Assembly (NCBI GenBank): GCA_944376335.1
Contig: CALWCH010000005.1
Coordinates: 1-64,000, forward strand
DNA length: 64,000 nucleotides
From: an uncultured Clostridia bacterium
GTDB lineage: Bacteria > Bacillota > Clostridia > Christensenellales > Borkfalkiaceae
Reading direction: 5' to 3'
In this document: positions 1 through 64,000 of the stretch, one piece after another
How positions within the stretch are numbered: position 1 is the stretch's first letter
How the letters are laid out: each line of letters begins with the position of its first letter
Position numbers and translations under genes: made by a program
The notes under the pieces: model-generated
What the model was told of the DNA's origin: nothing
What the model saw: the letters and a program-made list of their open reading frames with translations, nothing else
Databases searched by the model: none

Positions 1-46
1 GCGACCAGCTTGGAAGGCTGGGATTCTACCACTGAACTACACCCGC
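1..46 (-). tRNA. tRNA-Gly (UCC), partial
   Basis: Read on the minus strand, the sequence starts GCGGGTG (acceptor), continues with a D-arm of the TAGTTCAGTGGTAGAA type and has an anticodon stem CCAGC/GCTGG closing the loop CTTCCAA, so the anticodon is TCC. The T-arm and 3' acceptor lie outside the window. Confidence 0.9.
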
Positions 47-179
47 ATCGCTTAACGCTTGTCTATATTAGCAAATCTAAAGGAGAAAGTCAAACGATTT
101 TACAAGGAAAATACATTTTTTCCCGAAAAAATTTTTGCATCCGTGCCCCTCTCAAAAACCCTAAATGTGCTATGAAAAA

Positions 180-201
180 CTCCCCCGAAAAGTCGGGGGA
201 G
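180..201 (-). terminator. Rho-independent terminator of the DUF975 gene
   Basis: Perfect 9-bp stem (CTCCCCCGA/TCGGGGGAG) with a 4-nt loop, followed on the minus strand by TTTTT. It lies 17 nt beyond the stop of the gene at 218-877. Confidence 0.85.
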
Positions 202-217
202 CAGCAGGTTTTTGTGT

Positions 218-877
218 TCAGTTGGAGGCGATGGGTGCGCTCATGGGGTTTGCTGCAGCCTGTTCCTCTCTTAAAAGTTCCTGATAGAACTCGGCGCGCG
301 CCGTCATGTGGTACGGCATCACCCAGAAGGAGAGGATGCCGAAGGTGAGGATACTCAGAAGATACCAGCCGATGAAGGAGAAGTCAAGGCAGAACAGCTT
401 CCACTTGCGGCCCTGCATGAGGTACATCGAGCGCTTACGCGCCTCGTTGGCGGAGAGGTCGGGGCGATCTGCGAGGACGAAGAAGCTCATCGAATAGGAA
501 TATGCCTTGATGATACCCGGGACGATGAGAAGCAGCGACCACAGGAAGGTAAAAATGCTGATGAGCAGCTGCAGAATAAATGCCGCCCCAAAGTCTTTGA
601 AGCCCGAGAACAGCCTGTTGAGGCTGGTATGCTTGCCCTCGGAGACTTCCAAGGCGACATTTGAAAGCCCCAGCGTGAACGGCCCGTTGATGAGGAACAC
701 CGCGACGCCTGCAATGAATGCAATGATCGCCCCGATGACGGGGATGATGGCGAGCGCGGAGAAGCTGCCGATGACGGCGAAGATGACGCCGTACAAGAAC
801 CAGATGACCGCCAGGAGACCCCACTGCCCCTTCTTGTGCTCCCAGGCACTTGCCCTTAACTCTTTTGCTCTTTTCAT
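218..877 (-). CDS. DUF975 family integral membrane protein
   Basis: The 219-residue product begins MKRAKELRASAWEHKKG, the typical amphipathic N-terminus of DUF975 proteins, followed by about five hydrophobic segments (around residues 22-45, 50-70, 100-125, 150-170 and 180-200). No enzymatic motif is visible; the family is an uncharacterised membrane protein common in Firmicutes. I chose the ATG at 877 because AAGGAG lies 5-6 nt upstream; an in-frame GTG two codons earlier overlaps that ribosome-binding site. The gene stands alone, with its own promoter (extended -10 at 921-926) and a strong terminator. Function unknown. Confidence 0.8.
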   Translation of the reverse strand: MKRAKELRASAWEHKKGQWGLLAVIWFLYGVIFAVIGSFSALAIIPVIGAIIAFIAGVAVFLINGPFTLGLSNVALEVSEGKHTSLNRLFSGFKDFGAAFILQLLISIFTFLWSLLLIVPGIIKAYSYSMSFFVLADRPDLSANEARKRSMYLMQGRKWKLFCLDFSFIGWYLLSILTFGILSFWVMPYHMTARAEFYQELLREEQAAANPMSAPIASN

Positions 878-920
878 ATTCACTCCTTATATCCAGCTTA
901 TAAGCCGTTTCTCACTTAGC

Positions 921-926
921 ATTATA
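921..926 (-). promoter_or_regulatory. extended -10 promoter element for the DUF975 gene
   Basis: On the minus strand the sequence reads TGATATAAT, an extended -10 (TGnTATAAT), 44 nt upstream of the start codon. No good -35 is visible 17 nt upstream, as is usual for extended -10 promoters. Confidence 0.5.
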
Positions 927-1004
927 TCATAAAAGACAGCTTGTTATGATGCGTATTAAATAAATTTATACGACAAAGTGAATGGGGCATCCCCGCCACT
1001 TCTT

Positions 1005-1033
1005 CTTGCGCCTCCACCCTCAAGTCCCTTCGT
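1005..1033 (+). repeat. 29-bp direct repeat, copy 1
   Basis: Runs from CTTGCGCC to CCCTTCGT and is identical to 1166-1194. Its last 14 bases (TCAAGTCCCTTCGT) equal the T-arm/acceptor segment of the tRNA-Leu at 1244-1326, but lie on the opposite strand to that gene. Confidence 0.85.
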
Positions 1034-1165
1034 AAAAGTTGTTTGTTAAACCAGCAGGGACTTGCGCCTTTGGCGGCGCGCCCCGGTGAACAGCCCACCG
1101 GGCTGTTCAGTTTGCGCCGAACCTATCTGTTTCCCTGCAATTCGCGCGCAAACCGCAAGCTCTCG

Positions 1166-1194
1166 CTTGCGCCTCCACCCTCAAGTCCCTTCGT
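1166..1194 (+). repeat. 29-bp direct repeat, copy 2
   Basis: Identical to 1005-1033, 161 bp downstream of copy 1 and about 50 bp from the tRNA-Leu 3' end. It carries the same inverted 14-bp tRNA-derived tail. Confidence 0.85.
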
Positions 1195-1206
1195 TCGTTC
1201 GGCAAG

Positions 1207-1243
1207 AAAAAATCCGAGGGGTTAAAAAACCACTCGGATTTTT
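1207..1243 (-). terminator. terminator of tRNA-Leu
   Basis: On the minus strand an AAAATCCGAG/CTCGGATTTT stem with a T-rich loop is followed by a run of T, immediately after the CCA end of the tRNA. Confidence 0.8.
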
Positions 1244-1326
1244 TGGTGCGGACGAAGGGACTTGAACCCCCATGGTCTCCCACAGGAACCTGAAACCTGC
1301 GCGTCTGCCAATTTCGCCACGTCCGC
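1244..1326 (-). tRNA. tRNA-Leu (CAG), CCA encoded
   Basis: Minus strand: the acceptor GCGGACG pairs perfectly with CGTCCGC, then discriminator A and an encoded CCA. It has a long variable arm (class II), a D-arm of the TGGCGAAATTGGCAGACGC type, the anticodon loop TTCAGGT (anticodon CAG) and the T-arm GGGGGTTCAAGTCCC. The last anticodon-stem pair appears to be a T-T mismatch. Confidence 0.92.
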
Positions 1327-1336
1327 CTATGGACAG

Positions 1337-2017
1337 TCAAAAGACCGTCTTTTGAAGCTCGCCCGAAGAGGCGTCGAGCAGCATCACCCTGCCGCCTGCG
1401 GAAATGCTGCGTGCGGGCTCGCCGTCCTGCATTTCGAGGGCAGAATTGTTCTCCAACCCCCAAGCGCACCATCTATTATACAGCACGATCTCGTCAAAGT
1501 CAAGCATTCTTTCATCGTAATGTGGAGAAATTTTGCCCTTTACCCAGCCGAGCGCGGGGAAAATTTCGAATGCGCCCTCGACGACGGAATCGGAATACAT
1601 CGTCTCGAACCAGCAGATGGCACCCGCCGAGAGCCCGCAGACGAGCTTCCCGGACTTATAAAACTCCTCGATGAGCGGCAGGATGCCGCTTTTCTTCCAC
1701 TGCTCGATCATATAGACGGTGTCACCCCCGCCCACATAGAGGAAGTCGGCTTTTTCGAACTTGCCACTCATCTTGTCGAGGTCGACCTCGCGGTTTACGG
1801 TGAGGGCGACGTCCGTCTTGATGTCGAAGATGCCCGTATAGACCTTGTGGAAGGTGTTGTAGTAGGGCATGCAGTCGTGGCTGGCGGTGGGAAGGAAGAG
1901 CCCGCATGCCCTCCGCTCCCCCGCCGCCCGCTTGGCTTCCCCGGCGATGTATTCGTCGATTTTCAGCGTCTCGCGGTTCTTGAGTTCGCCGCCGCCGATG
2001 AGGATGAGACGGCTCAT
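1337..2017 (-). CDS. peptidase E-like (S51) / class I glutamine amidotransferase-like protein
   Basis: The 226-residue protein starts MSRLILIGGGE, the glycine-rich first strand of the S51 fold, and carries the nucleophile elbow GLSAGA near residue 130, where the Ser is the catalytic residue of peptidase E (alpha-aspartyl dipeptidase) relatives. YVGGGDTVYM near residue 95 is another family hallmark. A soluble cytoplasmic protein is expected, acting on small Asp-containing peptides; the exact substrate is unknown. The start ATG overlaps the stop of the P-II gene (ATGA), so it is the last gene of the DUF1538/P-II operon. It ends 11 nt before the tRNA-Leu 5' end. Confidence 0.8.
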   Translation of the reverse strand: MSRLILIGGGELKNRETLKIDEYIAGEAKRAAGERRACGLFLPTASHDCMPYYNTFHKVYTGIFDIKTDVALTVNREVDLDKMSGKFEKADFLYVGGGDTVYMIEQWKKSGILPLIEEFYKSGKLVCGLSAGAICWFETMYSDSVVEGAFEIFPALGWVKGKISPHYDERMLDFDEIVLYNRWCAWGLENNSALEMQDGEPARSISAGGRVMLLDASSGELQKTVF

Positions 2018-2850
2018 GCCTTGGCCTCTTTCGCGTCCTCTTGGGCCTCCTGCGCGACGGCGATGCCGGCAGTCCTGTCGACGGGGAGCGAGAAGATGAC
2101 CCCGCCCGCCTCGCTCTTTAAGCCCACCTTTTCGGAGAGCGCCTTCATGATGTCGAGCTTGTGTTCGCGCGTCGTTAAGATAAAGAGAAGCTCCTGCTCG
2201 TGCATGAGGGAGATGCCGATGAACTGCTCCGCCTTGTCGTTGGACAGAGACCGCCCGCGCACCACCGTGCCGCCCGCCGCACCCGCCGCGCGTGCCGCCG
2301 TCATGGCGTCGTCCACAAAGTTTGCGGCCATTGCCGCGATGATGAGGTCATATTGCCGCTGTTCGTCTTTCATTACTTTGCTCCCGTCGATGGTCTTTTC
2401 GGTCGCCGCGCTCTGAAGCCCGTTTGCTACGATCTCCGAGACGGCAGTCAAGGGTACGGTGAAGGAGATGCCCCGCCCCACCAGATAGAGCGACATTCTC
2501 GCCCTGAGTTCGCGCATGATAGTTTCCTCGTCGCTCTCGGGAATGAGAGAGACGACAAAGGACTTCTCCGTGTTGCCGATGCCGAGGTAATCGAGGACGG
2601 CCGAGCGCGCCGTGCCCGTGCCCGCGAAGGTGAAGCTGAGGGCGACGGACACATCGTCCAAAATTTCTTTGAGTTCCCTCTCATCGTCGCGGTTGACGAT
2701 GCTCACGAGCGCCTTCGTGCGGTTGGGAAGCTTTTGCGGCGTCTGTTTGGGGCTGACGCCGATGACGCTCCCCACGCCCTTTACGAGCTTTTCCACCGCC
2801 TCCACGGCGGAGGCAGCGGGGTTTTTCTTTTCTATGATATGCTCTGCCAT
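2014..2850 (-). CDS. tandem P-II-like regulatory protein partnered with DUF1538
   Basis: The 278-residue protein contains two P-II-like ferredoxin-fold halves, roughly residues 45-130 (starting KALVSIVNRDDERELKEIL) and 165-265 (GGTVVRGRSLSNDKAE, then LLFILTTREHKLDIMKAL). Proteins of this kind are encoded beside DUF1538 membrane proteins and probably sense a small ligand and control the channel or transporter, as GlnK does for AmtB. The tyrosine T-loop of canonical GlnB/GlnK is not evident. The start overlaps the DUF1538 stop by one base (TGATG), indicating translational coupling. The ligand is unknown. Confidence 0.75.
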   Translation of the reverse strand: MAEHIIEKKNPAASAVEAVEKLVKGVGSVIGVSPKQTPQKLPNRTKALVSIVNRDDERELKEILDDVSVALSFTFAGTGTARSAVLDYLGIGNTEKSFVVSLIPESDEETIMRELRARMSLYLVGRGISFTVPLTAVSEIVANGLQSAATEKTIDGSKVMKDEQRQYDLIIAAMAANFVDDAMTAARAAGAAGGTVVRGRSLSNDKAEQFIGISLMHEQELLFILTTREHKLDIMKALSEKVGLKSEAGGVIFSLPVDRTAGIAVAQEAQEDAKEAKA

Positions 2851-4385
2851 CAGTACACCTCGTATTCGATGAACTTATCTTCCACGGTGAGGAAGTTGCG
2901 CTTGATGCGGTGCGTCTTACGGCGGTAGACGATGCCCAAGATCTGAATGGAGATGAGCGGGGCGAGCGCGACGAAGGAGACGCAGCCGAACGCGAGCGTC
3001 ATGATGGAGCCCGTGCCGTGCAGCGTACTGCATGCGCCGATCGCCATGGGCAGCACGAAGGAGGAGACCATCGCGCCGCTCGCGACGCCGCCCGAGTCGA
3101 ACGCGATACCCGTGAACATGGGTGGGGTGAAGAAGGTGAGACCCAACGCGATCACATACCCCGGGATGAGGAAATACATGATGTTGATGCCGAGCAGGAT
3201 GCGCAGCATGGCAAGGCCGATGGCACAGCACACGCCGATGCACAGCCCGTGCTTCATCGCCTTGGAGCTGATGGCGCCCGCGGAGACGCGTTCCACCTGC
3301 TTATTCAAGACATGCACGGCGGGCTCCGCCGAGACGACGAAGTAGCCGATGAGCATGCCGACGGGGATGAGCAGCCAGCCGCCCCAGAGCGAGGCGAGCG
3401 TGCTTCCGATCTCGCTGCCCACGGGCATAAAGCCGACGTTGGCGCCCGTTAAGAATAAGACGAGCCCGACGAAGGTGTATAAAAAGCCCATGAAGATACG
3501 GATGATCTGCTTCTTGTGGAAGGAGCGCGAGACGAGCTGAAAGAGAAGGAAGAACGCGAGGATGGGGCTCAAAGCGATGAGCACCTCGAGCGCGTAGTCG
3601 CCGAAGCCGTGAAGGTACTGAAAGAGCACATCCTGCGTCGTATCGACGACGGCGGGCGTTGTGACTTCGTATTCGACGCCCGAGATATCGAAGATGATGC
3701 CGAGCGTTAAAACGGCGATGATGGGTCCGACGCTCGAGAGCGCGACGAGACCGAAGGAGTCGTCCTGGCCGCCCTTGTCGCTTCGGATGGATGCGACACC
3801 GACGCCGAGCGACATGATGAAGGGCACGGTCATGGGGCCGGTCGTCACGCCGCCCGAATCGAAGGACACCGCCCAAAATTCGGGGGAGACGAAGATGCTC
3901 AACACAAACGCCGCAACGTAAAAGACGATGAGCAAGATAGAGAGCCTGATGCGGAGCACGATGCGCAGCATGGCGATCATCAGAAAGATGCCGACGCCGA
4001 TGGCGACCGTGCCGATGAGAAGGTAGTTGCCGAGGGCGGGCACCTTCTCCGCAATGGCGGGGACCTGCTCTGCCAAGATCTGAAGGTCGGGCTCCGCGAT
4101 CGTCACGATGATGCCGATGACGAAAGAAAGCAGCGCGATGAGCCAAATTTTACGCGAGTGCGTCATCGCAGAGCCGATCTTCTCGCCGATGACGAGCATG
4201 GACATATCGGCGCCCAGCGTGAAGCAGCCGAGGCCGAGGATAAGGAGCACCACTCCCACCGTGAAGAGGACGAACGTCCCTGCGCTCAGCGGCGTAAAGG
4301 TCATCGCAAGCACGATGACGATGAGTGCGATGGGCAGAATGGAAGTGAGCGACTCAATAATTTTATCTCTGAGTGCCTGGGTCAA
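2850..4385 (-). CDS. DUF1538 membrane protein, likely transporter or channel
   Basis: The 511-residue protein has about twelve hydrophobic segments arranged as two homologous halves. Each half has a glycine-rich FDSGGV(T/A)(T/S)G signature (near residues 176 and 425), as in DUF1538 proteins. These are predicted inner-membrane transporters of unknown substrate, often paired with a P-II-like gene, as here. The start is TTG at 4385, supported by GGGAGGTG six bases upstream; no ATG lies nearby. It heads a three-gene operon with the P-II-like gene and the peptidase E-like gene. Confidence 0.75.
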   Translation of the reverse strand: MTQALRDKIIESLTSILPIALIVIVLAMTFTPLSAGTFVLFTVGVVLLILGLGCFTLGADMSMLVIGEKIGSAMTHSRKIWLIALLSFVIGIIVTIAEPDLQILAEQVPAIAEKVPALGNYLLIGTVAIGVGIFLMIAMLRIVLRIRLSILLIVFYVAAFVLSIFVSPEFWAVSFDSGGVTTGPMTVPFIMSLGVGVASIRSDKGGQDDSFGLVALSSVGPIIAVLTLGIIFDISGVEYEVTTPAVVDTTQDVLFQYLHGFGDYALEVLIALSPILAFFLLFQLVSRSFHKKQIIRIFMGFLYTFVGLVLFLTGANVGFMPVGSEIGSTLASLWGGWLLIPVGMLIGYFVVSAEPAVHVLNKQVERVSAGAISSKAMKHGLCIGVCCAIGLAMLRILLGINIMYFLIPGYVIALGLTFFTPPMFTGIAFDSGGVASGAMVSSFVLPMAIGACSTLHGTGSIMTLAFGCVSFVALAPLISIQILGIVYRRKTHRIKRNFLTVEDKFIEYEVY

Positions 4386-4421
4386 TCGGCACCTCCCTTC
4401 CGCAAGCGATGTGCGGGAATT

Positions 4422-4874
4422 TTATTTTGCGTACTTTTGTTCGATGGCGGTGATCTTATCGATGCGGCGCTGATGTTTTGCCTCGCCCGAGAAGGGGGTA
4501 GAAAGGAAGGTCTCCACGATCTCGAGCCCCATATTCGTGCCGATGACGCCGCCGCCCATCGCAAGCACGTTTGCGTCGTTGTGCAGGCGGGTCATCTTGG
4601 CGGAGAGCGGCTCGGAGCAGAGCGCGCAGCGGATGCCGGGCACTTTGTTCGCCGCAATGGAGATGCCGATGCCCGTCGTGCAGACGAACACGCCCTTCTC
4701 ACACGCGCCCGAAGCGACGGCCTCCGCCGCCTTTAAGGCAAAGTCGGGATAGTCGCACGAATCGAAGGTATCCGTGCCGAAGTTGACGACTTCATAGCCC
4801 TTTTCTGTGAGGTACTTTTGGACTGCCTGCTTTAAGGCAAGGCCGCCGTGGTCTGAACAAATTGCGATCTTCAT
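4422..4874 (-). CDS. rpiB: ribose 5-phosphate isomerase B
   Basis: The 150-residue enzyme of the RpiB/LacAB family begins MKIAICSDHGGLALK, containing the Asp-His pair of the active site. It retains the catalytic Cys in VCTTGIGISIAANK (about residue 65) and the RCALCSEPLSAKMTRLHND segment that binds the phosphate. It interconverts ribose 5-phosphate and ribulose 5-phosphate in the pentose phosphate pathway; a role as allose 6-phosphate isomerase is possible. Its start overlaps the ywlE-like gene by 4 nt (ATGA). The tsaC-ywlE-rpiB order matches ywlC-ywlE-ywlF of Bacillus subtilis. Confidence 0.93.
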   Translation of the reverse strand: MKIAICSDHGGLALKQAVQKYLTEKGYEVVNFGTDTFDSCDYPDFALKAAEAVASGACEKGVFVCTTGIGISIAANKVPGIRCALCSEPLSAKMTRLHNDANVLAMGGGVIGTNMGLEIVETFLSTPFSGEAKHQRRIDKITAIEQKYAK

Positions 4875-5371
4875 GATTTTCCTCCCTGCCCTCCCTTTGC
4901 GGGAAGGGCGCTATTTTGTCTTATTGAGATGTCCTCGAGCACCGAGATGACGCGCGGGATGCACTCTCTGATGCGGCGCAGCGTCACGCGGTAGGCGTCG
5001 ATGTCGAGCCCGTACGGGTCGGGGATCTCCCTGCCGCACAGCTCGTAAAAGCTCGTTGCGTTGGGAAATTCTTTGAGGCGTTCGAGATGGGCTTGCGTCA
5101 TGCAGACGACGAGAACGCTCTCCTTTATCATCTTCTGCGTGAGTTGGCGGGGTTTGAAGGACTTGAGGACGGGGATCTTTGCCTCTTTGAGTGCCTGCGC
5201 GCTGTTGGGGCTCAACGTGCTGCCCGCTTGGACACTGAGCCCTGCGGAGCGCACGGAAAAGCCCGTGAGCTTTCGTCGTTTGAGCTCGCGCCGAAGCGCC
5301 GCCTCCGCCATGGGCGAGCGGCAGGTGTTGCCCGTACAGACAAAGAGTACCTTTTGGGTAGGCGTGGGCAT
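4871..5371 (-). CDS. ywlE: low-molecular-weight phosphatase, YwlE-like protein-arginine phosphatase
   Basis: The 166-residue enzyme has the P-loop FVCTGNTCRSPMAE near its N-terminus (CX5R) and the general-acid motif IPDPYGLD at about residue 125. The Thr two positions after the catalytic Cys-Thr-Gly (CTGNTCRS) is the residue that gives B. subtilis YwlE its specificity for phosphoarginine, so an arginine phosphatase is more likely than a tyrosine phosphatase. The start at 5371 is set by an AGGAGG site upstream; the frame is open far upstream, but that part is only the shadow of tsaC. No McsB arginine kinase lies in the window. Confidence 0.85.
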   Translation of the reverse strand: MPTPTQKVLFVCTGNTCRSPMAEAALRRELKRRKLTGFSVRSAGLSVQAGSTLSPNSAQALKEAKIPVLKSFKPRQLTQKMIKESVLVVCMTQAHLERLKEFPNATSFYELCGREIPDPYGLDIDAYRVTLRRIRECIPRVISVLEDISIRQNSALPAKGGQGGKS

Positions 5372-5408
5372 GCTCCCCTTCCTCCTTTGAAAATTGCGAT
5401 GGCTGGTT

Positions 5409-6401
5409 TCAGCCGCCGAAGGCGCGCGTGAGGCGATTGAGAACGCCCTCGTACACCCCGCCCCGCTCCTTGGGGCAGATGCCGATGAGAAGGGTCGCCT
5501 CCTCCTCGCCGCGGTGCAAAAGCTCATAGAGACGGTTTGCCATCTCTTCGCCCGAACTTCCCAGATCGAGGGCGCGGAAGCCGTCGAGCGAACGGATGAG
5601 CGCGTCCTCGCAGAAGAAACAGGGAACGCCTCCCCTCTCTTCCTCTTCGAGGTAAAGCGCTTTGGCGCGTTCGAGCTCTTCGGGGCTGAAAAACGCCGTG
5701 CGGCACTTGGGCGCGTAGTGCTTATATGCCATGCCGGGGCTTCTGGGCTGTTCGCCCTCTTTGGGAACATACACCCCGCAGCTGCCCGCGACCGAGGCGA
5801 TCATCTCCTGCGTCACGAGCCCCGCCCGCAAAATGAGCGGTGTTTCTCCCGTGCAGTCTAAAACGGTGCTTTCGATGCCGCCCTCGCACTTGCCGCCGTC
5901 CAGAATGAGCGGGATGCGCCCCGAAAAGTCCTCGAAGACGTGCTGCGCCGTGACGGGCGAGATGTGCTTGGAAAGGTTGGCGCTGGGTGCGGCAATGGGG
6001 ATATCCACCGCCCGAAGGAACGCCTGTGCCGTTTCGGACGAGGGCACGCGCACGGCAAGCGTATTCAGCCCGCACGAGACGAGCCCGCTCACCTTGTTTG
6101 ATGAGGGATACACCATCGTGAGAGGCCCCGGGAGATATGCCTTTGCGAGCAACTCTGCATAGGGCGGGATGAAGTCGACGAGCGAAGTGATGTCGAACTC
6201 CCGATGCACATGCACGATGAGCGGGTTGTTCTGCGGGCGGCCCTTGAGCTCAAAGATGTGTTTAACGGCTGCGTCCGAACGGGCGTCCGCGCCGAGGCCG
6301 TACACCGTCTCGGTATGGAAGGCGACGACGTCTCCCGCGTCGATATATTGTTTGGCAAGGCGGAGCGAGCGTTCGCTCACGCCCAAAACTTGGGTAGTCA
6401 T
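5409..6401 (-). CDS. tsaC: threonylcarbamoyl-AMP synthase (Sua5/TsaC, long form)
   Basis: The 330-residue protein makes threonylcarbamoyl-AMP from Thr, bicarbonate and ATP for the t6A modification of tRNA. The YrdC domain (about residues 10-200) shows AFHTETVYGLGADA, KGRPQNNPLIVH and LPGPLTMVYPSS. The C-terminal Sua5 domain (about 230-330) follows the SPGMAYKHYAPKC linker, which closes the active site in long-form enzymes. The ATG at 6401 lies 1 nt beyond the dnaB stop; the open frame upstream is a dnaB shadow. It is the first gene of the conserved trio with ywlE and rpiB. Confidence 0.93.
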   Translation of the reverse strand: MTTQVLGVSERSLRLAKQYIDAGDVVAFHTETVYGLGADARSDAAVKHIFELKGRPQNNPLIVHVHREFDITSLVDFIPPYAELLAKAYLPGPLTMVYPSSNKVSGLVSCGLNTLAVRVPSSETAQAFLRAVDIPIAAPSANLSKHISPVTAQHVFEDFSGRIPLILDGGKCEGGIESTVLDCTGETPLILRAGLVTQEMIASVAGSCGVYVPKEGEQPRSPGMAYKHYAPKCRTAFFSPEELERAKALYLEEEERGGVPCFFCEDALIRSLDGFRALDLGSSGEEMANRLYELLHRGEEEATLLIGICPKERGGVYEGVLNRLTRAFGG

Positions 6402-6402
6402 A

Positions 6403-7878
6403 TCAATCGAAGGGAATTTCCCCGTCGTCTGCGGGCGGCTCGCCGTTATAGGGCGGCGGCTCGTCGGGCGGCGTTTGCTGATGTTCGTCCTCGGGGTAGG
6501 GCTCGGGCGCGGGGCGGGCGTACTGCGGTTCCTCGTCGGGAGCACCCTGTGCGTCCACATCGACGAACTTGGTGCATTCCCCGATGAAGCGGAGCTGCAC
6601 CCTGCCCGTGCTGCCGTTTCGGTGCTTGGCGATGATGAGCTCCGCCGCGCCCTTGACGACCTCGTTTTTTGCAAGTTCCTCGGCGGTCGCCGTGACGTCG
6701 GGGCGGTTGATGAAGATGACGATGTCGGCATCCTGCTCGATGGCGCCCGATTCGCGAAGGTCGGAAAGCTGGGGCTCCTTGGTCTGGATACGGCGAAGCT
6801 GGGAGAGTGCAATGACGGGCACGTCCAGCTCCTTCGCCATGATCTTGAGCTCTCTCGTGATGGAAGCGATCTCCTGCTGGCGGTTTTCGCTCGTCTTGCT
6901 CTCTCCGCCCATGAGCTGGATATAGTCGATCATGATGAGGTCGAGCCTGCCCTCACTGCTCTTTAAGCGGCGGCACTTGGAGAGAATTTCGGCGGGCGTG
7001 ACGCGCGAAGAGTCATCGATAAAAATTTTGCTCTTCTGCATGCGGTCGGAGGCGAGCATGAGCTTCTTCCAGTCGGACTGCTGCAGCTTTCCCGAGAGCG
7101 CCTTCTCCATGCTGACATTCGCATAGGCGCACATGAGGCGCTGAACGATCTGCACGCGCGGCATTTCGAGGGAAAAGACGGCCGCGACGCCGCTCTTGTG
7201 GAGACATGCGTTCTCGACGATGTTCATCGCGAGCGACGTCTTGCCCATGCCGGGGCGGGCGGCAAGCACGATGAGGTCGGACTTTTGAAGGCCGTTGGTG
7301 ATGCGGTCGAAGTGCCTAAACCCCGTCTCCACGCCGCGGAAGGCGTCGGGGTCGGATTGAATGTTCTCGAACTTGCCCAAAACTTCCTGGATGGTCTCGC
7401 CGTCCTCCATGCCCATGAGCGCGTTGTTGTCCTCGCGCTTGGAGATGTCGTAGACGGACTTTTCGGCAAAGGCGATGGCGTCGCGCTCCTCCTCCCCCTT
7501 CATGCTGTTTTCGATGATGTCCTTCGCCGCGCGGATGAGCGCACGGTTGACGGCGTCGCGCCGAACGATGGTGAGGTACTGCTTATAGTTGGCGGACGAG
7601 GGCGTGATCTGGGCGAGGTCGGTGATGTACTGAATGCCGCCCGCCCGTTCGAGCTTGCCGTCGCGGTCGAGGCGGTCGGTGAGCGTCACCACATCGACGG
7701 GCACCCGCCCGCCGTACACGGCGCGCATCGCATTTAAGATCTCGCGGTGCGATACCTGATAGAAGTCCTCTTCGCGGAGCTGCTCCAAAAGCTCGGACTG
7801 GATCTCCTCATCGATGAGGATACACCCTAAAAGCGCCGCCTCCGCGTCGAGGTTGTGCGGCATTTGATTGGTTGCCAT
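6403..7878 (-). CDS. dnaB: replicative DNA helicase DnaB
   Basis: The 491-residue protein has the N-terminal DnaB domain (MPHNLDAEAALLGCILIDEE, about residues 6-110) and a RecA-like helicase domain with Walker A ARPGMGKTS (about residue 208), Walker B LIMIDYIQLM (about 315) and the ALSQLRR segment (about 360). Hexameric DnaB unwinds DNA ahead of the replisome. The C-terminal 45 residues are Pro/Glu/Asp-rich and probably disordered. It lies 10 nt downstream of pepF and directly upstream of tsaC. No helicase-loader ATPase gene is seen nearby, but a DnaD-domain gene lies at 19181. Confidence 0.96.
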   Translation of the reverse strand: MATNQMPHNLDAEAALLGCILIDEEIQSELLEQLREEDFYQVSHREILNAMRAVYGGRVPVDVVTLTDRLDRDGKLERAGGIQYITDLAQITPSSANYKQYLTIVRRDAVNRALIRAAKDIIENSMKGEEERDAIAFAEKSVYDISKREDNNALMGMEDGETIQEVLGKFENIQSDPDAFRGVETGFRHFDRITNGLQKSDLIVLAARPGMGKTSLAMNIVENACLHKSGVAAVFSLEMPRVQIVQRLMCAYANVSMEKALSGKLQQSDWKKLMLASDRMQKSKIFIDDSSRVTPAEILSKCRRLKSSEGRLDLIMIDYIQLMGGESKTSENRQQEIASITRELKIMAKELDVPVIALSQLRRIQTKEPQLSDLRESGAIEQDADIVIFINRPDVTATAEELAKNEVVKGAAELIIAKHRNGSTGRVQLRFIGECTKFVDVDAQGAPDEEPQYARPAPEPYPEDEHQQTPPDEPPPYNGEPPADDGEIPFD

Positions 7879-7888
7879 TTCTCTTTCC

Positions 7889-9658
7889 TCAGAGCATTGC
7901 CTCGAAGGCGTTGAGGGCGTCCTCGAATTCCTTCATGGCGGCAAGGAAGGTCTCTTCCTTGGTAAGGTCTGCGCCCGCGCCCTTTAAGAGGGAGACGGGG
8001 TCGGTACTGCCGCCGCCCGAGAGGAAGCTGAAGTACTTCTCGATGGCGGGCTGGCCCTCCGTTAAAATTTTGTTGGCGATGCAGATGGCAGCCGTGATGC
8101 CCGTTGCGTACTTATACACATAGAAGGAGCGGTAGAAGTGCGGGATGCGCGCCCACTCCATGGAGATCTCCTTGTCGTAGGTGACGGCGTCGCCGTAGTA
8201 CTTCTTGTTGAGGCCGTCGTAGAGCGCGGAGAGGTTGTCCTTGTTGAGAGGCTCGCCCGCCTCTGCCATCTCGTGCGCCATTTCCTCGAATTCCGCAAAC
8301 TGTGTCTGGCGGAACAGGGTCGTACGGATCATGTCCATGAAGTAGTTGAGAAGATACTTCTTGAGCGCCTTGTCCTCGGTGGTATTGAGAAGGTACTTTA
8401 AGAGCAGGACTTCATTGACGGTGCTGGCAACTTCTGCAACGAAGAGCGTGTAGTCTGCCTTCGCGTAGGGCTGGCGGCTGTTGGAGAAGTAGCTGTGCAT
8501 GGAGTGGCCCATCTCGTGCGCGATCGTGAACACGTTGTGCGTCGTGGGCCGATAGTTCAAAAGCACATACGGGTGGCAGCCGTAGATGCCGATGGAATAA
8601 GCCCCGCTGCGCTTGCCCTCCGTCTCGCAGACGTCGATCCAGCGCTCGTCGCGCCCCTTCTTGAGAAGGGCGATGTACTCCTCGCCGAGGGGCGCAAGCC
8701 CCTTTAAGACGAGTTCGTAGGCGTCCTCGAAGCTGAGTCTCAGTTCCGCGTCCTCGACGAGGGAGGGATAGACGTCGTACATATACATCTCGTCGTAGCC
8801 CAAGACGCGCTTTCTCACCTGCATATAGCGGTGCATGACGGGCGTTGCGTCGTTGACGCACTTGATGAGGGTGCGGTAGACGCTCTCGTCGACGTCCTCG
8901 CCCATGAGCGACTTATTTAAACAGCTCTCGTATCCGCGGACGTTCTTATAGAAGATGTCCTTCTTGACATTGCCGTAGTAGGTCGTAGCGAGCGTCCCAA
9001 GAATTTTGCCGTAGGCGGAGTAGTAGAGCTTGTACGCCTCTTTGCGCTTTTCGCGGTCGCCGCCGCTCATGATCATGGAATAGAGGCCGTTTGTGATGGG
9101 CTGTTTTTTGCCCTCGAACTCGATCTCGGGGGCGTTGAGCTCGGCGTCGTCGAGCATGCCGAATACGTCGCTTGCAACAGACAAGGGCTCGGAAGTCTGC
9201 GCGAGGATGCGCTCCTCCGCCTCGGAGAGGATATACTTCTTCTCCTTGATGAGGCGCGAGAGCATATAGTCGTAGTCTTTCAGGCGCTCGTCCTCCGCAA
9301 AGGCTTTGAGTGTCTCCTCGGGCAGCATGGTGAGTTCGGGCGTTGCAAAGGCGGTCTCCGTGGAATACTTCGTGAGAAGCCCCATCATCTTGCCGAGGTA
9401 CCCCATGTACTTGGTGTTGGAAACGTCCTCGTCGTGCTTTATAAAGGCATAGAGATAGGCGCGCATGACTTCGATGGCGACTGCTTCCTCTGCCTTGAAG
9501 TAGGCGAGCACGTTCTCCACGGTGTTGAGCGTGCCGCGGTATTTTGCAAAGTCCAGCTTGGGGGCGAGCGTCTCGAACGCCGCCTCCCATGCCTCGTCGG
9601 AGGGGAACACGTCCTCCACCGCCCACTTGTATTTGAGCTCTACTTCCGAGCGTTTCAT
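7889..9658 (-). CDS. pepF: oligoendopeptidase F (M3 family)
   Basis: The 589-residue zinc metallopeptidase carries the M3 signature HEMGHSMHS (about residue 385) with the downstream zinc-binding Glu in FVAEVASTVNE (about 412). The N-terminal helical region begins EVELKYKWAVEDVFPSDEAW, typical of PepF. The enzyme degrades cytosolic oligopeptides of about 7-17 residues. Start at 9658, preceded by GGAGGAA. The length agrees with family members (about 600 aa). Confidence 0.94.
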   Translation of the reverse strand: MKRSEVELKYKWAVEDVFPSDEAWEAAFETLAPKLDFAKYRGTLNTVENVLAYFKAEEAVAIEVMRAYLYAFIKHDEDVSNTKYMGYLGKMMGLLTKYSTETAFATPELTMLPEETLKAFAEDERLKDYDYMLSRLIKEKKYILSEAEERILAQTSEPLSVASDVFGMLDDAELNAPEIEFEGKKQPITNGLYSMIMSGGDREKRKEAYKLYYSAYGKILGTLATTYYGNVKKDIFYKNVRGYESCLNKSLMGEDVDESVYRTLIKCVNDATPVMHRYMQVRKRVLGYDEMYMYDVYPSLVEDAELRLSFEDAYELVLKGLAPLGEEYIALLKKGRDERWIDVCETEGKRSGAYSIGIYGCHPYVLLNYRPTTHNVFTIAHEMGHSMHSYFSNSRQPYAKADYTLFVAEVASTVNEVLLLKYLLNTTEDKALKKYLLNYFMDMIRTTLFRQTQFAEFEEMAHEMAEAGEPLNKDNLSALYDGLNKKYYGDAVTYDKEISMEWARIPHFYRSFYVYKYATGITAAICIANKILTEGQPAIEKYFSFLSGGGSTDPVSLLKGAGADLTKEETFLAAMKEFEDALNAFEAML

Positions 9659-9701
9659 AAGTTCCTCCTATAGCGTGTATGCGCCGAAAGGCGCAGGAAT
9701 T

Positions 9702-11057
9702 TCAGTTTTTGAAGCTGTGGATGGGTGCGGGGATGAGCCCGCCGCGGGAGACGAACTTCTCCGCAGAACCCGTGTGGACGGGCATGACGGGAGCGCGCCC
9801 CAAGAGGCCGCCGAAGCTCACCATCTCCCCCACCTGCTTGCCGTAGGCGGGAATGATGCGCACGGCCGTCGTCTTGTTGTTGATCATGCCGATGGCGGCC
9901 TCGTCCGCAATGATGGCAGAGATGGTCGAGGCGGGCGTGTCGCCCGGGATGGCGATCATGTCGAGCCCCACCGAGCAGACGCAGGTCATTGCTTCGAGCT
10001 TATCGAGGGAAATTTTGCCCGCTTCCGCCGATTCGATCATGCCGATGTCCTCGGAGACGGGAATGAATGCGCCCGAGAGCCCGCCGACGCGCGAGGACGC
10101 CATCACGCCGCCCTTTTTGACCGCGTCGTTGAGCATGGCGAGCGCGGCGGTCGTGCCGTGGCAGCCGACGACTTCCAGCCCGAGCTCTTCCAGGATGCGG
10201 GCGACCGAGTCTCCCCTTGCGGGCGTGGGCGCGAGTGACAAGTCGACGATGCCGAAGCGCGCATTTAGGCGCTTGCTTGCCTCCCGTGCAATGAGCTGAC
10301 CGGCGCGCGTGATCTTAAACGCCGTGCGCTTGATGGTCTCCGCGGCGTCCGTGAGGTCGGCGTCGGGCACGAACTTTAAGGCGTGGCTGACGACGCCGGG
10401 GCCCGAAATGCCCACGTTGATGACGGTGTCCGCCTCGCCCGTGCCGTGGAAGGCGCCTGCCATGAAGGGGTTGTCCTCCACCGCGTTGCAGAACACGACG
10501 AGCTTAGCACAGCCCAAAGAGTCGTTTTCGCGCGTGAGATAGGCGGTGTCGCGGAAAATCTGCCCCATCGTGCGGACGGCATCCATATTGATGCCCGAGC
10601 GCGACGAGCCGACGTTGACGGACGAGCAGAGGCGCTCCGTCGAAGAGAGCACTTCGGGGATGCTCTTTAAGAATACTTCCTCATAGTCCGCCGTGCCCTT
10701 GTGGACGAGCGCCGAATAGCCGCCCAAAAAGTCGATGCCGAGCTCCTTTGCAGCCCTGTCGAGGGCGTGGCCGACAAGGGCGCTGTCTTCGGGGAACGCC
10801 GCCGTGATGAGGGATACGGGCGTCACCGAGACGCGCTTGTTGACGATGGGGATGCCGTATTCGAGGGAGAGCTGCTCTGCGGTGGGAACGAGGTGTTTCG
10901 CCTTCTTCATCACGCGGTCGTAGACGGCCTGAGCCGTCTCCTTGGCGCTCCCCCTGATGCAGGAGAGAAGGGAGATGCCCATCGTCACCGTGCGGATGTC
11001 GAGGTGCTCTTTCTCCACCATATCGATGGTTTCAATGACGTCGAATTTGCTGAACAT
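9702..11057 (-). CDS. UPF0210 (DUF711) family protein
   Basis: The 451-residue protein begins [30 protein letters not shown] in the manner of UPF0210 proteins and has the glycine-rich [19 protein letters not shown] segment (about residue 210) and SPGVV-like ISGPGVV. The family is widespread in Firmicutes and archaea and folds like pyruvate formate-lyase, but it lacks the glycyl radical site and has no settled function. It is nearly always next to an ACT-domain UPF0237 gene, as here (9 nt apart), so the ACT protein is its probable regulator. Confidence 0.88.
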
Positions 11058-11066
11058 ACCGCCCTC

Positions 11067-11336
11067 TTAAATGTTGTGCATGGCGTTGAAGATGTCCTCG
11101 TGCTGAATGCGCACGCTCATGCCGATCTCCCTGCCCATCTCCTCGAGCGCCGTGGCGAGGGAGACGAAGTTTTCCTTTGACTCCGAGGTATCAACCATCA
11201 TGATCATGGCGAACTGTTCGCCCAAGATGGTCTGAGAGATGTCCTCGATGTTGATGTTGCGCTCATAGAGGAAGCCGCTCACCTTGGCAATGATGCCGCG
11301 GCGGTCGTTCCCCGTGACCGTGACAACTGCACGCAT
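11067..11336 (-). CDS. UPF0237 ACT-domain protein
   Basis: The single 89-residue ACT domain begins MRAVVTVTGNDRRGIIAKVSGFLYE, with the Gly-Ile turn that binds amino acids in ACT domains. Family members are small GcvR-like regulators. The conserved pairing with UPF0210 suggests it senses an amino acid for that partner; the ligand is unknown. It has a good AAGGAG site upstream of the ATG. Confidence 0.87.
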   Translation of the reverse strand: MRAVVTVTGNDRRGIIAKVSGFLYERNINIEDISQTILGEQFAMIMMVDTSESKENFVSLATALEEMGREIGMSVRIQHEDIFNAMHNI

Positions 11337-11349
11337 AGTATAATTCTCC

Positions 11350-11958
11350 TTAAAGGTTATTTTCTTGTTTGAGTTCTTCCATGGCGGCTTCCTCGGCCTC
11401 CGCGAGCGCCTCCGCCTCTTCCGCCTCTTTCAGGACTTTCGGGGTGCGGGGGAGAATTTCGTACTCGATGAGAAGATTCCCCTGCGTGACGATGCGCACC
11501 ATGTCGCCCAACTCGAAGGGCGGGAAGTCCTTCTCGCCGTCGATATAGATGTGGCGGTGCATGACTTCGTCGCGCTTGATGTTCTTGACGCCGAACACGG
11601 CGACGTTGCAGTCCACATTGTCGCGCGTCGTCCAGTCCTCGATGTCCTCGAAGGGCAGGACGGCGCTCTCCTTGAGCCCCTCCGAAATAAAGCCGAGCAT
11701 CTTGCAGTAGGCGCGCACGCGCTTTAAGCAGATGCCGCAGTACGGGAAGGCAAAGAACATGTAGAGCGCTAAAAGGACGCTCGTGACGGCGACGATGATG
11801 TTGCCGCGCTCGTCGTGATAAGGGAGTAGCAGATAGCAGACGACGCAGGCGATGAAGCCAGCGGCGACAAAGCCCGTGACGAGCCAAAAGATGAGAAAGA
11901 GCTTGCGCTTTTGCTTGTGCGCATCCAACAGATCCTGGTCGGAATAGAGTTTGATCAT
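11350..11958 (-). CDS. hypothetical membrane protein with two N-terminal TM helices
   Basis: I do not recognise this 202-residue protein. It begins MIKLYSDQDLLDAHKQKRK, has two hydrophobic helices at about residues 18-45 and 52-75, then a soluble domain (about 85-180) with FEDIEDWTTRDNVDCNV and a short beta-rich segment, ending in a Glu/Ala-rich tail that looks like a coiled coil. The ATG at 11958 sits 1 nt past the degV stop; the longer open frame upstream overlaps degV and is discarded. It lies in the degV-to-ACT gene run. Confidence 0.7.
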   Translation of the reverse strand: MIKLYSDQDLLDAHKQKRKLFLIFWLVTGFVAAGFIACVVCYLLLPYHDERGNIIVAVTSVLLALYMFFAFPYCGICLKRVRAYCKMLGFISEGLKESAVLPFEDIEDWTTRDNVDCNVAVFGVKNIKRDEVMHRHIYIDGEKDFPPFELGDMVRIVTQGNLLIEYEILPRTPKVLKEAEEAEALAEAEEAAMEELKQENNL

Positions 11959-11959
11959 A

Positions 11960-12802
11960 TCACTTGGTAATAAACAGCACCCCGAGGGTGTTCCGGCCGC
12001 AGTGGCCCGTGATGACGGAGCCCGCGACCGTTTCGAGGACTTCGTCGAAGGTGAAAAGTTCCTTGACCTTGCTTCTTGCGACTTCGACGACGCGCTCGTC
12101 CGCATAGCTGTGCGTTATGAAGCAGCGCGTCTTATCGTAATTGGGATACATCTTACAGAGATCGTCGATATAGCTTGCGATGCACTTCTCCATGTTGCCG
12201 CGCAGCTTCTTATCGGCGACGAGCTGGCCGTCCTTCATCTCGATCATGGGATGAATTTTGAGAAGGTTCGCGCCGTACATCGTCATGCGCGAGCAGCGGC
12301 CGCCCTTGTAGAGGTAATCGAGGCGGTCGGGCACGAAAGAGGTATTGACCATGGGCGCGATGCGCTTGGTCTCTTCGACGATCTCTTCTGCCGACTTGCC
12401 CTCGTCGCGCATGTCGCACGCCTTCATGATGACGAGCCCCTGCCCCGTCGAGAGGTTCATGGAGTCGACGACAAAGACTTTCCCGGGGAACGCCTTTGCC
12501 GCCTCGACGGCATAGCGGTGCGCCGAGGACGCCTTCACCGAGATGTTGTAGTGGATGACAGTCTTGCCCGCCTCCACGTAAGCACGGAAGAAGTCCTCAT
12601 AGTCTGCGATGGTGGGCGTCGACGTCTTGGGGAGGTTTCCCGTCCTCTCCACATATTCAAAGATGTCCTGCGGGGCGATGTCCACGCCGTCGTGATAGGT
12701 CACATCGTTCAAAATGACGCAGAGCGGCACGATGCCGATATTGCGCTTTGCAATGCTTTCGCCGAGATCGCAGGTGCTGTCGGCCGTGATCTGAATGTTC
12801 AT
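11960..12802 (-). CDS. DegV family fatty-acid-binding protein
   Basis: The 280-residue protein begins MNIQITADSTCDLGESIAKR, the DegV start with the Ser/Thr/Asp pocket. It also has LPKTSTPTIADYEDFF (about residue 60) and the VVDSMNLSTGQG motif (about residue 120) whose Ser/Thr hold the fatty-acid carboxylate. DegV (FakB-type) proteins deliver fatty acids to FakA kinase for phosphorylation; no fakA is in the window. The start at 12802 has GGAGGAAACTT upstream; the longer frame overlaps lepB. Confidence 0.9.
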   Translation of the reverse strand: MNIQITADSTCDLGESIAKRNIGIVPLCVILNDVTYHDGVDIAPQDIFEYVERTGNLPKTSTPTIADYEDFFRAYVEAGKTVIHYNISVKASSAHRYAVEAAKAFPGKVFVVDSMNLSTGQGLVIMKACDMRDEGKSAEEIVEETKRIAPMVNTSFVPDRLDYLYKGGRCSRMTMYGANLLKIHPMIEMKDGQLVADKKLRGNMEKCIASYIDDLCKMYPNYDKTRCFITHSYADERVVEVARSKVKELFTFDEVLETVAGSVITGHCGRNTLGVLFITK

Positions 12803-12830
12803 AAGTTTCCTCCAAATCTTTGTAATATCG

Positions 12831-13442
12831 CTAAGCGAGCGTGGGATGCCAGAAGTGCACCCAGCCCGTAACAAAATCGATGTGAGAGAGCGAGAAGTCC
12901 GACACAACGCCCAGAACGTCTGAAAGCGGGAAGGTGCCGACAATGCTCGAATCTTCGCTGAGGGTGCGGTGGTCGCCGAGGAAAAAGACTTCCCCCTCGC
13001 CCACCGTGACGGGGCCGAAACTGCGCGTGACGCCCTTCGTATAGGGCTCGTCGAGCACGGAAAACGATGTTTCGCCCGCCGTTTTGAGATAGACGACGCC
13101 CCCTTCCGCATAGATCTCGTCGCCCGCAAAGGCGATCGCCCGCTTGATGATAAAGCGTTCCTCCCCCGCCCCGTGCGGGAAGAGGTCGGGCCGCGACGTC
13201 ACATTGATGACGATGATGTCTCCGCGCTCCACTTCCTTGTTGACGTTGACGTAGAGGGCGTCGCCGTCCTGAAGGGTGTCCTCCATCGACGTACCGTCTA
13301 CGATGACAAGGAGAAAGTTTTGCGAAAACCAGATATCGAGTGCAAAGACGAGGATGACGAAGAGGACGGCGGCGATGAGAAGGATGCGGCCGGAGCGCCG
13401 TTCCCGCCGCTCACGGACGCCTAAAAGTTCGGGACGTTTCAT
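12831..13442 (-). CDS. lepB: signal peptidase I
   Basis: The 203-residue type I signal peptidase has an N-terminal TM helix (about residues 20-42), then box [15 protein letters not shown] with the catalytic Ser and box [16 protein letters not shown] with the catalytic Lys. [11 protein letters not shown] matches box E (GDN/HR..S.DS). It cleaves signal peptides of secreted proteins at the outer membrane face. The ATG at 13442 overlaps the DUF951 gene by 4 nt, so the two are co-translated. It is short, as in other Gram-positive enzymes. Confidence 0.93.
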
Positions 13443-13633
13443 CCTTCCTCCCTTTCGAGCACGCGCCTGACGCGCTTTTTCAGCTCGTCGGGCGTGAGCA
13501 TGACCACCCGCCCGCAGGTGAGGCACTTGATCTTAAAGTCCGCCCCCGTGCGCACGACCTCCCACTTCGTGCCGCCGCAGGGATGCGGCTTTCTTGTCTC
13601 GACGATGTCGCCGAGGGAAAATGTCAGAGCCAT
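13439..13633 (-). CDS. DUF951 family protein
   Basis: The 64-residue protein has the family pattern [20 protein letters not shown] followed by [12 protein letters not shown], i.e. a CxGG plus CxxC arrangement that suggests a small nucleic-acid-binding zinc ribbon or OB-like fold. Function is not established. It overlaps lepB by 4 nt and the upstream hydrolase-like gene by 10 nt, forming a compact operon. Confidence 0.88.
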
Positions 13634-15303
13634 AAGAGGTTGTTGATGAGGACGTCGCCCTCACCCTGAAAGACGACGGAGATGGTGCCGAGGAAGGAAG
13701 GGAGCGGTGCGCCCTTTTCCGATTTGAAGTCGAAGGGATCTGCAAGGAAACTCTTCCACTTGCCGCCGCCCTCAACAAAGAAGGTCTCGGTATAGCCCGC
13801 TTCCTCCTCGACATCCTTATAGAAGGTGACCTTCAGAACGGCGTCCTTTTTCGACCAAGCGTCGAAGCGGAAGGAGGCGCCCTCCGCGGGTTCGAAGCGG
13901 GGCTCGCTGACGCGGTAGGTGATGATGCCCGTGCGCGTCGTGACCCCTCTGATGCCGCCGTAGCCGGGGAGCATTTCGAGGTCGATCCGGTCGGAGTCGG
14001 AGAAGCAGTCTGCAATGCTCGCTGTCCTTCTCCTAAAGGCGGCAAAGCCGATGGTGCCCTTTTCGCTCGTATAGAGGATGCGGCTCTTCCTGCAGCCCTT
14101 GTGCTTTTCGCCGAGGTTGACTTCCTGGATCTTCGAGGTGACGGAAAAGCCGTTGCTGTAGCGCGCAAAGGCATAGACGAGCGCCCTCTCGCTCTTTTCA
14201 TACACGTCGAGCGGGAATACAAAGGTGTTGTCCTTGCCCTTGGTGCGGATGTCGCCCAGCGTGCGCGTCCAGTCGCGCGCCTTGAAGGTCGCGGTGTTCT
14301 CGGTAAAGAAGATGCCGCACTCCGCCACTTCACCCATCGGGTCGTAGGCGGCGCGCACCTTGAAGTCGCCCCCCTCGTTGAGGACGGAGATCTGCACGGG
14401 TTTTGTTAAGAATACCGAGTGCTTCTTTAAGAATTTATCGATAAAGAGGTCGATGTTGACGAAGGAGCGGCGGCCGATGAGTCCGTTGCCGTGCGCCGAA
14501 TAGAGGATGGCCTTCTCCACTTCGGGGTTGATCTGCGAGAAGGTATCGTACACGCGGTCGTAGTTGCACTTCTTGTCGTTGATGGCGCAGATCATCATGA
14601 CGGGGCACTTGGCGTGCGGGGCATAGCTCTGCGAATCCAGCCCCGCGATGAAGCGGTGCCGCTCCTCGGAGAAGATGCCGCTGCCCTCCTTGGAGAACTT
14701 TTCGATGTCCCGGTAGGCGAGCCAGCCCGCCGCGCCGATGGAGATGAAGCAGTCGATGGGCGCATACGGCGTGATCTTCCAGAGGACCTCGCCGCCCGTC
14801 CTCAAACCCATCGCCCCCACGGCGGTGACTTCGGAGCGCTCCTTGAGCCAGCGCACCGCATAGCGGGCGACGGCCGCCCATTCGTACCAGCTCGTCTCGC
14901 GGGCGGTGTCGTCGCAGTAGTCCATGCGCCTGCCCGCCCTTACGAGGTTGGCGTACTCGATATCGCGCGGGTAGATGGTGTGCCTCCCCTCGTCGGTCTC
15001 GCCGCTGTAGTCGACGCCGAGGACGGCGCAGCCATTCCTCAAAAAGTGCATGACGAGCTTCTCGTCGCAGGGGAAGCCCGCCTCGAAAAAGACGAGGACG
15101 GCGGGGAAACTTTCAAGCCCTTCGGGGGTGTAGTACTTCCCGTAGATCTTGACCCTGCCAAAGGGCGTCTGACGGCCGAGGAAGTAGACGTCGCGCATCT
15201 TTGCGCCCCCGAGCGCCTTTTCGGAGATAAACTCCGAATTTAACGGGAGGGTGTCGTCGAAGTCCTTCCAGAGTGTGATGGGTGTTAATATGGTATTTGC
15301 CAC
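13624..15303 (-). CDS. alpha/beta-hydrolase-like protein with C-terminal beta domain; nucleophile missing
   Basis: The 559-residue protein has an N-terminal alpha/beta-hydrolase domain (about residues 40-290) resembling acetyl-xylan-esterase/dienelactone-hydrolase folds: [32 protein letters not shown], an acid-loop-like [12 protein letters not shown] and the His segment YSAHGNGL. At the nucleophile elbow it reads GLRTGGE, where GxSxGG is expected, so Arg replaces Ser. The C-terminal half (about 310-559) looks beta-rich and may bind carbohydrate. The start is GTG at 15303 with GAGG upstream. Role unknown; a carbohydrate-related esterase or a pseudoenzyme are the best options. Confidence 0.6.
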
Positions 15304-15314
15304 TTGAGATTACC

Positions 15315-17888
15315 TCATTCAGCTATGATCTCGGAACCGTGCGTTTCGGTCGCTTTCTTTACAATGAGTTTTTTGTCGATGCGATGCTTGAGCTCCTCGA
15401 CGTGGGAGATGATGCCGATGCAAAAGTTTTCGCTCTTGAGCCTTTCCAAACTGTCCATAACCGTGTCGACGAGGCGCTCGTCGAGGGTGCCGAACCCTTC
15501 GTCGAGGAAGAAAAATTCGATCGGCCTGAGAGAGCGCAGGCAGATCTCCTGCGAAAGGGAGAGCGCCAGGGAGAGGGATACGAGGAAGGTCTCCCCGCCC
15601 GAGAGCGTGTAGACGCCGCGCGTCCTGCCGCCGTTCAAATTATCCCCCACCGTGAAGCCGACGGCGCCGCCCTCGTACTTTAAGAAGTATCTGCCGTCCG
15701 TGAGGGATAAAAGCCGTCCGCCCGCGTTCTCGGCAACGTTGTGGAGGTATTCCTCGGCGACAAAGTCCATGAACTTGTTGCCCTCCAGGAGCTTTTTCAG
15801 CCTCTCCTGAAGCTCCGCACGCTTGACGGCCTTCTTGTGCTCCGCTTCGAGGGTGCGCTTCTTTTCGAGCGCCTCTTCGCCGCGCTTGAGTTCGTCGCGC
15901 GCAAGGGCGGCGGCCTTTGCGGTCTCGCTGAACAGCGCTTGCTTTTCGGAGAGCAGCGCCCGCGCCCCTTCGACGTTCTCCTTCGTGCCCTCCGAAAGGT
16001 CCTCTGTTTCGAGGTCTTTGAGGCGGGAGAGCACGGCGGCATCCTCCGCCTTGAACGCTTCCAATCTATCTCTTGCCGCCTTTCCGTCGCCGTATTTTCG
16101 AGTGAGCGACAGTGCTTCGTCGGCGGAGGCAAGCCCTGCGGCTTCCAGCGTCTCTTTCGCGCGCGTTTCCGCCTCTTTTAAGGAAGTTTTGGAGAGGGCG
16201 AGCTTTTCCTCGGCGGCACGTTCGCCCGTCTCGGCGGCGCTCAGCTCCTTGCCTGCCCTCTCGCGGGAAGAGAGCATCTCGGCGCGCTCCCGCTTCTTTT
16301 TTAAGACGAGCGCCTGAAGCTCCGAAAGGCTCCCCGTCTCGGCGGGCGGGGAAATACCCTCGAGTTCTTCCTTGATGCGGACTCCCCTCTCCTGCAAGTT
16401 CATGAGCCGCTCCAAATGCGTCTTGTAAAGCCCTGCCTTCCTCTCGAGCTTCAAAAGCTCTTCATTGAGAAGCTTTCTTTGCTCCTCGCGGGCAAGATAT
16501 TCCTCGCGGAGAGCGGTAAGTTCTTCTTTGCCCTCGGAGAGGGCGGTATATTTTCGGATGAGTGCGGCAAGTTCTTCCGCCTCGGGATGTGCCTGATAGA
16601 TGGGAATAAGCTCGGCCGCAAAGGCGCGGTATTCCTCTTTTAAAAGCGCGGCCTTTCCCTTCTCTTCGAGGAAGGCAAGGTAGTCTCCGCTGCCGAGCGC
16701 CTTCCCCCTTTTTTCGAGGGCGGCGCGCTCCGTTTCATAGGAGAACCCCTTGAACTGCCTGAACTCTTCGGCATATTCGTTGCGGGCGGCGGTGAGGCTG
16801 AGTTCGAGCTCCTTACGGCGCTTCTGCTGCTTTTCCGCCTGCTCCGAGAGCGTGAGGCGGCTTTGAAGATCGGAAAGTTCCTCGTCGGCTGCCCTCTCGT
16901 CCCAGCGGGAGAGTTCCTCGTTCCTCTGCCTTGCCGCGGCAAGGCGCTTCTTTGCGGCAGCGAGCGCTTCCTCGGAGAGTGTCAGTTCGCGGGAAGCGCG
17001 CGCCCGGTCCTTCTCGGCGGTGACGGCCGCCGCTGCCCGTTCGATGCGGAAAAGTTCCCTCTCGAGCGTCTGCATCTCGGGGCGAAGGGCGTCCAGCCTG
17101 CCCTTCTTCTCTTCGAGCGCAGCCTGTTCCCGTGCCCGCTCATAGAGCGCGGAGAGCCGCTTTTCTTCCTCGCGCGTCCGCTCGAGCTCTTGAAAGCTCT
17201 GCCGCTCTTGCTCTTCAAGCGTCTTGAGCCGCACCCTTACTTCCTCGTTATGTTCCGCGCTGACGTCCGAAAACGGCTCGAGGCGGGTCTCGGAGAGCCG
17301 TCTCTCCTCCTCCGCCTTGGCATAGCGTGCATTGGCACGGCGGACGAGCTGGTCGCCGTACTCTTCCAAATCGAAGAGGCGGGAGACGAGCTTCAATCTG
17401 TCTGCCCGCGTCGAGCGCACGAATTGGGCGAACTCCCCCTGCGGGAGAGCGATGCACTTTTCAAAGTCGCGCTGTTCGAGGCCGATGACCTCGAGAAGGA
17501 AGGCGTTGCAGTCCCTCACGCCGTCCTTGACGACGGCAAATTTGTCCCCCGTCCTTTCGTACACCTTGCAGGCCTGGGCGGCGTTCTTGCGCTTGAGTTC
17601 GCGCTCCACGCGGTAGATGCGCCGCTTGCCACCGAAGGAGATCTCAAATTCAAAGTTGACAAACGCCCTCTCGCACGAGAAGTTGATGACGTCTGCAATG
17701 CTGCCCGAACGCGAGCGCGCGATATTGCCATAGAGCGCAAAGCCGATGCAGTCCAAAATGGTGCTCTTGCCCGAACCCGTATCCCCGAAGATGCCGAAGA
17801 TGCCGTAGGAGAGCAGTTTTTCAAAGTCGATGTGCGCGGGCTCCGAGAAGGAGTTGATGCCCGAAAAGTCGAGAAGGATGGGTCTCAT
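15315..17888 (-). CDS. sbcC: exonuclease subunit SbcC (Rad50-like ATPase)
   Basis: The 857-residue SMC-like ATPase carries Walker A GIFGDTGSGKSTIL (about residue 35), a long Glu/Arg/Lys-rich coiled coil (about 190-700), the signature TLSGGETFLVSLSLALSLS (about 770) and Walker B IEFFFLDEGFGTLDE. With SbcD it processes hairpins and double-strand ends. The midpoint, where the CxxC zinc hook should be, reads GISPPAETGSLSELQ with no Cys. The protein is also shorter than the usual 1000 residues or so. The ATG at 17888 overlaps the sbcD stop by 4 nt; the longer open frame is an sbcD shadow. Confidence 0.93.
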   Translation of the reverse strand: MRPILLDFSGINSFSEPAHIDFEKLLSYGIFGIFGDTGSGKSTILDCIGFALYGNIARSRSGSIADVINFSCERAFVNFEFEISFGGKRRIYRVERELKRKNAAQACKVYERTGDKFAVVKDGVRDCNAFLLEVIGLEQRDFEKCIALPQGEFAQFVRSTRADRLKLVSRLFDLEEYGDQLVRRANARYAKAEEERRLSETRLEPFSDVSAEHNEEVRVRLKTLEEQERQSFQELERTREEEKRLSALYERAREQAALEEKKGRLDALRPEMQTLERELFRIERAAAAVTAEKDRARASRELTLSEEALAAAKKRLAAARQRNEELSRWDERAADEELSDLQSRLTLSEQAEKQQKRRKELELSLTAARNEYAEEFRQFKGFSYETERAALEKRGKALGSGDYLAFLEEKGKAALLKEEYRAFAAELIPIYQAHPEAEELAALIRKYTALSEGKEELTALREEYLAREEQRKLLNEELLKLERKAGLYKTHLERLMNLQERGVRIKEELEGISPPAETGSLSELQALVLKKKRERAEMLSSRERAGKELSAAETGERAAEEKLALSKTSLKEAETRAKETLEAAGLASADEALSLTRKYGDGKAARDRLEAFKAEDAAVLSRLKDLETEDLSEGTKENVEGARALLSEKQALFSETAKAAALARDELKRGEEALEKKRTLEAEHKKAVKRAELQERLKKLLEGNKFMDFVAEEYLHNVAENAGGRLLSLTDGRYFLKYEGGAVGFTVGDNLNGGRTRGVYTLSGGETFLVSLSLALSLSQEICLRSLRPIEFFFLDEGFGTLDERLVDTVMDSLERLKSENFCIGIISHVEELKHRIDKKLIVKKATETHGSEIIAE

Positions 17889-19036
17889 GCGTCCTCCCCC
17901 AGAAGCGAAAGGAAGGCGGTCTTCAGCTCTTCCGAGGGCTCCGTATTGTAGATGCTTTGATAGTACTGCGAGAAGAGCTCCTCGGAGGACAGCTTGGAGC
18001 GCGACACGAAGGGCGCAGCCGTTCCCCCCTCCACCCGCGCGATGAGGGAGACGAGCCCCTCGTTGGCGGCGCGGAGCTTCTTGGTCTCCTCGGATGAGAG
18101 CGGCGTCTTTAAGTGCAGCGTGAGTTCGATATAGCTGTCGGGATAGGCCGCAAGGAGCGCTTCCGCCTGCTCCGCGCCCGTACATTCGAGCCGCACGAGC
18201 CGTTTTCCCGCCGAAAGAGGGATGGCCTCCTTGACTTCGATGTGCTCCCCCTTGGTTTCAAGAAGGATGCAGGACTTTTCCCCTCCCGCCTCGTCGAAGG
18301 AATATTGCAAGAGAGAGCCGCTGTAGCGGACGTTCTTCATCTTCTGCGGTCTATGCAGATGCCCGAGGGCGACGTAGTCAAAATTTTCAAAGAGGGATAA
18401 GGGCACGGCGCGCGCGCCGCCGAGGTCGATGCCCCGCTCGCTTTCGCTCGTCTTTCCTCCCACGACAAAGAGGTGGGAGAGAAGAATGTGCGGCATGCCG
18501 CCCCGAAAGCCCTTCTCGCCCAAGGCGATCCAGCGGGCAACCTTCTCGGGATAGCTTTCCTCCGTCTTCTCTTCCTTGAGGCGCGCCTCGTTGGGGTACG
18601 GGAGCGCGTTGATGTAGAGCTGTTCGCCCTTGTCGTTCTTTAAGATGAGGTAGTTCTCCCCCGCCTCGACGGCGCGGACGGGGCGGTTCCCTTTGAGGGC
18701 GAAGCGACCCTCCCTGCTCCCGAAGAGATAGACACCGTGTTCCTCGGCAAGGGGGGCGGACGCTGCAAGGCGAACGCCGTCGTCGTGGTTCCCGGGGATG
18801 ACGACGACCGCCCTTGTCTCCCCCGCGAGCTCCTTGACGGCGCGGAAAAACACCTCCTCCGCCTCGGCTGGCGGCAGGTAGGTATCGAATACGTCCCCCG
18901 CGACGAGCACGACGGAGACGTCCCGCTCCCTGACAATCTTCGTCAGTTCTTGAAGGGCCGATATCTGTTCGGGCAGGCGGTCCCTGTCCATGAGCCGCTT
19001 CCCGATATGCCAATCGGATGTGTGGAGAATGTTCAC
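17885..19036 (-). CDS. sbcD: exonuclease subunit SbcD (Mre11-like nuclease)
   Basis: The 383-residue calcineurin-like phosphoesterase has the Mn-binding motifs in order: HTSDWHIGKRL (residue 5), AGDVFDTYLPP (about 47), PGNHDDGVRL (about 82), LSHLFVVGG (about 188) and GHLHRPQ (about 225). It forms the nuclease with SbcC, whose start it overlaps. The initiation codon is GTG at 19036 with a weak AGGG site. The 5' region is shared with the divergent dnaD-domain gene. Confidence 0.93.
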   Translation of the reverse strand: MNILHTSDWHIGKRLMDRDRLPEQISALQELTKIVRERDVSVVLVAGDVFDTYLPPAEAEEVFFRAVKELAGETRAVVVIPGNHDDGVRLAASAPLAEEHGVYLFGSREGRFALKGNRPVRAVEAGENYLILKNDKGEQLYINALPYPNEARLKEEKTEESYPEKVARWIALGEKGFRGGMPHILLSHLFVVGGKTSESERGIDLGGARAVPLSLFENFDYVALGHLHRPQKMKNVRYSGSLLQYSFDEAGGEKSCILLETKGEHIEVKEAIPLSAGKRLVRLECTGAEQAEALLAAYPDSYIELTLHLKTPLSSEETKKLRAANEGLVSLIARVEGGTAAPFVSRSKLSSEELFSQYYQSIYNTEPSEELKTAFLSLLGEDA

Positions 19037-19093
19037 CCTGAAAACTGCGTCCTTTTCTCCCGCAAAAACGCTCCCGCGGTGTACCGAAGAGCC

Positions 19094-19122
19094 TTGCTTT
19101 TGCAGGCAGGATATGATATACT
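19094..19122 (+). promoter_or_regulatory. sigma-A promoter of the DnaD-domain gene
   Basis: TTGCTT, a 17-bp spacer, then TATACT preceded by TGA (extended -10). It lies 58 nt upstream of the ATG at 19181. Confidence 0.6.
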
Positions 19123-19180
19123 ATTATACAACCGCAGACGCGAAAAAGCAAGCGGATAAGAGAAAGTTCGGAGATTTTAT

Positions 19181-20911
19181 ATGTCCTTCAGCGCCTATTC
19201 CAAAGAATTCACCGCAAATATGTACACCACCGTGGAGAACAAGTTTATCACCCGTTATCTCCCGCAGGCGGACGGCGACGCCGTAAGAGCCTACCTCTAC
19301 GGGCTGTACCTCTGCGGCGTCAAGGACGATTTCGACGCGCACGCCATGGCAAAGCTTTTGAAGATCGAGTACACGCGCCTTTTGGAGATCTTTGCCTTTT
19401 GGGAGGAATGCGACCTTGTGCGCGTGCTCTCCAGGGAGCCGCTCTTTGTGGAGTATCTCCCCGTGAGCTCTTCGGCGGGAAGACCCAAGCCCCTGAAGGC
19501 AGAAAAGTACTCTCAGTTCAACCGCGAGCTCTTAAAGCAGCTTCAGAAGGCGGGCAAGGACTTTAAGCCCTATGAGCATCAGCGCATCTTGGAGTTCCTT
19601 GAAAACTACCCGATGGAGCCGCAGGCGTTCTTGCTCATTTCCGAATACTGTGCAAGGAAGGACGGCGACAAGCTCTCTTCGCAGCACATTCTCAACAAGG
19701 CAAAGAAGCTGTGCGAGGAGCACAAATATACCTTTGAACAGGTGGAGCGCGAACTTTTGGACTTCAACGAGAATGAGAGAGAACTCTCGCGCATCTATTC
19801 CATTTTGGGCATCTACAAGAAGCCGCAGGAGAGCGACTACCCCTATCTTGAGAGATGGCGGGAGGCGGGCGTTGCAGAAAACGCCGTGTATGCCGCCGCG
19901 AATGCCTTAAAAAAGGGCACCGTAAAGACGCTGGACGCGCTCATTTTTGAGCTCATCGAAAAGGGTGCGCTCAGCGAAAAGGACGCAAAGGAGTACCTTT
20001 TGAAGCGCGAAAAGGCGGCGGAGCTTGTCTTTGCTGTCGCAAGGAAGCTCGGCATCAAGGTGCAGAACCCCCGCGCCTATATCGAGGAATACGCCGAGAA
20101 GTGGCTGGAGTGCGGCTACGACGAAAACAGCCTTGTAAAGCTCGCATCCTTCTGCTTTAAGATGGGCTATGACTTCGAGGGCATGGACGGCGTTGTAAAT
20201 TCTCTTTACGAGAGCGGCATCGTCGACGAGGGCGGCGTTTCTTCCTATCTTTCGGCGCGCGAGAAGGAGCTCAAACTTTTAGAGTCCATTCAATCGGTGT
20301 GCGGCGTCATCAAAAAGACGATGAACGCCCTCGATATGGCGGCGGCATGGCGCAGCTGGGAGTTTTCCGACAAGATGATCTTAGAGGCGGCCAAGCGGGC
20401 AGCGGGGGCAAACGCACCCCTCTCGTATATGAACAAGCTGCTCTCCGAATGGAAGCGGACGGGCGTGAAGGAGGTTTCGCAGATCCCCGAGCGCCCTGCA
20501 AAGCAGCAGGAAGGAGCGCAGGGAAAGCCTGTCTTTAAGACGGAGAAGGACATTGCCGCGGATTTGAGGAGCGAGAGAGAGCACTACTACGCAGTCCTTC
20601 GGCAGAAGGCGCAGGAGCGCGCCGAGCAAAACCGCAGAAAGGCAGGAAGCGACGTGCAATTTGCGGAGGCCGACGCCGCCATCAAGCGGGGAGAGATCGA
20701 ACTTGCGCGCGCGGAAGTGTTCTCCCCCGAACGCGCCGATATGATCCGCCGCGAACTCAAGGTTTGGCAGGAAAAGAGAAAGGCTGCCCTTGCCCGCCTC
20801 TCCCTTTCGGAAGAGAGCCTCATGCCCGAATACAAGTGCAAAAGGTGCTCCGACACGGGCTTCCTGCCCGACGGCAGGGCGTGCAGCTGCTATCCCGCGC
20901 AGCCAAAATAA
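19181..20911 (+). CDS. DnaD-domain replication protein with C-terminal Cys ribbon
   Basis: The 576-residue protein starts MSFSAYSKEFTANMYTTVEN, typical of clostridial DnaD-domain proteins. It has a winged-helix N-terminal part (about 1-110) and two DnaD-like helical repeats with YEHQRILEFLENYPMEP and later LVKLASFCFKMGYDFEGMDG. DnaD proteins remodel DNA and help load DnaB. The last 35 residues read PEYKCKRCSDTGF ending CSCYPAQPK: a CxxC...CxC ribbon like the one opening DnaC/DnaI loaders. Such loaders normally follow this gene, but here a terminator follows instead. Confidence 0.82.
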   Translation: MSFSAYSKEFTANMYTTVENKFITRYLPQADGDAVRAYLYGLYLCGVKDDFDAHAMAKLLKIEYTRLLEIFAFWEECDLVRVLSREPLFVEYLPVSSSAGRPKPLKAEKYSQFNRELLKQLQKAGKDFKPYEHQRILEFLENYPMEPQAFLLISEYCARKDGDKLSSQHILNKAKKLCEEHKYTFEQVERELLDFNENERELSRIYSILGIYKKPQESDYPYLERWREAGVAENAVYAAANALKKGTVKTLDALIFELIEKGALSEKDAKEYLLKREKAAELVFAVARKLGIKVQNPRAYIEEYAEKWLECGYDENSLVKLASFCFKMGYDFEGMDGVVNSLYESGIVDEGGVSSYLSAREKELKLLESIQSVCGVIKKTMNALDMAAAWRSWEFSDKMILEAAKRAAGANAPLSYMNKLLSEWKRTGVKEVSQIPERPAKQQEGAQGKPVFKTEKDIAADLRSEREHYYAVLRQKAQERAEQNRRKAGSDVQFAEADAAIKRGEIELARAEVFSPERADMIRRELKVWQEKRKAALARLSLSEESLMPEYKCKRCSDTGFLPDGRACSCYPAQPK

Positions 20912-20925
20912 TTCAAACAAAATTA

Positions 20926-20950
20926 CCGCCTGCAAGCATCTTGCGGGCGG
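20926..20950 (+). terminator. terminator of the DnaD-domain gene
   Basis: CCGCCTGCAAG/CTTGCGGGCGG stem with a CAT loop, followed by AGTTTAT. The T-run is weak. Nothing else is seen in the gap to ylmC. Confidence 0.65.
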
Positions 20951-21029
20951 AGTTTATACAATCAATTTAGCAAATATCACATATTATGTCTGACATAGTA
21001 CTATGCAAAACGGCAAAATATGCGTTATA

Positions 21030-21392
21030 TTACTCGTATTCGCCGTAATCTCGCCTCGGCGGCGGGCAGGAATTGGGCGGCGTGTAGGGCTCCTTTGTCC
21101 TTGCTAAAAGCCCCTTCTTCCGCTCGATGCGGGGTGCGCTCTTGAGCTCGACAAGGACGACGTCCACCCCCACTTTGGTGACGCATTTGAGGTCGATATA
21201 GACATCCGACTTGCCCCAGCGGAACCCCTTCCCGCCCGGCGCAACGATCCCCAAAACGCGCCCCTCTGGGTACGTTATAACGACGTCGGAAACCTTCCCG
21301 AGCTGTTTTCCGTCGCATAAATTGACGACCTGCTTTTGTCTCAATTCCTGAAAGCTCGTTTCCACGCTATATTGTATGCCATACTTCCCCAA
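21030..21392 (-). CDS. ylmC: YlmC/YmxH family PRC-barrel sporulation protein
   Basis: The 120-residue protein carries a PRC-barrel (about residues 10-90: ELRQKQVVNLCDGKQLGKV, then the DVVITYPEGRVLGIV strand pair) and a Pro/Arg-rich tail. YlmC/YmxH proteins are conserved in endospore formers and are normally encoded directly downstream of sigG. Here the gene is immediately preceded by a terminator (21403-21426) and 30 kb of glycan genes, and there is almost no room for a private promoter. Its function in sporulation is not known precisely. Confidence 0.85.
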   Translation of the reverse strand: MGKYGIQYSVETSFQELRQKQVVNLCDGKQLGKVSDVVITYPEGRVLGIVAPGGKGFRWGKSDVYIDLKCVTKVGVDVVLVELKSAPRIERKKGLLARTKEPYTPPNSCPPPRRDYGEYE

Positions 21393-21402
21393 AACTTGAC
21401 AA

Positions 21403-21426
21403 ACCCCGCGGCATGTTCCGCGGGGT
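21403..21426 (-). terminator. terminator at the left border of the glycan island
   Basis: ACCCCGCGG/CCGCGGGGT, a 9-bp stem with a 6-nt loop, with TTTG following on the minus strand. It ends the GH2-distal operon 14 nt past the stop. The same stem, with a different loop, occurs after sigG at 51727-51750. Confidence 0.8.
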
Positions 21427-21439
21427 GTCTGTATTTACG

Positions 21440-23173
21440 TTATTCTTTCTCCTGCAAAAAGATCTTTCTTATGCGCTTTATGTCGGCTTTGGGCCTTCTG
21501 TCTTGCGTGAGCAGCCCGTTGACTTCCTGCTGCACATCGGTGAGCTGCGTATAGCAGTATCCCTGAAAGTCCGAGGCGGCAACGCCCTGCATGAGCGAGG
21601 CAAGCTGCTTTAAGAACGCCTCTTCGTTTTCGGCATTCCCGCTGTATCCCCATGCGCCGTCCGCTGCGTCCTTTGAGAATGCTCTGCCGCCGAATTCCGT
21701 CAAGAGCACAGGTTGACCCGCATACTTCTCCCCGGGTGCGAACAGGGCAAATCCCTGCGGGTGCAGCCCGTCGAGGCGCGCCTCGTACTTTGCAAAGTCC
21801 TCTTCCTTCTCGGCATCGTAGTCATGTATGCCGACGACGTCCGTCGGGCCGACGATCTCAAACCCGTCGTTGGTGGAGACGACGGCATCGGGCGCGAGCG
21901 CCTTGGTGAGGTAATAGAGCGATCTTGCAAAGGCGCGCTCCGAAGGGTCGGAGACGATCTCCTTCACGCCCCAACTCTCGTTGAGGGGAACATAGCAGAC
22001 ATTGCTCGTCTGATTTCGCGCAATGCACACCATCCTCTGCCATTCCTGCGTTAATGCCGCCGCTTCCTCCGCGCAATACCGATAGGCGGAGGGCAGTTCG
22101 CACCATGTGAGAAAGCCGAGTTCCTCCGCATAGTAGTAATAATAGGGGTCTTCGAGCTTCTGGTGCTTCCTCGCCCCGTTGAAGCCCATCTCCTTGGCAA
22201 GTACAATGTCCTCTCTGAGGGCTTCCTTCGAGGGCGGCGTGAGCCCGCTCTCCCGCCAATAGCCCTGGTCGAGTATGAGCCGCTGATAGTACGGCCTGCC
22301 GTTGAGGCAGATTCTCCCGTATGCATCGACGGCAATCTTTTTCATTCCGAAGCGCGTTGTGGCATGGTCGACGCGCACCTCGCCGCAATAGAGGGAGAAC
22401 GTTACGTCGATGAGCTGCGGCTTCTCGGGCGTCCAGGCGTAGTCGGAGGTAAAGCTGCGCGGAAGATGCACGCAGTACTCCGTCCGTCCGCCCCGAAGGC
22501 TCACGCTCTGCCGCGTCAGAAGTTCGCCGCGGAAGGAGGCCGCGATCTCCAGCCTGTCCGCCTTCCCGCGAAGGGATGCGACCTCTCCGTAGAAGGCTAA
22601 GCGATCAAAGTCAGGAAAGAGCGAGTAATCCTTGACGCAGTCCTCGCCGAAGAACTCCAGCCAGACGCTCTGCCAGATGCCCGTTGTGGGAGTGTACCAG
22701 CATGCGAACGGCTTGCCTGTCCAACTCTGCTTCCCGCGGGGCACGGCGTCATTCGGGCTGTCTTTGCAGCGCACGACGAGCACATTCTCCCCTTCTTGAA
22801 GCAGCTCCGTCACGTCGACGGAGAAGGGCGTAAAGCCGCCCGTGTGAGACGAGGCATGTATGCCGTTCACCCATACGTCCGTCTGATAGTCGGCGCCGTT
22901 GAAGCAGAGCAGCGCGCGCCCGTCCATCCCCTCCGCGTGAAATTTTCGGCGGTACCAGACAACTTCGTGCGGCGACGTGTCGCCGATGCCGCTCGCGGGA
23001 TATTCATAGGAAAAGGGAACGTTGATTGAAAGCGGAAGCTCTCTTTTCCCCGTCCAATATCCGAGGCGATCGCCCTCCCCGCTGTCATCGAAGGCGCATT
23101 CCCAAGTGCCGTTCAAACTCAGCCACTTCTCCCGCCGGAACTGCGGGCGGGGGTATTCGGTGCGCTCAAACAT
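21440..23173 (-). CDS. GH2 family beta-glycosidase (beta-galactosidase/glucuronidase type)
   Basis: The 577-residue enzyme has the GH2 order: sugar-binding jelly roll (about 1-180, with VVWYRRKF and ADYQTDVWVNG), Ig-like sandwich (about 185-280) and a TIM barrel. The acid/base Glu lies in VPLNESWG (the Asn-Glu pair, about residue 395) and the nucleophile in VLLTEFGGRAF (about 500). No signal peptide, so it should be cytoplasmic. I chose ATG 23173, behind GGGAGAAGG; it overlaps the GH36 gene by 8 nt. It is the last gene of a tightly packed glycosidase operon. Exact sugar not decidable by eye. Confidence 0.85.
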   Translation of the reverse strand: MFERTEYPRPQFRREKWLSLNGTWECAFDDSGEGDRLGYWTGKRELPLSINVPFSYEYPASGIGDTSPHEVVWYRRKFHAEGMDGRALLCFNGADYQTDVWVNGIHASSHTGGFTPFSVDVTELLQEGENVLVVRCKDSPNDAVPRGKQSWTGKPFACWYTPTTGIWQSVWLEFFGEDCVKDYSLFPDFDRLAFYGEVASLRGKADRLEIAASFRGELLTRQSVSLRGGRTEYCVHLPRSFTSDYAWTPEKPQLIDVTFSLYCGEVRVDHATTRFGMKKIAVDAYGRICLNGRPYYQRLILDQGYWRESGLTPPSKEALREDIVLAKEMGFNGARKHQKLEDPYYYYYAEELGFLTWCELPSAYRYCAEEAAALTQEWQRMVCIARNQTSNVCYVPLNESWGVKEIVSDPSERAFARSLYYLTKALAPDAVVSTNDGFEIVGPTDVVGIHDYDAEKEEDFAKYEARLDGLHPQGFALFAPGEKYAGQPVLLTEFGGRAFSKDAADGAWGYSGNAENEEAFLKQLASLMQGVAASDFQGYCYTQLTDVQQEVNGLLTQDRRPKADIKRIRKIFLQEKE

Positions 23174-25349
23174 TGTCCTTCTCCCGAATGTGCCAAGTCC
23201 AGCTTCCGCAGTCTGCAAGGCGGGGATAGAGCACGCCCGCGCCCATCAGCGCCGCGCCGCTTGCCGCGAGCCGAAGTTCTTCTATATAGTACGTCTTATC
23301 TTCGGAAAGCCCTTGCAGTTTAAGCACCCTGTTGTGGTCGCACGGGTCGCCGCGGAACCGCTCCCCCACAAGATACGCCTCGCGTTTATCTTTAGAGACG
23401 ACCATCTCGCAGAAGTAATTGCCCTTGAACGGATCGCTCAGCCTGTAGAGGTCGCCCTTTAACACAAGTTCATCGATGCGCTTATAGTTGTTGATCTGCG
23501 CCTTGACTTGCTCTTTCTCCTCGTCGGAGAGCTTGGTGAGATCGAGCTCATACCCAGTTGCACCCAGCGAAGCCACAGCCCCGCGCGTCGCAAAGGGCGT
23601 CGTGCGATGCGTCTGATGATTGGGGCAGGCGGATACATGGCAGCTCATGGAAGAGAGCGGGTAGCACATCGAGGTGCCCCACTGGATCTTCGTGCGCTCG
23701 AGTCCGTCCGTATCGTCGCTCGTCCAGATCTGGGGGAAATAGTAGAGCGCCCCGCCGTCAAACCTGCCGCCTCCGCCCGCGCAGCCCTCAAAGAGGACAT
23801 TCGGGAACGCCGAAGTGAGCCGCTGAGCAAGGTCATAAAAGCCCAGCGTATAGCGGTGCAGGAATTCCCCCTGTCTGTCTTGAGGGAGGCTTGCGGAGAA
23901 GTTCTCCGTGATATCCCTGTTCTTATCCCACTTGACATAGGAGATGTCGTTCTCCGAAAGCACTTTGCTCACCGCTTCAAAGATATAGTCGACGACTTCC
24001 TTGCGCGTGAAGTCGAGCACGAGCTGACTGCGGCTGCGGCAGGGCGAAACGCCCGCCTTGGCGATCGCCCAATCGGGATGCGCGCGGAAGAGATTGCTGT
24101 CCTCGCTGACCATCTCGGGCTCAAACCAGAGGCCGAATTTGAGGCCGTTTTGTTTACAGCGGCCGATGACCGCCTTTAAGCCGCCCTTGAGTTTGTTCTC
24201 GTTGACGAACCAATCGCCGAGCCCCGCAGTATCGTTGTCGCGCTTTCCGAACCAGCCGTCGTCCAGAACGAAAGTGTCGATGCCGAGCTTTGCCGCCTCA
24301 TCGATGATGGCAAAGAGATTTTCGTTGTCAAAATCAAAGTACGTTGCCTCCCAGTTGTTGATGACGACGGGACGGCGCATACGGGCGCGCTTGGGGTCGA
24401 TGATGTACGCGCGGAAGAAGTCGTGATATGCCCTCGACATGCCGCCGAGGCCCTCCGAAGAGTAGCACAGCGCCGCCTGCGGCGTGGAAAAGCTCTCCCC
24501 GCCCTTCAGCTGCCAGCCGAAGAGATAGTCGTTGATGCCGCCCTGCACGCGTATATAACGGTTGTGCGTCACTTCCGCCGTGATGGCGAACGAGCCGCTG
24601 TAGAGAAGCGCAAAGCCGTAACACTCCCCGCTCTCTTCTTGGCACCCCTCCGAAAGGAGCGCCAGGAACGGGTTCATCTGATGGGAGGAATATCCGCGCG
24701 TCGACTCGATGCGAAGGGTGCCCTCCGCAAGCGGCGCGGTGACGGGGGCGCGCTCCCTTGCCCACGCTCCCGAAAGGCGCATCGCCGAATATGTGCCGCA
24801 GGTGTCAGGAAAGTCAGTGCAGAAGGAGAATGCCTTTTTGATCTCATACGTTTGCTTTCCGACGTTGCGCACGGTGAGGCTGCGCACGAGGATATCCGAG
24901 TCCTCCGACACCGAGTAATTGAGGTCGACTTGGGTATCCGAACAGCTGTCCCTGAGGGTAATGATGAGCGATTCGTCTGCCCTTCTCGCGCAGGGCATGC
25001 CGGGCAGGGCGAGCGCCCCCTTTACGATCAGATGCGAAACATAGCGGAAGCTGCTCATCGCCGCGCCGTCCTCCCGCCCTACGATGACGGTTGCAGAGCG
25101 GAAGTCTCCCCTGCCGAAGCTGCCGCACTCCGAGGGCATGTCGCTCGTGTACATATCCATGTCCCGATCGTTGAGGTTGGGCTCCGACGCCTTGCCGTGG
25201 GCGGCGATGAGAACGGGAATGTCTTCGGGAACAAGTTTCTTTCCGTAGTAGAGATGCTGCAGGAAGCCCGCCCCGTTCACATACATGCAGTAGGAATATT
25301 GCTTCCCCGAGAGCAGAAAGGCGTTATCTTTTGGCGAAAAACAGATCAT
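23166..25349 (-). CDS. GH36 alpha-galactosidase
   Basis: The 727-residue protein has the family layout: N-terminal beta-sandwich, TIM barrel from about residue 330, C-terminal beta domain. VIDDGWFG-like FVLDDGWFGKRDND, FGLWFEPEMVSEDS and the nucleophile motif YVKWDKNRDITE are all present, followed by the acid/base region WTSDDTDGLER and the CHVSACPNHQT segment typical of bacterial AgaA/RafA enzymes. It releases alpha-1,6-galactose, for example from raffinose-type sugars or galactomannan. No signal peptide. Operon member: 10 nt downstream of the GH31 gene, 8-nt overlap with GH2. Confidence 0.92.
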   Translation of the reverse strand: MICFSPKDNAFLLSGKQYSYCMYVNGAGFLQHLYYGKKLVPEDIPVLIAAHGKASEPNLNDRDMDMYTSDMPSECGSFGRGDFRSATVIVGREDGAAMSSFRYVSHLIVKGALALPGMPCARRADESLIITLRDSCSDTQVDLNYSVSEDSDILVRSLTVRNVGKQTYEIKKAFSFCTDFPDTCGTYSAMRLSGAWARERAPVTAPLAEGTLRIESTRGYSSHQMNPFLALLSEGCQEESGECYGFALLYSGSFAITAEVTHNRYIRVQGGINDYLFGWQLKGGESFSTPQAALCYSSEGLGGMSRAYHDFFRAYIIDPKRARMRRPVVINNWEATYFDFDNENLFAIIDEAAKLGIDTFVLDDGWFGKRDNDTAGLGDWFVNENKLKGGLKAVIGRCKQNGLKFGLWFEPEMVSEDSNLFRAHPDWAIAKAGVSPCRSRSQLVLDFTRKEVVDYIFEAVSKVLSENDISYVKWDKNRDITENFSASLPQDRQGEFLHRYTLGFYDLAQRLTSAFPNVLFEGCAGGGGRFDGGALYYFPQIWTSDDTDGLERTKIQWGTSMCYPLSSMSCHVSACPNHQTHRTTPFATRGAVASLGATGYELDLTKLSDEEKEQVKAQINNYKRIDELVLKGDLYRLSDPFKGNYFCEMVVSKDKREAYLVGERFRGDPCDHNRVLKLQGLSEDKTYYIEELRLAASGAALMGAGVLYPRLADCGSWTWHIREKDNV

Positions 25350-25359
25350 AAGTGTGTCC

Positions 25360-27873
25360 TCACAAATAAAATTTTACCGTGCAGATCTTTAAAACGAGTT
25401 GGCGGAAGGATGTGCAAACGACATGATGATCGGGTGCGCTGTCCCCCGTGTTCAGCGGGAAGGCGGCGCTGTCCTTCTGCGCACGGATATGGGGAACTTC
25501 CTCGCCGTTGACAGTGACTCTTTTCACGCTCCCGAACTTGGGAAGCGCGTGCAGTTTCACCTTGATGTCGCGCTCCGTGATGGCGCGTTCGCCCTCAAAC
25601 GTGCCCTCTGCGGGGAAGAGCGTCAGGATATAGGCGTTCTCTTTATCATCGAAGTGCCCTTCGTATTTGCTCGTGCGGAAGGCGCCCTTCTGATAGGCGA
25701 CCGTCTCGCCGTCATCCTCGTAGAGATAACCGCGGTCCGCACTCTCTTTGTCGGGATAGCAGTCGAATACGAGCTTATCCCACTTCTGCTCTTTGGTGTT
25801 TTTCGCCTCATATGCAAGCGGAATGACGGCGCCGAGGCGCACGAAGAGCGGCATCTCCTTGAGGCCGTACTTTTTCCCGATCGTCCTGCAGCCCGCATAG
25901 ATCTTGCCGTCGAACACATCCAGCCATCTGCCGGCGGGAAGATAGATGGCGTCGTCATCGCCCTCATTGAACACCCCGCACTGCAGCTTGCAGCAGGCCT
26001 CGCCGTTCGCCTGGAAGTAGTCGACGCGCACATCGTGAGGTTTCCCGCCCTCGACGGTCTTTAAGGCGAAGGTCATGGCAGAGTGGAGCGTGTCATCCTC
26101 GAGCACCTTTTCTCCGTCCACCCAGACGGTCGCACCATCGTCGACGCACAAGAAGAGCGGCGTATCCTGATTGAACTGCACCGTCGCCTCGAAGCGAGCC
26201 GAGAAATCGTTGATAGGCACCCCCTTTTCGGGCGAAGTGCGCTCCAGAACCATATTCAGCGTGCGGTACTCCCTCTTCGCGATGGGTTCTCCCTCCAATT
26301 TTCTGCCCGCGAAGTACGTCGCCTTGACGGGGCCGACAAAGTTCTTTCTCGGGATACAGTCTGCGGGAGGGATGCCCGCCACGGGCTGAACGAGGATATT
26401 TTCCCCGAGCATGTAGCTCCTCAGCGAATCGGCGCGGCGGTCGTCGGGATAGTTCCACGAGAGCGGACGGCAGAGCGGCGCGCCCTCTTGATAGCTCTCA
26501 TGTGCCGCGCGGTAGAGCACGGGCAAGAGGCGATATCTGAGAAGATTATACTCTCTTACGATCGAAAGCGTCTCCTCGTCGTACACCCACGGGTCACGCG
26601 TGCGCTTGACGACGTTCGTGCAGTGCGGGCGGAACACGGGCGAGAGTGTGCCGAACTGCATCCAGCGGATGAACTGCTCCTTGTCGGGATTGCCCAGATG
26701 CCCGCCGCAGTCGGCATTGATGTAGGGAATGCAGTTGAGAGAGCCTCTGACGAGCGAAGCGACTTCGCGGGCGAGTGAGTTTCCGTCGCAGAAGATATCC
26801 CCCGTCCATTGAATGGAGTAGCGGTGGCTCGCCGTGTCCTTGATGCCCTGATAGCCGCCGTTGGCAATGTTGACGACGTTTCCCATGATGACGGGACGGC
26901 GATAGGGCTTCCCCTCTGCCTTCCCTTCATAGAAGTGCCGCGTGATGTCCGTGAAGAGGTAGAGCCCGAAGGTCTCCCAATACACCTTATCGGTGGGCGA
27001 GAACAGATGGGTGCCCCAGTTGCGGTCGTACCACCAGGTATCGAGGCCGAGCGAAAGAAGGCCCTGCAGTTTTTCCTCGCGGTAGGCGATCTCGGCGGGA
27101 TCGAACACGCTCTTCGTGCCCGCGACGGGCTCGGGGTGATCGTTGAACATGATCTCGACGCCGTGTTTATGTGCGAAGTCGAAGAAGCCCTTCATATCGG
27201 GGAAGAGTTTCGTGTTGATGTCGTATCCCCACCCGTCGGCGCAGTCCCGCCAGTCGGTGTCGATGACCATATTGTCGAGCGGGATGCCGTATTTTTCATA
27301 GGTCAAGATGAGCTGCTTTGCCTCTTCCTCCGAATAGGCATAGTATTTGCTCTCCCAGCCGCCGAGCGTCGAAAGGCGCACCAGTTCGCATCTTCCCGTG
27401 AGCTCCACATACAGGCGGCGCAGCTTCTTATAGTCCTTCCCGCACAGGAGAAGATAGACGTCCTGAACACCTTCCTCCACGACGTACTCCCCCTTGCGGT
27501 CGATGGAATAGCCGCCCTCGGGCAGAAGAACGAGCGGGCAGTCAAAGACGGGGAATACTTCGGGGGTATTGCGGACGGGCGGAAGTTCGCCGCTGAGCTC
27601 CTTCTTGCGGTAGGTATAGACGCGCTTGCCGTTCTTCTCGAGGTGCACACCCTTGAGAGACTTGCCGTCCTCGGGGAGATAGAGTTCGTACTCCCCGAAG
27701 TAGATGACGTTCTCCTCAACGGTATAGGCGGTCTCCGTCTCCGCATATTGGCCGCGGTCGGGGATAAAGAAGGTGTCCTGATCGCAAAATTCCCCTTTGC
27801 GGGCAGCTTCGATGCGGACGACATCTTCGCTCAAGATCTGCACGCGGATGCCGCCAAAAATGATCTGTTCCAT
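25360..27873 (-). CDS. GH31 family alpha-glycosidase with PA14-like insert
   Basis: The 837-residue enzyme has GH31 N-terminal beta-sandwich, TIM barrel and C-terminal beta domains. The nucleophile Asp is in LDTWWYDRNWG (about residue 290) and the acid/base Asp in QWTGDIFCD (about 365). After the barrel there is an inserted beta-domain (about 575-660, TPLFLCVDDGATVWVDGEKV) that looks like PA14, a carbohydrate-binding fold seen in a subset of GH31 enzymes. No signal peptide. Alpha-glucosidase, alpha-xylosidase and alpha-galactosidase are all possible. Confidence 0.85.
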   Translation of the reverse strand: MEQIIFGGIRVQILSEDVVRIEAARKGEFCDQDTFFIPDRGQYAETETAYTVEENVIYFGEYELYLPEDGKSLKGVHLEKNGKRVYTYRKKELSGELPPVRNTPEVFPVFDCPLVLLPEGGYSIDRKGEYVVEEGVQDVYLLLCGKDYKKLRRLYVELTGRCELVRLSTLGGWESKYYAYSEEEAKQLILTYEKYGIPLDNMVIDTDWRDCADGWGYDINTKLFPDMKGFFDFAHKHGVEIMFNDHPEPVAGTKSVFDPAEIAYREEKLQGLLSLGLDTWWYDRNWGTHLFSPTDKVYWETFGLYLFTDITRHFYEGKAEGKPYRRPVIMGNVVNIANGGYQGIKDTASHRYSIQWTGDIFCDGNSLAREVASLVRGSLNCIPYINADCGGHLGNPDKEQFIRWMQFGTLSPVFRPHCTNVVKRTRDPWVYDEETLSIVREYNLLRYRLLPVLYRAAHESYQEGAPLCRPLSWNYPDDRRADSLRSYMLGENILVQPVAGIPPADCIPRKNFVGPVKATYFAGRKLEGEPIAKREYRTLNMVLERTSPEKGVPINDFSARFEATVQFNQDTPLFLCVDDGATVWVDGEKVLEDDTLHSAMTFALKTVEGGKPHDVRVDYFQANGEACCKLQCGVFNEGDDDAIYLPAGRWLDVFDGKIYAGCRTIGKKYGLKEMPLFVRLGAVIPLAYEAKNTKEQKWDKLVFDCYPDKESADRGYLYEDDGETVAYQKGAFRTSKYEGHFDDKENAYILTLFPAEGTFEGERAITERDIKVKLHALPKFGSVKRVTVNGEEVPHIRAQKDSAAFPLNTGDSAPDHHVVCTSFRQLVLKICTVKFYL

Positions 27874-27886
27874 TTCATTACTCCTT

Positions 27887-30025
27887 TCAAAAGGAAAGAA
27901 GGATCTCCCTTTCTTTCTCTGTATTCATGGTAAATTGCGCGACGAGACCATCCTCCATGCGAAGGGTCACGCCGGAAGGTGCGGCTTTGGGCATTGTCTC
28001 TCTCCCGTGCCACACGGCCTTGATTTTCCGTTCTGCAAGTTTTCCGCGGTAGTCGCCCTCCGCGGCGCCGATCGTGAGGCAAACCTCGTATCCCTTCACG
28101 GAAGAGCGGATGTGCGTGAAGGCATACTCTCCGCCGCGGTAGCCGAGCGAGTCGCCGTCGTCCTCATAAAGGTTGAACGTACTCTCTCCCTCGCCGAAGA
28201 TGTGAAGTTCGAGGACTTCGTCCACATCGTCGAGGCAGCTGCAGGGAGTCCGCATGGGAAGAACTGAGCCGCTTTTCACAAAGAGCGGAAGGACGGAGGC
28301 ATCGCTCACGTCGAGTTCATATTCGCGTCCGCCTGCATAGCGCGTTCCGTAGAAGAACCCGATCCACTCCCCTTTCGGGAAATAGATCTTCATTTTCTCA
28401 GCAGGCGCACACACGGGGCAGACGAGCAGGCTGTCACCGAACATGTATTCCCTTGGGTACTGCCCTGCGTTACAATTCTCGTCCTCTTCGAACGCCACCA
28501 TCAGAGGGCGCGTCATGGGAAGGCCCGTGTCGTACGTCTCCCGCGCCGCTGAATACAAATACGGGAACAGGCGATAGCGAAGTTTTAAGTAACGGCGGGC
28601 GTTCTCCTCCCGCACGGGGTCGAAATGGGAAAGCCCCAAAAGCTCCTCTTCCGTCTGACGGTGCGTCTCACCCTTCTCCTTATTGATAGCAATGCGGTCG
28701 GCGAATTCTTCCCAAGATTCCGACCGCTGCCACGGCTTATGGTTGTGGGAGCGCGCGACCGAATTAAATGCAAGGAACTGATCGCCCCGCATCGCAAGCG
28801 CCCGTTCGCCCAACCGCGAGGCATCGTTCGTGAGGTAGGAAATGCCCTTGAGCGCCCCTTGCTCCCCGACGATCGCCTGCACCTGAAAGGCAAGCTCGCT
28901 CCATTTGTCGAGCGACATATCCCCCGTCCACGAGAAGGGCGTCCGCCTTCCGCCGATGCGCTGTTTGAAGGGGATCATCACGCACTCCTTGGTCCAGCTC
29001 GAGTCGCGATAGACGTCATAGTTACAGAGCATCCGAACGCGGCGGCCCGTCCTCTTTTCCAACCCTACATAGATGCGTGCATTGGAGACGTCCGTCTGCC
29101 GCGTATCCTGCCATGTGCCGGCAACGCCGTCTGCAAGGAGAGACTGCATCTTCTTCCACCAGACGTCCTCGGGATATTCATAGCACACCCAGCCCTCGTC
29201 GCTCCTGCCCTCATAGGCGGGAACGTTGTGGTGGATGACCATCACGTCGTAGTGCATCTCTTTGAGCTTTGTTATCATCTCTTTGGGGGAAAGCGGCGCG
29301 CGATAGCTCTCCCGCCACTCCAGCCTCGAGCCCCACGGCACATCGTCGCTGCCGCCATCGCCCCACTCAAAATCGAGAATGAGCGTATCGCAGGGAATAT
29401 CGTGCTCGCGAAGAAGCTCTGCAGCGCGTATAAGCCGCGCCTGCGTGCCCTCCGATGCGAGGTGCTGGGTCTGATAGTAACCGTATCCCTTGCGGGCGAG
29501 CAGCGGCTCCGCGCCCGCGAGTTCGTTGAACTGCGCATACCCCGAACGATAGCTCTCCCCGTAGATGAAGAAGGTATCGAGGAGGGCGTCCTCGGCAAGA
29601 TGCACGTCATATTCCCCGCTTTTTTCCGAATAGAACCAATGCGCATACCGCGAACAATTCGTCGGCTCCCCATGGAAACTTGCGCTGTCGAACACGATGC
29701 AGTGGTTGAGGAACATCCCGTATTTGGGTGCCGCCTCGGGATAGAGACGCAGCCCATCCCCTCGTTCCACCATAAAGGTGCCGTTTTCCTTGCGGACATA
29801 GATGCGGAGCGACTTGGTGAGCACCGCGAGCATCGTGCTGTCCTTCGTGTCCGTCGTATAGGAGACGGGCTGCCAGGGCGTCGTCCTGCCGACCGCAAAC
29901 GGGATCTCGTACTGCGGAGGGAACGCCTCCCCTTCAAGCGTCGAAATGCGGATGCGGAAGGCGGTATCGGTAAAGAGGTCAAGGCGGATGTTCTCCGTGA
30001 CAAAAATCTTTGTGCAGTAGTCCAT
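27887..30025 (-). CDS. GH31 family alpha-glycosidase, second paralog
   Basis: The 712-residue protein is a second, distinct GH31 enzyme. The nucleophile is in AGTWQDTRQTDV (about residue 305) and the acid/base in FSWTGDMSLDKW (about 368). The ending (DDGDSLGYRGGEY, then a beta domain) is typical of the family. I prefer ATG 30025, behind GGAAGG, over an in-frame GTG six codons earlier. The two GH31 genes are 13 nt apart yet differ in active-site surroundings, so they probably act on different linkages. Confidence 0.85.
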   Translation of the reverse strand: MDYCTKIFVTENIRLDLFTDTAFRIRISTLEGEAFPPQYEIPFAVGRTTPWQPVSYTTDTKDSTMLAVLTKSLRIYVRKENGTFMVERGDGLRLYPEAAPKYGMFLNHCIVFDSASFHGEPTNCSRYAHWFYSEKSGEYDVHLAEDALLDTFFIYGESYRSGYAQFNELAGAEPLLARKGYGYYQTQHLASEGTQARLIRAAELLREHDIPCDTLILDFEWGDGGSDDVPWGSRLEWRESYRAPLSPKEMITKLKEMHYDVMVIHHNVPAYEGRSDEGWVCYEYPEDVWWKKMQSLLADGVAGTWQDTRQTDVSNARIYVGLEKRTGRRVRMLCNYDVYRDSSWTKECVMIPFKQRIGGRRTPFSWTGDMSLDKWSELAFQVQAIVGEQGALKGISYLTNDASRLGERALAMRGDQFLAFNSVARSHNHKPWQRSESWEEFADRIAINKEKGETHRQTEEELLGLSHFDPVREENARRYLKLRYRLFPYLYSAARETYDTGLPMTRPLMVAFEEDENCNAGQYPREYMFGDSLLVCPVCAPAEKMKIYFPKGEWIGFFYGTRYAGGREYELDVSDASVLPLFVKSGSVLPMRTPCSCLDDVDEVLELHIFGEGESTFNLYEDDGDSLGYRGGEYAFTHIRSSVKGYEVCLTIGAAEGDYRGKLAERKIKAVWHGRETMPKAAPSGVTLRMEDGLVAQFTMNTEKEREILLSF

Positions 30026-30039
30026 TTTTTCCTTCCGTT

Positions 30040-32040
30040 TCACCCGAGAACTGTAAACTTGCCGTTTTTCACCTTGACTTTGCCGACGAGGCGGATATCC
30101 TGTGCGGAGGCGCCGACATCGATTTCATACACGCCGTCGTCCACCGTCCAGCAGTCCTTCGCCGTCGACCAATAAGCGAATGCGCTTCTCTCGAGGACGA
30201 CTTCCGCAGTCTCCGACGAACCCGCCTTCACGAAGGTCTTTTCAAAACCTTTGAGCTCCTTGAGCGGGCGGTAGACCATCGGCGAGATGGGCCGAATGTA
30301 GACTTCGGAGACTTCCTTTGCGTCGTATTTTCCTACGTTTTTGAGATCGTAGCGCACTTTTACGCGCTCGCCGTCCGTCTCAAGCCGAAGTCCTTCATAG
30401 ACGAACGTCGTGTAGCTCAGGCCGAAGCCGAACGGGAACTGCACGCCCGCGGGGTGGCGGTCATACCATCGGTAGCCGACGTCCAGCCCCTCTTGATAGC
30501 GGGTGACTTGACTGTCGCGGTATTCGCGATAGACGGGGGTATCTTCGTATGTCTTGGGGAAGGTCTCGGAAAGTTTGCCGCTCGGGCAGACCGCTCCCGT
30601 CAGAATGTTGACGAGCGCCTCGCCGCCCCTCTCCCCGGGGAAGCCTGCCCAGACGACCGCCGCGACTTTGTCGAGCCACGCACTCATATCGATGGGCGCA
30701 CCCGCAAAGAGTACGACGACCGTGTTGGGATTGACTTCTGCCGTATCGAGAATGGTGCGCTCCTGTGCCGCCGAAAGGCGCATGGAAGTGCGGTCGCCGC
30801 CCTCGGACTCGACGCGCGAACCCGTTCCCGCAAAGACGAGGTTGATATCGCTCTCCCCCGCATTGCTGACGGCCGCCGCCTGATCCATGAAGCCGTCGAC
30901 AACGCCGGTATCCGAAAACGCATACTCATAGGCGATCTCCCCGAATTTCTCTTCGAGAAGCTCCTTCATATCGAACATGGGCGTGAGGCGGATGACGCGC
31001 CCCGAACCCCCGCCGACGATAAGTTCGGGATTTTTGCTCCACTCAAAGCCGCACGGACGGGCATACCACCCGCATATCGAGAGCTTTTTTCCCTCCTTTA
31101 AGGGCAGAACGCCGTTGTTCTTGAGCAGGACGATGCCCTCCTCTTCCGCGCGCTGCGTGAAGGCGATGCGCTCCTCTTTGGTATATTTGCGCGTTTTCCC
31201 CTCCTGCAGCTTCTTGCTGCGCTCCACGAAAGTAAGCACGCGATCCGAAAGCGCATCGAGCGTCTCATCGGGAAGTTTGCCCGCCTTGTACCCCTCGACG
31301 AGCCCATCATAATTTTCTTTCCGGAAGGGCATCTCGAGCGCGAGGCCGGCGTTTGCCGAGGCGGTGCGGTCCTTGACGGCATCCCAATCGGAGATGATGA
31401 TGCCGTCAAAGCCGAGTTCGTTGTAGAGGGCGTCGAACCCCTTCTTATATTCGGAGGCACGCACGCCGTTGATGCGGTTGTAGCTGCACATGATGCTTAA
31501 AGGCTTGGCTTCACATGCCATTTCAAAGGGTTTATAGTAGATCTCGCGGAGGACGCGTTCGTCCACATCGCTCGTCTGCTGACGGCGGTTGATCTCGGAG
31601 TTGTTGGCGCAGAAGTGCTTGACGCACGCCGCGGCGCCCTCGCCCTGCAGGCCGAAAACGTACTCTCTTCCCAACGTTCCCGCAAGGAAAGGATCCTCCG
31701 AGAGGTACTCGAAGTTGCGCCCGCACAGAGGGTCGCGCTTGATGTTCACCCCGGGGCCCAACAGGACGTCTGCGCCCGCATCGAGGCAGTCGTCCGCAAC
31801 GCACGCCGCATAGGTACGCGCCGTCTCTTTATCCCATGTATTCGCGAGCATCTGCATGGAGGGATAAGAAACGTTCGGGGCCTCGTCCTGCCATTCGTTC
31901 TGATTCATGGGCATGCGCACGCCCATCGAGGCGTCCGTCATGCGGACGTTTACGAGTTTTCCGTCAAAGTTCTCGGTGCGCCAATTGCCCTTCCCGCACA
32001 AGAGACGAAGTTTTTCCTGCTTCGTGAGCCGGTTTTTCAT
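30040..32040 (-). CDS. GH3 family beta-glycosidase
   Basis: The 666-residue enzyme has a TIM-barrel domain (about 1-270) with the KHFCANNSE motif and the nucleophile Asp218 in GIIISDWDAV, an alpha/beta sandwich (about 285-510) and a C-terminal FnIII-like domain (about 545-660, starting near FPFGFGLSYTTFVYE). The three-domain order is that of beta-glucosidases such as BglX/Bgl3, though xylosidase or other activities occur. No signal peptide. It is 14 nt upstream of the second GH31 gene and 9 nt downstream of GH78. Confidence 0.9.
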   Translation of the reverse strand: MKNRLTKQEKLRLLCGKGNWRTENFDGKLVNVRMTDASMGVRMPMNQNEWQDEAPNVSYPSMQMLANTWDKETARTYAACVADDCLDAGADVLLGPGVNIKRDPLCGRNFEYLSEDPFLAGTLGREYVFGLQGEGAAACVKHFCANNSEINRRQQTSDVDERVLREIYYKPFEMACEAKPLSIMCSYNRINGVRASEYKKGFDALYNELGFDGIIISDWDAVKDRTASANAGLALEMPFRKENYDGLVEGYKAGKLPDETLDALSDRVLTFVERSKKLQEGKTRKYTKEERIAFTQRAEEEGIVLLKNNGVLPLKEGKKLSICGWYARPCGFEWSKNPELIVGGGSGRVIRLTPMFDMKELLEEKFGEIAYEYAFSDTGVVDGFMDQAAAVSNAGESDINLVFAGTGSRVESEGGDRTSMRLSAAQERTILDTAEVNPNTVVVLFAGAPIDMSAWLDKVAAVVWAGFPGERGGEALVNILTGAVCPSGKLSETFPKTYEDTPVYREYRDSQVTRYQEGLDVGYRWYDRHPAGVQFPFGFGLSYTTFVYEGLRLETDGERVKVRYDLKNVGKYDAKEVSEVYIRPISPMVYRPLKELKGFEKTFVKAGSSETAEVVLERSAFAYWSTAKDCWTVDDGVYEIDVGASAQDIRLVGKVKVKNGKFTVLG

Positions 32041-32049
32041 TGTTGTCTC

Positions 32050-34443
32050 CTAAGAATTTTTAAATATTTCATTTGCCCGCGCAAGCATTGCGGGGAAATC
32101 GGAGAGTTTCATCTTCTTCTCCATATCGCGGAATTCCGCCATGAATTGCAGCGTCTTGGGCTCGTTCTTCATCCAAGCGATCTCATGTCCCGTGAAGATG
32201 CCGCCGAACACCTCGTTGAACGCCCTCACCGCCTTGGGATTGTCAAAGACTTCCAAAACGGTGCTCTCGGGCGTGTAGGGCTCCGAGAAAAGCTCCTCAC
32301 TCTCCCGCTCGAAGGTGTATTCGCCGCCCGTCACTTTGAGGGGTGCCTCGCCGGGAAGGACGATCTCCCCCTCAACGCCCTCGGGGATCGTAATTTCGTA
32401 TCTGATCTTGCCGTCCTTTTGGCAATAGGAAAAGACGATCTTGCCCTTGACACTCTCGTACTCTGCGTGCAGCGTCGGGAGCCCCTTGACGGGGTGCGGC
32501 GCGACGAGGAGCTTGGAAAAGCCGGGCGCCTTCGCCTCGATGCCCGCGATGCGTCGGTAGACAAATTCCATCACCGAGCCGTAGGCATAGTGGTTGTAGC
32601 TGTTCATGCCGTCGTCGTTAGGCCTGCCGTCGGGGAGAAGGGAGTTCCAGCGCTCCCAAATGGTCGTCGCACCCATATCAACCTCGTAGAACCAGCCGGG
32701 GAAGCCGTTGTTGAGAAGGAGCTTGCGCGCCGTCTCGAAATAGCCGTTGTCGGCAAGCTCAAACAGCAGGAAGGGCGAGCCGATAAAGCCCGTCACCATA
32801 CGGCAGCCGTGCGCAAGCACGTTCTCGTTGAGCAGTTTTGCAAGTTTCGGACGGAATTTTTCGGGAACGATGTCAAAGTGCAGTGCAACCGTCTGCGCCG
32901 TGATCGTATCGAAGGCCAGCCTGCCCCTCGCCGTGAGGTACTCCTGCCGCACGCTGCTTAGAATATACTCGTACTTTTCGCGGTACGTTTCAGCGTCCTT
33001 ATCGCCGAGCAGCGCCGCCGTATCCGCAACGATCTTGGCGGAGACCGCATAAAAGACGCTCGAGAGGAAGTAGACGTCCGTCCGCCCGATGGCAGATTCT
33101 GCGAGCGACACCTCTCTGTCCATTGCAAGCCAGTCGCCGAACTCATGTCCGCGCACGATGAGCCCGTTCTCGGCATTTGCATCGCGGGCAGAGAGGAACT
33201 TCTTCATCGCCTCGAAGTTGTCTTGAAGGAAGGAGATGTCGCCGTACATCTCGTAAAGCGTCCACGGGACCATCGTGATGGCATCGCTCCACATGGCGTC
33301 TGTGCCGTGTTCAATGAGCACGTCGGGCGCATAGAAGGGAATGCGGCCGTCCTCCGTCTGATCATCGCGCACGCAGCCGAGCCACTTCTTCATGAAAGCG
33401 CGGATGTCGTAGTTATACGCCGCCGTGCGGCAGAAGGCGTTGATGTCGCCCGTCCAGCCGAGACGCTCGTCGCGCTGCGGGCAGTCGGTGGGGATATCCA
33501 CAAAGTTTCCCCTCTGCCCCCGGACGACGTTCTCATACAATCTTTGGAAACGGGCGTTATCCGTTTGAAGATGCCCCGTCCGCTTCATGTCGGTGTGGCG
33601 GACGAGCGCGGTGAAGCACTCTGCGGGAAGGTCCGCTCCCTCCACTTTCAGATAGCGGAAGCCGTGGAAGGTGAACTCGGGCGCAAAGGTGTGCGCGCCC
33701 TTTGCGGTGAAGGTGTCCGTCGCCTTCGCAGAGCGCAGATTATCGGTATAGAAGTTGCCGTCCACCAAAATTTCGGCAAATTGCAAGGTGAGCGTACCTT
33801 CAAAAGATTCGGGGGTCTTCACTTCGACGACGCCCGCGAGATTCTGCCCGAAGTCATAGACGTGCTCGCCCTTGGGCGTTATCATGGCCTCTTTGACGGG
33901 AATACGCTCAATGTTGCGGACGGGCTCGCAGATCTGCGCCGTGAGCGCGGACTTGTCAAACGGCACTTCGACGGGAGTGAGAGGGCTGCACGTTGCCGTG
34001 AGGTCGACGCTCTCGCCGTCGTAGATGCCGCTTGCGCGGATATGGCTCTCGCGCGCCGAGAAGCTCTCATCGGTCGAGAAAAGCAGGTTGCCGCCCACGA
34101 GAAGGTCGGCGCAGGCAGCCTGTTTGAGGCCGTACGGGTTCTTCCGCTGCCAGGTGAAGGGGCCGCAGCACCAGCCCTCCCCCACCGTGATCGTGAGCGT
34201 ATTCTCGCCCACCCTTAAGAGGGAGGTGATGTCGTATTCCTGCACCTGCAAAGTCTTTTTATAGGAAGTCCAGCCTGGGGCAAGGAAATCATCCCCCACC
34301 CGCACGCCGTTGACTTCGGCAAAGTACACCCCGAGCGCCGTCACGTTGAGCACGGCGGGGAGGACTTCGGAGAGTTCAAATTTTTTCTCGAGCGCAAAGA
34401 CGTTCACGCTCTCACGAACGCCGATAAACTTACCGTTTAACAT
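32050..34443 (-). CDS. GH78 family alpha-L-rhamnosidase
   Basis: The 797-residue protein has the N-terminal jelly roll of bacterial rhamnosidases (FLAPGWTSYKKTLQVQEYDI), a second beta domain and the (alpha/alpha)6 barrel with DCPQRDERLGWTGD (about residue 320), whose Asp/Glu are catalytic in GH78. WERWNSLLPDGRPND (about 600) is another family motif. It removes terminal alpha-L-rhamnose. The C-terminal helical tail (VLEVFDNPKAVRAFNEVFGG) resembles the tail of the second GH78 enzyme at 54885. It overlaps the frameshifted small gene by 14 nt. No signal peptide. Confidence 0.88.
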   Translation of the reverse strand: MLNGKFIGVRESVNVFALEKKFELSEVLPAVLNVTALGVYFAEVNGVRVGDDFLAPGWTSYKKTLQVQEYDITSLLRVGENTLTITVGEGWCCGPFTWQRKNPYGLKQAACADLLVGGNLLFSTDESFSARESHIRASGIYDGESVDLTATCSPLTPVEVPFDKSALTAQICEPVRNIERIPVKEAMITPKGEHVYDFGQNLAGVVEVKTPESFEGTLTLQFAEILVDGNFYTDNLRSAKATDTFTAKGAHTFAPEFTFHGFRYLKVEGADLPAECFTALVRHTDMKRTGHLQTDNARFQRLYENVVRGQRGNFVDIPTDCPQRDERLGWTGDINAFCRTAAYNYDIRAFMKKWLGCVRDDQTEDGRIPFYAPDVLIEHGTDAMWSDAITMVPWTLYEMYGDISFLQDNFEAMKKFLSARDANAENGLIVRGHEFGDWLAMDREVSLAESAIGRTDVYFLSSVFYAVSAKIVADTAALLGDKDAETYREKYEYILSSVRQEYLTARGRLAFDTITAQTVALHFDIVPEKFRPKLAKLLNENVLAHGCRMVTGFIGSPFLLFELADNGYFETARKLLLNNGFPGWFYEVDMGATTIWERWNSLLPDGRPNDDGMNSYNHYAYGSVMEFVYRRIAGIEAKAPGFSKLLVAPHPVKGLPTLHAEYESVKGKIVFSYCQKDGKIRYEITIPEGVEGEIVLPGEAPLKVTGGEYTFERESEELFSEPYTPESTVLEVFDNPKAVRAFNEVFGGIFTGHEIAWMKNEPKTLQFMAEFRDMEKKMKLSDFPAMLARANEIFKNS

Positions 34444-34947
34444 GCAGTTCCTCCGTTTTTCCGTTGATAAATAGATGTTTGATGTCGATCAGATCGATCT
34501 CTTCGGGAAGATGAGCGTTGAGGAAGTACCCCTCTTTTGTGAAGCGGATATCGAGGAGCCCGTCCGTCATGACGCGGCAGAAGAGCGCACTCTCGCCGCT
34601 CAAGTGCCGCATGCCGCCCTCGGGGTATGCCTCGACGGCATAGGGAACGTGTTCGCCGAGGAGCCGCCCGCTGCAGTACCCGACAAGGCGTTCCCAACCC
34701 TTCTGCGTCTCTCCCGCATGGGCTCGATATTGCAGGCAGGCTGATAGCTCCCGTGCGTGTTGTTGGGCTGTATGCGGAACATCGGGAAGGAAAACTGCCG
34801 CGTATAGCAGGGTTCGCCCTCCTTTACGCCGTAACCGATGACGCCCGAGACGCGCTCGCCGCTCATCTCCAACCTGTCGAAGTGCCCTTCAAAATTTTCA
34901 GCCGCGATGCGGCGCTTGTTCTCGGTGATGTGCCAGCGCATCGTCAT
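34430..34947 (-). pseudogene. frameshifted gene of unknown function between GH42 and GH78
   Basis: Starting at ATG 34947 (ATGA overlap with the GH42 stop), the frame reads MTMRWHITENKRRIAAENFE and runs well to NIEPMRE, then breaks at a GAGAGA tract (34708-34713). Removing one GA restores GWERLVGYCSGRLLGEH and leads in frame to the stop at 34430, giving about 171 residues. I do not recognise the family. It may be an accessory to the GH42 enzyme. The downstream part also has an internal ATG (34612) that could give a 60-residue fragment. Confidence 0.7.
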
Positions 34948-36884
34948 CTCCTCAATACCAACACCTGATAGGGCGCGAGCCGAACGAGCCCCGTGCAGCT
35001 TATGCCCGTTAAGAGATCTGTATATTGGCCGTCGAGGCGCACAAATCCCTCTCTGTTTCCCGTCTCCACGGCGATGATGCCGCTCTCTTTGCCCGTCCGT
35101 TCGGTGAGGACGACGTTCTCGCTCGCCTCCGCGACGGGCGGCAGGCCGACGAGCCTTAAGATGTCGCCGTAAGAGAGCACGCTCCCCACAAGGATCACTC
35201 TCCCCTTCCCCACCCTTCTCTCGGTGATGACGGAATAGGGTGCAAATTCCGACGACGTGTAGTGCGCGAGGCTCTCGGTGCCCTCTTTGGGCTCGAACGC
35301 GTCGTACCACATGGAGATGCGGCAGTCGCCGTCCTTTTTCCATTGGGCGCGGAACACGTCGTTGGGAATGGGCTTTTGGTACTTCACATATACGCCCGCG
35401 AGCTCCTCGAGGAAGCTGAAGGGCGCCGAAGTATAGCGGCGCACGTCGGCGTCCATGATGTCGGTCATCGGGCCGGCGATCCAGGTGCCGCCCGCCTCCA
35501 CCCACTGCGTGATGCGCTCCCTGAGCCCATTTTCGTCGGCGCAGGAGAGGAAGGGCGAGAGGACGACTTTGTAGCCGTCGAGCGCGTGCTGCGTGTCGAT
35601 GACGTCTATGTTGTAGTGGCGGAACGCCCCGTAATAGCGCGCGATGAGCTCCTTGCGGTAGGCAAACCCCTTGACGAGGGGCGCCGACTCGAAGCTGTTG
35701 AGCGCCGTACTCGAATAGTGTAACGCAATTGACGAGCGGATGCAAGAGTTACAGAGAAATTCCTTGCATTTTTTCAGATCTTCGGCGGCGGAGCGCACTT
35801 CCTCGGAGACGCGGTACTCCCTGCCCGCAGGCGAGAAGAGCGCCCCGTGCGCCATCTCGTGCCCGTTGGGGTGGGCGCGGAAGAGCCAGAACAGATTGAC
35901 CTCGGCGCCCCGCGCAAAGGGCAGCATGGCATTCGCATAGCACGCGCCCTGCGGGCGGTAGCCGCCCTCCGCGAACTCGCTCCCGTTCCAGCCTGCCTGC
36001 GTCTCCATCACCCAGAAGGGCTTGTCCTTGACGCAGCGCACGAAGTCAAACCCGAAGGCGGTATCGGCAAGCGCGGAGGCGGGCTCGTAGTGGTTGTACT
36101 GCACGACGTCGAGCTTCTCGTTGATACGATAGTAGCTCATGCTGTTGTGCTGCATCATATTTGTTCCGATATTCCTGCAGCCGTGCGCATGCAAGATGCC
36201 TGCCTGTTCATCGACATAGCTCTTGACCTGCGCATATTGGAAATCCCGCCACGCTTTGCGAAGGGAAGGATGCCGCCACTGCCCGGGATAGGGCGGTTCG
36301 ACGTCCTCGAAACTTGCGTATGTAAGAGACCAGCGCGCCATGCCCCAAGCCCTGTTGAGGGCGTCGATGGTGCCGAATTTCTCCTTCAGCCACACGCGGA
36401 ACGCCGCCTTGCACTTCTCGCAGAAGCACCCCTCGTTGTAGGGATAGATCTCGTTGTCGATCTGCCAGCCGAGAACGCCCGGCATCTCGGCAAAGGTCTC
36501 GGCAAGTTTGGTAACGATGATGCGGTTTTTCTCGCGCATGACGGGCGACGTCTTGCAGGTGTGGCAGCGCGAAGAGACGTCCACATGGACGAGCTCGTGG
36601 GTGACCATGCGCGTCTCGGGGTACTTTGTGAGCAGCCATCTTGGCGGCGTTGCCGAGGGCGTGCAGAGGATCGCGGAGATGCCGCTATTATACAGCTTCT
36701 CCACAATGTCCTTGAGCCAACCGAAGTGAAATTCCCCCTCTCTCGGCTCCATCCGATCCCACGCAAACTCGCCGATGCGCACGGCATTCAGCCCCATCTC
36801 CTTCATGCGGGCGATGTCCTTTTCCTGTTCCTGATTATCCCATAGCTCGGGATAATAAGCAGCGCCTAAATATACATTTTCCAT
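34944..36884 (-). CDS. GH42 family beta-galactosidase
   Basis: The 646-residue enzyme begins with the GH42 strand VYLGAAYYPELWD. The acid/base is Glu145 in GWQIDNEIYPYN and the nucleophile Glu lies in FWVMETQAGWNG (about residue 300). Four Cys (CHTC near 107 and CFCEKC at 153-158) match the structural zinc site of GH42 enzymes. A trimerisation alpha/beta domain (about 395-580) and a small C-terminal beta domain follow. No signal peptide: it hydrolyses imported beta-galactosides, for example from galactan or arabinogalactan side chains. It is 15 nt downstream of the GH110-like gene. Confidence 0.94.
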   Translation of the reverse strand: MENVYLGAAYYPELWDNQEQEKDIARMKEMGLNAVRIGEFAWDRMEPREGEFHFGWLKDIVEKLYNSGISAILCTPSATPPRWLLTKYPETRMVTHELVHVDVSSRCHTCKTSPVMREKNRIIVTKLAETFAEMPGVLGWQIDNEIYPYNEGCFCEKCKAAFRVWLKEKFGTIDALNRAWGMARWSLTYASFEDVEPPYPGQWRHPSLRKAWRDFQYAQVKSYVDEQAGILHAHGCRNIGTNMMQHNSMSYYRINEKLDVVQYNHYEPASALADTAFGFDFVRCVKDKPFWVMETQAGWNGSEFAEGGYRPQGACYANAMLPFARGAEVNLFWLFRAHPNGHEMAHGALFSPAGREYRVSEEVRSAAEDLKKCKEFLCNSCIRSSIALHYSSTALNSFESAPLVKGFAYRKELIARYYGAFRHYNIDVIDTQHALDGYKVVLSPFLSCADENGLRERITQWVEAGGTWIAGPMTDIMDADVRRYTSAPFSFLEELAGVYVKYQKPIPNDVFRAQWKKDGDCRISMWYDAFEPKEGTESLAHYTSSEFAPYSVITERRVGKGRVILVGSVLSYGDILRLVGLPPVAEASENVVLTERTGKESGIIAVETGNREGFVRLDGQYTDLLTGISCTGLVRLAPYQVLVLRR

Positions 36885-36899
36885 TGAATTCTCCTTTTG

Positions 36900-38429
36900 T
36901 CATCTTCGGAGAATGACATTGTTCTCAACTTCCTTGTGTCTGACGTTTTTCACAGAGAACGCCTCCCTGCCGTCGGGCAGGAGCACGACGTTGTCCCGAA
37001 TGACGATGCGCCCGTGCTGTTTTCCCGTCCCCTCTTCGGAACTCGTACCGACGGACACGGCATCCGCCGTTCCTCCGCGCACAGCGCACTCCAGAAAGAC
37101 GTTATGGACGATCTCCACACATTCCGAGGAAGTTCCCTCTCCCCACCATTCCTCCGCCGAGACGACCACCGCCGTGCTGTCGGTGTGCTCAAAGAGGGAG
37201 TACTCGACGCGCGCACGCTTGGTCTTGATGAGGACGGAGCGCGCGAAGTGGCTGCGCGTGCGGCAGCGGGAAAAGAGAAAGTCGGGGCAGGCGGAGGCGT
37301 TTTCGAGATAGTACGTCTCGTCCGCGCCCGGGGGTAAAGGCCGGTCGAACGTCACCTCGACGCCGCCTTCCGCTGCCCTTGCAGTATGAACTTGAAAGCA
37401 CTCCCCCTTGTCGAGCGTACCGCGGCGGATGAGCTGCATCGCATCCCCAGGGGAAGGCACATCCTCGGCGAGCGTGTGCGTTCCGTCCGGGGCAACACAG
37501 CGCAAAAGATAGCACGTGCCCGAGAGGTGCGTGAAGGCGTGGTCGTAGTTATGTACGTTGACCGCGTCGTCGCCGTGCCCTTCAAAGGTGCAGTTGACGA
37601 GGGTGAGCTTTCCGTAACAGGACGCAAAGTGCGTTGCATCGGTGTTGGTGGACATGCGCTCGCCCGATGATGGCACGACGCTCACGCCGTCGAGAAGGAT
37701 ATCCCGCGAGAGATGCCCCACGATGCCCATGCCGGGCTGCGCGTGGACGGTGACGTCCTTTAAGGCGATGTTCTCCGCATTTTGGATGCAGACCGCGGGA
37801 CGCGAATGAAAGGCGTGCCAGACGTAGAGTTCGTCGCCGACGACGTTTGCGTCAAAGCGGTCCGTTTGAATGACAAAGAGTTCGCCCTCCACGCGCCGCT
37901 TGGCACCCAACCCGAAGGGAAGATAGTGCATGACGCCCGTCTTTGCATCGTAGAGGGCACAGCGAGGCGAACAAAAGGTATCGGGCATCGCCATGCGGAA
38001 GCGAACATAGAGTATGCCTCCCCCATCGCGCAGTTCTGCCCGCTCGATGGTGCCGTGCGAATAGGGCTTGCGCTTATAATCGACGGTCAGCCCGCGCAGC
38101 GTGACGTTTTTGCACCGGCGCAGAGAGACAGGCTCGAAGAAGCCGTCCAGAAGCAGCGTGACGCCGTCTGCAATGACGCGCGTCCCCTCCTGCCCTTCAA
38201 AGTCCATGACGCGGAGGTAGGGAAAATCGGGGCGAAACATCCTGTCCTGAGGGTTCTCGCCGAGCCTGCCTTCGATCATGTCGGTAAAGACGGCATGCGC
38301 CCGCTCCTCGGTCACCTCATAGACGCCGGGCGGGATGAAAAGTTCCTCGTGGGGATGCGCCCTCAGCCACGCCATTGCCGCCGCAAACTTTTCCAAGTTG
38401 TTTCTGCCCTGAAATTGTGTGAACTCCAT
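36900..38429 (-). CDS. right-handed beta-helix protein, GH110-like (alpha-1,3-galactosidase type)
   Basis: The 509-residue protein begins with IPPGVYEVTEE and continues as a parallel beta-helix with repeats such as LRRCKNVTLRGLTVDYKR and IALKDVTVHAQPGMGIVG. The block STNTDATHFASCYGKL plus FEGHGDDAVNVHNY is the conserved core of GH110, the blood-group-B alpha-1,3-galactosidases, with the acidic DD pair of the active site. No signal peptide is visible, so the site of action is unclear. It opens the glycosidase operon. Assignment to GH110 rather than a generic pectinase-like helix is likely but not certain. Confidence 0.68.
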   Translation of the reverse strand: MEFTQFQGRNNLEKFAAAMAWLRAHPHEELFIPPGVYEVTEERAHAVFTDMIEGRLGENPQDRMFRPDFPYLRVMDFEGQEGTRVIADGVTLLLDGFFEPVSLRRCKNVTLRGLTVDYKRKPYSHGTIERAELRDGGGILYVRFRMAMPDTFCSPRCALYDAKTGVMHYLPFGLGAKRRVEGELFVIQTDRFDANVVGDELYVWHAFHSRPAVCIQNAENIALKDVTVHAQPGMGIVGHLSRDILLDGVSVVPSSGERMSTNTDATHFASCYGKLTLVNCTFEGHGDDAVNVHNYDHAFTHLSGTCYLLRCVAPDGTHTLAEDVPSPGDAMQLIRRGTLDKGECFQVHTARAAEGGVEVTFDRPLPPGADETYYLENASACPDFLFSRCRTRSHFARSVLIKTKRARVEYSLFEHTDSTAVVVSAEEWWGEGTSSECVEIVHNVFLECAVRGGTADAVSVGTSSEEGTGKQHGRIVIRDNVVLLPDGREAFSVKNVRHKEVENNVILRR

Positions 38430-38446
38430 GCTTTTCCTCTCTTTTA

Positions 38447-38477
38447 AAAGGGGGCGAAAACAAGTCCCGCCCCCTTT
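38447..38477 (-). terminator. terminator between lipoprotein gene and glycosidase operon
   Basis: AAAGGGGGCG/CGCCCCCTTT stem, followed on the minus strand by TTAAAAG. It should limit read-through from the lipoprotein gene at 38532-39512 into the downstream enzyme operon. Confidence 0.7.
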
Positions 38478-38531
38478 ACAAGTTCCTTATGAAAGAAGGT
38501 GCATCATTTATCTTCGATCACATGGCGGCTG

Positions 38532-39512
38532 TTACGAACCGATCGGTTCACCGTATTCCGTCCGCTCTGCTGAGAGATCGACCGTATCAAGGGCGATCGT
38601 CATATCGCGGATGACGCCTCCGTGCGTTTCGTCAGCGTAGTAGTTTTCAAAGTGGGCAATACGCATCTGATAAATGGCACCTGTGGAAAAGCCCGTCACG
38701 GAGAAGATGAGCTGCGGCTTTCCGTCGGCATCCTCCGCGTAGCAGGCGAGGCGGTCGCCGTCTCTTTGAAGCAGCAGATAAAGTCCGTTCTGCTCCTTGA
38801 TGAGATCGGAAAACGCCCGATCGAGCGTATAAGCAGTTCTGCCGCCCGCGCCGATCCTGCTCGCCTCAATGACGACCGTCTCCTGTCCCGCCGTGGGATG
38901 ATAGCGGAACACGAGCTGCCACCAGTTGGGATTGGCGTCGGTGCGGTGGATGTTCATATGCACTTCAACGTTCTGCCCCGACACGAGCTCGCTCACGTCA
39001 TAAGTGAACCCCATAAAGAAACGCATGACAAACTTCTGCGGGGCGATGGGCGCAAATTTACCGCCGATCTGCGTACTCGTAAAGACGTCCGGCCCGTTTT
39101 CCGTGCCCTCTGCGTAGAATTCGCGATCGGTGAACATTTTTGCAAGCACGTCAACGGGCGTTTTCCCCGACTGCTCGGCAAACGTCTCCCCGCAGCGGCT
39201 GCACGTCCAGACTTCCCTTCCTCCGTTCGAGGCGATCTCATCGTCTGCGAGCGCGGCCCTCTGCGTCACATGCCCGAGCGGCGCCGTGACGGTATCCGCC
39301 TCGGCGATCTCCTGCGATGCCGCTTCATCGGAAAAATATTTCCCGCATCCCTCGCAATACCAATAGGCACGATTGCCCGCTTCGATGCACGTTGCCGTCT
39401 TTTCCTGAACGTCCGTCAGCTCATGCGTGTGCACGTTGCATGCCGCCAGACAACAGCCTGCAAAAAGGCAGGCAGCCAAAGCGGCAGTTAAGATCCTTAA
39501 CCGATTTTTCAT
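38532..39512 (-). CDS. surface lipoprotein with Cys-pair ribbon and C-terminal beta domain
   Basis: The 326-residue lipoprotein has the signal LRILTAALAACLFAGCCLAAC with lipobox Cys near residue 21-25. The N-terminal part has two ribbon-like units, TATCIEAGNRAYWYCEGCGK and REVWTCSRCGETFAEQS, each with a CxxC pair. The C-terminal half (about 150-326) is beta-rich with VMRFFMGFTYDVSELVSGQ and may be a ConA-like glycan-binding domain. It is upstream of the enzyme operon and downstream of the larger related lipoprotein. No enzymatic motif is seen; carbohydrate capture at the cell surface is inferred. Confidence 0.72.
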   Translation of the reverse strand: MKNRLRILTAALAACLFAGCCLAACNVHTHELTDVQEKTATCIEAGNRAYWYCEGCGKYFSDEAASQEIAEADTVTAPLGHVTQRAALADDEIASNGGREVWTCSRCGETFAEQSGKTPVDVLAKMFTDREFYAEGTENGPDVFTSTQIGGKFAPIAPQKFVMRFFMGFTYDVSELVSGQNVEVHMNIHRTDANPNWWQLVFRYHPTAGQETVVIEASRIGAGGRTAYTLDRAFSDLIKEQNGLYLLLQRDGDRLACYAEDADGKPQLIFSVTGFSTGAIYQMRIAHFENYYADETHGGVIRDMTIALDTVDLSAERTEYGEPIGS

Positions 39513-39532
39513 AAGATCTCCTTCGTCCCCAA

Positions 39533-39563
39533 AAAGAGGAGCGGGAGAATCTTCCGCTCCTCT
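39533..39563 (-). terminator. terminator after the large repeat lipoprotein
   Basis: AAGAGGAGCGG/CCGCTCCTCTT stem with an 8-nt loop, followed by TTTTGG on the minus strand. Confidence 0.75.
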
Positions 39564-39584
39564 TCGGGACGATGATATCGTCTC

Positions 39585-42500
39585 TTAAACAGGGTTGATA
39601 GTGATATTCGACCACACATATATGCCGGCACCCGCATACAGCTCGATGTCTGCGGCGTCGCCCTCTGCACAGGTCACGGAGCCGAGCTCGGCCCACGCAT
39701 CTCCGTTCATAACTTCCAACTTGAAAGTCGTACCCGTGCGGGTGATGCGAATGCGAAGCCCTTCATCGCTTAAAAGTTCGTCCAAGATATAGCCAAGTCC
39801 CGCTTCATCCCCATTGACGTCGGCATTTTCCGCCATCGCATTGGTGAGATTGTTCTCACCGAATTGACGGATATGCGTCCTTGTGCCGCCGGAGTTCCAC
39901 GACCAGAAGTAGAACCCGACGTTCCCTTCCGTCAGACGGATGGCGTAGCGCTGCTGCGTCTGAATGGTGTCCCATCCGCTTAAGAAGTCACGCATGTTGA
40001 GGGTCGCTTCGAATACGAAGTCGCCCGTCGTGAGCCCATCGGGAACGGTCAACTTCTCCTGTCCCGCCCATGCGTTGTTCGTCAGAGCAACGGCGCCTTT
40101 TCCGATCGTCAAGGCCTTATGCAGCGTAACAGTCAGCTCGCCGCCCTCTTCGGGAACGACCAGCGTTGCAGTCGCATAGCCGTCGGCGGTGACAGTGTAG
40201 GTATCTGCGTACATCTGCGTGAGTGCAGCTCCCCCAACCGTATAGGTATAAGTATTGAATTTGCCCGTAAGCGTAATGACCGTACCATCTGCAAGCGAAG
40301 CAGGCTTGGAAGCGTCCAACTCCGTTGCAGAAAAGCTTAACGATACGCTGACCGCGTTGATCACAACATCCTCGGCAGTCGTCTGCGTACCGTCGGGAAG
40401 CCAGTAGTTGGTGCCGTCCGTGTAGTAAGCGACATTGCCCTGCTCGGAGACCGACGGCTGCTTTTCCGCGACATATTCGAGAGCGGCAAAGTTGATATTA
40501 GACCACTCGTAGGATGCCTGTGCGCCGTACACTTCGATCTCGGTGGGATCGCCTTCCGCGCAGCTGACAGAACCGAGATTCACCCAAACATCGCCGTTCA
40601 TGGCTTCCAGCATGAACGTAGTACCCATACGCACGATTCGGATGCGAAGCCCTTCTTTGCTCAGGAGTTCGGTGACGAAAAAGCCAAGTCCGGATTCATC
40701 CGCGTTGACGTCGTCATTCTCCGCCATTGCATTTGTGAGATTGTTCTCGCCGAACTGACGGATACGCGTTTTGTAGCCGTTGGAGTCCCACGACCAGAAG
40801 TAGAACCCGACGTTTCCTTCCGTCAGACGGATGGCATAGCGCTGCTGCGTGCTTTCCGTCGTCCAGCCCGCGGTGTAATTACCCATATTCAGCGTCATTT
40901 CAAGGACGAAATCGCCGGTGATCGTTTCGGGGACTGCGATCAGCTCGCCGGAAGTCCACGCATTGTTCACCATGGGCTGTGCGGGGATATAGATGACCTG
41001 CGTCAAAGTGACATTGATCTCGCCGCCCGTCGCGGGAACGGTCAGCTGAATGGTACGGTAGCCGTCCGCCGAAACGGTGTAGCTGCCGGCGATCATATTG
41101 AGCACATCGCTCTCTCCGACCGTGTAAGTATAGACATTGGAACGGCCCGTTAAGGTGATGACCGTGCCTTCGGGGATCTGTGCCGCAGTTTTGCCGTCAA
41201 GGGCGATCGCGGAAAGGTTGAGCGTCACGCTGACCGGCATATAGATCATGACGTCCTCTGCGGTCGTTTCCTCAAAGTCCTCGAACCAGTAACGCGTGCC
41301 GTCCGTATAGTAGGCATGATTGCCAGGCTTTTCGGCGGAAGGTTCGGACGCCGCGACATGCGTCAGCGTTTGAATTCCGATATCCGACCACACATAGGAA
41401 GCCTGCGCGCCGTAGAGCACGATCCTTGCGGGGATCTCCCCATAGGACGAGATGTCGATGGAGCCGAGATGCGTCCATTCCGTCCCGTTCCATGCGAACA
41501 GCGCGAATTCGGTGCTTGTGCGGAAGATGCGGAGCTGAAGGCCTTCCTCGCCGAGAAGCGACTCCGTCATAAAGCCGAGAGCTGCCTCATCGGCATTCAC
41601 GTCGGCATTCTCTGCCATTGCGTTGTTTAAGTTGTTGGTCGCAAACAGACGGATATGCGATTTATAGCCGCTGCTGTCCCAAGACCAGAAGTAGAATCCG
41701 ACGTTGTTGGAAAGGAGCTTAATGGCATAGCGCTGTTGCGTCCCTTCCGTCTTCCAGCCCGCAGTGTAATCGCCCATCTTCAAGGTGGCGTCAAAGACAA
41801 AGGTGTCGTTCCCGAGATCTTCGGGAAGAATGAGCTCTGCGCTGCCCGTCCAGGCGTTGTTCTGCATATCCTGCGCCGCGAAGGAGATCGTACCCTCGCT
41901 GTCGTTGACGGTCACGTTATCGTTTGAGCCATAGGCGATCGTCTCTTCGAGGCGGAGCGTATAGTCCGTCGTGCCCGCCGTGACTTCAAACGACGCTCTC
42001 CTGAAACCGTCGGCGTCGATCTGATAGCTCCCGACGCAGAGGGAATCGACCCCGAGCGACCTGTCCGCGTTCACCGTGAGGTTTTCGTAGGTGTTGGTAG
42101 AATAGCTGCCGACAAGGGCCAGTTCGCCGCTGATCTCTCGTATGCCGCCGCGTCCTCGATGAGTGCGCCCGAGAGGTCGTAGATCTCAACGGTGATGCTG
42201 ACGCTCTGTGAAACGAGCTTATCGAGCACATAGTCCTCTTTGTCTGCTTCCTCTTCACCGTAAGGATCGGCGAAATAGGTTTTGCAAACGGTGCACTCAT
42301 AGTGTTCTTTCACGCCTTCGCTCTCCGCCGTCGGCTCGACGGTGTCCACCAGCACGATATCGTGCGAGGCGGTGGTCGTGACGCTTCCGACCTGCTTTGT
42401 CGCTTCAGCATCCGAGAAATTCAGCTCACAGCGAGAGCAGGACCAGTATTCGATATTGCCATTCTCCGTGCACGTTGCAGCAACTGCATCGTGATGGGTG

Positions 42501-42757
42501 AGTTCATGCCCGAGCGCTGCGAGCGTGACATCCGCATCGCTGACCTCCGTCTCCGCATTTTCGTCTGCAAAGAGTTTGCCGCAGTGCGAACACAGGTAAT
42601 AAGCCTCGTTTCCCGCTTCCGTGCAGGTCGGCTGCTTCGCATCCACCGGAGTGAGCGTGTGTTCCTCTCCGCCGCATGCCGCGAATGCACCCAGCGACAG
42701 CGTCAGAATGGATGCGACCGATATGACTGCGGTCCATTTTTTCTGTTTTGTACTCAT
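39585..42757 (-). pseudogene. large modular lipoprotein with Cys ribbons and three ConA-like modules, frameshifted
   Basis: The first frame starts at 42757 (AAGGAGG upstream) with a lipoprotein signal ending SLGAFAACGG and three CxxC ribbon units (NEAYYLCSHCGKLF; IEYWSCSRCELNF; KEHYECTVCKTYF). At the GAGAGA tract at 42134-42139 the frame breaks. Removing one GA gives AAYEISGELALVGSY and joins the 829-residue downstream frame, for about 1056 residues in all. The C-terminal part has three modules with GFYFWSW, probably ConA/LamG-like, separated by beta linkers (VITLTG...YTYTV). As written, the ribosome stops at 42071, where a GTG could restart. A glycan-binding surface protein is inferred. Confidence 0.75.
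39588..41863 (-). repeat. threefold repeat of about 890 bp within the lipoprotein gene
   Basis: The modules start near 41863, 40972 and 40081 (minus strand) and recur at a period of about 890 bp, with long near-identical stretches, e.g. around the NNLTNAMAEN codons. Module 3 lacks the linker. The similarity is clear at both DNA and protein level, implying recent duplication. Confidence 0.8.
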
Positions 42758-42837
42758 CGTTTTCCTCCTTATATTTGTGGCTCTTCAGGGCCTTAAGGCC
42801 TTTAATTATACTTTTGTTTCATGAAAGGAGCACTTCA

Positions 42838-44730
42838 TCATTCGTCTTCGATCACGCACCCCGCGGCTTCCAATTCCTTCATGTAGATATCGCGGTAAGC
42901 GTTTGCATTCGGATGGACGCCGTCGGCAAGATCTCCTGTCGTCACCTTGTCCTCGACGTCGATGAAGGTGATCCAATCACGGTTTTCGCACCACTCCTGC
43001 AAGGCATCATTGGCTGCGCTGATCGACGCCGAATAGGTGGTATCGGCGCGCAGGGCGATGGAGAAGCAGTAGATCTGCGTATCGGGCATCGCCGCGTGCA
43101 GGCAGGTGAACAGCCTCTCGATATCGCGGACGGTCTCCTGCATGGAGCGGTGGTCGTCGTAGAAGTTGTTCGTACCGACGTTGACGACAAGGTTCTTAGG
43201 TGCCATGTCGAGAACGGCGTGATCGTGAAGATAGAAGTTTTCCCAATCGAAAGAGGTCGAACTGCTGATGCCGAGCGTAAGCGCGTCTTTGCCTGCGTAA
43301 TCGGTGTAGAAATTATTCCAGCTCCACGATGCGGCGTCGAAGAAGGAATCGCCGATGAATACCGTCGTCTTTCCGTCCGTTCCGTTTGCAGCGTACTGAT
43401 TGGCTCTGTCCGTTGCGGAAGAAGTGAAGCCGCTGTAATTCCATTGCGTTCCGCTCGTATCGACGACGGAGGCGTTGACATAAAAGCTTGCAGTATCCTC
43501 TCCGCTCGTCACCTTGACTTCGAACCTGCCCTCCGCAAGTGCGCGGACCGTCCTGTTCTCCTTGTCGATCTCGAGCTTGGTCTCGTCATATTCGAGCGTG
43601 AAGTCGCTCTCGCCGTTGTTGAGTTTTACGACGAACTCTGAAGGCGGGTACCCGACCCACGCCTCGACGGAGTTCTCCACCTGGATGGCTGCCGATTGGG
43701 AAACGAACGTGGGCACGACTGTCGTATCGCCATAGGCGGTAAAGGAATAGACGTTGCCCATGACGCTGCTCACCACGTCCTCGCCGTTGAAATACAGGTG
43801 CTCGATCACATAGCCCTCGTCGGGCTGAATGTTGAGATTGACGACGTCGCCGTCGATGGTCCAGTCGTAACCCCATTCCTCGGTGACGGTGCCGCCCTCT
43901 GCCTCCTCAATGATAAGATCGTTGCAGATAAAGCCGTTGCGGTCGAACACATATCCCGAGTTGGGTTTTCCCCAGCCGTTGAGCGAGCTCTGCTCTCCGC
44001 CGAAATTGTACCAGGTACGCATATCGGCGATCGCATTGCCGTAGTCATCCAGCGTTGCGGAGATCATCGTGGGATTGAAATACACGTTGACGGGGCGGGC
44101 GGACTTTCCATACAGGGAGTACGGCATAAAGTATTCCACGTAGTACTCGTAGCACTCGCCCTTTGTGATATCTCCGATGCGGCGCACCGCATGAACGGGC
44201 ATTTGGTCTTCCGGGATGCTCAAAACGCGCAGACTGCCATTGACAAATTCGGAAATTTTGAACCGATTCCCTGCCGTGCACTCGATCTCATAGACGTCAT
44301 TTCCCACCGTTGTCGCGTCCTCAAAGGCAAAATACCCGCTGAAGCACGTCTGATTGCCCGTTTCCACGGACGAACTGTAAACGGCGGGTCTCGAATCAAC
44401 GATATGTGCCGCAACAAGGATGCCCGTATCCGAAAAATACGTCGTCATCTCGAGCGAACCTGTCTCGCCGCCGGGCACGATCTTGTTGAGCTGAAGCCAG
44501 TTTCTGCCCCCATAGAGCGCCTCATCGAACACGCCGTCGACCGTGATGCCCGAGTCGACCTGGACAGTCGAACCCGTCGTGTTGATGACGTACTCCTCCG
44601 TCTTCCCGGTCACGCGATAGCTGTACTCGGGGCCATTGACAAAATTACCCTGTGAACATCCCGCAGCGACCGCAGAGAGCGCGACAACGGCCGCACTCAT
44701 CGCTGCCAAAACTTTCATCCTTTTTTTCAT
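42838..44730 (-). CDS. lipoprotein with SGNH/GDSL esterase domain, probable carbohydrate esterase
   Basis: The 630-residue lipoprotein has a signal ending LSAVAAGCSQG. An N-terminal beta domain with ITVDGVFDEALYGGRNWLQL resembles CBM9-type sugar-binding modules; a central part (about 300-440) is beta-rich and Ig-like. The C-terminal SGNH domain shows block I FIGDSFFD (catalytic Ser near 460), block III VVNVGTNNFYDD and block V DGVHPN with the catalytic Asp/His. It probably deacetylates glycans outside the cell before import. I chose ATG 44730 because the one at 44736 abuts the GGAGG site. It ends 80 nt before the repeat lipoprotein gene. Confidence 0.82.
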   Translation of the reverse strand: MKKRMKVLAAMSAAVVALSAVAAGCSQGNFVNGPEYSYRVTGKTEEYVINTTGSTVQVDSGITVDGVFDEALYGGRNWLQLNKIVPGGETGSLEMTTYFSDTGILVAAHIVDSRPAVYSSSVETGNQTCFSGYFAFEDATTVGNDVYEIECTAGNRFKISEFVNGSLRVLSIPEDQMPVHAVRRIGDITKGECYEYYVEYFMPYSLYGKSARPVNVYFNPTMISATLDDYGNAIADMRTWYNFGGEQSSLNGWGKPNSGYVFDRNGFICNDLIIEEAEGGTVTEEWGYDWTIDGDVVNLNIQPDEGYVIEHLYFNGEDVVSSVMGNVYSFTAYGDTTVVPTFVSQSAAIQVENSVEAWVGYPPSEFVVKLNNGESDFTLEYDETKLEIDKENRTVRALAEGRFEVKVTSGEDTASFYVNASVVDTSGTQWNYSGFTSSATDRANQYAANGTDGKTTVFIGDSFFDAASWSWNNFYTDYAGKDALTLGISSSTSFDWENFYLHDHAVLDMAPKNLVVNVGTNNFYDDHRSMQETVRDIERLFTCLHAAMPDTQIYCFSIALRADTTYSASISAANDALQEWCENRDWITFIDVEDKVTTGDLADGVHPNANAYRDIYMKELEAAGCVIEDE

Positions 44731-44742
44731 GGCCATTCCTCC

Positions 44743-46653
44743 TTATGCCTGTGCGTCTGCAAACTTGCCGACCAGTGCGATCTCGGCAATGCCGACGCTC
44801 TCCTTGCCCTCGGGCACTTCTACCGTAAAGCGGATCGCCTTGACGTTTGCAAGGGGTGCAAATTCCGCATAGCATCCGCCGCCGTAGATGAGATAATAGC
44901 GGTCATTGAGTGCATCGTAGATGTGGTTGCAGTCAAAATCAAACGCAAGTTCGGGAATGAGATACACCTTGTCCTGTCCGTTCTCCTCGCAGATGAAGGC
45001 GATGTTCGTGATCTTATCAAACGTTGTCTCATCCCTCTTGGAATTGTAAAACATGATGCCGCACACTTCGCGGGGCGACTCCAATGCGATCTCGAACGTG
45101 GAGGAAGAAACGACTTTGGTCTCCTGCACATATTTGTCCTCGAATGCCTGGTTGGACTGCACGAAACAGGAGAACAGGCCGTCGATGAGCGGATCTGCCG
45201 AGCTGCCCTCGGCGAACTCGCCGCGGATGAGCGCTGCGCTCTCCATCGCATCGGAAATATCGCCGTATTCCTGTCCGACGCCGAAAGAAGGCTGCACTGT
45301 GACCGTAGGCCCGTTGACGTGCATGACGTCAAGTTTGTTGCCGTTCTCATCCTCGATCGTGACCCATTTCACCTCGTCAAACCGAAGTGCTCGATCGGAA
45401 TATGTCACGAGATTGGTGTGCGCATGATATGCGATCATGAGCTTTTGCTCGCCGTCCACGTTGACCGTAAAGAAGGAGTGGTGACCGGGGCCGCCCACCG
45501 CGTGGTTCTCCCCCACGTCATTGCTCAAGAGCATCCCGTTTTCTTCATCGGTAAGTTTCCTGAAGGGCCCGAGCGGGCTGTCGCTCACGGCCTGCATGAC
45601 GCCGTAGGAAGACTCGGTGTAGGAACCGATGGAGAAGGTAAGGTAATAGAGGCCGTTGTGCTTATACATGAACGGACCCTCGTTGCAGTAGGACGCCATC
45701 TCCTCGTAGTAAACAGTCTCGACTTCCTCGCCGTTCATCGCCTTCTGATAGTCCTCGATGGTGTAGTAGCGGCAGGCGGTCAGCGTCTCGTAGGTCGACC
45801 AATCGGGCGTGAGCCAGTTGATCATCTTCACGCCTGCGATGGCGCCCGGCGTCTGGCTCCAATAGAGATATTTTTCTCCCGTATCGGGATCGATGAAGGG
45901 GCTTAAGTCAATGGTCGCAACATATCCCCCGTCGACGCCCGTGTTGGAGACGGTGATGATGGGATCGGTATCGGGGATCCCCCTCTTTTCGAACTCTTCA
46001 AGATATGCCGCTTGGTCGAAGAGCGCGTATTTCGCGTAGTACTGAGGATAGTCCTCCGAAGTGGTACGGACGTATTCCTCATATCCTTCGCCGAGCGCAT
46101 TCTCCACCTGCGCTTCGTTGGTGAAATCAACGACTTCAAAGGGCCCCTGCGCCGCATCGGATACGGCGACAACTGCAAGATAGGCAGGCGACGTCACGCC
46201 CTCCATGTCGGTGTCGGGCTGCGGCGTGAGCGAGAAGAAAGCATAATACTTCTCCGCTTCCGCGTCATAGGTGACCTCGGGCGCCCACGTTGCATTCGCT
46301 CCTGAAAGCTCGGACGGGAGCGACACAAAGCTGCCGCCGCTCGACCAGGTCACGAGGTCGTCGGAATAGTAATAGTTGAGCCCCGTCACATAGGCGTAGT
46401 AGTAGCCGGAGCGTGCCGTGTCATCGAGCACAAGCGGATCCGCACCGCTGATGGAATTACTGGCGCGCCGCCAAAGTTCATCGTTGTAATAGGGTTTATT
46501 CGGATCATCCAGCTCCTCGACATACGTCCCGTCGTAAAACGAGAGTTCCGTTGCGGGCTGGTAGATGGTCTCGGTCGGCTCTCCACAGGCTGCGAGCAGC
46601 GATATGCAGGGCAGCGCTGAAAGAATGACCGCTGCGATCTTGATTTTTTTCAT
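44743..46653 (-). CDS. GH43 family lipoprotein (arabinofuranosidase/xylosidase/galactanase type)
   Basis: The 636-residue lipoprotein has a signal ending ISLLAACGEP. The five-bladed propeller shows the three GH43 acids: base Asp72 in SGADPLVL, pKa-modulating Asp255 in SPFIDPDTGEKYLYW and acid Glu325 in YCNEGPFMYKHNG. PGHHSFFTVNVDG also fits. The C-terminal part (about 480-636) is a beta domain of unknown type. Acting outside the cell, it would trim arabinose or xylose or related sugars from the glycan. It is downstream of the CUT1 permease gene (25 nt) and 12 nt upstream of the SGNH gene, in one operon. Confidence 0.87.
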   Translation of the reverse strand: MKKIKIAAVILSALPCISLLAACGEPTETIYQPATELSFYDGTYVEELDDPNKPYYNDELWRRASNSISGADPLVLDDTARSGYYYAYVTGLNYYYSDDLVTWSSGGSFVSLPSELSGANATWAPEVTYDAEAEKYYAFFSLTPQPDTDMEGVTSPAYLAVVAVSDAAQGPFEVVDFTNEAQVENALGEGYEEYVRTTSEDYPQYYAKYALFDQAAYLEEFEKRGIPDTDPIITVSNTGVDGGYVATIDLSPFIDPDTGEKYLYWSQTPGAIAGVKMINWLTPDWSTYETLTACRYYTIEDYQKAMNGEEVETVYYEEMASYCNEGPFMYKHNGLYYLTFSIGSYTESSYGVMQAVSDSPLGPFRKLTDEENGMLLSNDVGENHAVGGPGHHSFFTVNVDGEQKLMIAYHAHTNLVTYSDRALRFDEVKWVTIEDENGNKLDVMHVNGPTVTVQPSFGVGQEYGDISDAMESAALIRGEFAEGSSADPLIDGLFSCFVQSNQAFEDKYVQETKVVSSSTFEIALESPREVCGIMFYNSKRDETTFDKITNIAFICEENGQDKVYLIPELAFDFDCNHIYDALNDRYYLIYGGGCYAEFAPLANVKAIRFTVEVPEGKESVGIAEIALVGKFADAQA

Positions 46654-46678
46654 GTAGGTTCTCCTTATTTCTTCCTTG

Positions 46679-47593
46679 TCATTCCTTTCCGCCGCCGATA
46701 TTGATGCCCTCGATAAAGTACTTTTGCATACTGATATACAGGACGACAAGGGGCAGCAGTGCAACCAGAGCGGCCGCGCAGCGCGCGTTGTTGTAGCCGT
46801 TCCCTTCATTCAGCATCCCGGTCAGTTCGGAGAGTGCAAGCTGCAGATTCCAAAGTGATTTCTCGTCATACAGATACATGAGCTGAGCGGAATAGCTGTT
46901 GTACGACCCGACAAAGGCAAACAGAAACTGCGCCAAAAAGGCAGGTTTTGCGAGCGGAAGCGCGATCGACCAGAACAGTCGCACCGTTCCCGCACCGTCA
47001 AGTTTTGCGGCCTCCACGATCTCGTTGGACAGCGCACTGTCAAAATAAGTACGGAGAAAGAAGATCGTGCCGGCGCTGCCGAACAGGCCCGGGATGATGA
47101 GCGGCAGAAGTCCGCGCGAGCCTCCGACCCAGCCGATATTCATATAGAACAGATACCCGACAAACCCGAATGCGCCCAGAGGGAGCATCGAGGTCAGCAC
47201 CGTGATCAGAAAGAGCGTTCGCCCGCCGGGGAAGCGGAACTTTGAGTAGACGAATGCGACGAGGGTGGACACAAAGAGTCCGCCGACCGTAGGGATGAGC
47301 GTCTGCCACATCGTATTGAAGAAGCCGATGAGCAGAGAAGGCACGCCGTTCACCGCATTCGGATCGAGCGTAAAGATGAGTTCATACCCTTCCCAAGTCC
47401 ACTCATAAGGAAAGAGATGGAATTCGTAGGCGCCGAGTTCATAGTCACTCGTAAACGAAGTAAGGATGACGATGAGAAAGGGCGCCATCAGGATGAGCAG
47501 ATAGAGCGTCATCAGCAGATATGTGACGATCTTACGCACAGGGATGTGATGTTCTTTTCTTCTTTGCAGCGTCTTTACGGCAGTATTTTGCAT
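46679..47593 (-). CDS. CUT1 ABC sugar transporter permease, MalG/LacG type
   Basis: The 304-residue inner-membrane protein has six hydrophobic segments and the EAA loop VEAAKLDGAGTVRLFWSIALPL, which docks on the ATPase. The N-terminal TM begins near residue 22. It pairs with the permease at 47595 and the binding protein at 48562 to import an oligosaccharide. No ATP-binding subunit is encoded nearby, so a shared MsmX/MsiK-type ATPase elsewhere is expected. One-base spacing to the upstream permease. Confidence 0.9.
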   Translation of the reverse strand: MQNTAVKTLQRRKEHHIPVRKIVTYLLMTLYLLILMAPFLIVILTSFTSDYELGAYEFHLFPYEWTWEGYELIFTLDPNAVNGVPSLLIGFFNTMWQTLIPTVGGLFVSTLVAFVYSKFRFPGGRTLFLITVLTSMLPLGAFGFVGYLFYMNIGWVGGSRGLLPLIIPGLFGSAGTIFFLRTYFDSALSNEIVEAAKLDGAGTVRLFWSIALPLAKPAFLAQFLFAFVGSYNSYSAQLMYLYDEKSLWNLQLALSELTGMLNEGNGYNNARCAAALVALLPLVVLYISMQKYFIEGINIGGGKE

Positions 47594-47594
47594 A

Positions 47595-48560
47595 TCACAT
47601 ATCCTCCCAGGAGAGCACTCTCTTGCGGATGAGATACACCGAAGGGATCATCATGACGAGGAACAGAAGCCACGACAGAACGGAAGCATACCCCATATTC
47701 CCGAATTGCACGCCCTCGATGTAGATGTAATACATCAGCGAAAGCCCCGCGTTGTCCGGTCCCGCATAGCCGTCCCAGCTCACCGGTGCCATCACCCTGC
47801 AGGCGTCGAACGTCGTAAGGCCCGCCGTGATGCCCGCCAGCATCAGGAAGAACGTGATCGCCGAGATGCCGGGCAGCGTGATATACCAGAACTTCTGGAA
47901 GGCGTTTGCCCCATCGAGGTCTGCCGCCTCATACAGGGAAGGGTTAATGGACTTGAACGCCGAACAATACATGACAATGCCGTACCCCGGCGCCTGCCAG
48001 ATGATGGAGGTGAAGATCGCCCAGGTCAGAGAGGAAGGACTTTCCAGGTTATTCAGCCATTCCTTATCGAGCCCCAGCAGCGCATTCAGCGCTCCGTTCC
48101 AGCCGAAGATGACCGTCCACATGATGGACACAGCGACCGCCGAACAAATATATGGCACGAAGTAAAGTGTCTGGAAAAACCGGGTCGCCTTGACCCCCTG
48201 GCTGAGAAACGCCGCCATGATGATCGCAATGAGAAGCGACGTGAACTGTGCCAGCGTGAGGATGAGCGTCACCTTGATCGATTGCAGGATCGTAGAGATG
48301 TTCTCCCCTATCTGAAAGAAATTCGCAAAGTTATTCCAGGTCAGCGTATCGATCTGGTTGTACTCCATATCACAGAACATTGCCATGAGGGAGAAAACCA
48401 ACGTAAATCCGCTGAACGCCAGAAACCCAATGAGCGGAATAGCGACGATGACCCAGCAAAGGACGTTCTGTCTGGTTATGATCTTCTTGTGCGGAAGCTT
48501 TTCCCGTATCTTTCGCGTACGCTCCTCTTCCGCAAATGAGGCTATTTCGGCAGCCTTCAT
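47595..48560 (-). CDS. CUT1 ABC sugar transporter permease, MalF type
   Basis: The 321-residue inner-membrane protein has six hydrophobic segments and the EAA motif LYEAADLDGANAFQKFWYIT (about residue 220). The first helix lies near residue 33. Gene order binding protein, MalF-like, MalG-like is that of CUT1 importers. It begins one base after the binding-protein stop and ends one base before the MalG-like start, so the three are one translational unit. Confidence 0.9.
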   Translation of the reverse strand: MKAAEIASFAEEERTRKIREKLPHKKIITRQNVLCWVIVAIPLIGFLAFSGFTLVFSLMAMFCDMEYNQIDTLTWNNFANFFQIGENISTILQSIKVTLILTLAQFTSLLIAIIMAAFLSQGVKATRFFQTLYFVPYICSAVAVSIMWTVIFGWNGALNALLGLDKEWLNNLESPSSLTWAIFTSIIWQAPGYGIVMYCSAFKSINPSLYEAADLDGANAFQKFWYITLPGISAITFFLMLAGITAGLTTFDACRVMAPVSWDGYAGPDNAGLSLMYYIYIEGVQFGNMGYASVLSWLLFLVMMIPSVYLIRKRVLSWEDM

Positions 48561-48561
48561 C

Positions 48562-50346
48562 TCACCACCTCCCGTTCAGGTAGATGTCGACCTCGGCGAT
48601 GGCACTCGTTGCCGCAGCGCCGTCCTTTTCCATGAAGGCGTCGATCGTCATATAGCCCGCACGCAGCTGGTTATTGAAGGAGCCCGACCAGTCGTTGACC
48701 CACTCGCCGTTTTCAAAGTAAGCCCAGTCGCCGATGTTGGCATTCTGTGCCTGGAAGGCAAATGCCCAGTAGTTTTTGCCGTTGCCGATGTTTAAGAAAT
48801 CATCTGAGAACGCGAGAGAGGTCTGATTGGGCACGTCACCTGTCTGCAGCACATAGGCCTGCCCCTCTGCGCTCGCCGCCCAGCGGATAAACTTCCAAGC
48901 GGCATCCTTCAAGGATGCATCCGAACGCTCGGGAATGACGAGCGCCGTCATACCCGCAAAGCCCGTCGCACGGCCGACATAGGGCGTGCCCGTCTCTTCG
49001 TCCACGGCAAGCTCGCCCGTATATACCTCGCCGTCGTACGTTTCGCCGATGACTTTGAGATACTCGTTGGCAAACCCCTCTTCGCCGTTCATCTGATAGG
49101 TGCTGCCGCCGACGTACTCTCTCCACTGCTGTGCGGGAGCGATATCGTATTTTCCGTTGTAGGAAGTTTCCAGACTGGTGACTGCATCCGAACTTGCAAG
49201 GAGAGCGACCTGTTGGGTCGAAAGACTGCTCGCGCTGTTGTCACCCGAGAAGACCCCGACGCCGTAACCGTCTTCGCCCTGTCCGTTTCTGCCGCCTACG
49301 GGAGAGGAGAGACGGACAAACTCATAGAGTGCATCGTACTGCGAAGGAAGCGCGTGAACGCTGCCCTCATCTGCAACGCCGGCAGCTGCGTCGCGGTCCG
49401 CATAATCGACGATCTCACCCGCGTTATACGTCCTGCCGTTGAGCGTCAGTCCGTCGGTTAGAACAAGCCAGTTAGGTTCCTCGTCCGCAACAGTGAATTC
49501 GTAGTGATCCTCATTCCATCCGATGCAGTCTCCACCGACAGACCAGCCGTAGGAGAACCACCAGTGCGAACCCGAACCCGTCGTTGTGGGCGAGGACGCA
49601 TTATAGCTCTTGGTGAACATCTTGGAAAGATAGCGGAACTCCTCCCAGTTCATGGGAATACGGTTGTTGAAGACTTTATAGACCGTCTCACCCGCCATAT
49701 TCATGGAGGACACGGCACCCTCGAACGGGGCCTCCTTGTATTCCGCATAGCCGTGCGGCTGAACTTCGGCATATTCTCCCGTTCCGTTCAGCTCTTCTTC
49801 GGCGACGGAAATGATGTTGATGCCCTGATCTTCAAATGCGGGAAGGCTGTAAAAATACACCATGGGGGTCGCCCCGAAGGGAAGCGCCTGCAAGTCTGCG
49901 CCCTCTCCCGCCATGCGGATGCCGTTCGCACCGACTTCCTTGTCGATGCGGAAGGTGTTCGTGAGCGCATCGGGGATGCCATCCTCGGAATAGCTTCCCG
50001 GATCGCTCTCATAGTAGTCTGTAAGATCGGTGAACAGCCCCTCGAGCGCCCAAGTCTTGAATTCTTCATCGGAGATCACCAAAACGCTCGGCGGGTTGGA
50101 ATAGAGTGCGGTGCGGTCGATGTTCTGGCGGTTGTCGCCCTCGACAAAGACGCCGTCCTCCTTGCCCTGCCCCTCGTTATAGGCGTCGATCATCTCATTT
50201 ACGATCCTATTTTCGGAAATGGTCGCAGTATACCAGAAGCGAATGGTCGTCTGTCCTTCCGACGCCCCGTCTCCGCACGCTGCCATCGTTCCCATTGAAA
50301 ACAAAAGAGCGACCGACATCACCAATGCCTTCCAGCTGTGTCTCAT
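48562..50346 (-). CDS. CUT1 extracellular solute-binding lipoprotein
   Basis: The 594-residue protein has a lipoprotein signal ending SMGTMAACGDG. The mature part has the family-1 SBP pattern (TTIRFWYTATISENRIVNEM, then LVISDEEFKTWALEGLFTDL, and NMNWEEF-like IPMNWEEFRYLSKMF). Aromatic residues (HWWFSYGWSVGG) suggest stacking onto sugar rings. At 594 residues it is longer than simple monosaccharide binders and suits oligosaccharides. I took ATG 50346, behind AAGGAGG; the open frame extends ten codons further but lacks a better site. A 13-bp palindrome (50362-50374) lies in the leader. Confidence 0.87.
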   Translation of the reverse strand: MRHSWKALVMSVALLFSMGTMAACGDGASEGQTTIRFWYTATISENRIVNEMIDAYNEGQGKEDGVFVEGDNRQNIDRTALYSNPPSVLVISDEEFKTWALEGLFTDLTDYYESDPGSYSEDGIPDALTNTFRIDKEVGANGIRMAGEGADLQALPFGATPMVYFYSLPAFEDQGINIISVAEEELNGTGEYAEVQPHGYAEYKEAPFEGAVSSMNMAGETVYKVFNNRIPMNWEEFRYLSKMFTKSYNASSPTTTGSGSHWWFSYGWSVGGDCIGWNEDHYEFTVADEEPNWLVLTDGLTLNGRTYNAGEIVDYADRDAAAGVADEGSVHALPSQYDALYEFVRLSSPVGGRNGQGEDGYGVGVFSGDNSASSLSTQQVALLASSDAVTSLETSYNGKYDIAPAQQWREYVGGSTYQMNGEEGFANEYLKVIGETYDGEVYTGELAVDEETGTPYVGRATGFAGMTALVIPERSDASLKDAAWKFIRWAASAEGQAYVLQTGDVPNQTSLAFSDDFLNIGNGKNYWAFAFQAQNANIGDWAYFENGEWVNDWSGSFNNQLRAGYMTIDAFMEKDGAAATSAIAEVDIYLNGRW

Positions 50347-50361
50347 AATTTCCTCCTTGTC

Positions 50362-50374
50362 TGTGCCGTGCACA
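50362..50374. promoter_or_regulatory. palindrome upstream of the binding-protein gene
   Basis: TGTGCCGTGCACA: TGTGC arms around a 3-nt centre. It sits 16 nt before the ATG, between lacI-type and SBP genes; an operator or an mRNA hairpin is possible. Confidence 0.35.
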
Positions 50375-50383
50375 ATATTTTAT

Positions 50384-51343
50384 TTATTTACTCAGTTCGA
50401 CGGGGAAGATCTCCCGGACGATCCTTCCGTCGTACTTTTCTATCTTACGGATGAGGAGCTGTGCGCTCCGCCTTCCGATCTGGCCCAAACGTCCGCCGAC
50501 GCTCTTGACCTTCCTGCAATAGGGAAGATATTCGGAGAATCGGTCCATCCCGTAGATCTCTCCGCGGAAGTTCCCCATCGACTCCGTCATCTCCTGCACG
50601 GTCGCCGCAATCTCGTCGTTGAAGCAGAAGATGAAGTCATTCCTGTTCGCCTCCACGCTCTGTCTGATCTTCTGGATGGAGGCCTCCTTGCTGTAATAGT
50701 TGTAGGTATAGATGTCGCACCCCAGCCCTGCGCCCTTGAGGGTGGCAGCAAACCCTTCCCGCCGCATAGCGCCTGCATTGTTCTTGGCGAGGTCTACAAA
50801 GCACGGGTGCTTGGCTCCGCAGGCGATCGCCTCCTGCGCCACGAGCCGCGCACATTGATATTCGTCCGAATAGAGCGCGCTCACGCGGTCGGAATGAGGC
50901 TTGAAGCCGCAGATGAGAAGCGGGATCTTGTTCTGTTCGCAGTAGTCGATGGCGTCGTCCGTCACGTCGAGAAAGGACAAAATGCCGCATGCGCCGTTCT
51001 GCACGCAGGAGATGATCTCGCCGACGTCGAGCGCATTACGGATAATGGAGATGAGCGGACGGTAGCCCTTCTCCCCCATGTAGTCGGTACAGTGGTCCAT
51101 GCAGATGGAATAAAAGGGATTGGTGAGCGAATTGACGGCGACCGCAATAATATTGGAGCGCTTGGAGCGCAGGAACCCCGCGATGCGGTTGGGAACGTAT
51201 CCCATCTCCATGGCGGTCTGCTTTACGCGCTCTTTTGTCGCGGCGCCGATATCGGAGCAGTTTCTCAAAGCCCTGCTCACCGTGTTTTTTGTGGTGCCGA
51301 GCCTTTCTGCAATGTCCTCCAACGTGACGACTTTCTTTTCCAT
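50384..51343 (-). CDS. LacI-family transcriptional regulator
   Basis: The 319-residue regulator begins MEKKVVTLEDIAERLG with the LacI HTH (residues 6-27, ending NTVSRALRN) and the hinge helix near GYVPNRIAGFLRSK. The effector domain (about 60-319) has the periplasmic-binding fold starting IIAVAVNSLTNPFY. It should bind a sugar released from the island substrate and repress the operon. The start at 51343 has AAAGGAGAGAG upstream. It is the first gene of the minus-strand run; an 18-bp palindrome at 51445-51462 lies in its promoter region, indicating autoregulation. Confidence 0.92.
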   Translation of the reverse strand: MEKKVVTLEDIAERLGTTKNTVSRALRNCSDIGAATKERVKQTAMEMGYVPNRIAGFLRSKRSNIIAVAVNSLTNPFYSICMDHCTDYMGEKGYRPLISIIRNALDVGEIISCVQNGACGILSFLDVTDDAIDYCEQNKIPLLICGFKPHSDRVSALYSDEYQCARLVAQEAIACGAKHPCFVDLAKNNAGAMRREGFAATLKGAGLGCDIYTYNYYSKEASIQKIRQSVEANRNDFIFCFNDEIAATVQEMTESMGNFRGEIYGMDRFSEYLPYCRKVKSVGGRLGQIGRRSAQLLIRKIEKYDGRIVREIFPVELSK

Positions 51344-51444
51344 AGCTCTCTCCTTTCGCCTCCTGCCCCGCCCGCTGTGCAAGCCCGCAGGAGCGCCCGT
51401 TTCAAGTGATTTTTGAATTTTCCGAACTTGACTGAAGCTTAGCA

Positions 51445-51462
51445 TACATTATCAGTAATGTA
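51445..51462. promoter_or_regulatory. candidate LacI operator in the island promoter
   Basis: TACATTATCAGTAATGTA: 7-bp perfect arms around TCAG, 102 nt upstream of the lacI-type start. On the minus strand it overlaps a possible -10 (GATAAT) placed 17 bp from TTCCCA. LacI-type operators are usually 14-20-bp palindromes like this. Confidence 0.5.
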
Positions 51463-51726
51463 AATGGTATTGGGAAAACTTTTTTATGAAAATTTTTTCC
51501 AGGTATTTTATTCGAGATTTTTTGGTGTTTCTCTCGAAAAGAACGCTGTTTTATTGCAATTCATGCCATCTGCACCTTCGAAATAAGATTATCCATATTG
51601 TGTTTAAAATGTGAAATCAACCCAAGTAATGTAACATTTGCCGATAACTTCAATTTCGTTCAAATAAACCTGAACGAAAATAGCTCCGATTGAAATCGGG
51701 CAGGGGCGCACACGGGTGCAGGCAAA
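51463..51726. other. gene-free stretch between lacI promoter and sigG fragment
   Basis: AT-rich upstream region without a plausible coding frame. It contains a second AATGT-A-ACATT palindrome at 51628-51638 sharing TAATGTA with the candidate operator. Nothing else is recognised. Confidence 0.5.
51628..51638. promoter_or_regulatory. second candidate operator element
   Basis: AATGTAACATT, an 11-bp palindrome; with the preceding T it includes TAATGTA, the right arm of the operator at 51445-51462. Confidence 0.3.
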
Positions 51727-51750
51727 ACCCCGCGGCTTTCACCGCGGGGT
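51727..51750 (-). terminator. terminator after the sigG fragment
   Basis: ACCCCGCGG/CCGCGGGGT with a 6-nt loop, then TTTTG on the minus strand. The stem is identical to the one at 21403-21426. Confidence 0.8.
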
Positions 51751-51755
51751 ACACG

Positions 51756-52244
51756 TCAGGAAATTTGTTTTCTGATCTCACCGATGGCGTTCTTTTCGAG
51801 GCGGGAGACCTGCGCCTGCGAAATGCCGACTTCCTTCGAGATCTCCGTCTGCGTCTTGCCCTCAAAGTAGCGAAGCTGAAGAATTTTCCGCTCCCGTTCG
51901 TTGAGGCGTTCGAGTGCCTCCCGAAGGGCGACGTGTTCCGTCCAGATCTCGTCGCTCTGCCTCTCGTCGGCGAGCTGGTCCATGAGCTCGAGCGCATCCC
52001 CCGACTTGTTGTAGACGGGCTCATACAGCGACACGGGGTCGGAGATGGCGTCGAGCGCGTAGACGACCTCCCGCTCCCTCAATGAAAGTTCCTCGGCGAT
52101 CCTTGGGATGGTCGCTTCCTCGTCCCTCGCCTCGATGCGTTCCCGCGCCTTCAGGATCTGATACGCCGTATCGCGGATGGAGCGCGAGACGCGCAGCGAA
52201 TTGCCGTCCCGCAAATACCGCTTGATCTCCCCCAGGATCATCGG
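51756..52244 (-). pseudogene. sigG: 3' part of sporulation sigma factor SigG; 5' third absent
   Basis: From the Pro-Met pair at 52244 onward, the frame matches SigG: MILGEIKRYLRDGNSLRVSR (SigG: MIIGEIRRYLRDNN..RVSR), then DPVSLYEPVYNKSGD and the region-4 helix KTQTEISKEVGISQAQVSRL to a normal stop. About 100 codons upstream (regions 1.2-2.2, including the core-binding surface) are missing. The sequence preceding the Pro codon has no sigma homology in any frame. It begins with ATG 52241, or earlier in-frame codons that are not sigma-like. Intact SigG directs late forespore genes; this product should not work alone. It may be one half of a split gene or a pseudogene. Confidence 0.85.
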
Positions 52245-52251
52245 AAATGAC

Positions 52252-52266
52252 TTTCGCACGTCGAAA
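52252..52266. other. inverted repeat at the sigG break, candidate attachment site
   Basis: TTTCG-CACGT-CGAAA: 5-bp arms, 5-nt centre, 8 bp upstream of the point where SigG homology starts. Large serine recombinases use short imperfect inverted repeats around a central dinucleotide; the link is inferred from position only. Confidence 0.3.
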
Positions 52267-52311
52267 CACTCGTAGTTTATTTCCGTTCGGTTTTCCCTCT
52301 CGGATGGACAC

Positions 52312-52340
52312 ATTATACCATATTCCGAGAAATTTTGCAA
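52312..52340 (-). promoter_or_regulatory. sigma-A promoter driving the sigG fragment
   Basis: TTGCAA, 17-bp spacer, TATAAT preceded by TGG (extended -10). Transcription would start near 52304, about 60 nt upstream of the sigma homology. SigG is normally under forespore control, so a vegetative promoter here is unexpected. Confidence 0.75.
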
Positions 52341-52346
52341 CATGAT

Positions 52347-52385
52347 AAAGAGAGCACGTCTCCAAACCGGAGGCAGGCTCTCTTT
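52347..52385 (-). terminator. terminator of the HTH/recombinase-like gene
   Basis: AAAGAGAGC/GCTCTCTTT arms with an inner CTCC/GGAG pair, followed on the minus strand by TTATC. It begins one base after the stop of the gene at 52386. Confidence 0.75.
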
Positions 52386-53231
52386 TTACTCTGTCACACC
52401 CAAAACTACTTTTTCATACTGCGTTTTATTCAGGTAGACCTTTATCTCGCCGTGCTTGAGCTCGACCTTTGTAACCAAACTTCTTACAACATTTTGTTTC
52501 TCCTGCGGCGTCATCACGCCCCATGTATCGGGCAGCGTACGGAGCATCTTTTCATTCTCCTCGATCTGTTTCGTGTAAGTCTGTATTTCTCGTTCTTCTA
52601 CAATTTCACGCTCCAGCTTTTTACAGTCAGCATCGATATCTGCTGCCTGATCCAAAAGCCCATCATCTCCGATTTTTTTGTAGGCATAGATGAGACGATC
52701 GTATTCCTGACGCAATGTATTTTTATAGCTGAAGTCATCCCATTCCCAATCACGAAAGCCCGCTCTGTTCTCAAGATCGTACAACATTCCGATCGTCAAA
52801 CCCGATCCGTATGTTTCACACTTCGGGCCGATATACAGGTAAGAACTTTGTATCCGGCGGCCGGCTTCATCAAAATTCGGCTTGACCTCGATCAGCCGAT
52901 CGTCCTTCAAGCGCCTCATGAGAGATTGTATTGTCCGCTTGGACACGGCGAGTTTTGCGGCAAGCTTCTTTAAGTCCATCGGCTTTCCCCTCCTGCGGAT
53001 GATGTAGTTTATCACCATCTCCCGTCGCTCCTCGGGCGTTGCCTTGCGCATGAGAAATTCGGGCGGAGCAAAGCAGTCATGATTGTCGTAATACTCGGGA
53101 TTTTCGATCTCAATAAACCCGTACTTATGCTTATGAACGGTGTGATCCCCCGGCTTTCCCAACGTATGCTTTCTGTGTTTCTTCTTTCTCTTTATGATTT
53201 CTCCTCCCGTTCCGCCGCTGTTCGATCCCAT
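52386..53231 (-). CDS. HTH protein with serine-recombinase-like C-terminus
   Basis: The 281-residue protein starts with a basic, Gly-rich segment (IKRKKKHRKHTLGKPGDHT). A winged-HTH-like segment follows (about 75-120: MDLKKLAAKLAVSKRTIQSL and RRLKDDRLIEVKP), then a coiled coil (about 180-235). The C-terminus, TPQEKQNVVRSLVTKVELKH and then GEIKVYLN, looks like the end of large serine recombinases. No resolvase catalytic domain (YxRxS) is present. It could be a helper/excisionase or repressor, or a recombinase that lost its catalytic half. It is the only gene between the sigG break and unrelated genes. Confidence 0.5.
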   Translation of the reverse strand: MGSNSGGTGGEIIKRKKKHRKHTLGKPGDHTVHKHKYGFIEIENPEYYDNHDCFAPPEFLMRKATPEERREMVINYIIRRRGKPMDLKKLAAKLAVSKRTIQSLMRRLKDDRLIEVKPNFDEAGRRIQSSYLYIGPKCETYGSGLTIGMLYDLENRAGFRDWEWDDFSYKNTLRQEYDRLIYAYKKIGDDGLLDQAADIDADCKKLEREIVEEREIQTYTKQIEENEKMLRTLPDTWGVMTPQEKQNVVRSLVTKVELKHGEIKVYLNKTQYEKVVLGVTE

Positions 53232-53247
53232 AGTACCTCGCTATAAT

Positions 53248-53259
53248 ACAAACGTTTGT
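53248..53259. promoter_or_regulatory. palindromic operator at the start of the recombinase-like gene
   Basis: ACAAACGTTTGT, a perfect 12-bp palindrome 5 nt past the -10 box. On the minus strand GAACAAACGTTT also resembles a LexA-type box (GAAC-N4-GTTT), so SOS control or autorepression by the HTH protein is possible. Confidence 0.5.
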
Positions 53260-53263
53260 TCTT

Positions 53264-53292
53264 ATTATAACAGAGAAGTAACGGTTTGTCAA
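53264..53292 (-). promoter_or_regulatory. perfect consensus sigma-A promoter
   Basis: TTGACA, a 17-bp spacer and TATAAT on the minus strand, 33 nt upstream of the start codon at 53231. Such a strong promoter with an operator at +1 implies tight repression. Confidence 0.85.
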
Positions 53293-53461
53293 GCGCGAAA
53301 TTTCAATCGCACGGCAGAAAATTTCAGAATTTCAAGAGAGGAATTCTCACCGACAGAGCCTTTCTTCGTGACAGTCGTGCGGGCAGAAACCCAATGCGAT
53401 CGAATGCCTCGCATTTGCGAATACCGCTGCACCAACGCCACGCTCTATGCCCTTCCCGTCC

Positions 53462-54685
53462 TCAGATTCGGCCCAACAGCCAGTCGATGGCATTTATGAC
53501 CTCGATCCCCTCATAGTTGCCCGGCGTAAATCGGTCCAATGTGAGGATCTTCTTGGGGTAATTGTCCCCGATCTTCCGCAAAGGCGCTATTTCGCGCTCA
53601 AACGTTGTCTGCTCTATAAGTGAAGCCGAAACCTGATAGTACTCCAAAATATCGTCCTTCCCCGCGACAAAATCAATTTCGGCATTGCCCGCCTTCCCGA
53701 TATTCACCCGATAGCCGCGCCGCACGAGTTCCAAAAACACGATATTTTCCAGCGAATAGCCCAAATCGTAATTGCATTTGGGGAGCAGATAGCGGCGCAG
53801 GCCTAAATCGACGATATACAACTTCCCGTTCTGTTTCAAAAGCTGTTTGCCCTCCACATCGTAACGTTCCGCGCGATAAAAGATATACGCCTCCGTAAGC
53901 GCCTCGATATAATCATCTACCGTATTGGGCGACACCTTTCTCCCCGATGAAGTGATATAATCGGCGATCTTTTTCACCGAAATTGGGCTGCCGACGCAAT
54001 TTGCAAGAAACTTGGAGATATTCTTCAAAAGTGCGATATCCGTCACCTTCCGCCTGTTGGGGTCTTCTTTGCGGGAGCGGCGCTCCTCCACATCCTTTAC
54101 AATGACGGTATTGTAGATCCCCTCCAGGTACATATCCACCTTTTCTTTCGTCCTGTCCATCGTGGCAATATACGGAAAGGCTCCGTCCGACAGATATTCG
54201 GCAAACAGCCTGTCCTCATCGCCGCCGCCCCGGCTTTCATAGAATTCCGAAAACGAGAAGGGCAGCATATTGATCTCTACATATCTGCCCGACAGCAGCG
54301 TTACAAGCTCGCCGGACAGCAGCCACGAGTTGGAACCCGTGATATACACATCGACATTCTCCTTGATATAGAGGCTGTCTACCACCCTTTCAAACCCTTC
54401 CACCTTCTGGACCTCATCGAGAAAAATGTAGGTCATTTTGCCTCTGCAAAGCCTTTCGGTAAGATAGGCATACAGTGCCCTGTAGTCTTGCAGCACCTCG
54501 TTTTCGAGCTCTTCAAAATTGACGGAAACGATTTGCTCGCCGCCGACCCCGTGCCCTTTCAGATATTGCTTATACAGATCGAGCAGCGTAGATTTTCCCG
54601 AGCGGCGAATGCCCGTAACAACTTTGATGACCTGCTCATCCTTCCATGCGATCAGCTTTTTGAGATACTCTTTCCTCTCTATCAT
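53462..54685 (-). CDS. AAA ATPase with C-terminal DUF4143 nuclease-like domain
   Basis: The 407-residue protein carries Walker A GIRRSGKSTLL (about residue 25), Walker B YIFLDEVQKV (about 90) and a sensor-1 ITGSNSWLLSGEL segment. The DUF4143 domain ends with GNAEIDFVAGK (about residue 335), reminiscent of restriction-endonuclease-like folds. Such ATPases are common accessory genes in gut anaerobes; their role is unknown. ATG 54685 has GGAGG upstream. It is not in an operon: the neighbouring rhamnosidase gene ends at a terminator. Confidence 0.85.
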   Translation of the reverse strand: MIERKEYLKKLIAWKDEQVIKVVTGIRRSGKSTLLDLYKQYLKGHGVGGEQIVSVNFEELENEVLQDYRALYAYLTERLCRGKMTYIFLDEVQKVEGFERVVDSLYIKENVDVYITGSNSWLLSGELVTLLSGRYVEINMLPFSFSEFYESRGGGDEDRLFAEYLSDGAFPYIATMDRTKEKVDMYLEGIYNTVIVKDVEERRSRKEDPNRRKVTDIALLKNISKFLANCVGSPISVKKIADYITSSGRKVSPNTVDDYIEALTEAYIFYRAERYDVEGKQLLKQNGKLYIVDLGLRRYLLPKCNYDLGYSLENIVFLELVRRGYRVNIGKAGNAEIDFVAGKDDILEYYQVSASLIEQTTFEREIAPLRKIGDNYPKKILTLDRFTPGNYEGIEVINAIDWLLGRI

Positions 54686-54848
54686 GGCAAATCCTCCTGC
54701 CGTCAGTATAGCATAGAGGCATAAATTAGTCAATATGTTTTCCTAAATCGGAATTTTTGAAATAGAAATACATGGAATTTTCCGAAAATGGCAGCATTTA
54801 ACGAGCAATTCCTTCCCTGAGCTGCTTAACTTCCAAGAAAAACAAAAA

Positions 54849-54866
54849 CCTCGGCGGCGGCCGAGG
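54849..54866 (-). terminator. terminator of the GH78 operon
   Basis: CCTCGGC/GCCGAGG stem closing on a short loop, followed by TTTTTGTTTTT on the minus strand. Confidence 0.85.
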
Positions 54867-54884
54867 TCTTTGTCGTTTGAATTG

Positions 54885-57572
54885 CTACACGCCGATGGAG
54901 CGCAGTTTTTCGTCCAGGACTTCCTGCATCTGCGGCGGCACGAAGAAGGAGCGCATGGAGAGCATATCGCGAAGGGTATAGCCGCTCATGCCGACGTCGT
55001 TGCCCGAGAGAAAGGCGCAGATGCCGGGTGCGACTTCCTTGAATGCCGCCCTCGGCCGCTCGTCGTCCAACACGTCATATAAGATCGAATCGAGCGAATA
55101 GGGATGCACCAGCGTTCTGTTTGCAGGGAGCAGGAAACTGTTCTCTCCCGCCTTTAAGGGTTCCCGCAGCTCCCCGACGGAGAGCTCTGCCTCCACGCCG
55201 TAGGGAATGGTGACCTGCAGTTCGGCTTTCCCCTCGGGTGAGATGCGGTACTTCACCGCAAATTCCCCCGCAGGCGAGAGAAAGCGGCAGGAAAAATCTT
55301 TGAGCCGATGGTTGAACTTGGGCGAGATCGTCACGCTCTTAAAGGCGACTTTCCTGGGTTCGATGCCCGCAATGTCGCGGTAGAACGCCTCGGCGACCGC
55401 CCCGAAGGAGTAGTGGTTGAGCGAATTCATCGCCGTGCCCGTGATGGAGCCGTCCGCTCCCAATGAATTCCAGCGCTCCCAGATGGTCGTCGCGCCCAGA
55501 TTGACGCAGTATAGCCAGCTCGGGAACTTTTCGGAATACAAAATGCGGAAGGCATCCTCGGTGAGCCCCGCCCTCAGCAGTGCCTGAATGAGCTTGGTCG
55601 CTCCCACAAAGCCGCCCTTGACGGCATAGCCGTCCTTTTTGATGCGCTTTTGGAAGCAGGAGACGAGCTTTTCCCGGTCCACCCAGATCCCAAAAATGAT
55701 ACAGAGGACGTATGCCGTTTGGGTATCCACTGCGAGCCGCCCCGTCTGCGTAAAGTATTCGCGGAGAATGGCGCTTCTGATTTCCTCGGCGATGCGTGCA
55801 TACCGCTCCGCACGCTCACCGTACCCGAGCTCCCCTTCCGCAAGCGAGAGAATTTTAACACTGTTGAAGTAGTAGCAGGAGGCGATGAAGTGTTCGTTGG
55901 TCGCGCCGCGCAGCGCGCTGCTGTTGACGCCGTCCTGGCTCAGCCAATCGCCGAGGCAGAACCCGAAGCGGTTGAGCCGTTCGCCCCCGCTCTCGTCGTC
56001 CTTGCGGATGAGCAGGTCCACATAGGAGCGCATCATGGGCAGATGCCTTGAAAGAAAGCTCTTGTCGCTGTAGAACTCATAGACCGTCCACGGGATGATG
56101 GTCGCCGCGTCGCTCCAGATGCTGCCCGATTCCTCCAGTTCCCCGAAGGAGGGGGAATAGGAAGCGATGCCGCCCCCGAGCCGCCTTTGGTCAATCTCCA
56201 TGTCGCGGCAGTACTTGTCGTAGAAGGCGCGGCAGTCGAACTGATAGCACGCCGCCGCACAGAACACCTGCGCATCGCCCGTCCAGCCGAGGCGTTCGTC
56301 GCGCTGCGGACAGTCGGTGGGCACATCCAGGAAGTTGCTCTTCTGGCCCCACTTGCAGTTGAGGAGCAGGCGGTCGATCTTGGGATTGTCCGTCGTGATG
56401 AACGCCGTCTCGTCGACGTCGGAATACAGCACGCAGCCCGTGAAATCGTCGGGGTCCACCTTCTCGAAGCCCTCCACGCACATGTAGCGGAAGCCGAAGA
56501 AGGTGAACTTGGGGTACACCTCGCGCGGAACGCCGTCCGACACATAGTCATATTCCGCCTTGGCGGTGCGCAGGTTGTCGCGGTAAAAACAGCCCTCCTG
56601 CAGCACTTCACCCGCCCTGAGACGCACATGCCGTCCGCGGGCAAGACGGGAGCGGAAAGAGACGAACCCCGAAAAGTTCTGCCCGAAGTCGAGGATGTTT
56701 TCCCCCTTGGGGCTTACGATGAGCTTGGGTTTGATGCGCTCCTTGATGACGATGGGCAAACTGATGCGTTCCACGACGCGGAACATCTGCGGCACGCGGA
56801 CGACTCCGCAGCTTTCACGAGTATCCCTCGTGAAGTCCGCGCTCTCGCCGTCATAGATGCCGCTCTCCGCGATCTCGGAGGGGCGGGAAAGCCACGTCTC
56901 GTCCGTCCTTATCACGGTCTTATTGCCGTCCTTGTCCCACAAAACGAGCTTTGCGGCGCAGACGAAATCTCTTCCGTAGATATTGCTGCAGTGATTGAGC
57001 CCGAACCTTCCCTTGAACCAGCCGTTGCCGAGCGCGATCTCGAGAAGGTCCTCGCCCTTCAAATAGGGAGTGATGTCGTACGTCTGATACTGCACATAGT
57101 CGGAATAGTCGTTGCAGCCCGGGGTGAGGTACTCATTTCCGACGCGCTCCCCGTTGAGGCGGGCTTCATACAGCCCCAACCCCGTGACATACAGCCGCCC
57201 CCTGACGGCGCCCCTTGAGGAAAAGGTGCGGAAGATGACGGGATGACTGTATGCGGCCTTGGAGAGGACGAAGGGTGCGTCGAACGAAGTGCCCGTCTCA
57301 AAGAAGTGCAGGGCGCTTCTCTCCTTCCCCGCCGCGAGCTCGAAATAGTACCGCGTCTCTTTCTCCGGTGAAAAATGCAATTTTGAGGCAAAGTTTTCGG
57401 CGATATCGAGCGGCTGCGAAAAGAGCAGGTTCTCGCGCGAAGGACTGCCGTAGATACGCAGTTCCAAACCGCCCTTCGGCTCCCCCGTCACGGCGTAAGA
57501 GAGGACGAGTTCGTCAAGATCGTACCCGACGGGGTCCGTTACGCCGTTGATCTTGATGTTTGTAAATTCCAC
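54885..57572 (-). CDS. GH78 family alpha-L-rhamnosidase, second paralog
   Basis: The 895-residue enzyme has N-terminal FnIII-like and jelly-roll domains (ITPYLKGEDLLEIALGNGWF about 170), a ConA-like sandwich and the (alpha/alpha)6 barrel with DCPQRDERLGWTGD (about residue 438), whose Asp/Glu are catalytic, and WERWNSLGADGSITG (about 705). No signal peptide: it trims rhamnose from imported oligosaccharides. The start is GTG 57572 with AAAGGAGTG upstream. It follows the CUT1 permease by 4 nt and shares the C-terminal helical tail type with the GH78 at 32050. Confidence 0.9.
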   Translation of the reverse strand: MEFTNIKINGVTDPVGYDLDELVLSYAVTGEPKGGLELRIYGSPSRENLLFSQPLDIAENFASKLHFSPEKETRYYFELAAGKERSALHFFETGTSFDAPFVLSKAAYSHPVIFRTFSSRGAVRGRLYVTGLGLYEARLNGERVGNEYLTPGCNDYSDYVQYQTYDITPYLKGEDLLEIALGNGWFKGRFGLNHCSNIYGRDFVCAAKLVLWDKDGNKTVIRTDETWLSRPSEIAESGIYDGESADFTRDTRESCGVVRVPQMFRVVERISLPIVIKERIKPKLIVSPKGENILDFGQNFSGFVSFRSRLARGRHVRLRAGEVLQEGCFYRDNLRTAKAEYDYVSDGVPREVYPKFTFFGFRYMCVEGFEKVDPDDFTGCVLYSDVDETAFITTDNPKIDRLLLNCKWGQKSNFLDVPTDCPQRDERLGWTGDAQVFCAAACYQFDCRAFYDKYCRDMEIDQRRLGGGIASYSPSFGELEESGSIWSDAATIIPWTVYEFYSDKSFLSRHLPMMRSYVDLLIRKDDESGGERLNRFGFCLGDWLSQDGVNSSALRGATNEHFIASCYYFNSVKILSLAEGELGYGERAERYARIAEEIRSAILREYFTQTGRLAVDTQTAYVLCIIFGIWVDREKLVSCFQKRIKKDGYAVKGGFVGATKLIQALLRAGLTEDAFRILYSEKFPSWLYCVNLGATTIWERWNSLGADGSITGTAMNSLNHYSFGAVAEAFYRDIAGIEPRKVAFKSVTISPKFNHRLKDFSCRFLSPAGEFAVKYRISPEGKAELQVTIPYGVEAELSVGELREPLKAGENSFLLPANRTLVHPYSLDSILYDVLDDERPRAAFKEVAPGICAFLSGNDVGMSGYTLRDMLSMRSFFVPPQMQEVLDEKLRSIGV

Positions 57573-57576
57573 GTTC

Positions 57577-58518
57577 TCACTCCTTTACCCCGCCGAGAGA
57601 AATTCCCGCCACGAAGCCCTTCTGGAAGAAGGGATAGGCGATGAGGATGGGAAGGATGCCGATGACGGCGATCGCCATCTGGACGGATGCGGAGGGAAGA
57701 TTTTCCGTGCTCAGCCCGAGGTCAGGGTTGGAGGCGATGAAGTCGACGGAGTCCTGCATCTCCTTTAAAAGACGCTGGATGGAATACAGCTCCTGATGCT
57801 CCATCGAGATGTAGTAGAGCGAGTTGTTCCAATCGTTCCAAAAACCGATGGCGGTGCTCAGGCTGAGCGTTGCGATAAGCGGAAGCGCGAGCGGGATGTA
57901 GATGGCGGCATAGATGGTGAACATATTCGCACCGTCCAGCTCCGCCGCCTCCATGAGTTCCCCCGAGACCGAGCTTCTGAAGTACATCACGAAGAGCATG
58001 ACGCCGAAAGCGTTCATCAGCATACCGGGAACGATGAGCCCGAAGAAGGTGTTGTTGAGGTGGAACACCGTCGAATAGATGACGTAGGTAGCCGTTGCGC
58101 CGCCGTTGAAGAGCATCGTAAAGACGACGAGGAACATGATGATGTTGCGCCCGGGCGTCTTCTTCCACGCGAGACCGAACGCCATCATCGTGGTGATGAG
58201 CATATGCAGAAGGGTGCCGACGAGCGTCGTGGCGATGGTAATGAAGTACGCCTTGCCGATCGTCGACCATGCCTTGAAGAGATAGGCGTATGCGTCGAAG
58301 CTCACTTCCATGGGAATGAGGCCGTAGCCGTAGCGGGCGAGCGCTTCCTCCGAGGTGATGGAGGAGGAGATCATCATGATGAAGGGGAAGATGGCAAGGA
58401 GCGCCGCGACGATCATAACGATGTGCGCCACGATCTTGACGCCGAGGTTCTCCCGCTTCAAACCGCTGCTGTCCCCTTCTTTTCCCATTCTTCTCTTTTT
58501 GATTGCTTGTGCTTGCAT
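57577..58518 (-). CDS. CUT1 ABC sugar permease, LplC/YtcP type
   Basis: The 313-residue inner-membrane protein has six hydrophobic segments and an EAA motif MEAAELDGANMFTIYAAIYI (about residue 185). It resembles LplC/YtcP permeases, which serve pectin-derived (rhamnogalacturonan) oligosaccharide importers. It stands between LplB-like permease and GH78, consistent with rhamnose-containing substrates. No ATPase gene is in the cluster. Confidence 0.9.
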   Translation of the reverse strand: MQAQAIKKRRMGKEGDSSGLKRENLGVKIVAHIVMIVAALLAIFPFIMMISSSITSEEALARYGYGLIPMEVSFDAYAYLFKAWSTIGKAYFITIATTLVGTLLHMLITTMMAFGLAWKKTPGRNIIMFLVVFTMLFNGGATATYVIYSTVFHLNNTFFGLIVPGMLMNAFGVMLFVMYFRSSVSGELMEAAELDGANMFTIYAAIYIPLALPLIATLSLSTAIGFWNDWNNSLYYISMEHQELYSIQRLLKEMQDSVDFIASNPDLGLSTENLPSASVQMAIAVIGILPILIAYPFFQKGFVAGISLGGVKE

Positions 58519-58529
58519 GATTTTCCTCC

Positions 58530-59522
58530 TCAGAACAGCGAACTGTCGGGGTCGACCTTCTTGATGACGAGATTGGCAGACACAACGAGGATGAGCCCGA
58601 TGAGCGACTGCAAAATGCCCGCCGCCGAAGAGGTGACAAGATCGCCCGCGCCCTTCAGCGAGTTATAGATGTAGGTATCGATGGTCTGCGAGACCTCATA
58701 GAGCTGGCCCGAGTTCTGCGAGAGCAGATAGAAGAGGCCGTAGTCCGAGCGGAAGATGCCCGCAAGGCCCATGATGAGCATGGTGACCATCGTCGTCTTG
58801 AGCCCCGGAATGGTGATGTAGCGCACCTGCTGCCAAAAGTTCGCACCGTCCAGCTTGGCGGCATCGAAGAGGCTGGGCGAGATGGAGAGCAGCGAGGAAT
58901 AATAGAACAGGAAGTTGAAGCCCGTGCTCTTCCATGTGTTGAAGAAGATGAATACGAAGGGCCACATCCCGATGGCATCCTTGCCATAGAAGTTGATGCG
59001 CTCCCCGCCCGCGTTGGTGATGATGGCATTGAGCATGCCGTTCTCGCCGCTGAACAGAGCGAAGGTGACATAGCTGACGATGACCCAGCTCATGAGGTAA
59101 GGCAGAAGGATGATGGTCTGGTAGACATTCTTGATCTTCCCGCGCACAAAGGTGAAGAGGATCGCCATCGTCACGGGCACGATGAGATTGATGAGGATGA
59201 ACGCGACGTTGTAGAGCACCGTGTTGCGGATATACAGCCAAATATCCGAACTCTGAAACAAGATCTCAAAATTCTCGAAGCCGCACCACGGGCTGTTAAA
59301 GATGTTGGTAAGGCTCATATCGGGCTCTTTGAACGCGAGCGAGAGCCCGATGAGCGGCATGTAGTTGTTGATGAGAAGGTATACAAGCCCGGGAAGCATC
59401 ATCGCAAAGACGATGATGATGTTCTTCCACTTGGTCATGCCGTTCTGCGTGCGGCGCGATTTCGCCTTAAAGGCACGCTCGGCGCGCTCTGCGCTTTTTA
59501 CTCCCTCTTTGACTTTTTCCAT
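58530..59522 (-). CDS. CUT1 ABC sugar permease, LplB/YteP type
   Basis: The 330-residue inner-membrane protein has a cytoplasmic basic N-terminus (about 35 residues), six hydrophobic segments and the EAA-type LFDAAKLDGANFWQQVRYIT (about residue 220). It pairs with the LplC-type permease 11 nt downstream and with the binding protein 12 nt upstream. Confidence 0.9.
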   Translation of the reverse strand: MEKVKEGVKSAERAERAFKAKSRRTQNGMTKWKNIIIVFAMMLPGLVYLLINNYMPLIGLSLAFKEPDMSLTNIFNSPWCGFENFEILFQSSDIWLYIRNTVLYNVAFILINLIVPVTMAILFTFVRGKIKNVYQTIILLPYLMSWVIVSYVTFALFSGENGMLNAIITNAGGERINFYGKDAIGMWPFVFIFFNTWKSTGFNFLFYYSSLLSISPSLFDAAKLDGANFWQQVRYITIPGLKTTMVTMLIMGLAGIFRSDYGLFYLLSQNSGQLYEVSQTIDTYIYNSLKGAGDLVTSSAAGILQSLIGLILVVSANLVIKKVDPDSSLF

Positions 59523-59534
59523 AGCTCTCCCCTT

Positions 59535-61205
59535 TTAACTGTTCTGTTCCGCCTTCCATGCGGCATACTGCTCCGCCTTATCCTCGACGATGCTGTCGAT
59601 CCGGGCATTGTCGAGGGCATTGATGAATTCCTCATAGGTACTGCCGGGGCCCGTAAAGGTGCCGTCCGTGCCCTTGCTGCCCGCTCCGACGGCGAGCGTC
59701 AGGAAGTAGCGCGACATGACCTGTGCATTGATGTTTCGGATGGTCGTCGTATGCGAGCGGTCCGCCCAATAGATGAAGCCCCATGCAGGAGACTTGTGCG
59801 AAAGCGTTCTCTCCTCATAGTAGAGACTCTCTTTCTCCACGCGCTCCATATCTTCGATGATCTGTTCGGCATCCACGCCATATTGAACGAACGCATAGAG
59901 CATATCGTAATCGCCCCAGAAGCCGCCGATGACGTAGTTGTTGGTACGTGAGCCTTCGTACACTTCGGTGATATAGCCCCTCTCCTCATCGACGAATTCC
60001 CACTCCTCACCCTCGATGCCGTACATAATGAGATTGACGAGGTACTCATCGGAATAGAGGAGGTCGATGAACTGCATGGCCCTTGCGGGGCGCTTGCTCT
60101 TGGAGGGGATCATGAGCGACTGCATGGGGTTGGTGAGGTAGGAATACTCAACGGAGAGCGGAAGCATCACGAGGTCGAGATCGCCCTCGAGCGACGTCCC
60201 CTCCTTGTTCTTCATGCGGTCGGTCTCCCACTGATATTCGAGCTCGGGGCTCGTCTGCAGCACGACGCCCACGTAGCGCTCGGAATCGAACATATCGTTA
60301 AGGTTTTCACTCGTCGTCTCGGCGTCGGGATGGACGTAGCCCGCCGCGTTCCATTTCCCCATCCACTCGACGTATTCCTTATAGGCATCCGTCTTGTAGT
60401 AATTGACGACTTCGTTCCCCCACTCACCCGTTTCGGGGTCTACCATGAGCGTTGCAAGAGGATAGCTCTCTGTTCCGAGCTTATCGTAAGGTACGAGCGC
60501 CGTCATGTAGTCCTGCCCGTTCATCGCCGAGCAGGGATACACCGTCTGTCCCGCCGAGTTTGTGGGCATGACTTCGCGGATGGCGGCAAAGATGGTGTCG
60601 AGATCCTCGTAGCCGATCGGCTGGCCTTCGGTGTACTTGCCCTCTTGTGGGGTCTCGCTGTAGAGGCCTGCGCGCTCCAGAACATCCTTCCGCACCATGT
60701 ACGAATAGCCGCCGAGCATATGGCTGGGAAACACCGAAACGCCGTAGATGTTCCCGTCCTCGCCATAGAGCGTGGTCTCGGGCCTTTCTGGAAGCACTTC
60801 GGAAAGATAGGGCGCGATCTCGGGCGTTAAGAGCGAATCGAGCTCCCGCGCCGAATGGTCGGTGATGAAGGACTCCGAGCCCGTGAATACGTTGATGATA
60901 TCGATCTCCTGGTTGGTGATGAGCCAGTTCTGGTAGTCGGACGTGCAGTTGAAGACGTTGGTCTGCTTGAACTGCACGCCGAAGCCGAGCTTCTCCTCAA
61001 CGTATGCGGAGACGGCCGCCTCCACCTTCTTCGTCGAGGGCTGCATCGTGCCCGCATGCAGGAAGGAGAGGACGACGTCGCCCTCTTCCTTGGAAGGATC
61101 GGCGGTGCCGCCCGTCTTGCCCGTCTCGGTACAGGCCGCAAAGCCCACGAGAGAGGACGCCATCAACACTGCGGTGAGTGCCAAACAAAGGTTACGTTTT
61201 TTCAT
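59535..61205 (-). CDS. extracellular solute-binding lipoprotein, LplA/YtcQ type
   Basis: The 556-residue protein has a lipoprotein signal ending SSLVGFAACTETG. The mature part has ADPSKEEGDVVLSFLHAG and later LDSLLTPEIAPYLSEVLPE, as in LplA-type binders of large oligosaccharides. ATG 61205 has GAGGTG upstream; an alternative start six codons earlier is weaker. It is the first gene of a four-gene operon (binding protein, two permeases, GH78) divergent from a TetR-type gene. Confidence 0.88.
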   Translation of the reverse strand: MKKRNLCLALTAVLMASSLVGFAACTETGKTGGTADPSKEEGDVVLSFLHAGTMQPSTKKVEAAVSAYVEEKLGFGVQFKQTNVFNCTSDYQNWLITNQEIDIINVFTGSESFITDHSARELDSLLTPEIAPYLSEVLPERPETTLYGEDGNIYGVSVFPSHMLGGYSYMVRKDVLERAGLYSETPQEGKYTEGQPIGYEDLDTIFAAIREVMPTNSAGQTVYPCSAMNGQDYMTALVPYDKLGTESYPLATLMVDPETGEWGNEVVNYYKTDAYKEYVEWMGKWNAAGYVHPDAETTSENLNDMFDSERYVGVVLQTSPELEYQWETDRMKNKEGTSLEGDLDLVMLPLSVEYSYLTNPMQSLMIPSKSKRPARAMQFIDLLYSDEYLVNLIMYGIEGEEWEFVDEERGYITEVYEGSRTNNYVIGGFWGDYDMLYAFVQYGVDAEQIIEDMERVEKESLYYEERTLSHKSPAWGFIYWADRSHTTTIRNINAQVMSRYFLTLAVGAGSKGTDGTFTGPGSTYEEFINALDNARIDSIVEDKAEQYAAWKAEQNS

Positions 61206-61266
61206 CTTAACACCTCGTATCATATAGTCTGATGAAAGCCGCACCCCGGCGGCCTTTTGTGGCCTC

Positions 61267-61295
61267 AATATAGCACACGCGCCCCTTAAAATCAA
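61267..61295 (-). promoter_or_regulatory. sigma-A promoter of the second glycan operon
   Basis: TTGATT, a 17-bp spacer and TATATT on the minus strand, about 60 nt upstream of the binding-protein start. Confidence 0.65.
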
Positions 61296-61358
61296 GACAA
61301 AACCCCAAAATACCCCTTCGGAAGTGACAAAGCGCGAACGTTTGTGACGCAGTAAAAT

Positions 61359-61371
61359 GTGAAATTTTCAC
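61359..61371. promoter_or_regulatory. candidate TetR operator in the divergent promoter region
   Basis: GTGAAATTTTCAC: GTGAAA arms around one T, immediately upstream of the tetR-type promoter (-35 at 61380) and about 65 bp upstream of the binding-protein -35. Confidence 0.45.
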
Positions 61372-61379
61372 TTCCTCCC

Positions 61380-61408
61380 TTGACGGGAAAAGGTTGTTGT
61401 GGTAAAAT
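61380..61408 (+). promoter_or_regulatory. sigma-A promoter of the TetR-type gene
   Basis: TTGACG, a 17-bp spacer and TAAAAT, 22 nt upstream of the start at 61431. Confidence 0.7.
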
Positions 61409-61430
61409 GGTTTTATTCGGGGAGAAAAGC

Positions 61431-62024
61431 ATGAACAGCAACAATCAGGATCTGAAAAACATCACCAAGGAGAGCATCACCCAGTCGCTTTTAAGGCTGA
61501 TGGAGACCAAGGAATACAAGGATATCTCCATCACCAACATCTGCGAGCTCGCGGGCGTCTCCCGCAATGCGTTTTACCGCAACTATCCCGCAAAGGATGC
61601 CATTCTGCGCCAGTACATGTATGAGATCACCGACGTGTGGCGGCGGCAGCTGCGTACGATCAAAAACCTCACCGCAAAGCAATATTTCACGACGATTTTC
61701 GCCGAAACGGGCAAGCAGAAGGAGCTTGTCCGCCTGCTGCACAAGGCGCAGGTCGAGTATCTCCTCATCGATGTCATCTTCACCTTCTTCCGCAACTTTA
61801 CGCTGCACACGAGCCAGGTCCACTACTATCAGTGTCACTTTGCGGGCAGTTTTCATGCCATGATCGTCCACTGGATCATGAACGAACAGCCCGAAACGCC
61901 CGAGGAACTCGGAAGCCTGATGTGCAAGTTCAACCACATCGCCCCCACGACGCGCATCAACCTGCCCGACCCCATCGCCATTGAAGACCTCATGACCATC
62001 AGCACCTTCACCTACCGCAACTGA
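61431..62024 (+). CDS. TetR/AcrR-family regulator
   Basis: The 197-residue protein has an N-terminal HTH (about 10-55: ITQSLLRLMETKEYKDISI, then ICELAGVSRNAFYRNYPAKD) typical of TetR regulators, and a helical ligand domain without recognisable motif. It lies divergently from the CUT1/GH78 operon, with a palindrome between them, and so probably controls it. I took ATG 61431, behind GGGGAGAAAAGC; upstream in-frame ATGs have no better site. TetR-type control of a CUT1 glycan operon is uncommon but not unheard of. Confidence 0.85.
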   Translation: MNSNNQDLKNITKESITQSLLRLMETKEYKDISITNICELAGVSRNAFYRNYPAKDAILRQYMYEITDVWRRQLRTIKNLTAKQYFTTIFAETGKQKELVRLLHKAQVEYLLIDVIFTFFRNFTLHTSQVHYYQCHFAGSFHAMIVHWIMNEQPETPEELGSLMCKFNHIAPTTRINLPDPIAIEDLMTISTFTYRN

Positions 62025-62034
62025 AAGACAGCGA

Positions 62035-62060
62035 AAAGGCCCCGCAAAAGCGGAGCCTTT
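62035..62060 (+). terminator. terminator of the TetR-type gene
   Basis: AAAGGCCCCGC/GCGGAGCCTTT stem (one mismatch) with an AAAA loop and following TTCTT. Confidence 0.7.
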
Positions 62061-62143
62061 CTTCTTGCAGCAAAGTTATAAGAGGAATGAAGATAGGGGG
62101 AATTCAAGAGGAATAACTTTGTTGCCGCAAAGGATAAGCTTGT

Positions 62144-63949
62144 TTACCCGGCAGGCGTAAAGACGCTTTCCACGGGTTCGCCCGTCGTCCCGTCTGTCGT
62201 AACGATGGTGAAGGATGCGACGGTATTGCCGTCTGTTACCGCTTCATAGGAAGCAACGCCCGTGAAGAGGTTCCCGCCGTACAGCAGCGCGACCGCTGTG
62301 TTGAAGTACTGCACTTCCATTGCGCCGTCTGCGATGTTGTAGTAGCCGTAGGAAGAGAACAGCGTCAGGCCGAAAGCGGATGCCGTGAAGTAGAAGGTGC
62401 CGTCTGCCCCGAAGGCGAAGGAGGTCGTGATGCCGCTCGCCTCGCTCGAATAGGTGACGTCCTCTGCAAAGGCATTGCTGCCCGTGAGCACGCTCGCAGG
62501 GAAGGCGACGGTCACTTCGATCTCTTCGGTGATATCGTCCACGGTGACGACGATGGTCGCCGTGCCGGGCTTTGCACCCGTGACGGAGGAGCCGCTCACG
62601 GTGACGACGCCCTCTTCCGAGCCCTCTTTGAGAGCGACGCCCACGGTGAGCGCGGAGACAAGATCGGTCACGCCCTCTGCAGGGGAAAGCGTCGAGGTCG
62701 CATACAGGTCGAGCGAAGCGCCCGAGTTGAGCGCAAGCGTCTTCTTGCCGTCCTGTTCGACAACGGAAGGAGCAAAGGTGATGCTCTCCGTCTCGATATA
62801 GGGAATGTCAAAGCCGAACGCCGAATTGGCGACCTCTCTTGCGAGGTTGAACGTCGCCGAAACGGGAGCAGCTGCGCCCTCCCACGAGAAGGAAGCGGTG
62901 ACGGTGACGCCGTTCTTGGTGTCCGTTTCGCTTTGAATGGTGACGGACGACGCATCGCCGAAGGCGACGGTGCCCGACATCTGCCCTGCGGTATTCACAG
63001 TGCCCGAAACGGGAGCGAAGGTGAGGGCATTGTCCGCCGCCTCCCACGTCGTCTCGAAGGAGACGGGCGAGACGGAAGAACCTGCAGGAACAAAGCTCCC
63101 CACGGTGAACACCGCCTTGCCGTCAGACCAAAGCTGGATGCTGTCTGCAGCATTTGTGCCTGCAATGGTCGTCTGAATGTAGGCAACGGTGGTATCGATG
63201 CCGCCCTCCACCTTGGTGGAGCCTACGAGCTTCGCCGCTTCCTCCTTGGAAAAATCATAGGTGCCGAGCTCGAAGTCGCTCGTGCCGTTGTTGATATACA
63301 GGCGGAGCTGCAGCTGCTGGTTTTCAAACGTTGCATCAGCGAGCACGGGGAAGCTGAAGCCCATTGCCGTCACCTGGCCGCTGAATGCGGGCGCATTGTC
63401 GACGATCTGATAGCTCCCCGTATAGGGCTCGATGGCAAGCTCGGTGCTGCCCGATACCGCAACGCCCGTGAGTTCAACATCGCCGTACTCATACATGATG
63501 AGCGTGTTGGTGTTCGTGCCCACCGCCGCCGTCTTTTGGATGCCCTCGCCGCGCGCCGCGATGACGGAGATGCTGCAATATGCCTGATACAGCCCGTCGC
63601 CCTCTTCCGCCGTTGCGGTGATGGTGCACGCCTTGCCCGCCGCATCCTCTTTGGCGGTCACGAGGCCGTTTTCATCCACCGTGCAGGTATCGTCGAAATC
63701 AACTTCCCAGGTGACGTTCTTATTCGTTGCATTCTCTGGGGTGAAGATGACCTCGAGCTGTACACTCTCGCCGACTTCCAGCGAGATCTCATCCTCGGCA
63801 AACGAGATGCCCTGCAGCGCGACCGTATCGCCGCCCGGCGTCGGTTCGGGGGGCTGCTCGGGATCCGTGCATGCCGCAAATACGCCCGCGGAGAGCGCAA
63901 GCATTGCCGCCGCGGCAAGACTTACTAACCATTTTGACTTGTGTTTCAT
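62144..63949 (-). CDS. surface lipoprotein with BIG2-type Ig-like domain
   Basis: The 601-residue protein has the lipoprotein signal LALSAGVFAACTDPE, a Pro-rich spacer and a BIG2-like Ig domain (about 45-135: ISFAEDEISLEVGESVQLEV, FTPENATNKNVTWEV, ENGLVTA), followed by beta-rich repeats without recognised catalytic motifs. It is probably an adhesin or glycan-binding surface protein. ATG 63949 has AAGGGAG upstream. It is the last gene in the window and is not obviously part of the neighbouring operons. Confidence 0.78.
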   Translation of the reverse strand: MKHKSKWLVSLAAAAMLALSAGVFAACTDPEQPPEPTPGGDTVALQGISFAEDEISLEVGESVQLEVIFTPENATNKNVTWEVDFDDTCTVDENGLVTAKEDAAGKACTITATAEEGDGLYQAYCSISVIAARGEGIQKTAAVGTNTNTLIMYEYGDVELTGVAVSGSTELAIEPYTGSYQIVDNAPAFSGQVTAMGFSFPVLADATFENQQLQLRLYINNGTSDFELGTYDFSKEEAAKLVGSTKVEGGIDTTVAYIQTTIAGTNAADSIQLWSDGKAVFTVGSFVPAGSSVSPVSFETTWEAADNALTFAPVSGTVNTAGQMSGTVAFGDASSVTIQSETDTKNGVTVTASFSWEGAAAPVSATFNLAREVANSAFGFDIPYIETESITFAPSVVEQDGKKTLALNSGASLDLYATSTLSPAEGVTDLVSALTVGVALKEGSEEGVVTVSGSSVTGAKPGTATIVVTVDDITEEIEVTVAFPASVLTGSNAFAEDVTYSSEASGITTSFAFGADGTFYFTASAFGLTLFSSYGYYNIADGAMEVQYFNTAVALLYGGNLFTGVASYEAVTDGNTVASFTIVTTDGTTGEPVESVFTPAG

Positions 63950-64000
63950 GTCTTTCTCCCTTAAATAATTTTTATATCGGAACGGGAGTCCCGCTCCTTT

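Follow-up and report, generated by a model that had tools for sequence, protein, structure and literature searches.

The window analysed here comprises 64,000 nucleotides of contig C5 from assembly G000 (1.75 Mb, 44 contigs, 86.4% complete). It carries the 3' part of sigG beside what appears to be the right end of an integrated element, and the features of this junction are as follows:

51756..52244, minus strand: sigG 3' part, from Pro-Met-Ile-Leu-Gly-Glu through the stop (TIGR02850 positions 91-254)
52168..52244, unstranded: 77 bp identical to C11:1-77; on contig C11 sigG continues into its N-half
52243..52244, minus strand: inferred 2-bp crossover core CC (Pro codon positions 1 and 2), based on attL and attR set against intact sites
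52245..52267, minus strand: attR element arm, beside the core as CATTT/CC (CATT/CC in G004-type elements)
52312..52340, minus strand: sigma-A-type promoter TTGCAA-N17-TATAAT, directed outward from the right end of the element
52347..52385, unstranded: terminator-like hairpin, read by eye, separating the promoter from the stop of the recombinase frame
52386..52720, minus strand: remnant of a sigG-specific serine recombinase, last ~110 aa, 86% identical in protein to its G004 and G138 counterparts
52720..53231, minus strand: 5' portion of an unrelated wHTH gene whose frame continues into the recombinase remnant

A profile search detected stop-free SigG homology at 51762-52250 on the minus strand, covering TIGR02850 positions 91-254 (E 1.2e-65); positions 1-90 are absent at this locus. 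The top NCBIfam matches, NF006071 and TIGR02850, both fall under their cut-offs because the gene is partial. It begins at the Pro codon of ..STYAV/P-MILGE, where the slash marks the break. These results agree with the preliminary description, which had placed an abrupt start of SigG homology at Pro-Met-Ile-Leu-Gly-Glu and an intact frame to the stop.

Beyond the break the sequence is non-sigma and carries, as read by eye, candidates for the terminator and new sigma-A promoter claimed earlier: the hairpin lies at about 52385-52347, and the promoter (52340-52312) has a score reached by 2 of 200 base shuffles. Identical hexamers and spacing, pointing outward, recur in 9 of 18 attR ends, five of these nine being near-identical relatives. 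The adjoining open reading frame (52386-53231) had been described as one HTH/serine-recombinase-like gene. Both parts are present, as a fusion of two partial genes, and the single-gene reading was ruled out: residues ~171-281 share 86% identity with the C-terminal end of a recombinase of ~495 aa from G004 and G138, the match of residues 1-171 is to a wHTH protein from a different family with open frames of 337 (G127) and 358 (G037) codons, and DNA similarity switches at 52720, where the G138 recombinase ends and the G127/G037 wHTH gene starts. The window recombinase is therefore truncated, and its domain content does not place it among the large serine recombinases; the fusion itself could be a misassembly. 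One extra base separates the attR arm from the core in this copy, and the window holds no second copy of the arm at up to three mismatches. Given the truncated recombinase, the arm shifted by one base and an attL that was not found in the bin, we take this copy for a decayed right-end remnant.

Much of the ~43 kb upstream of the remnant is taken up, as judged by eye, by sugar-use genes, with a further serine recombinase near the contig end, and the stretch at 53.4-61.3 kb shows no syntenic block in the five nearest relatives. This upstream DNA may belong to a composite element or stem from a rearrangement. An AAA_14/DUF4143 ATPase that strongly matches the PADLOC candidate PDC-S01 is encoded at 53462-54733 on the minus strand of the window. 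The serine recombinase past the window (594 aa, G000:C5:96852-98636) differs from the one at sigG, and a homologue lies ~3 kb from the G127 wHTH gene.

The other half of sigG was found in the same assembly. A search of G000 located TIGR02850 positions 1-117 at C11:3-353, the extreme tip of contig C11, where the frame runs across the site as ..RFSTYAV-PMILGEIKRYLRDGNSLRVSRSIRD. The N-half ending ..STYAVP, for which a search had been proposed, thus exists; the expectation that it would lie past 64 kb did not stand, as it is on C11 and not further along C5. The two contigs diverge exactly after 52244, the last base common with the intact junction, and because their 77-bp overlap is exact, an intact sigG junction is also present in the G000 assembly. 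We read their parting as an assembly-graph fork at which intact and interrupted sigG share the 3' half, 77 being a common assembler k-mer size. The in-frame junction on C11 may come from a strain that was never invaded. Comparison with intact-sigG relatives, also suggested beforehand, yielded G161, the nearest relative, in which sigG is intact with a C11-type flank upstream and a C5-type flank downstream.

A family survey covered 398 genomes from 18 genera by recombinase alignment search at E<=1e-60. A recombinase of ~490 aa was present in 15 genomes from 4 of the 18 genera, and sigG is cut at the identical Pro codon in all 15 carriers. The search for sigG halves took in 19 genomes, namely these carriers together with G165, G145, G279 and G000. 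Both halves were recovered in 12 of the 15 carriers (G138, which belongs to the window's genus group, G148, G160, G169, G229, G009, G050, G059, G328, G331, G334 and G338), the C-half only in G004 and G106, and the N-half only in G335; G165 has both halves, and its recombinase was not found at E<=1e-60. A sigG C-half search matched 356 of the 398 family genomes, and among the 150 matches listed, nine frames are shorter than 215 aa by hand count (G000, G229, G165, G169, G148, G279, G004, G138 and the second copy of G145). From genome_contigs, 46 loci were returned: 16 belong to the sigG recombinase clade (53% identity or more), 12 of these with a sigG half on the retrieved segment, and the remainder stand at 28% or less.

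The complete arrangement is visible in G169, where one contig carries sigG-N, an element of ~9.2 kb and sigG-C in sequence. Full-length recombinases contain Resolvase, Recombinase and zinc ribbon domains, all three above the Pfam cut-offs in the G169 protein, and residues Y29 L30 R31 V32 S33 T34 D35 are invariant in 13 full-length rows; we take this YLRVSTD-type motif to hold the nucleophilic Ser of a serine recombinase. A PDB search returned three matches, including TP901-1 integrase and TnpX chains. A phage origin found no support: the fused window ORF had no match among phage records, and IMG/VR yielded recombinase relatives only at 27% identity or less. No phage structural genes were found among the nine G169 element genes run against Pfam.

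Several loci depart from the G169 arrangement. The recombinase gene of G059 (L053, G059:C222) faces sigG-N, opposite in orientation to that of G169, so the element layout varies. The two halves in G148 (L219 and L149, G148:C1) share a contig but are separated by 43 kb and stand in an order that a simple insertion would not give, a hint of rearrangement via att sites. Both halves of G279 (L208 and L209, G279:C38 and C25) stop at contig tips, at most 16 bp from the common site, with no element visible. The G145 locus (L147, G145:C14, 8967-14106) contains an intact sigG, then an element-like segment without the sigG recombinase, then a second sigG 3' half. This segment holds a remnant of the attL-proximal gene and an AbiLi-like ATPase, and the two 3' halves differ chiefly at synonymous sites (pS 0.34, pN 0.018); the locus resembles an insertion that was repaired or that neutralised itself.

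In all 13 genomes with both ends, the element sequence that precedes CC at attR is an imperfect inverted repeat of the one that follows CC at attL, matching at 14-21 of 22 positions (mean 16.6). Cross-genome pairs match at a mean of 13.0 positions, and 2000 shuffles gave a mean of 6.4 (sd 2.1, max 13). Because the arms are symmetric around CC, these two bases are the putative core. G004, G138, G160 and G009 form a group from two genera in which element identity is 87.5-94.7% and that of the adjoining sigG 3' halves 74.4-84.9%; the element is more conserved than host sigG in all six pairs (e.g. 92.8% versus 74.4%), which reflects recent movement into the same site. On sequence grounds, the sigG element is recurrent, moves horizontally and crosses genera. 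Among the MAGs, only G000, with its broken recombinase, showed the joined sigG form. Terminal overlaps of at least 24 bp, a sign of excision, were absent among the analysed stretches of 15 genomes, a set without the window itself; G229 showed one 24-bp internal match.

The earlier suggestion that the locus is one end of a sigG-intervening element is supported: an N-half exists in the same assembly, and relatives share the identical cut together with a recombinase dedicated to it and att arms that match. We consider it very probable that a family of sigG-intervening integrative elements with a dedicated serine recombinase exists and that the window copy is its decayed right end. Such elements would use sigG as their chromosomal attachment site: the ~490-aa large serine recombinase would insert the element, as a circle, at CC within a single Pro codon, splitting sigG, and the reverse reaction would restore the gene exactly. 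Catalysis between attP and attB is predicted, one recombinase probably performs both integration and excision, and excision would presumably take place during sporulation.

Candidates for regulation lie at both ends of the element. A related gene is found close inside attL in 7 of 14 left ends, starting at nucleotide 43 past the junction in G160, G138, G009, G165 and G050 and partial in G335. No such gene appeared in G229 (539 bp of sequence), G148, G331 or G334, and the left ends of G338 and G328 are too short to tell. Pfam gave no confident assignment, one member touching HNH_repeat below cut-off. Upstream of sigG, the motif GNATA-N13-18-NATACT, which was picked after viewing the sequences and which we take to resemble sigma-F/G promoters, occurs at 6 of 13 split loci (0.3% in base shuffles) and 21 of 31 intact loci (0.2%). 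We infer that the conserved gene ~43 nt inside attL may be a directionality factor, which would be read from sigG's own forespore-type promoter in the integrated state and from the right-end sigma-A-type promoter in the circular state. A full developmental switch, in which transcription from the sigma-F/G promoter of sigG enters the first element gene in the forespore, sets off excision there and so completes sigG, is a tentative proposal that we regard as rather doubtful. If forespore excision were true, each spore would lose the integrated element, which would have to survive as a circle, by post-germination reintegration or by horizontal spread.

The same anatomy would result from a purely selfish integrative element, and the difference is one of regulation: sigG would be a mere attachment site, excision would follow stress or chance, sporulation would be blocked until exit, and no developmental programme would exist. 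We give this reading about an even chance. The cargo resembles that of defence islands (TIR/NB-ARC/TPR and, below the Pfam cut-off, HipA-like in G169, Fic in G004, the AbiLi-like ATPase in G145), the recombinase is confined to 15 of 398 genomes, and the joined form is absent from the examined stretches of other MAGs, all of which fit a selfish element; the position of the attL-proximal gene just downstream of the sigG promoter in 7 of 14 left ends fits it less well. The state of the split gene also speaks against a mere attachment site. Both halves are open wherever found, with no stops in 18 C-halves (G000, the extra copy of G145 and L103 included) or 15 N-halves (that on C11 of G000 included). 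Pointing the other way, median pN/pS against 30 intact genes in a codon alignment was 0.133-0.409 for C-halves and 0.117-0.392 for N-halves, compared with 0.158 among intact genes, the excess of some halves being confounded because the high values lie in genera distant from the intact set. Again contrary to a purely selfish element, spoIVA is kept in 17 of the 19 genomes searched, above cut-off in 14, the G000 copy among them.

G000 might also carry two sigG 3' ends in one genome instead of two population forms. G145, with its intact sigG, element lacking the sigG recombinase and second 3' half, offers a precedent. The 77 common bases of G000 are identical, whereas the G145 copies have diverged, and we judge this arrangement unlikely.

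The preliminary description had raised a plain pseudogene as its alternative, sigG being broken in a lineage that lost sporulation. The GPR protease model matched 4 of 19 genomes, all g13, and had no match in the other 15, G000 included, as this reading would have it; GPR is missing from G161 with its intact sigG as well, so its loss does not track the sigG split and it was set aside as an uninformative marker of the sigG regulon. An identical codon cut in four genera, open halves, a dedicated recombinase, att symmetry and an intact junction in the same assembly all oppose decay. Besides the N-half and spoIVA, G000 retains sigE-like and sigK-like genes, each above the cut-off of one NCBIfam model and below that of another, and a sigF-like gene below the SigF cut-off. 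A pseudogene is thus very improbable. Least credible of all is an assembly artefact at 52244, the join error proposed beforehand as a refutation: C5 and C11 do part at a graph fork over 77 bp, a common assembler k, but such a fork points to the presence of both junctions in the reads, and the element side of 52244 matches the attR arms and promoter of other assemblies.

The sigG element is of the skin/gin kind; the kind is known, and the target and its implications are new. As described in PMC5025042, the skin element in sigK of C. difficile encodes the serine recombinase CD1231 and the directionality factor CD1234; there, as here, a sporulation sigma gene is split and a large serine recombinase is encoded. 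The candidate directionality factor of the sigG element, by contrast, lies in line with sigG. The gin element in gerE of Bacillus cereus ATCC10987 (28.6 kb, three recombinases, a 9-bp shared sequence) is, according to PMC5595907, likewise a non-phage element with a serine recombinase inside a sporulation gene, its target being a mother-cell regulator gene and not a forespore sigma gene. SPbeta in spsM, vfbin in spoVFB and vrin in spoVR (PMC4191935, PMC6957869) and yin in yabG (PMC10747680) also interrupt sporulation genes and are excised, and these papers describe all four targets as mother-cell or SigK-regulated genes. Nearly all intervening elements sit in mother-cell-specific genes according to PMC6957869, which explains their inheritance; interruption is thought tolerable since excision occurs in the dying mother cell and the spore retains the element (PMC4191935 and PMC6957869). 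A literature search outside subscription papers and preprints found no sigG-intervening element, in keeping with the earlier statement that no skin-type element in sigG had been described.

The forespore sigma gene as target departs from this published mother-cell pattern. The product of sigG works in the forespore, the compartment that passes on its genome, and the sigG element therefore entails heritable excision, carriage as a circle, reinsertion or an outright sporulation block, each of which would be new for the field. The forespore role of sigG is established and is also stated in PMC5025042, where the target of skin is the mother-cell gene sigK and the directionality factor limits excision to the mother cell. 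The element also brings a new serine recombinase, one that has a defined site within a conserved gene, one exact sigG codon being hit in several related gut bacteria. If forespore excision were true, it would be the opposite of the skin logic, in which only the doomed mother cell is rearranged.
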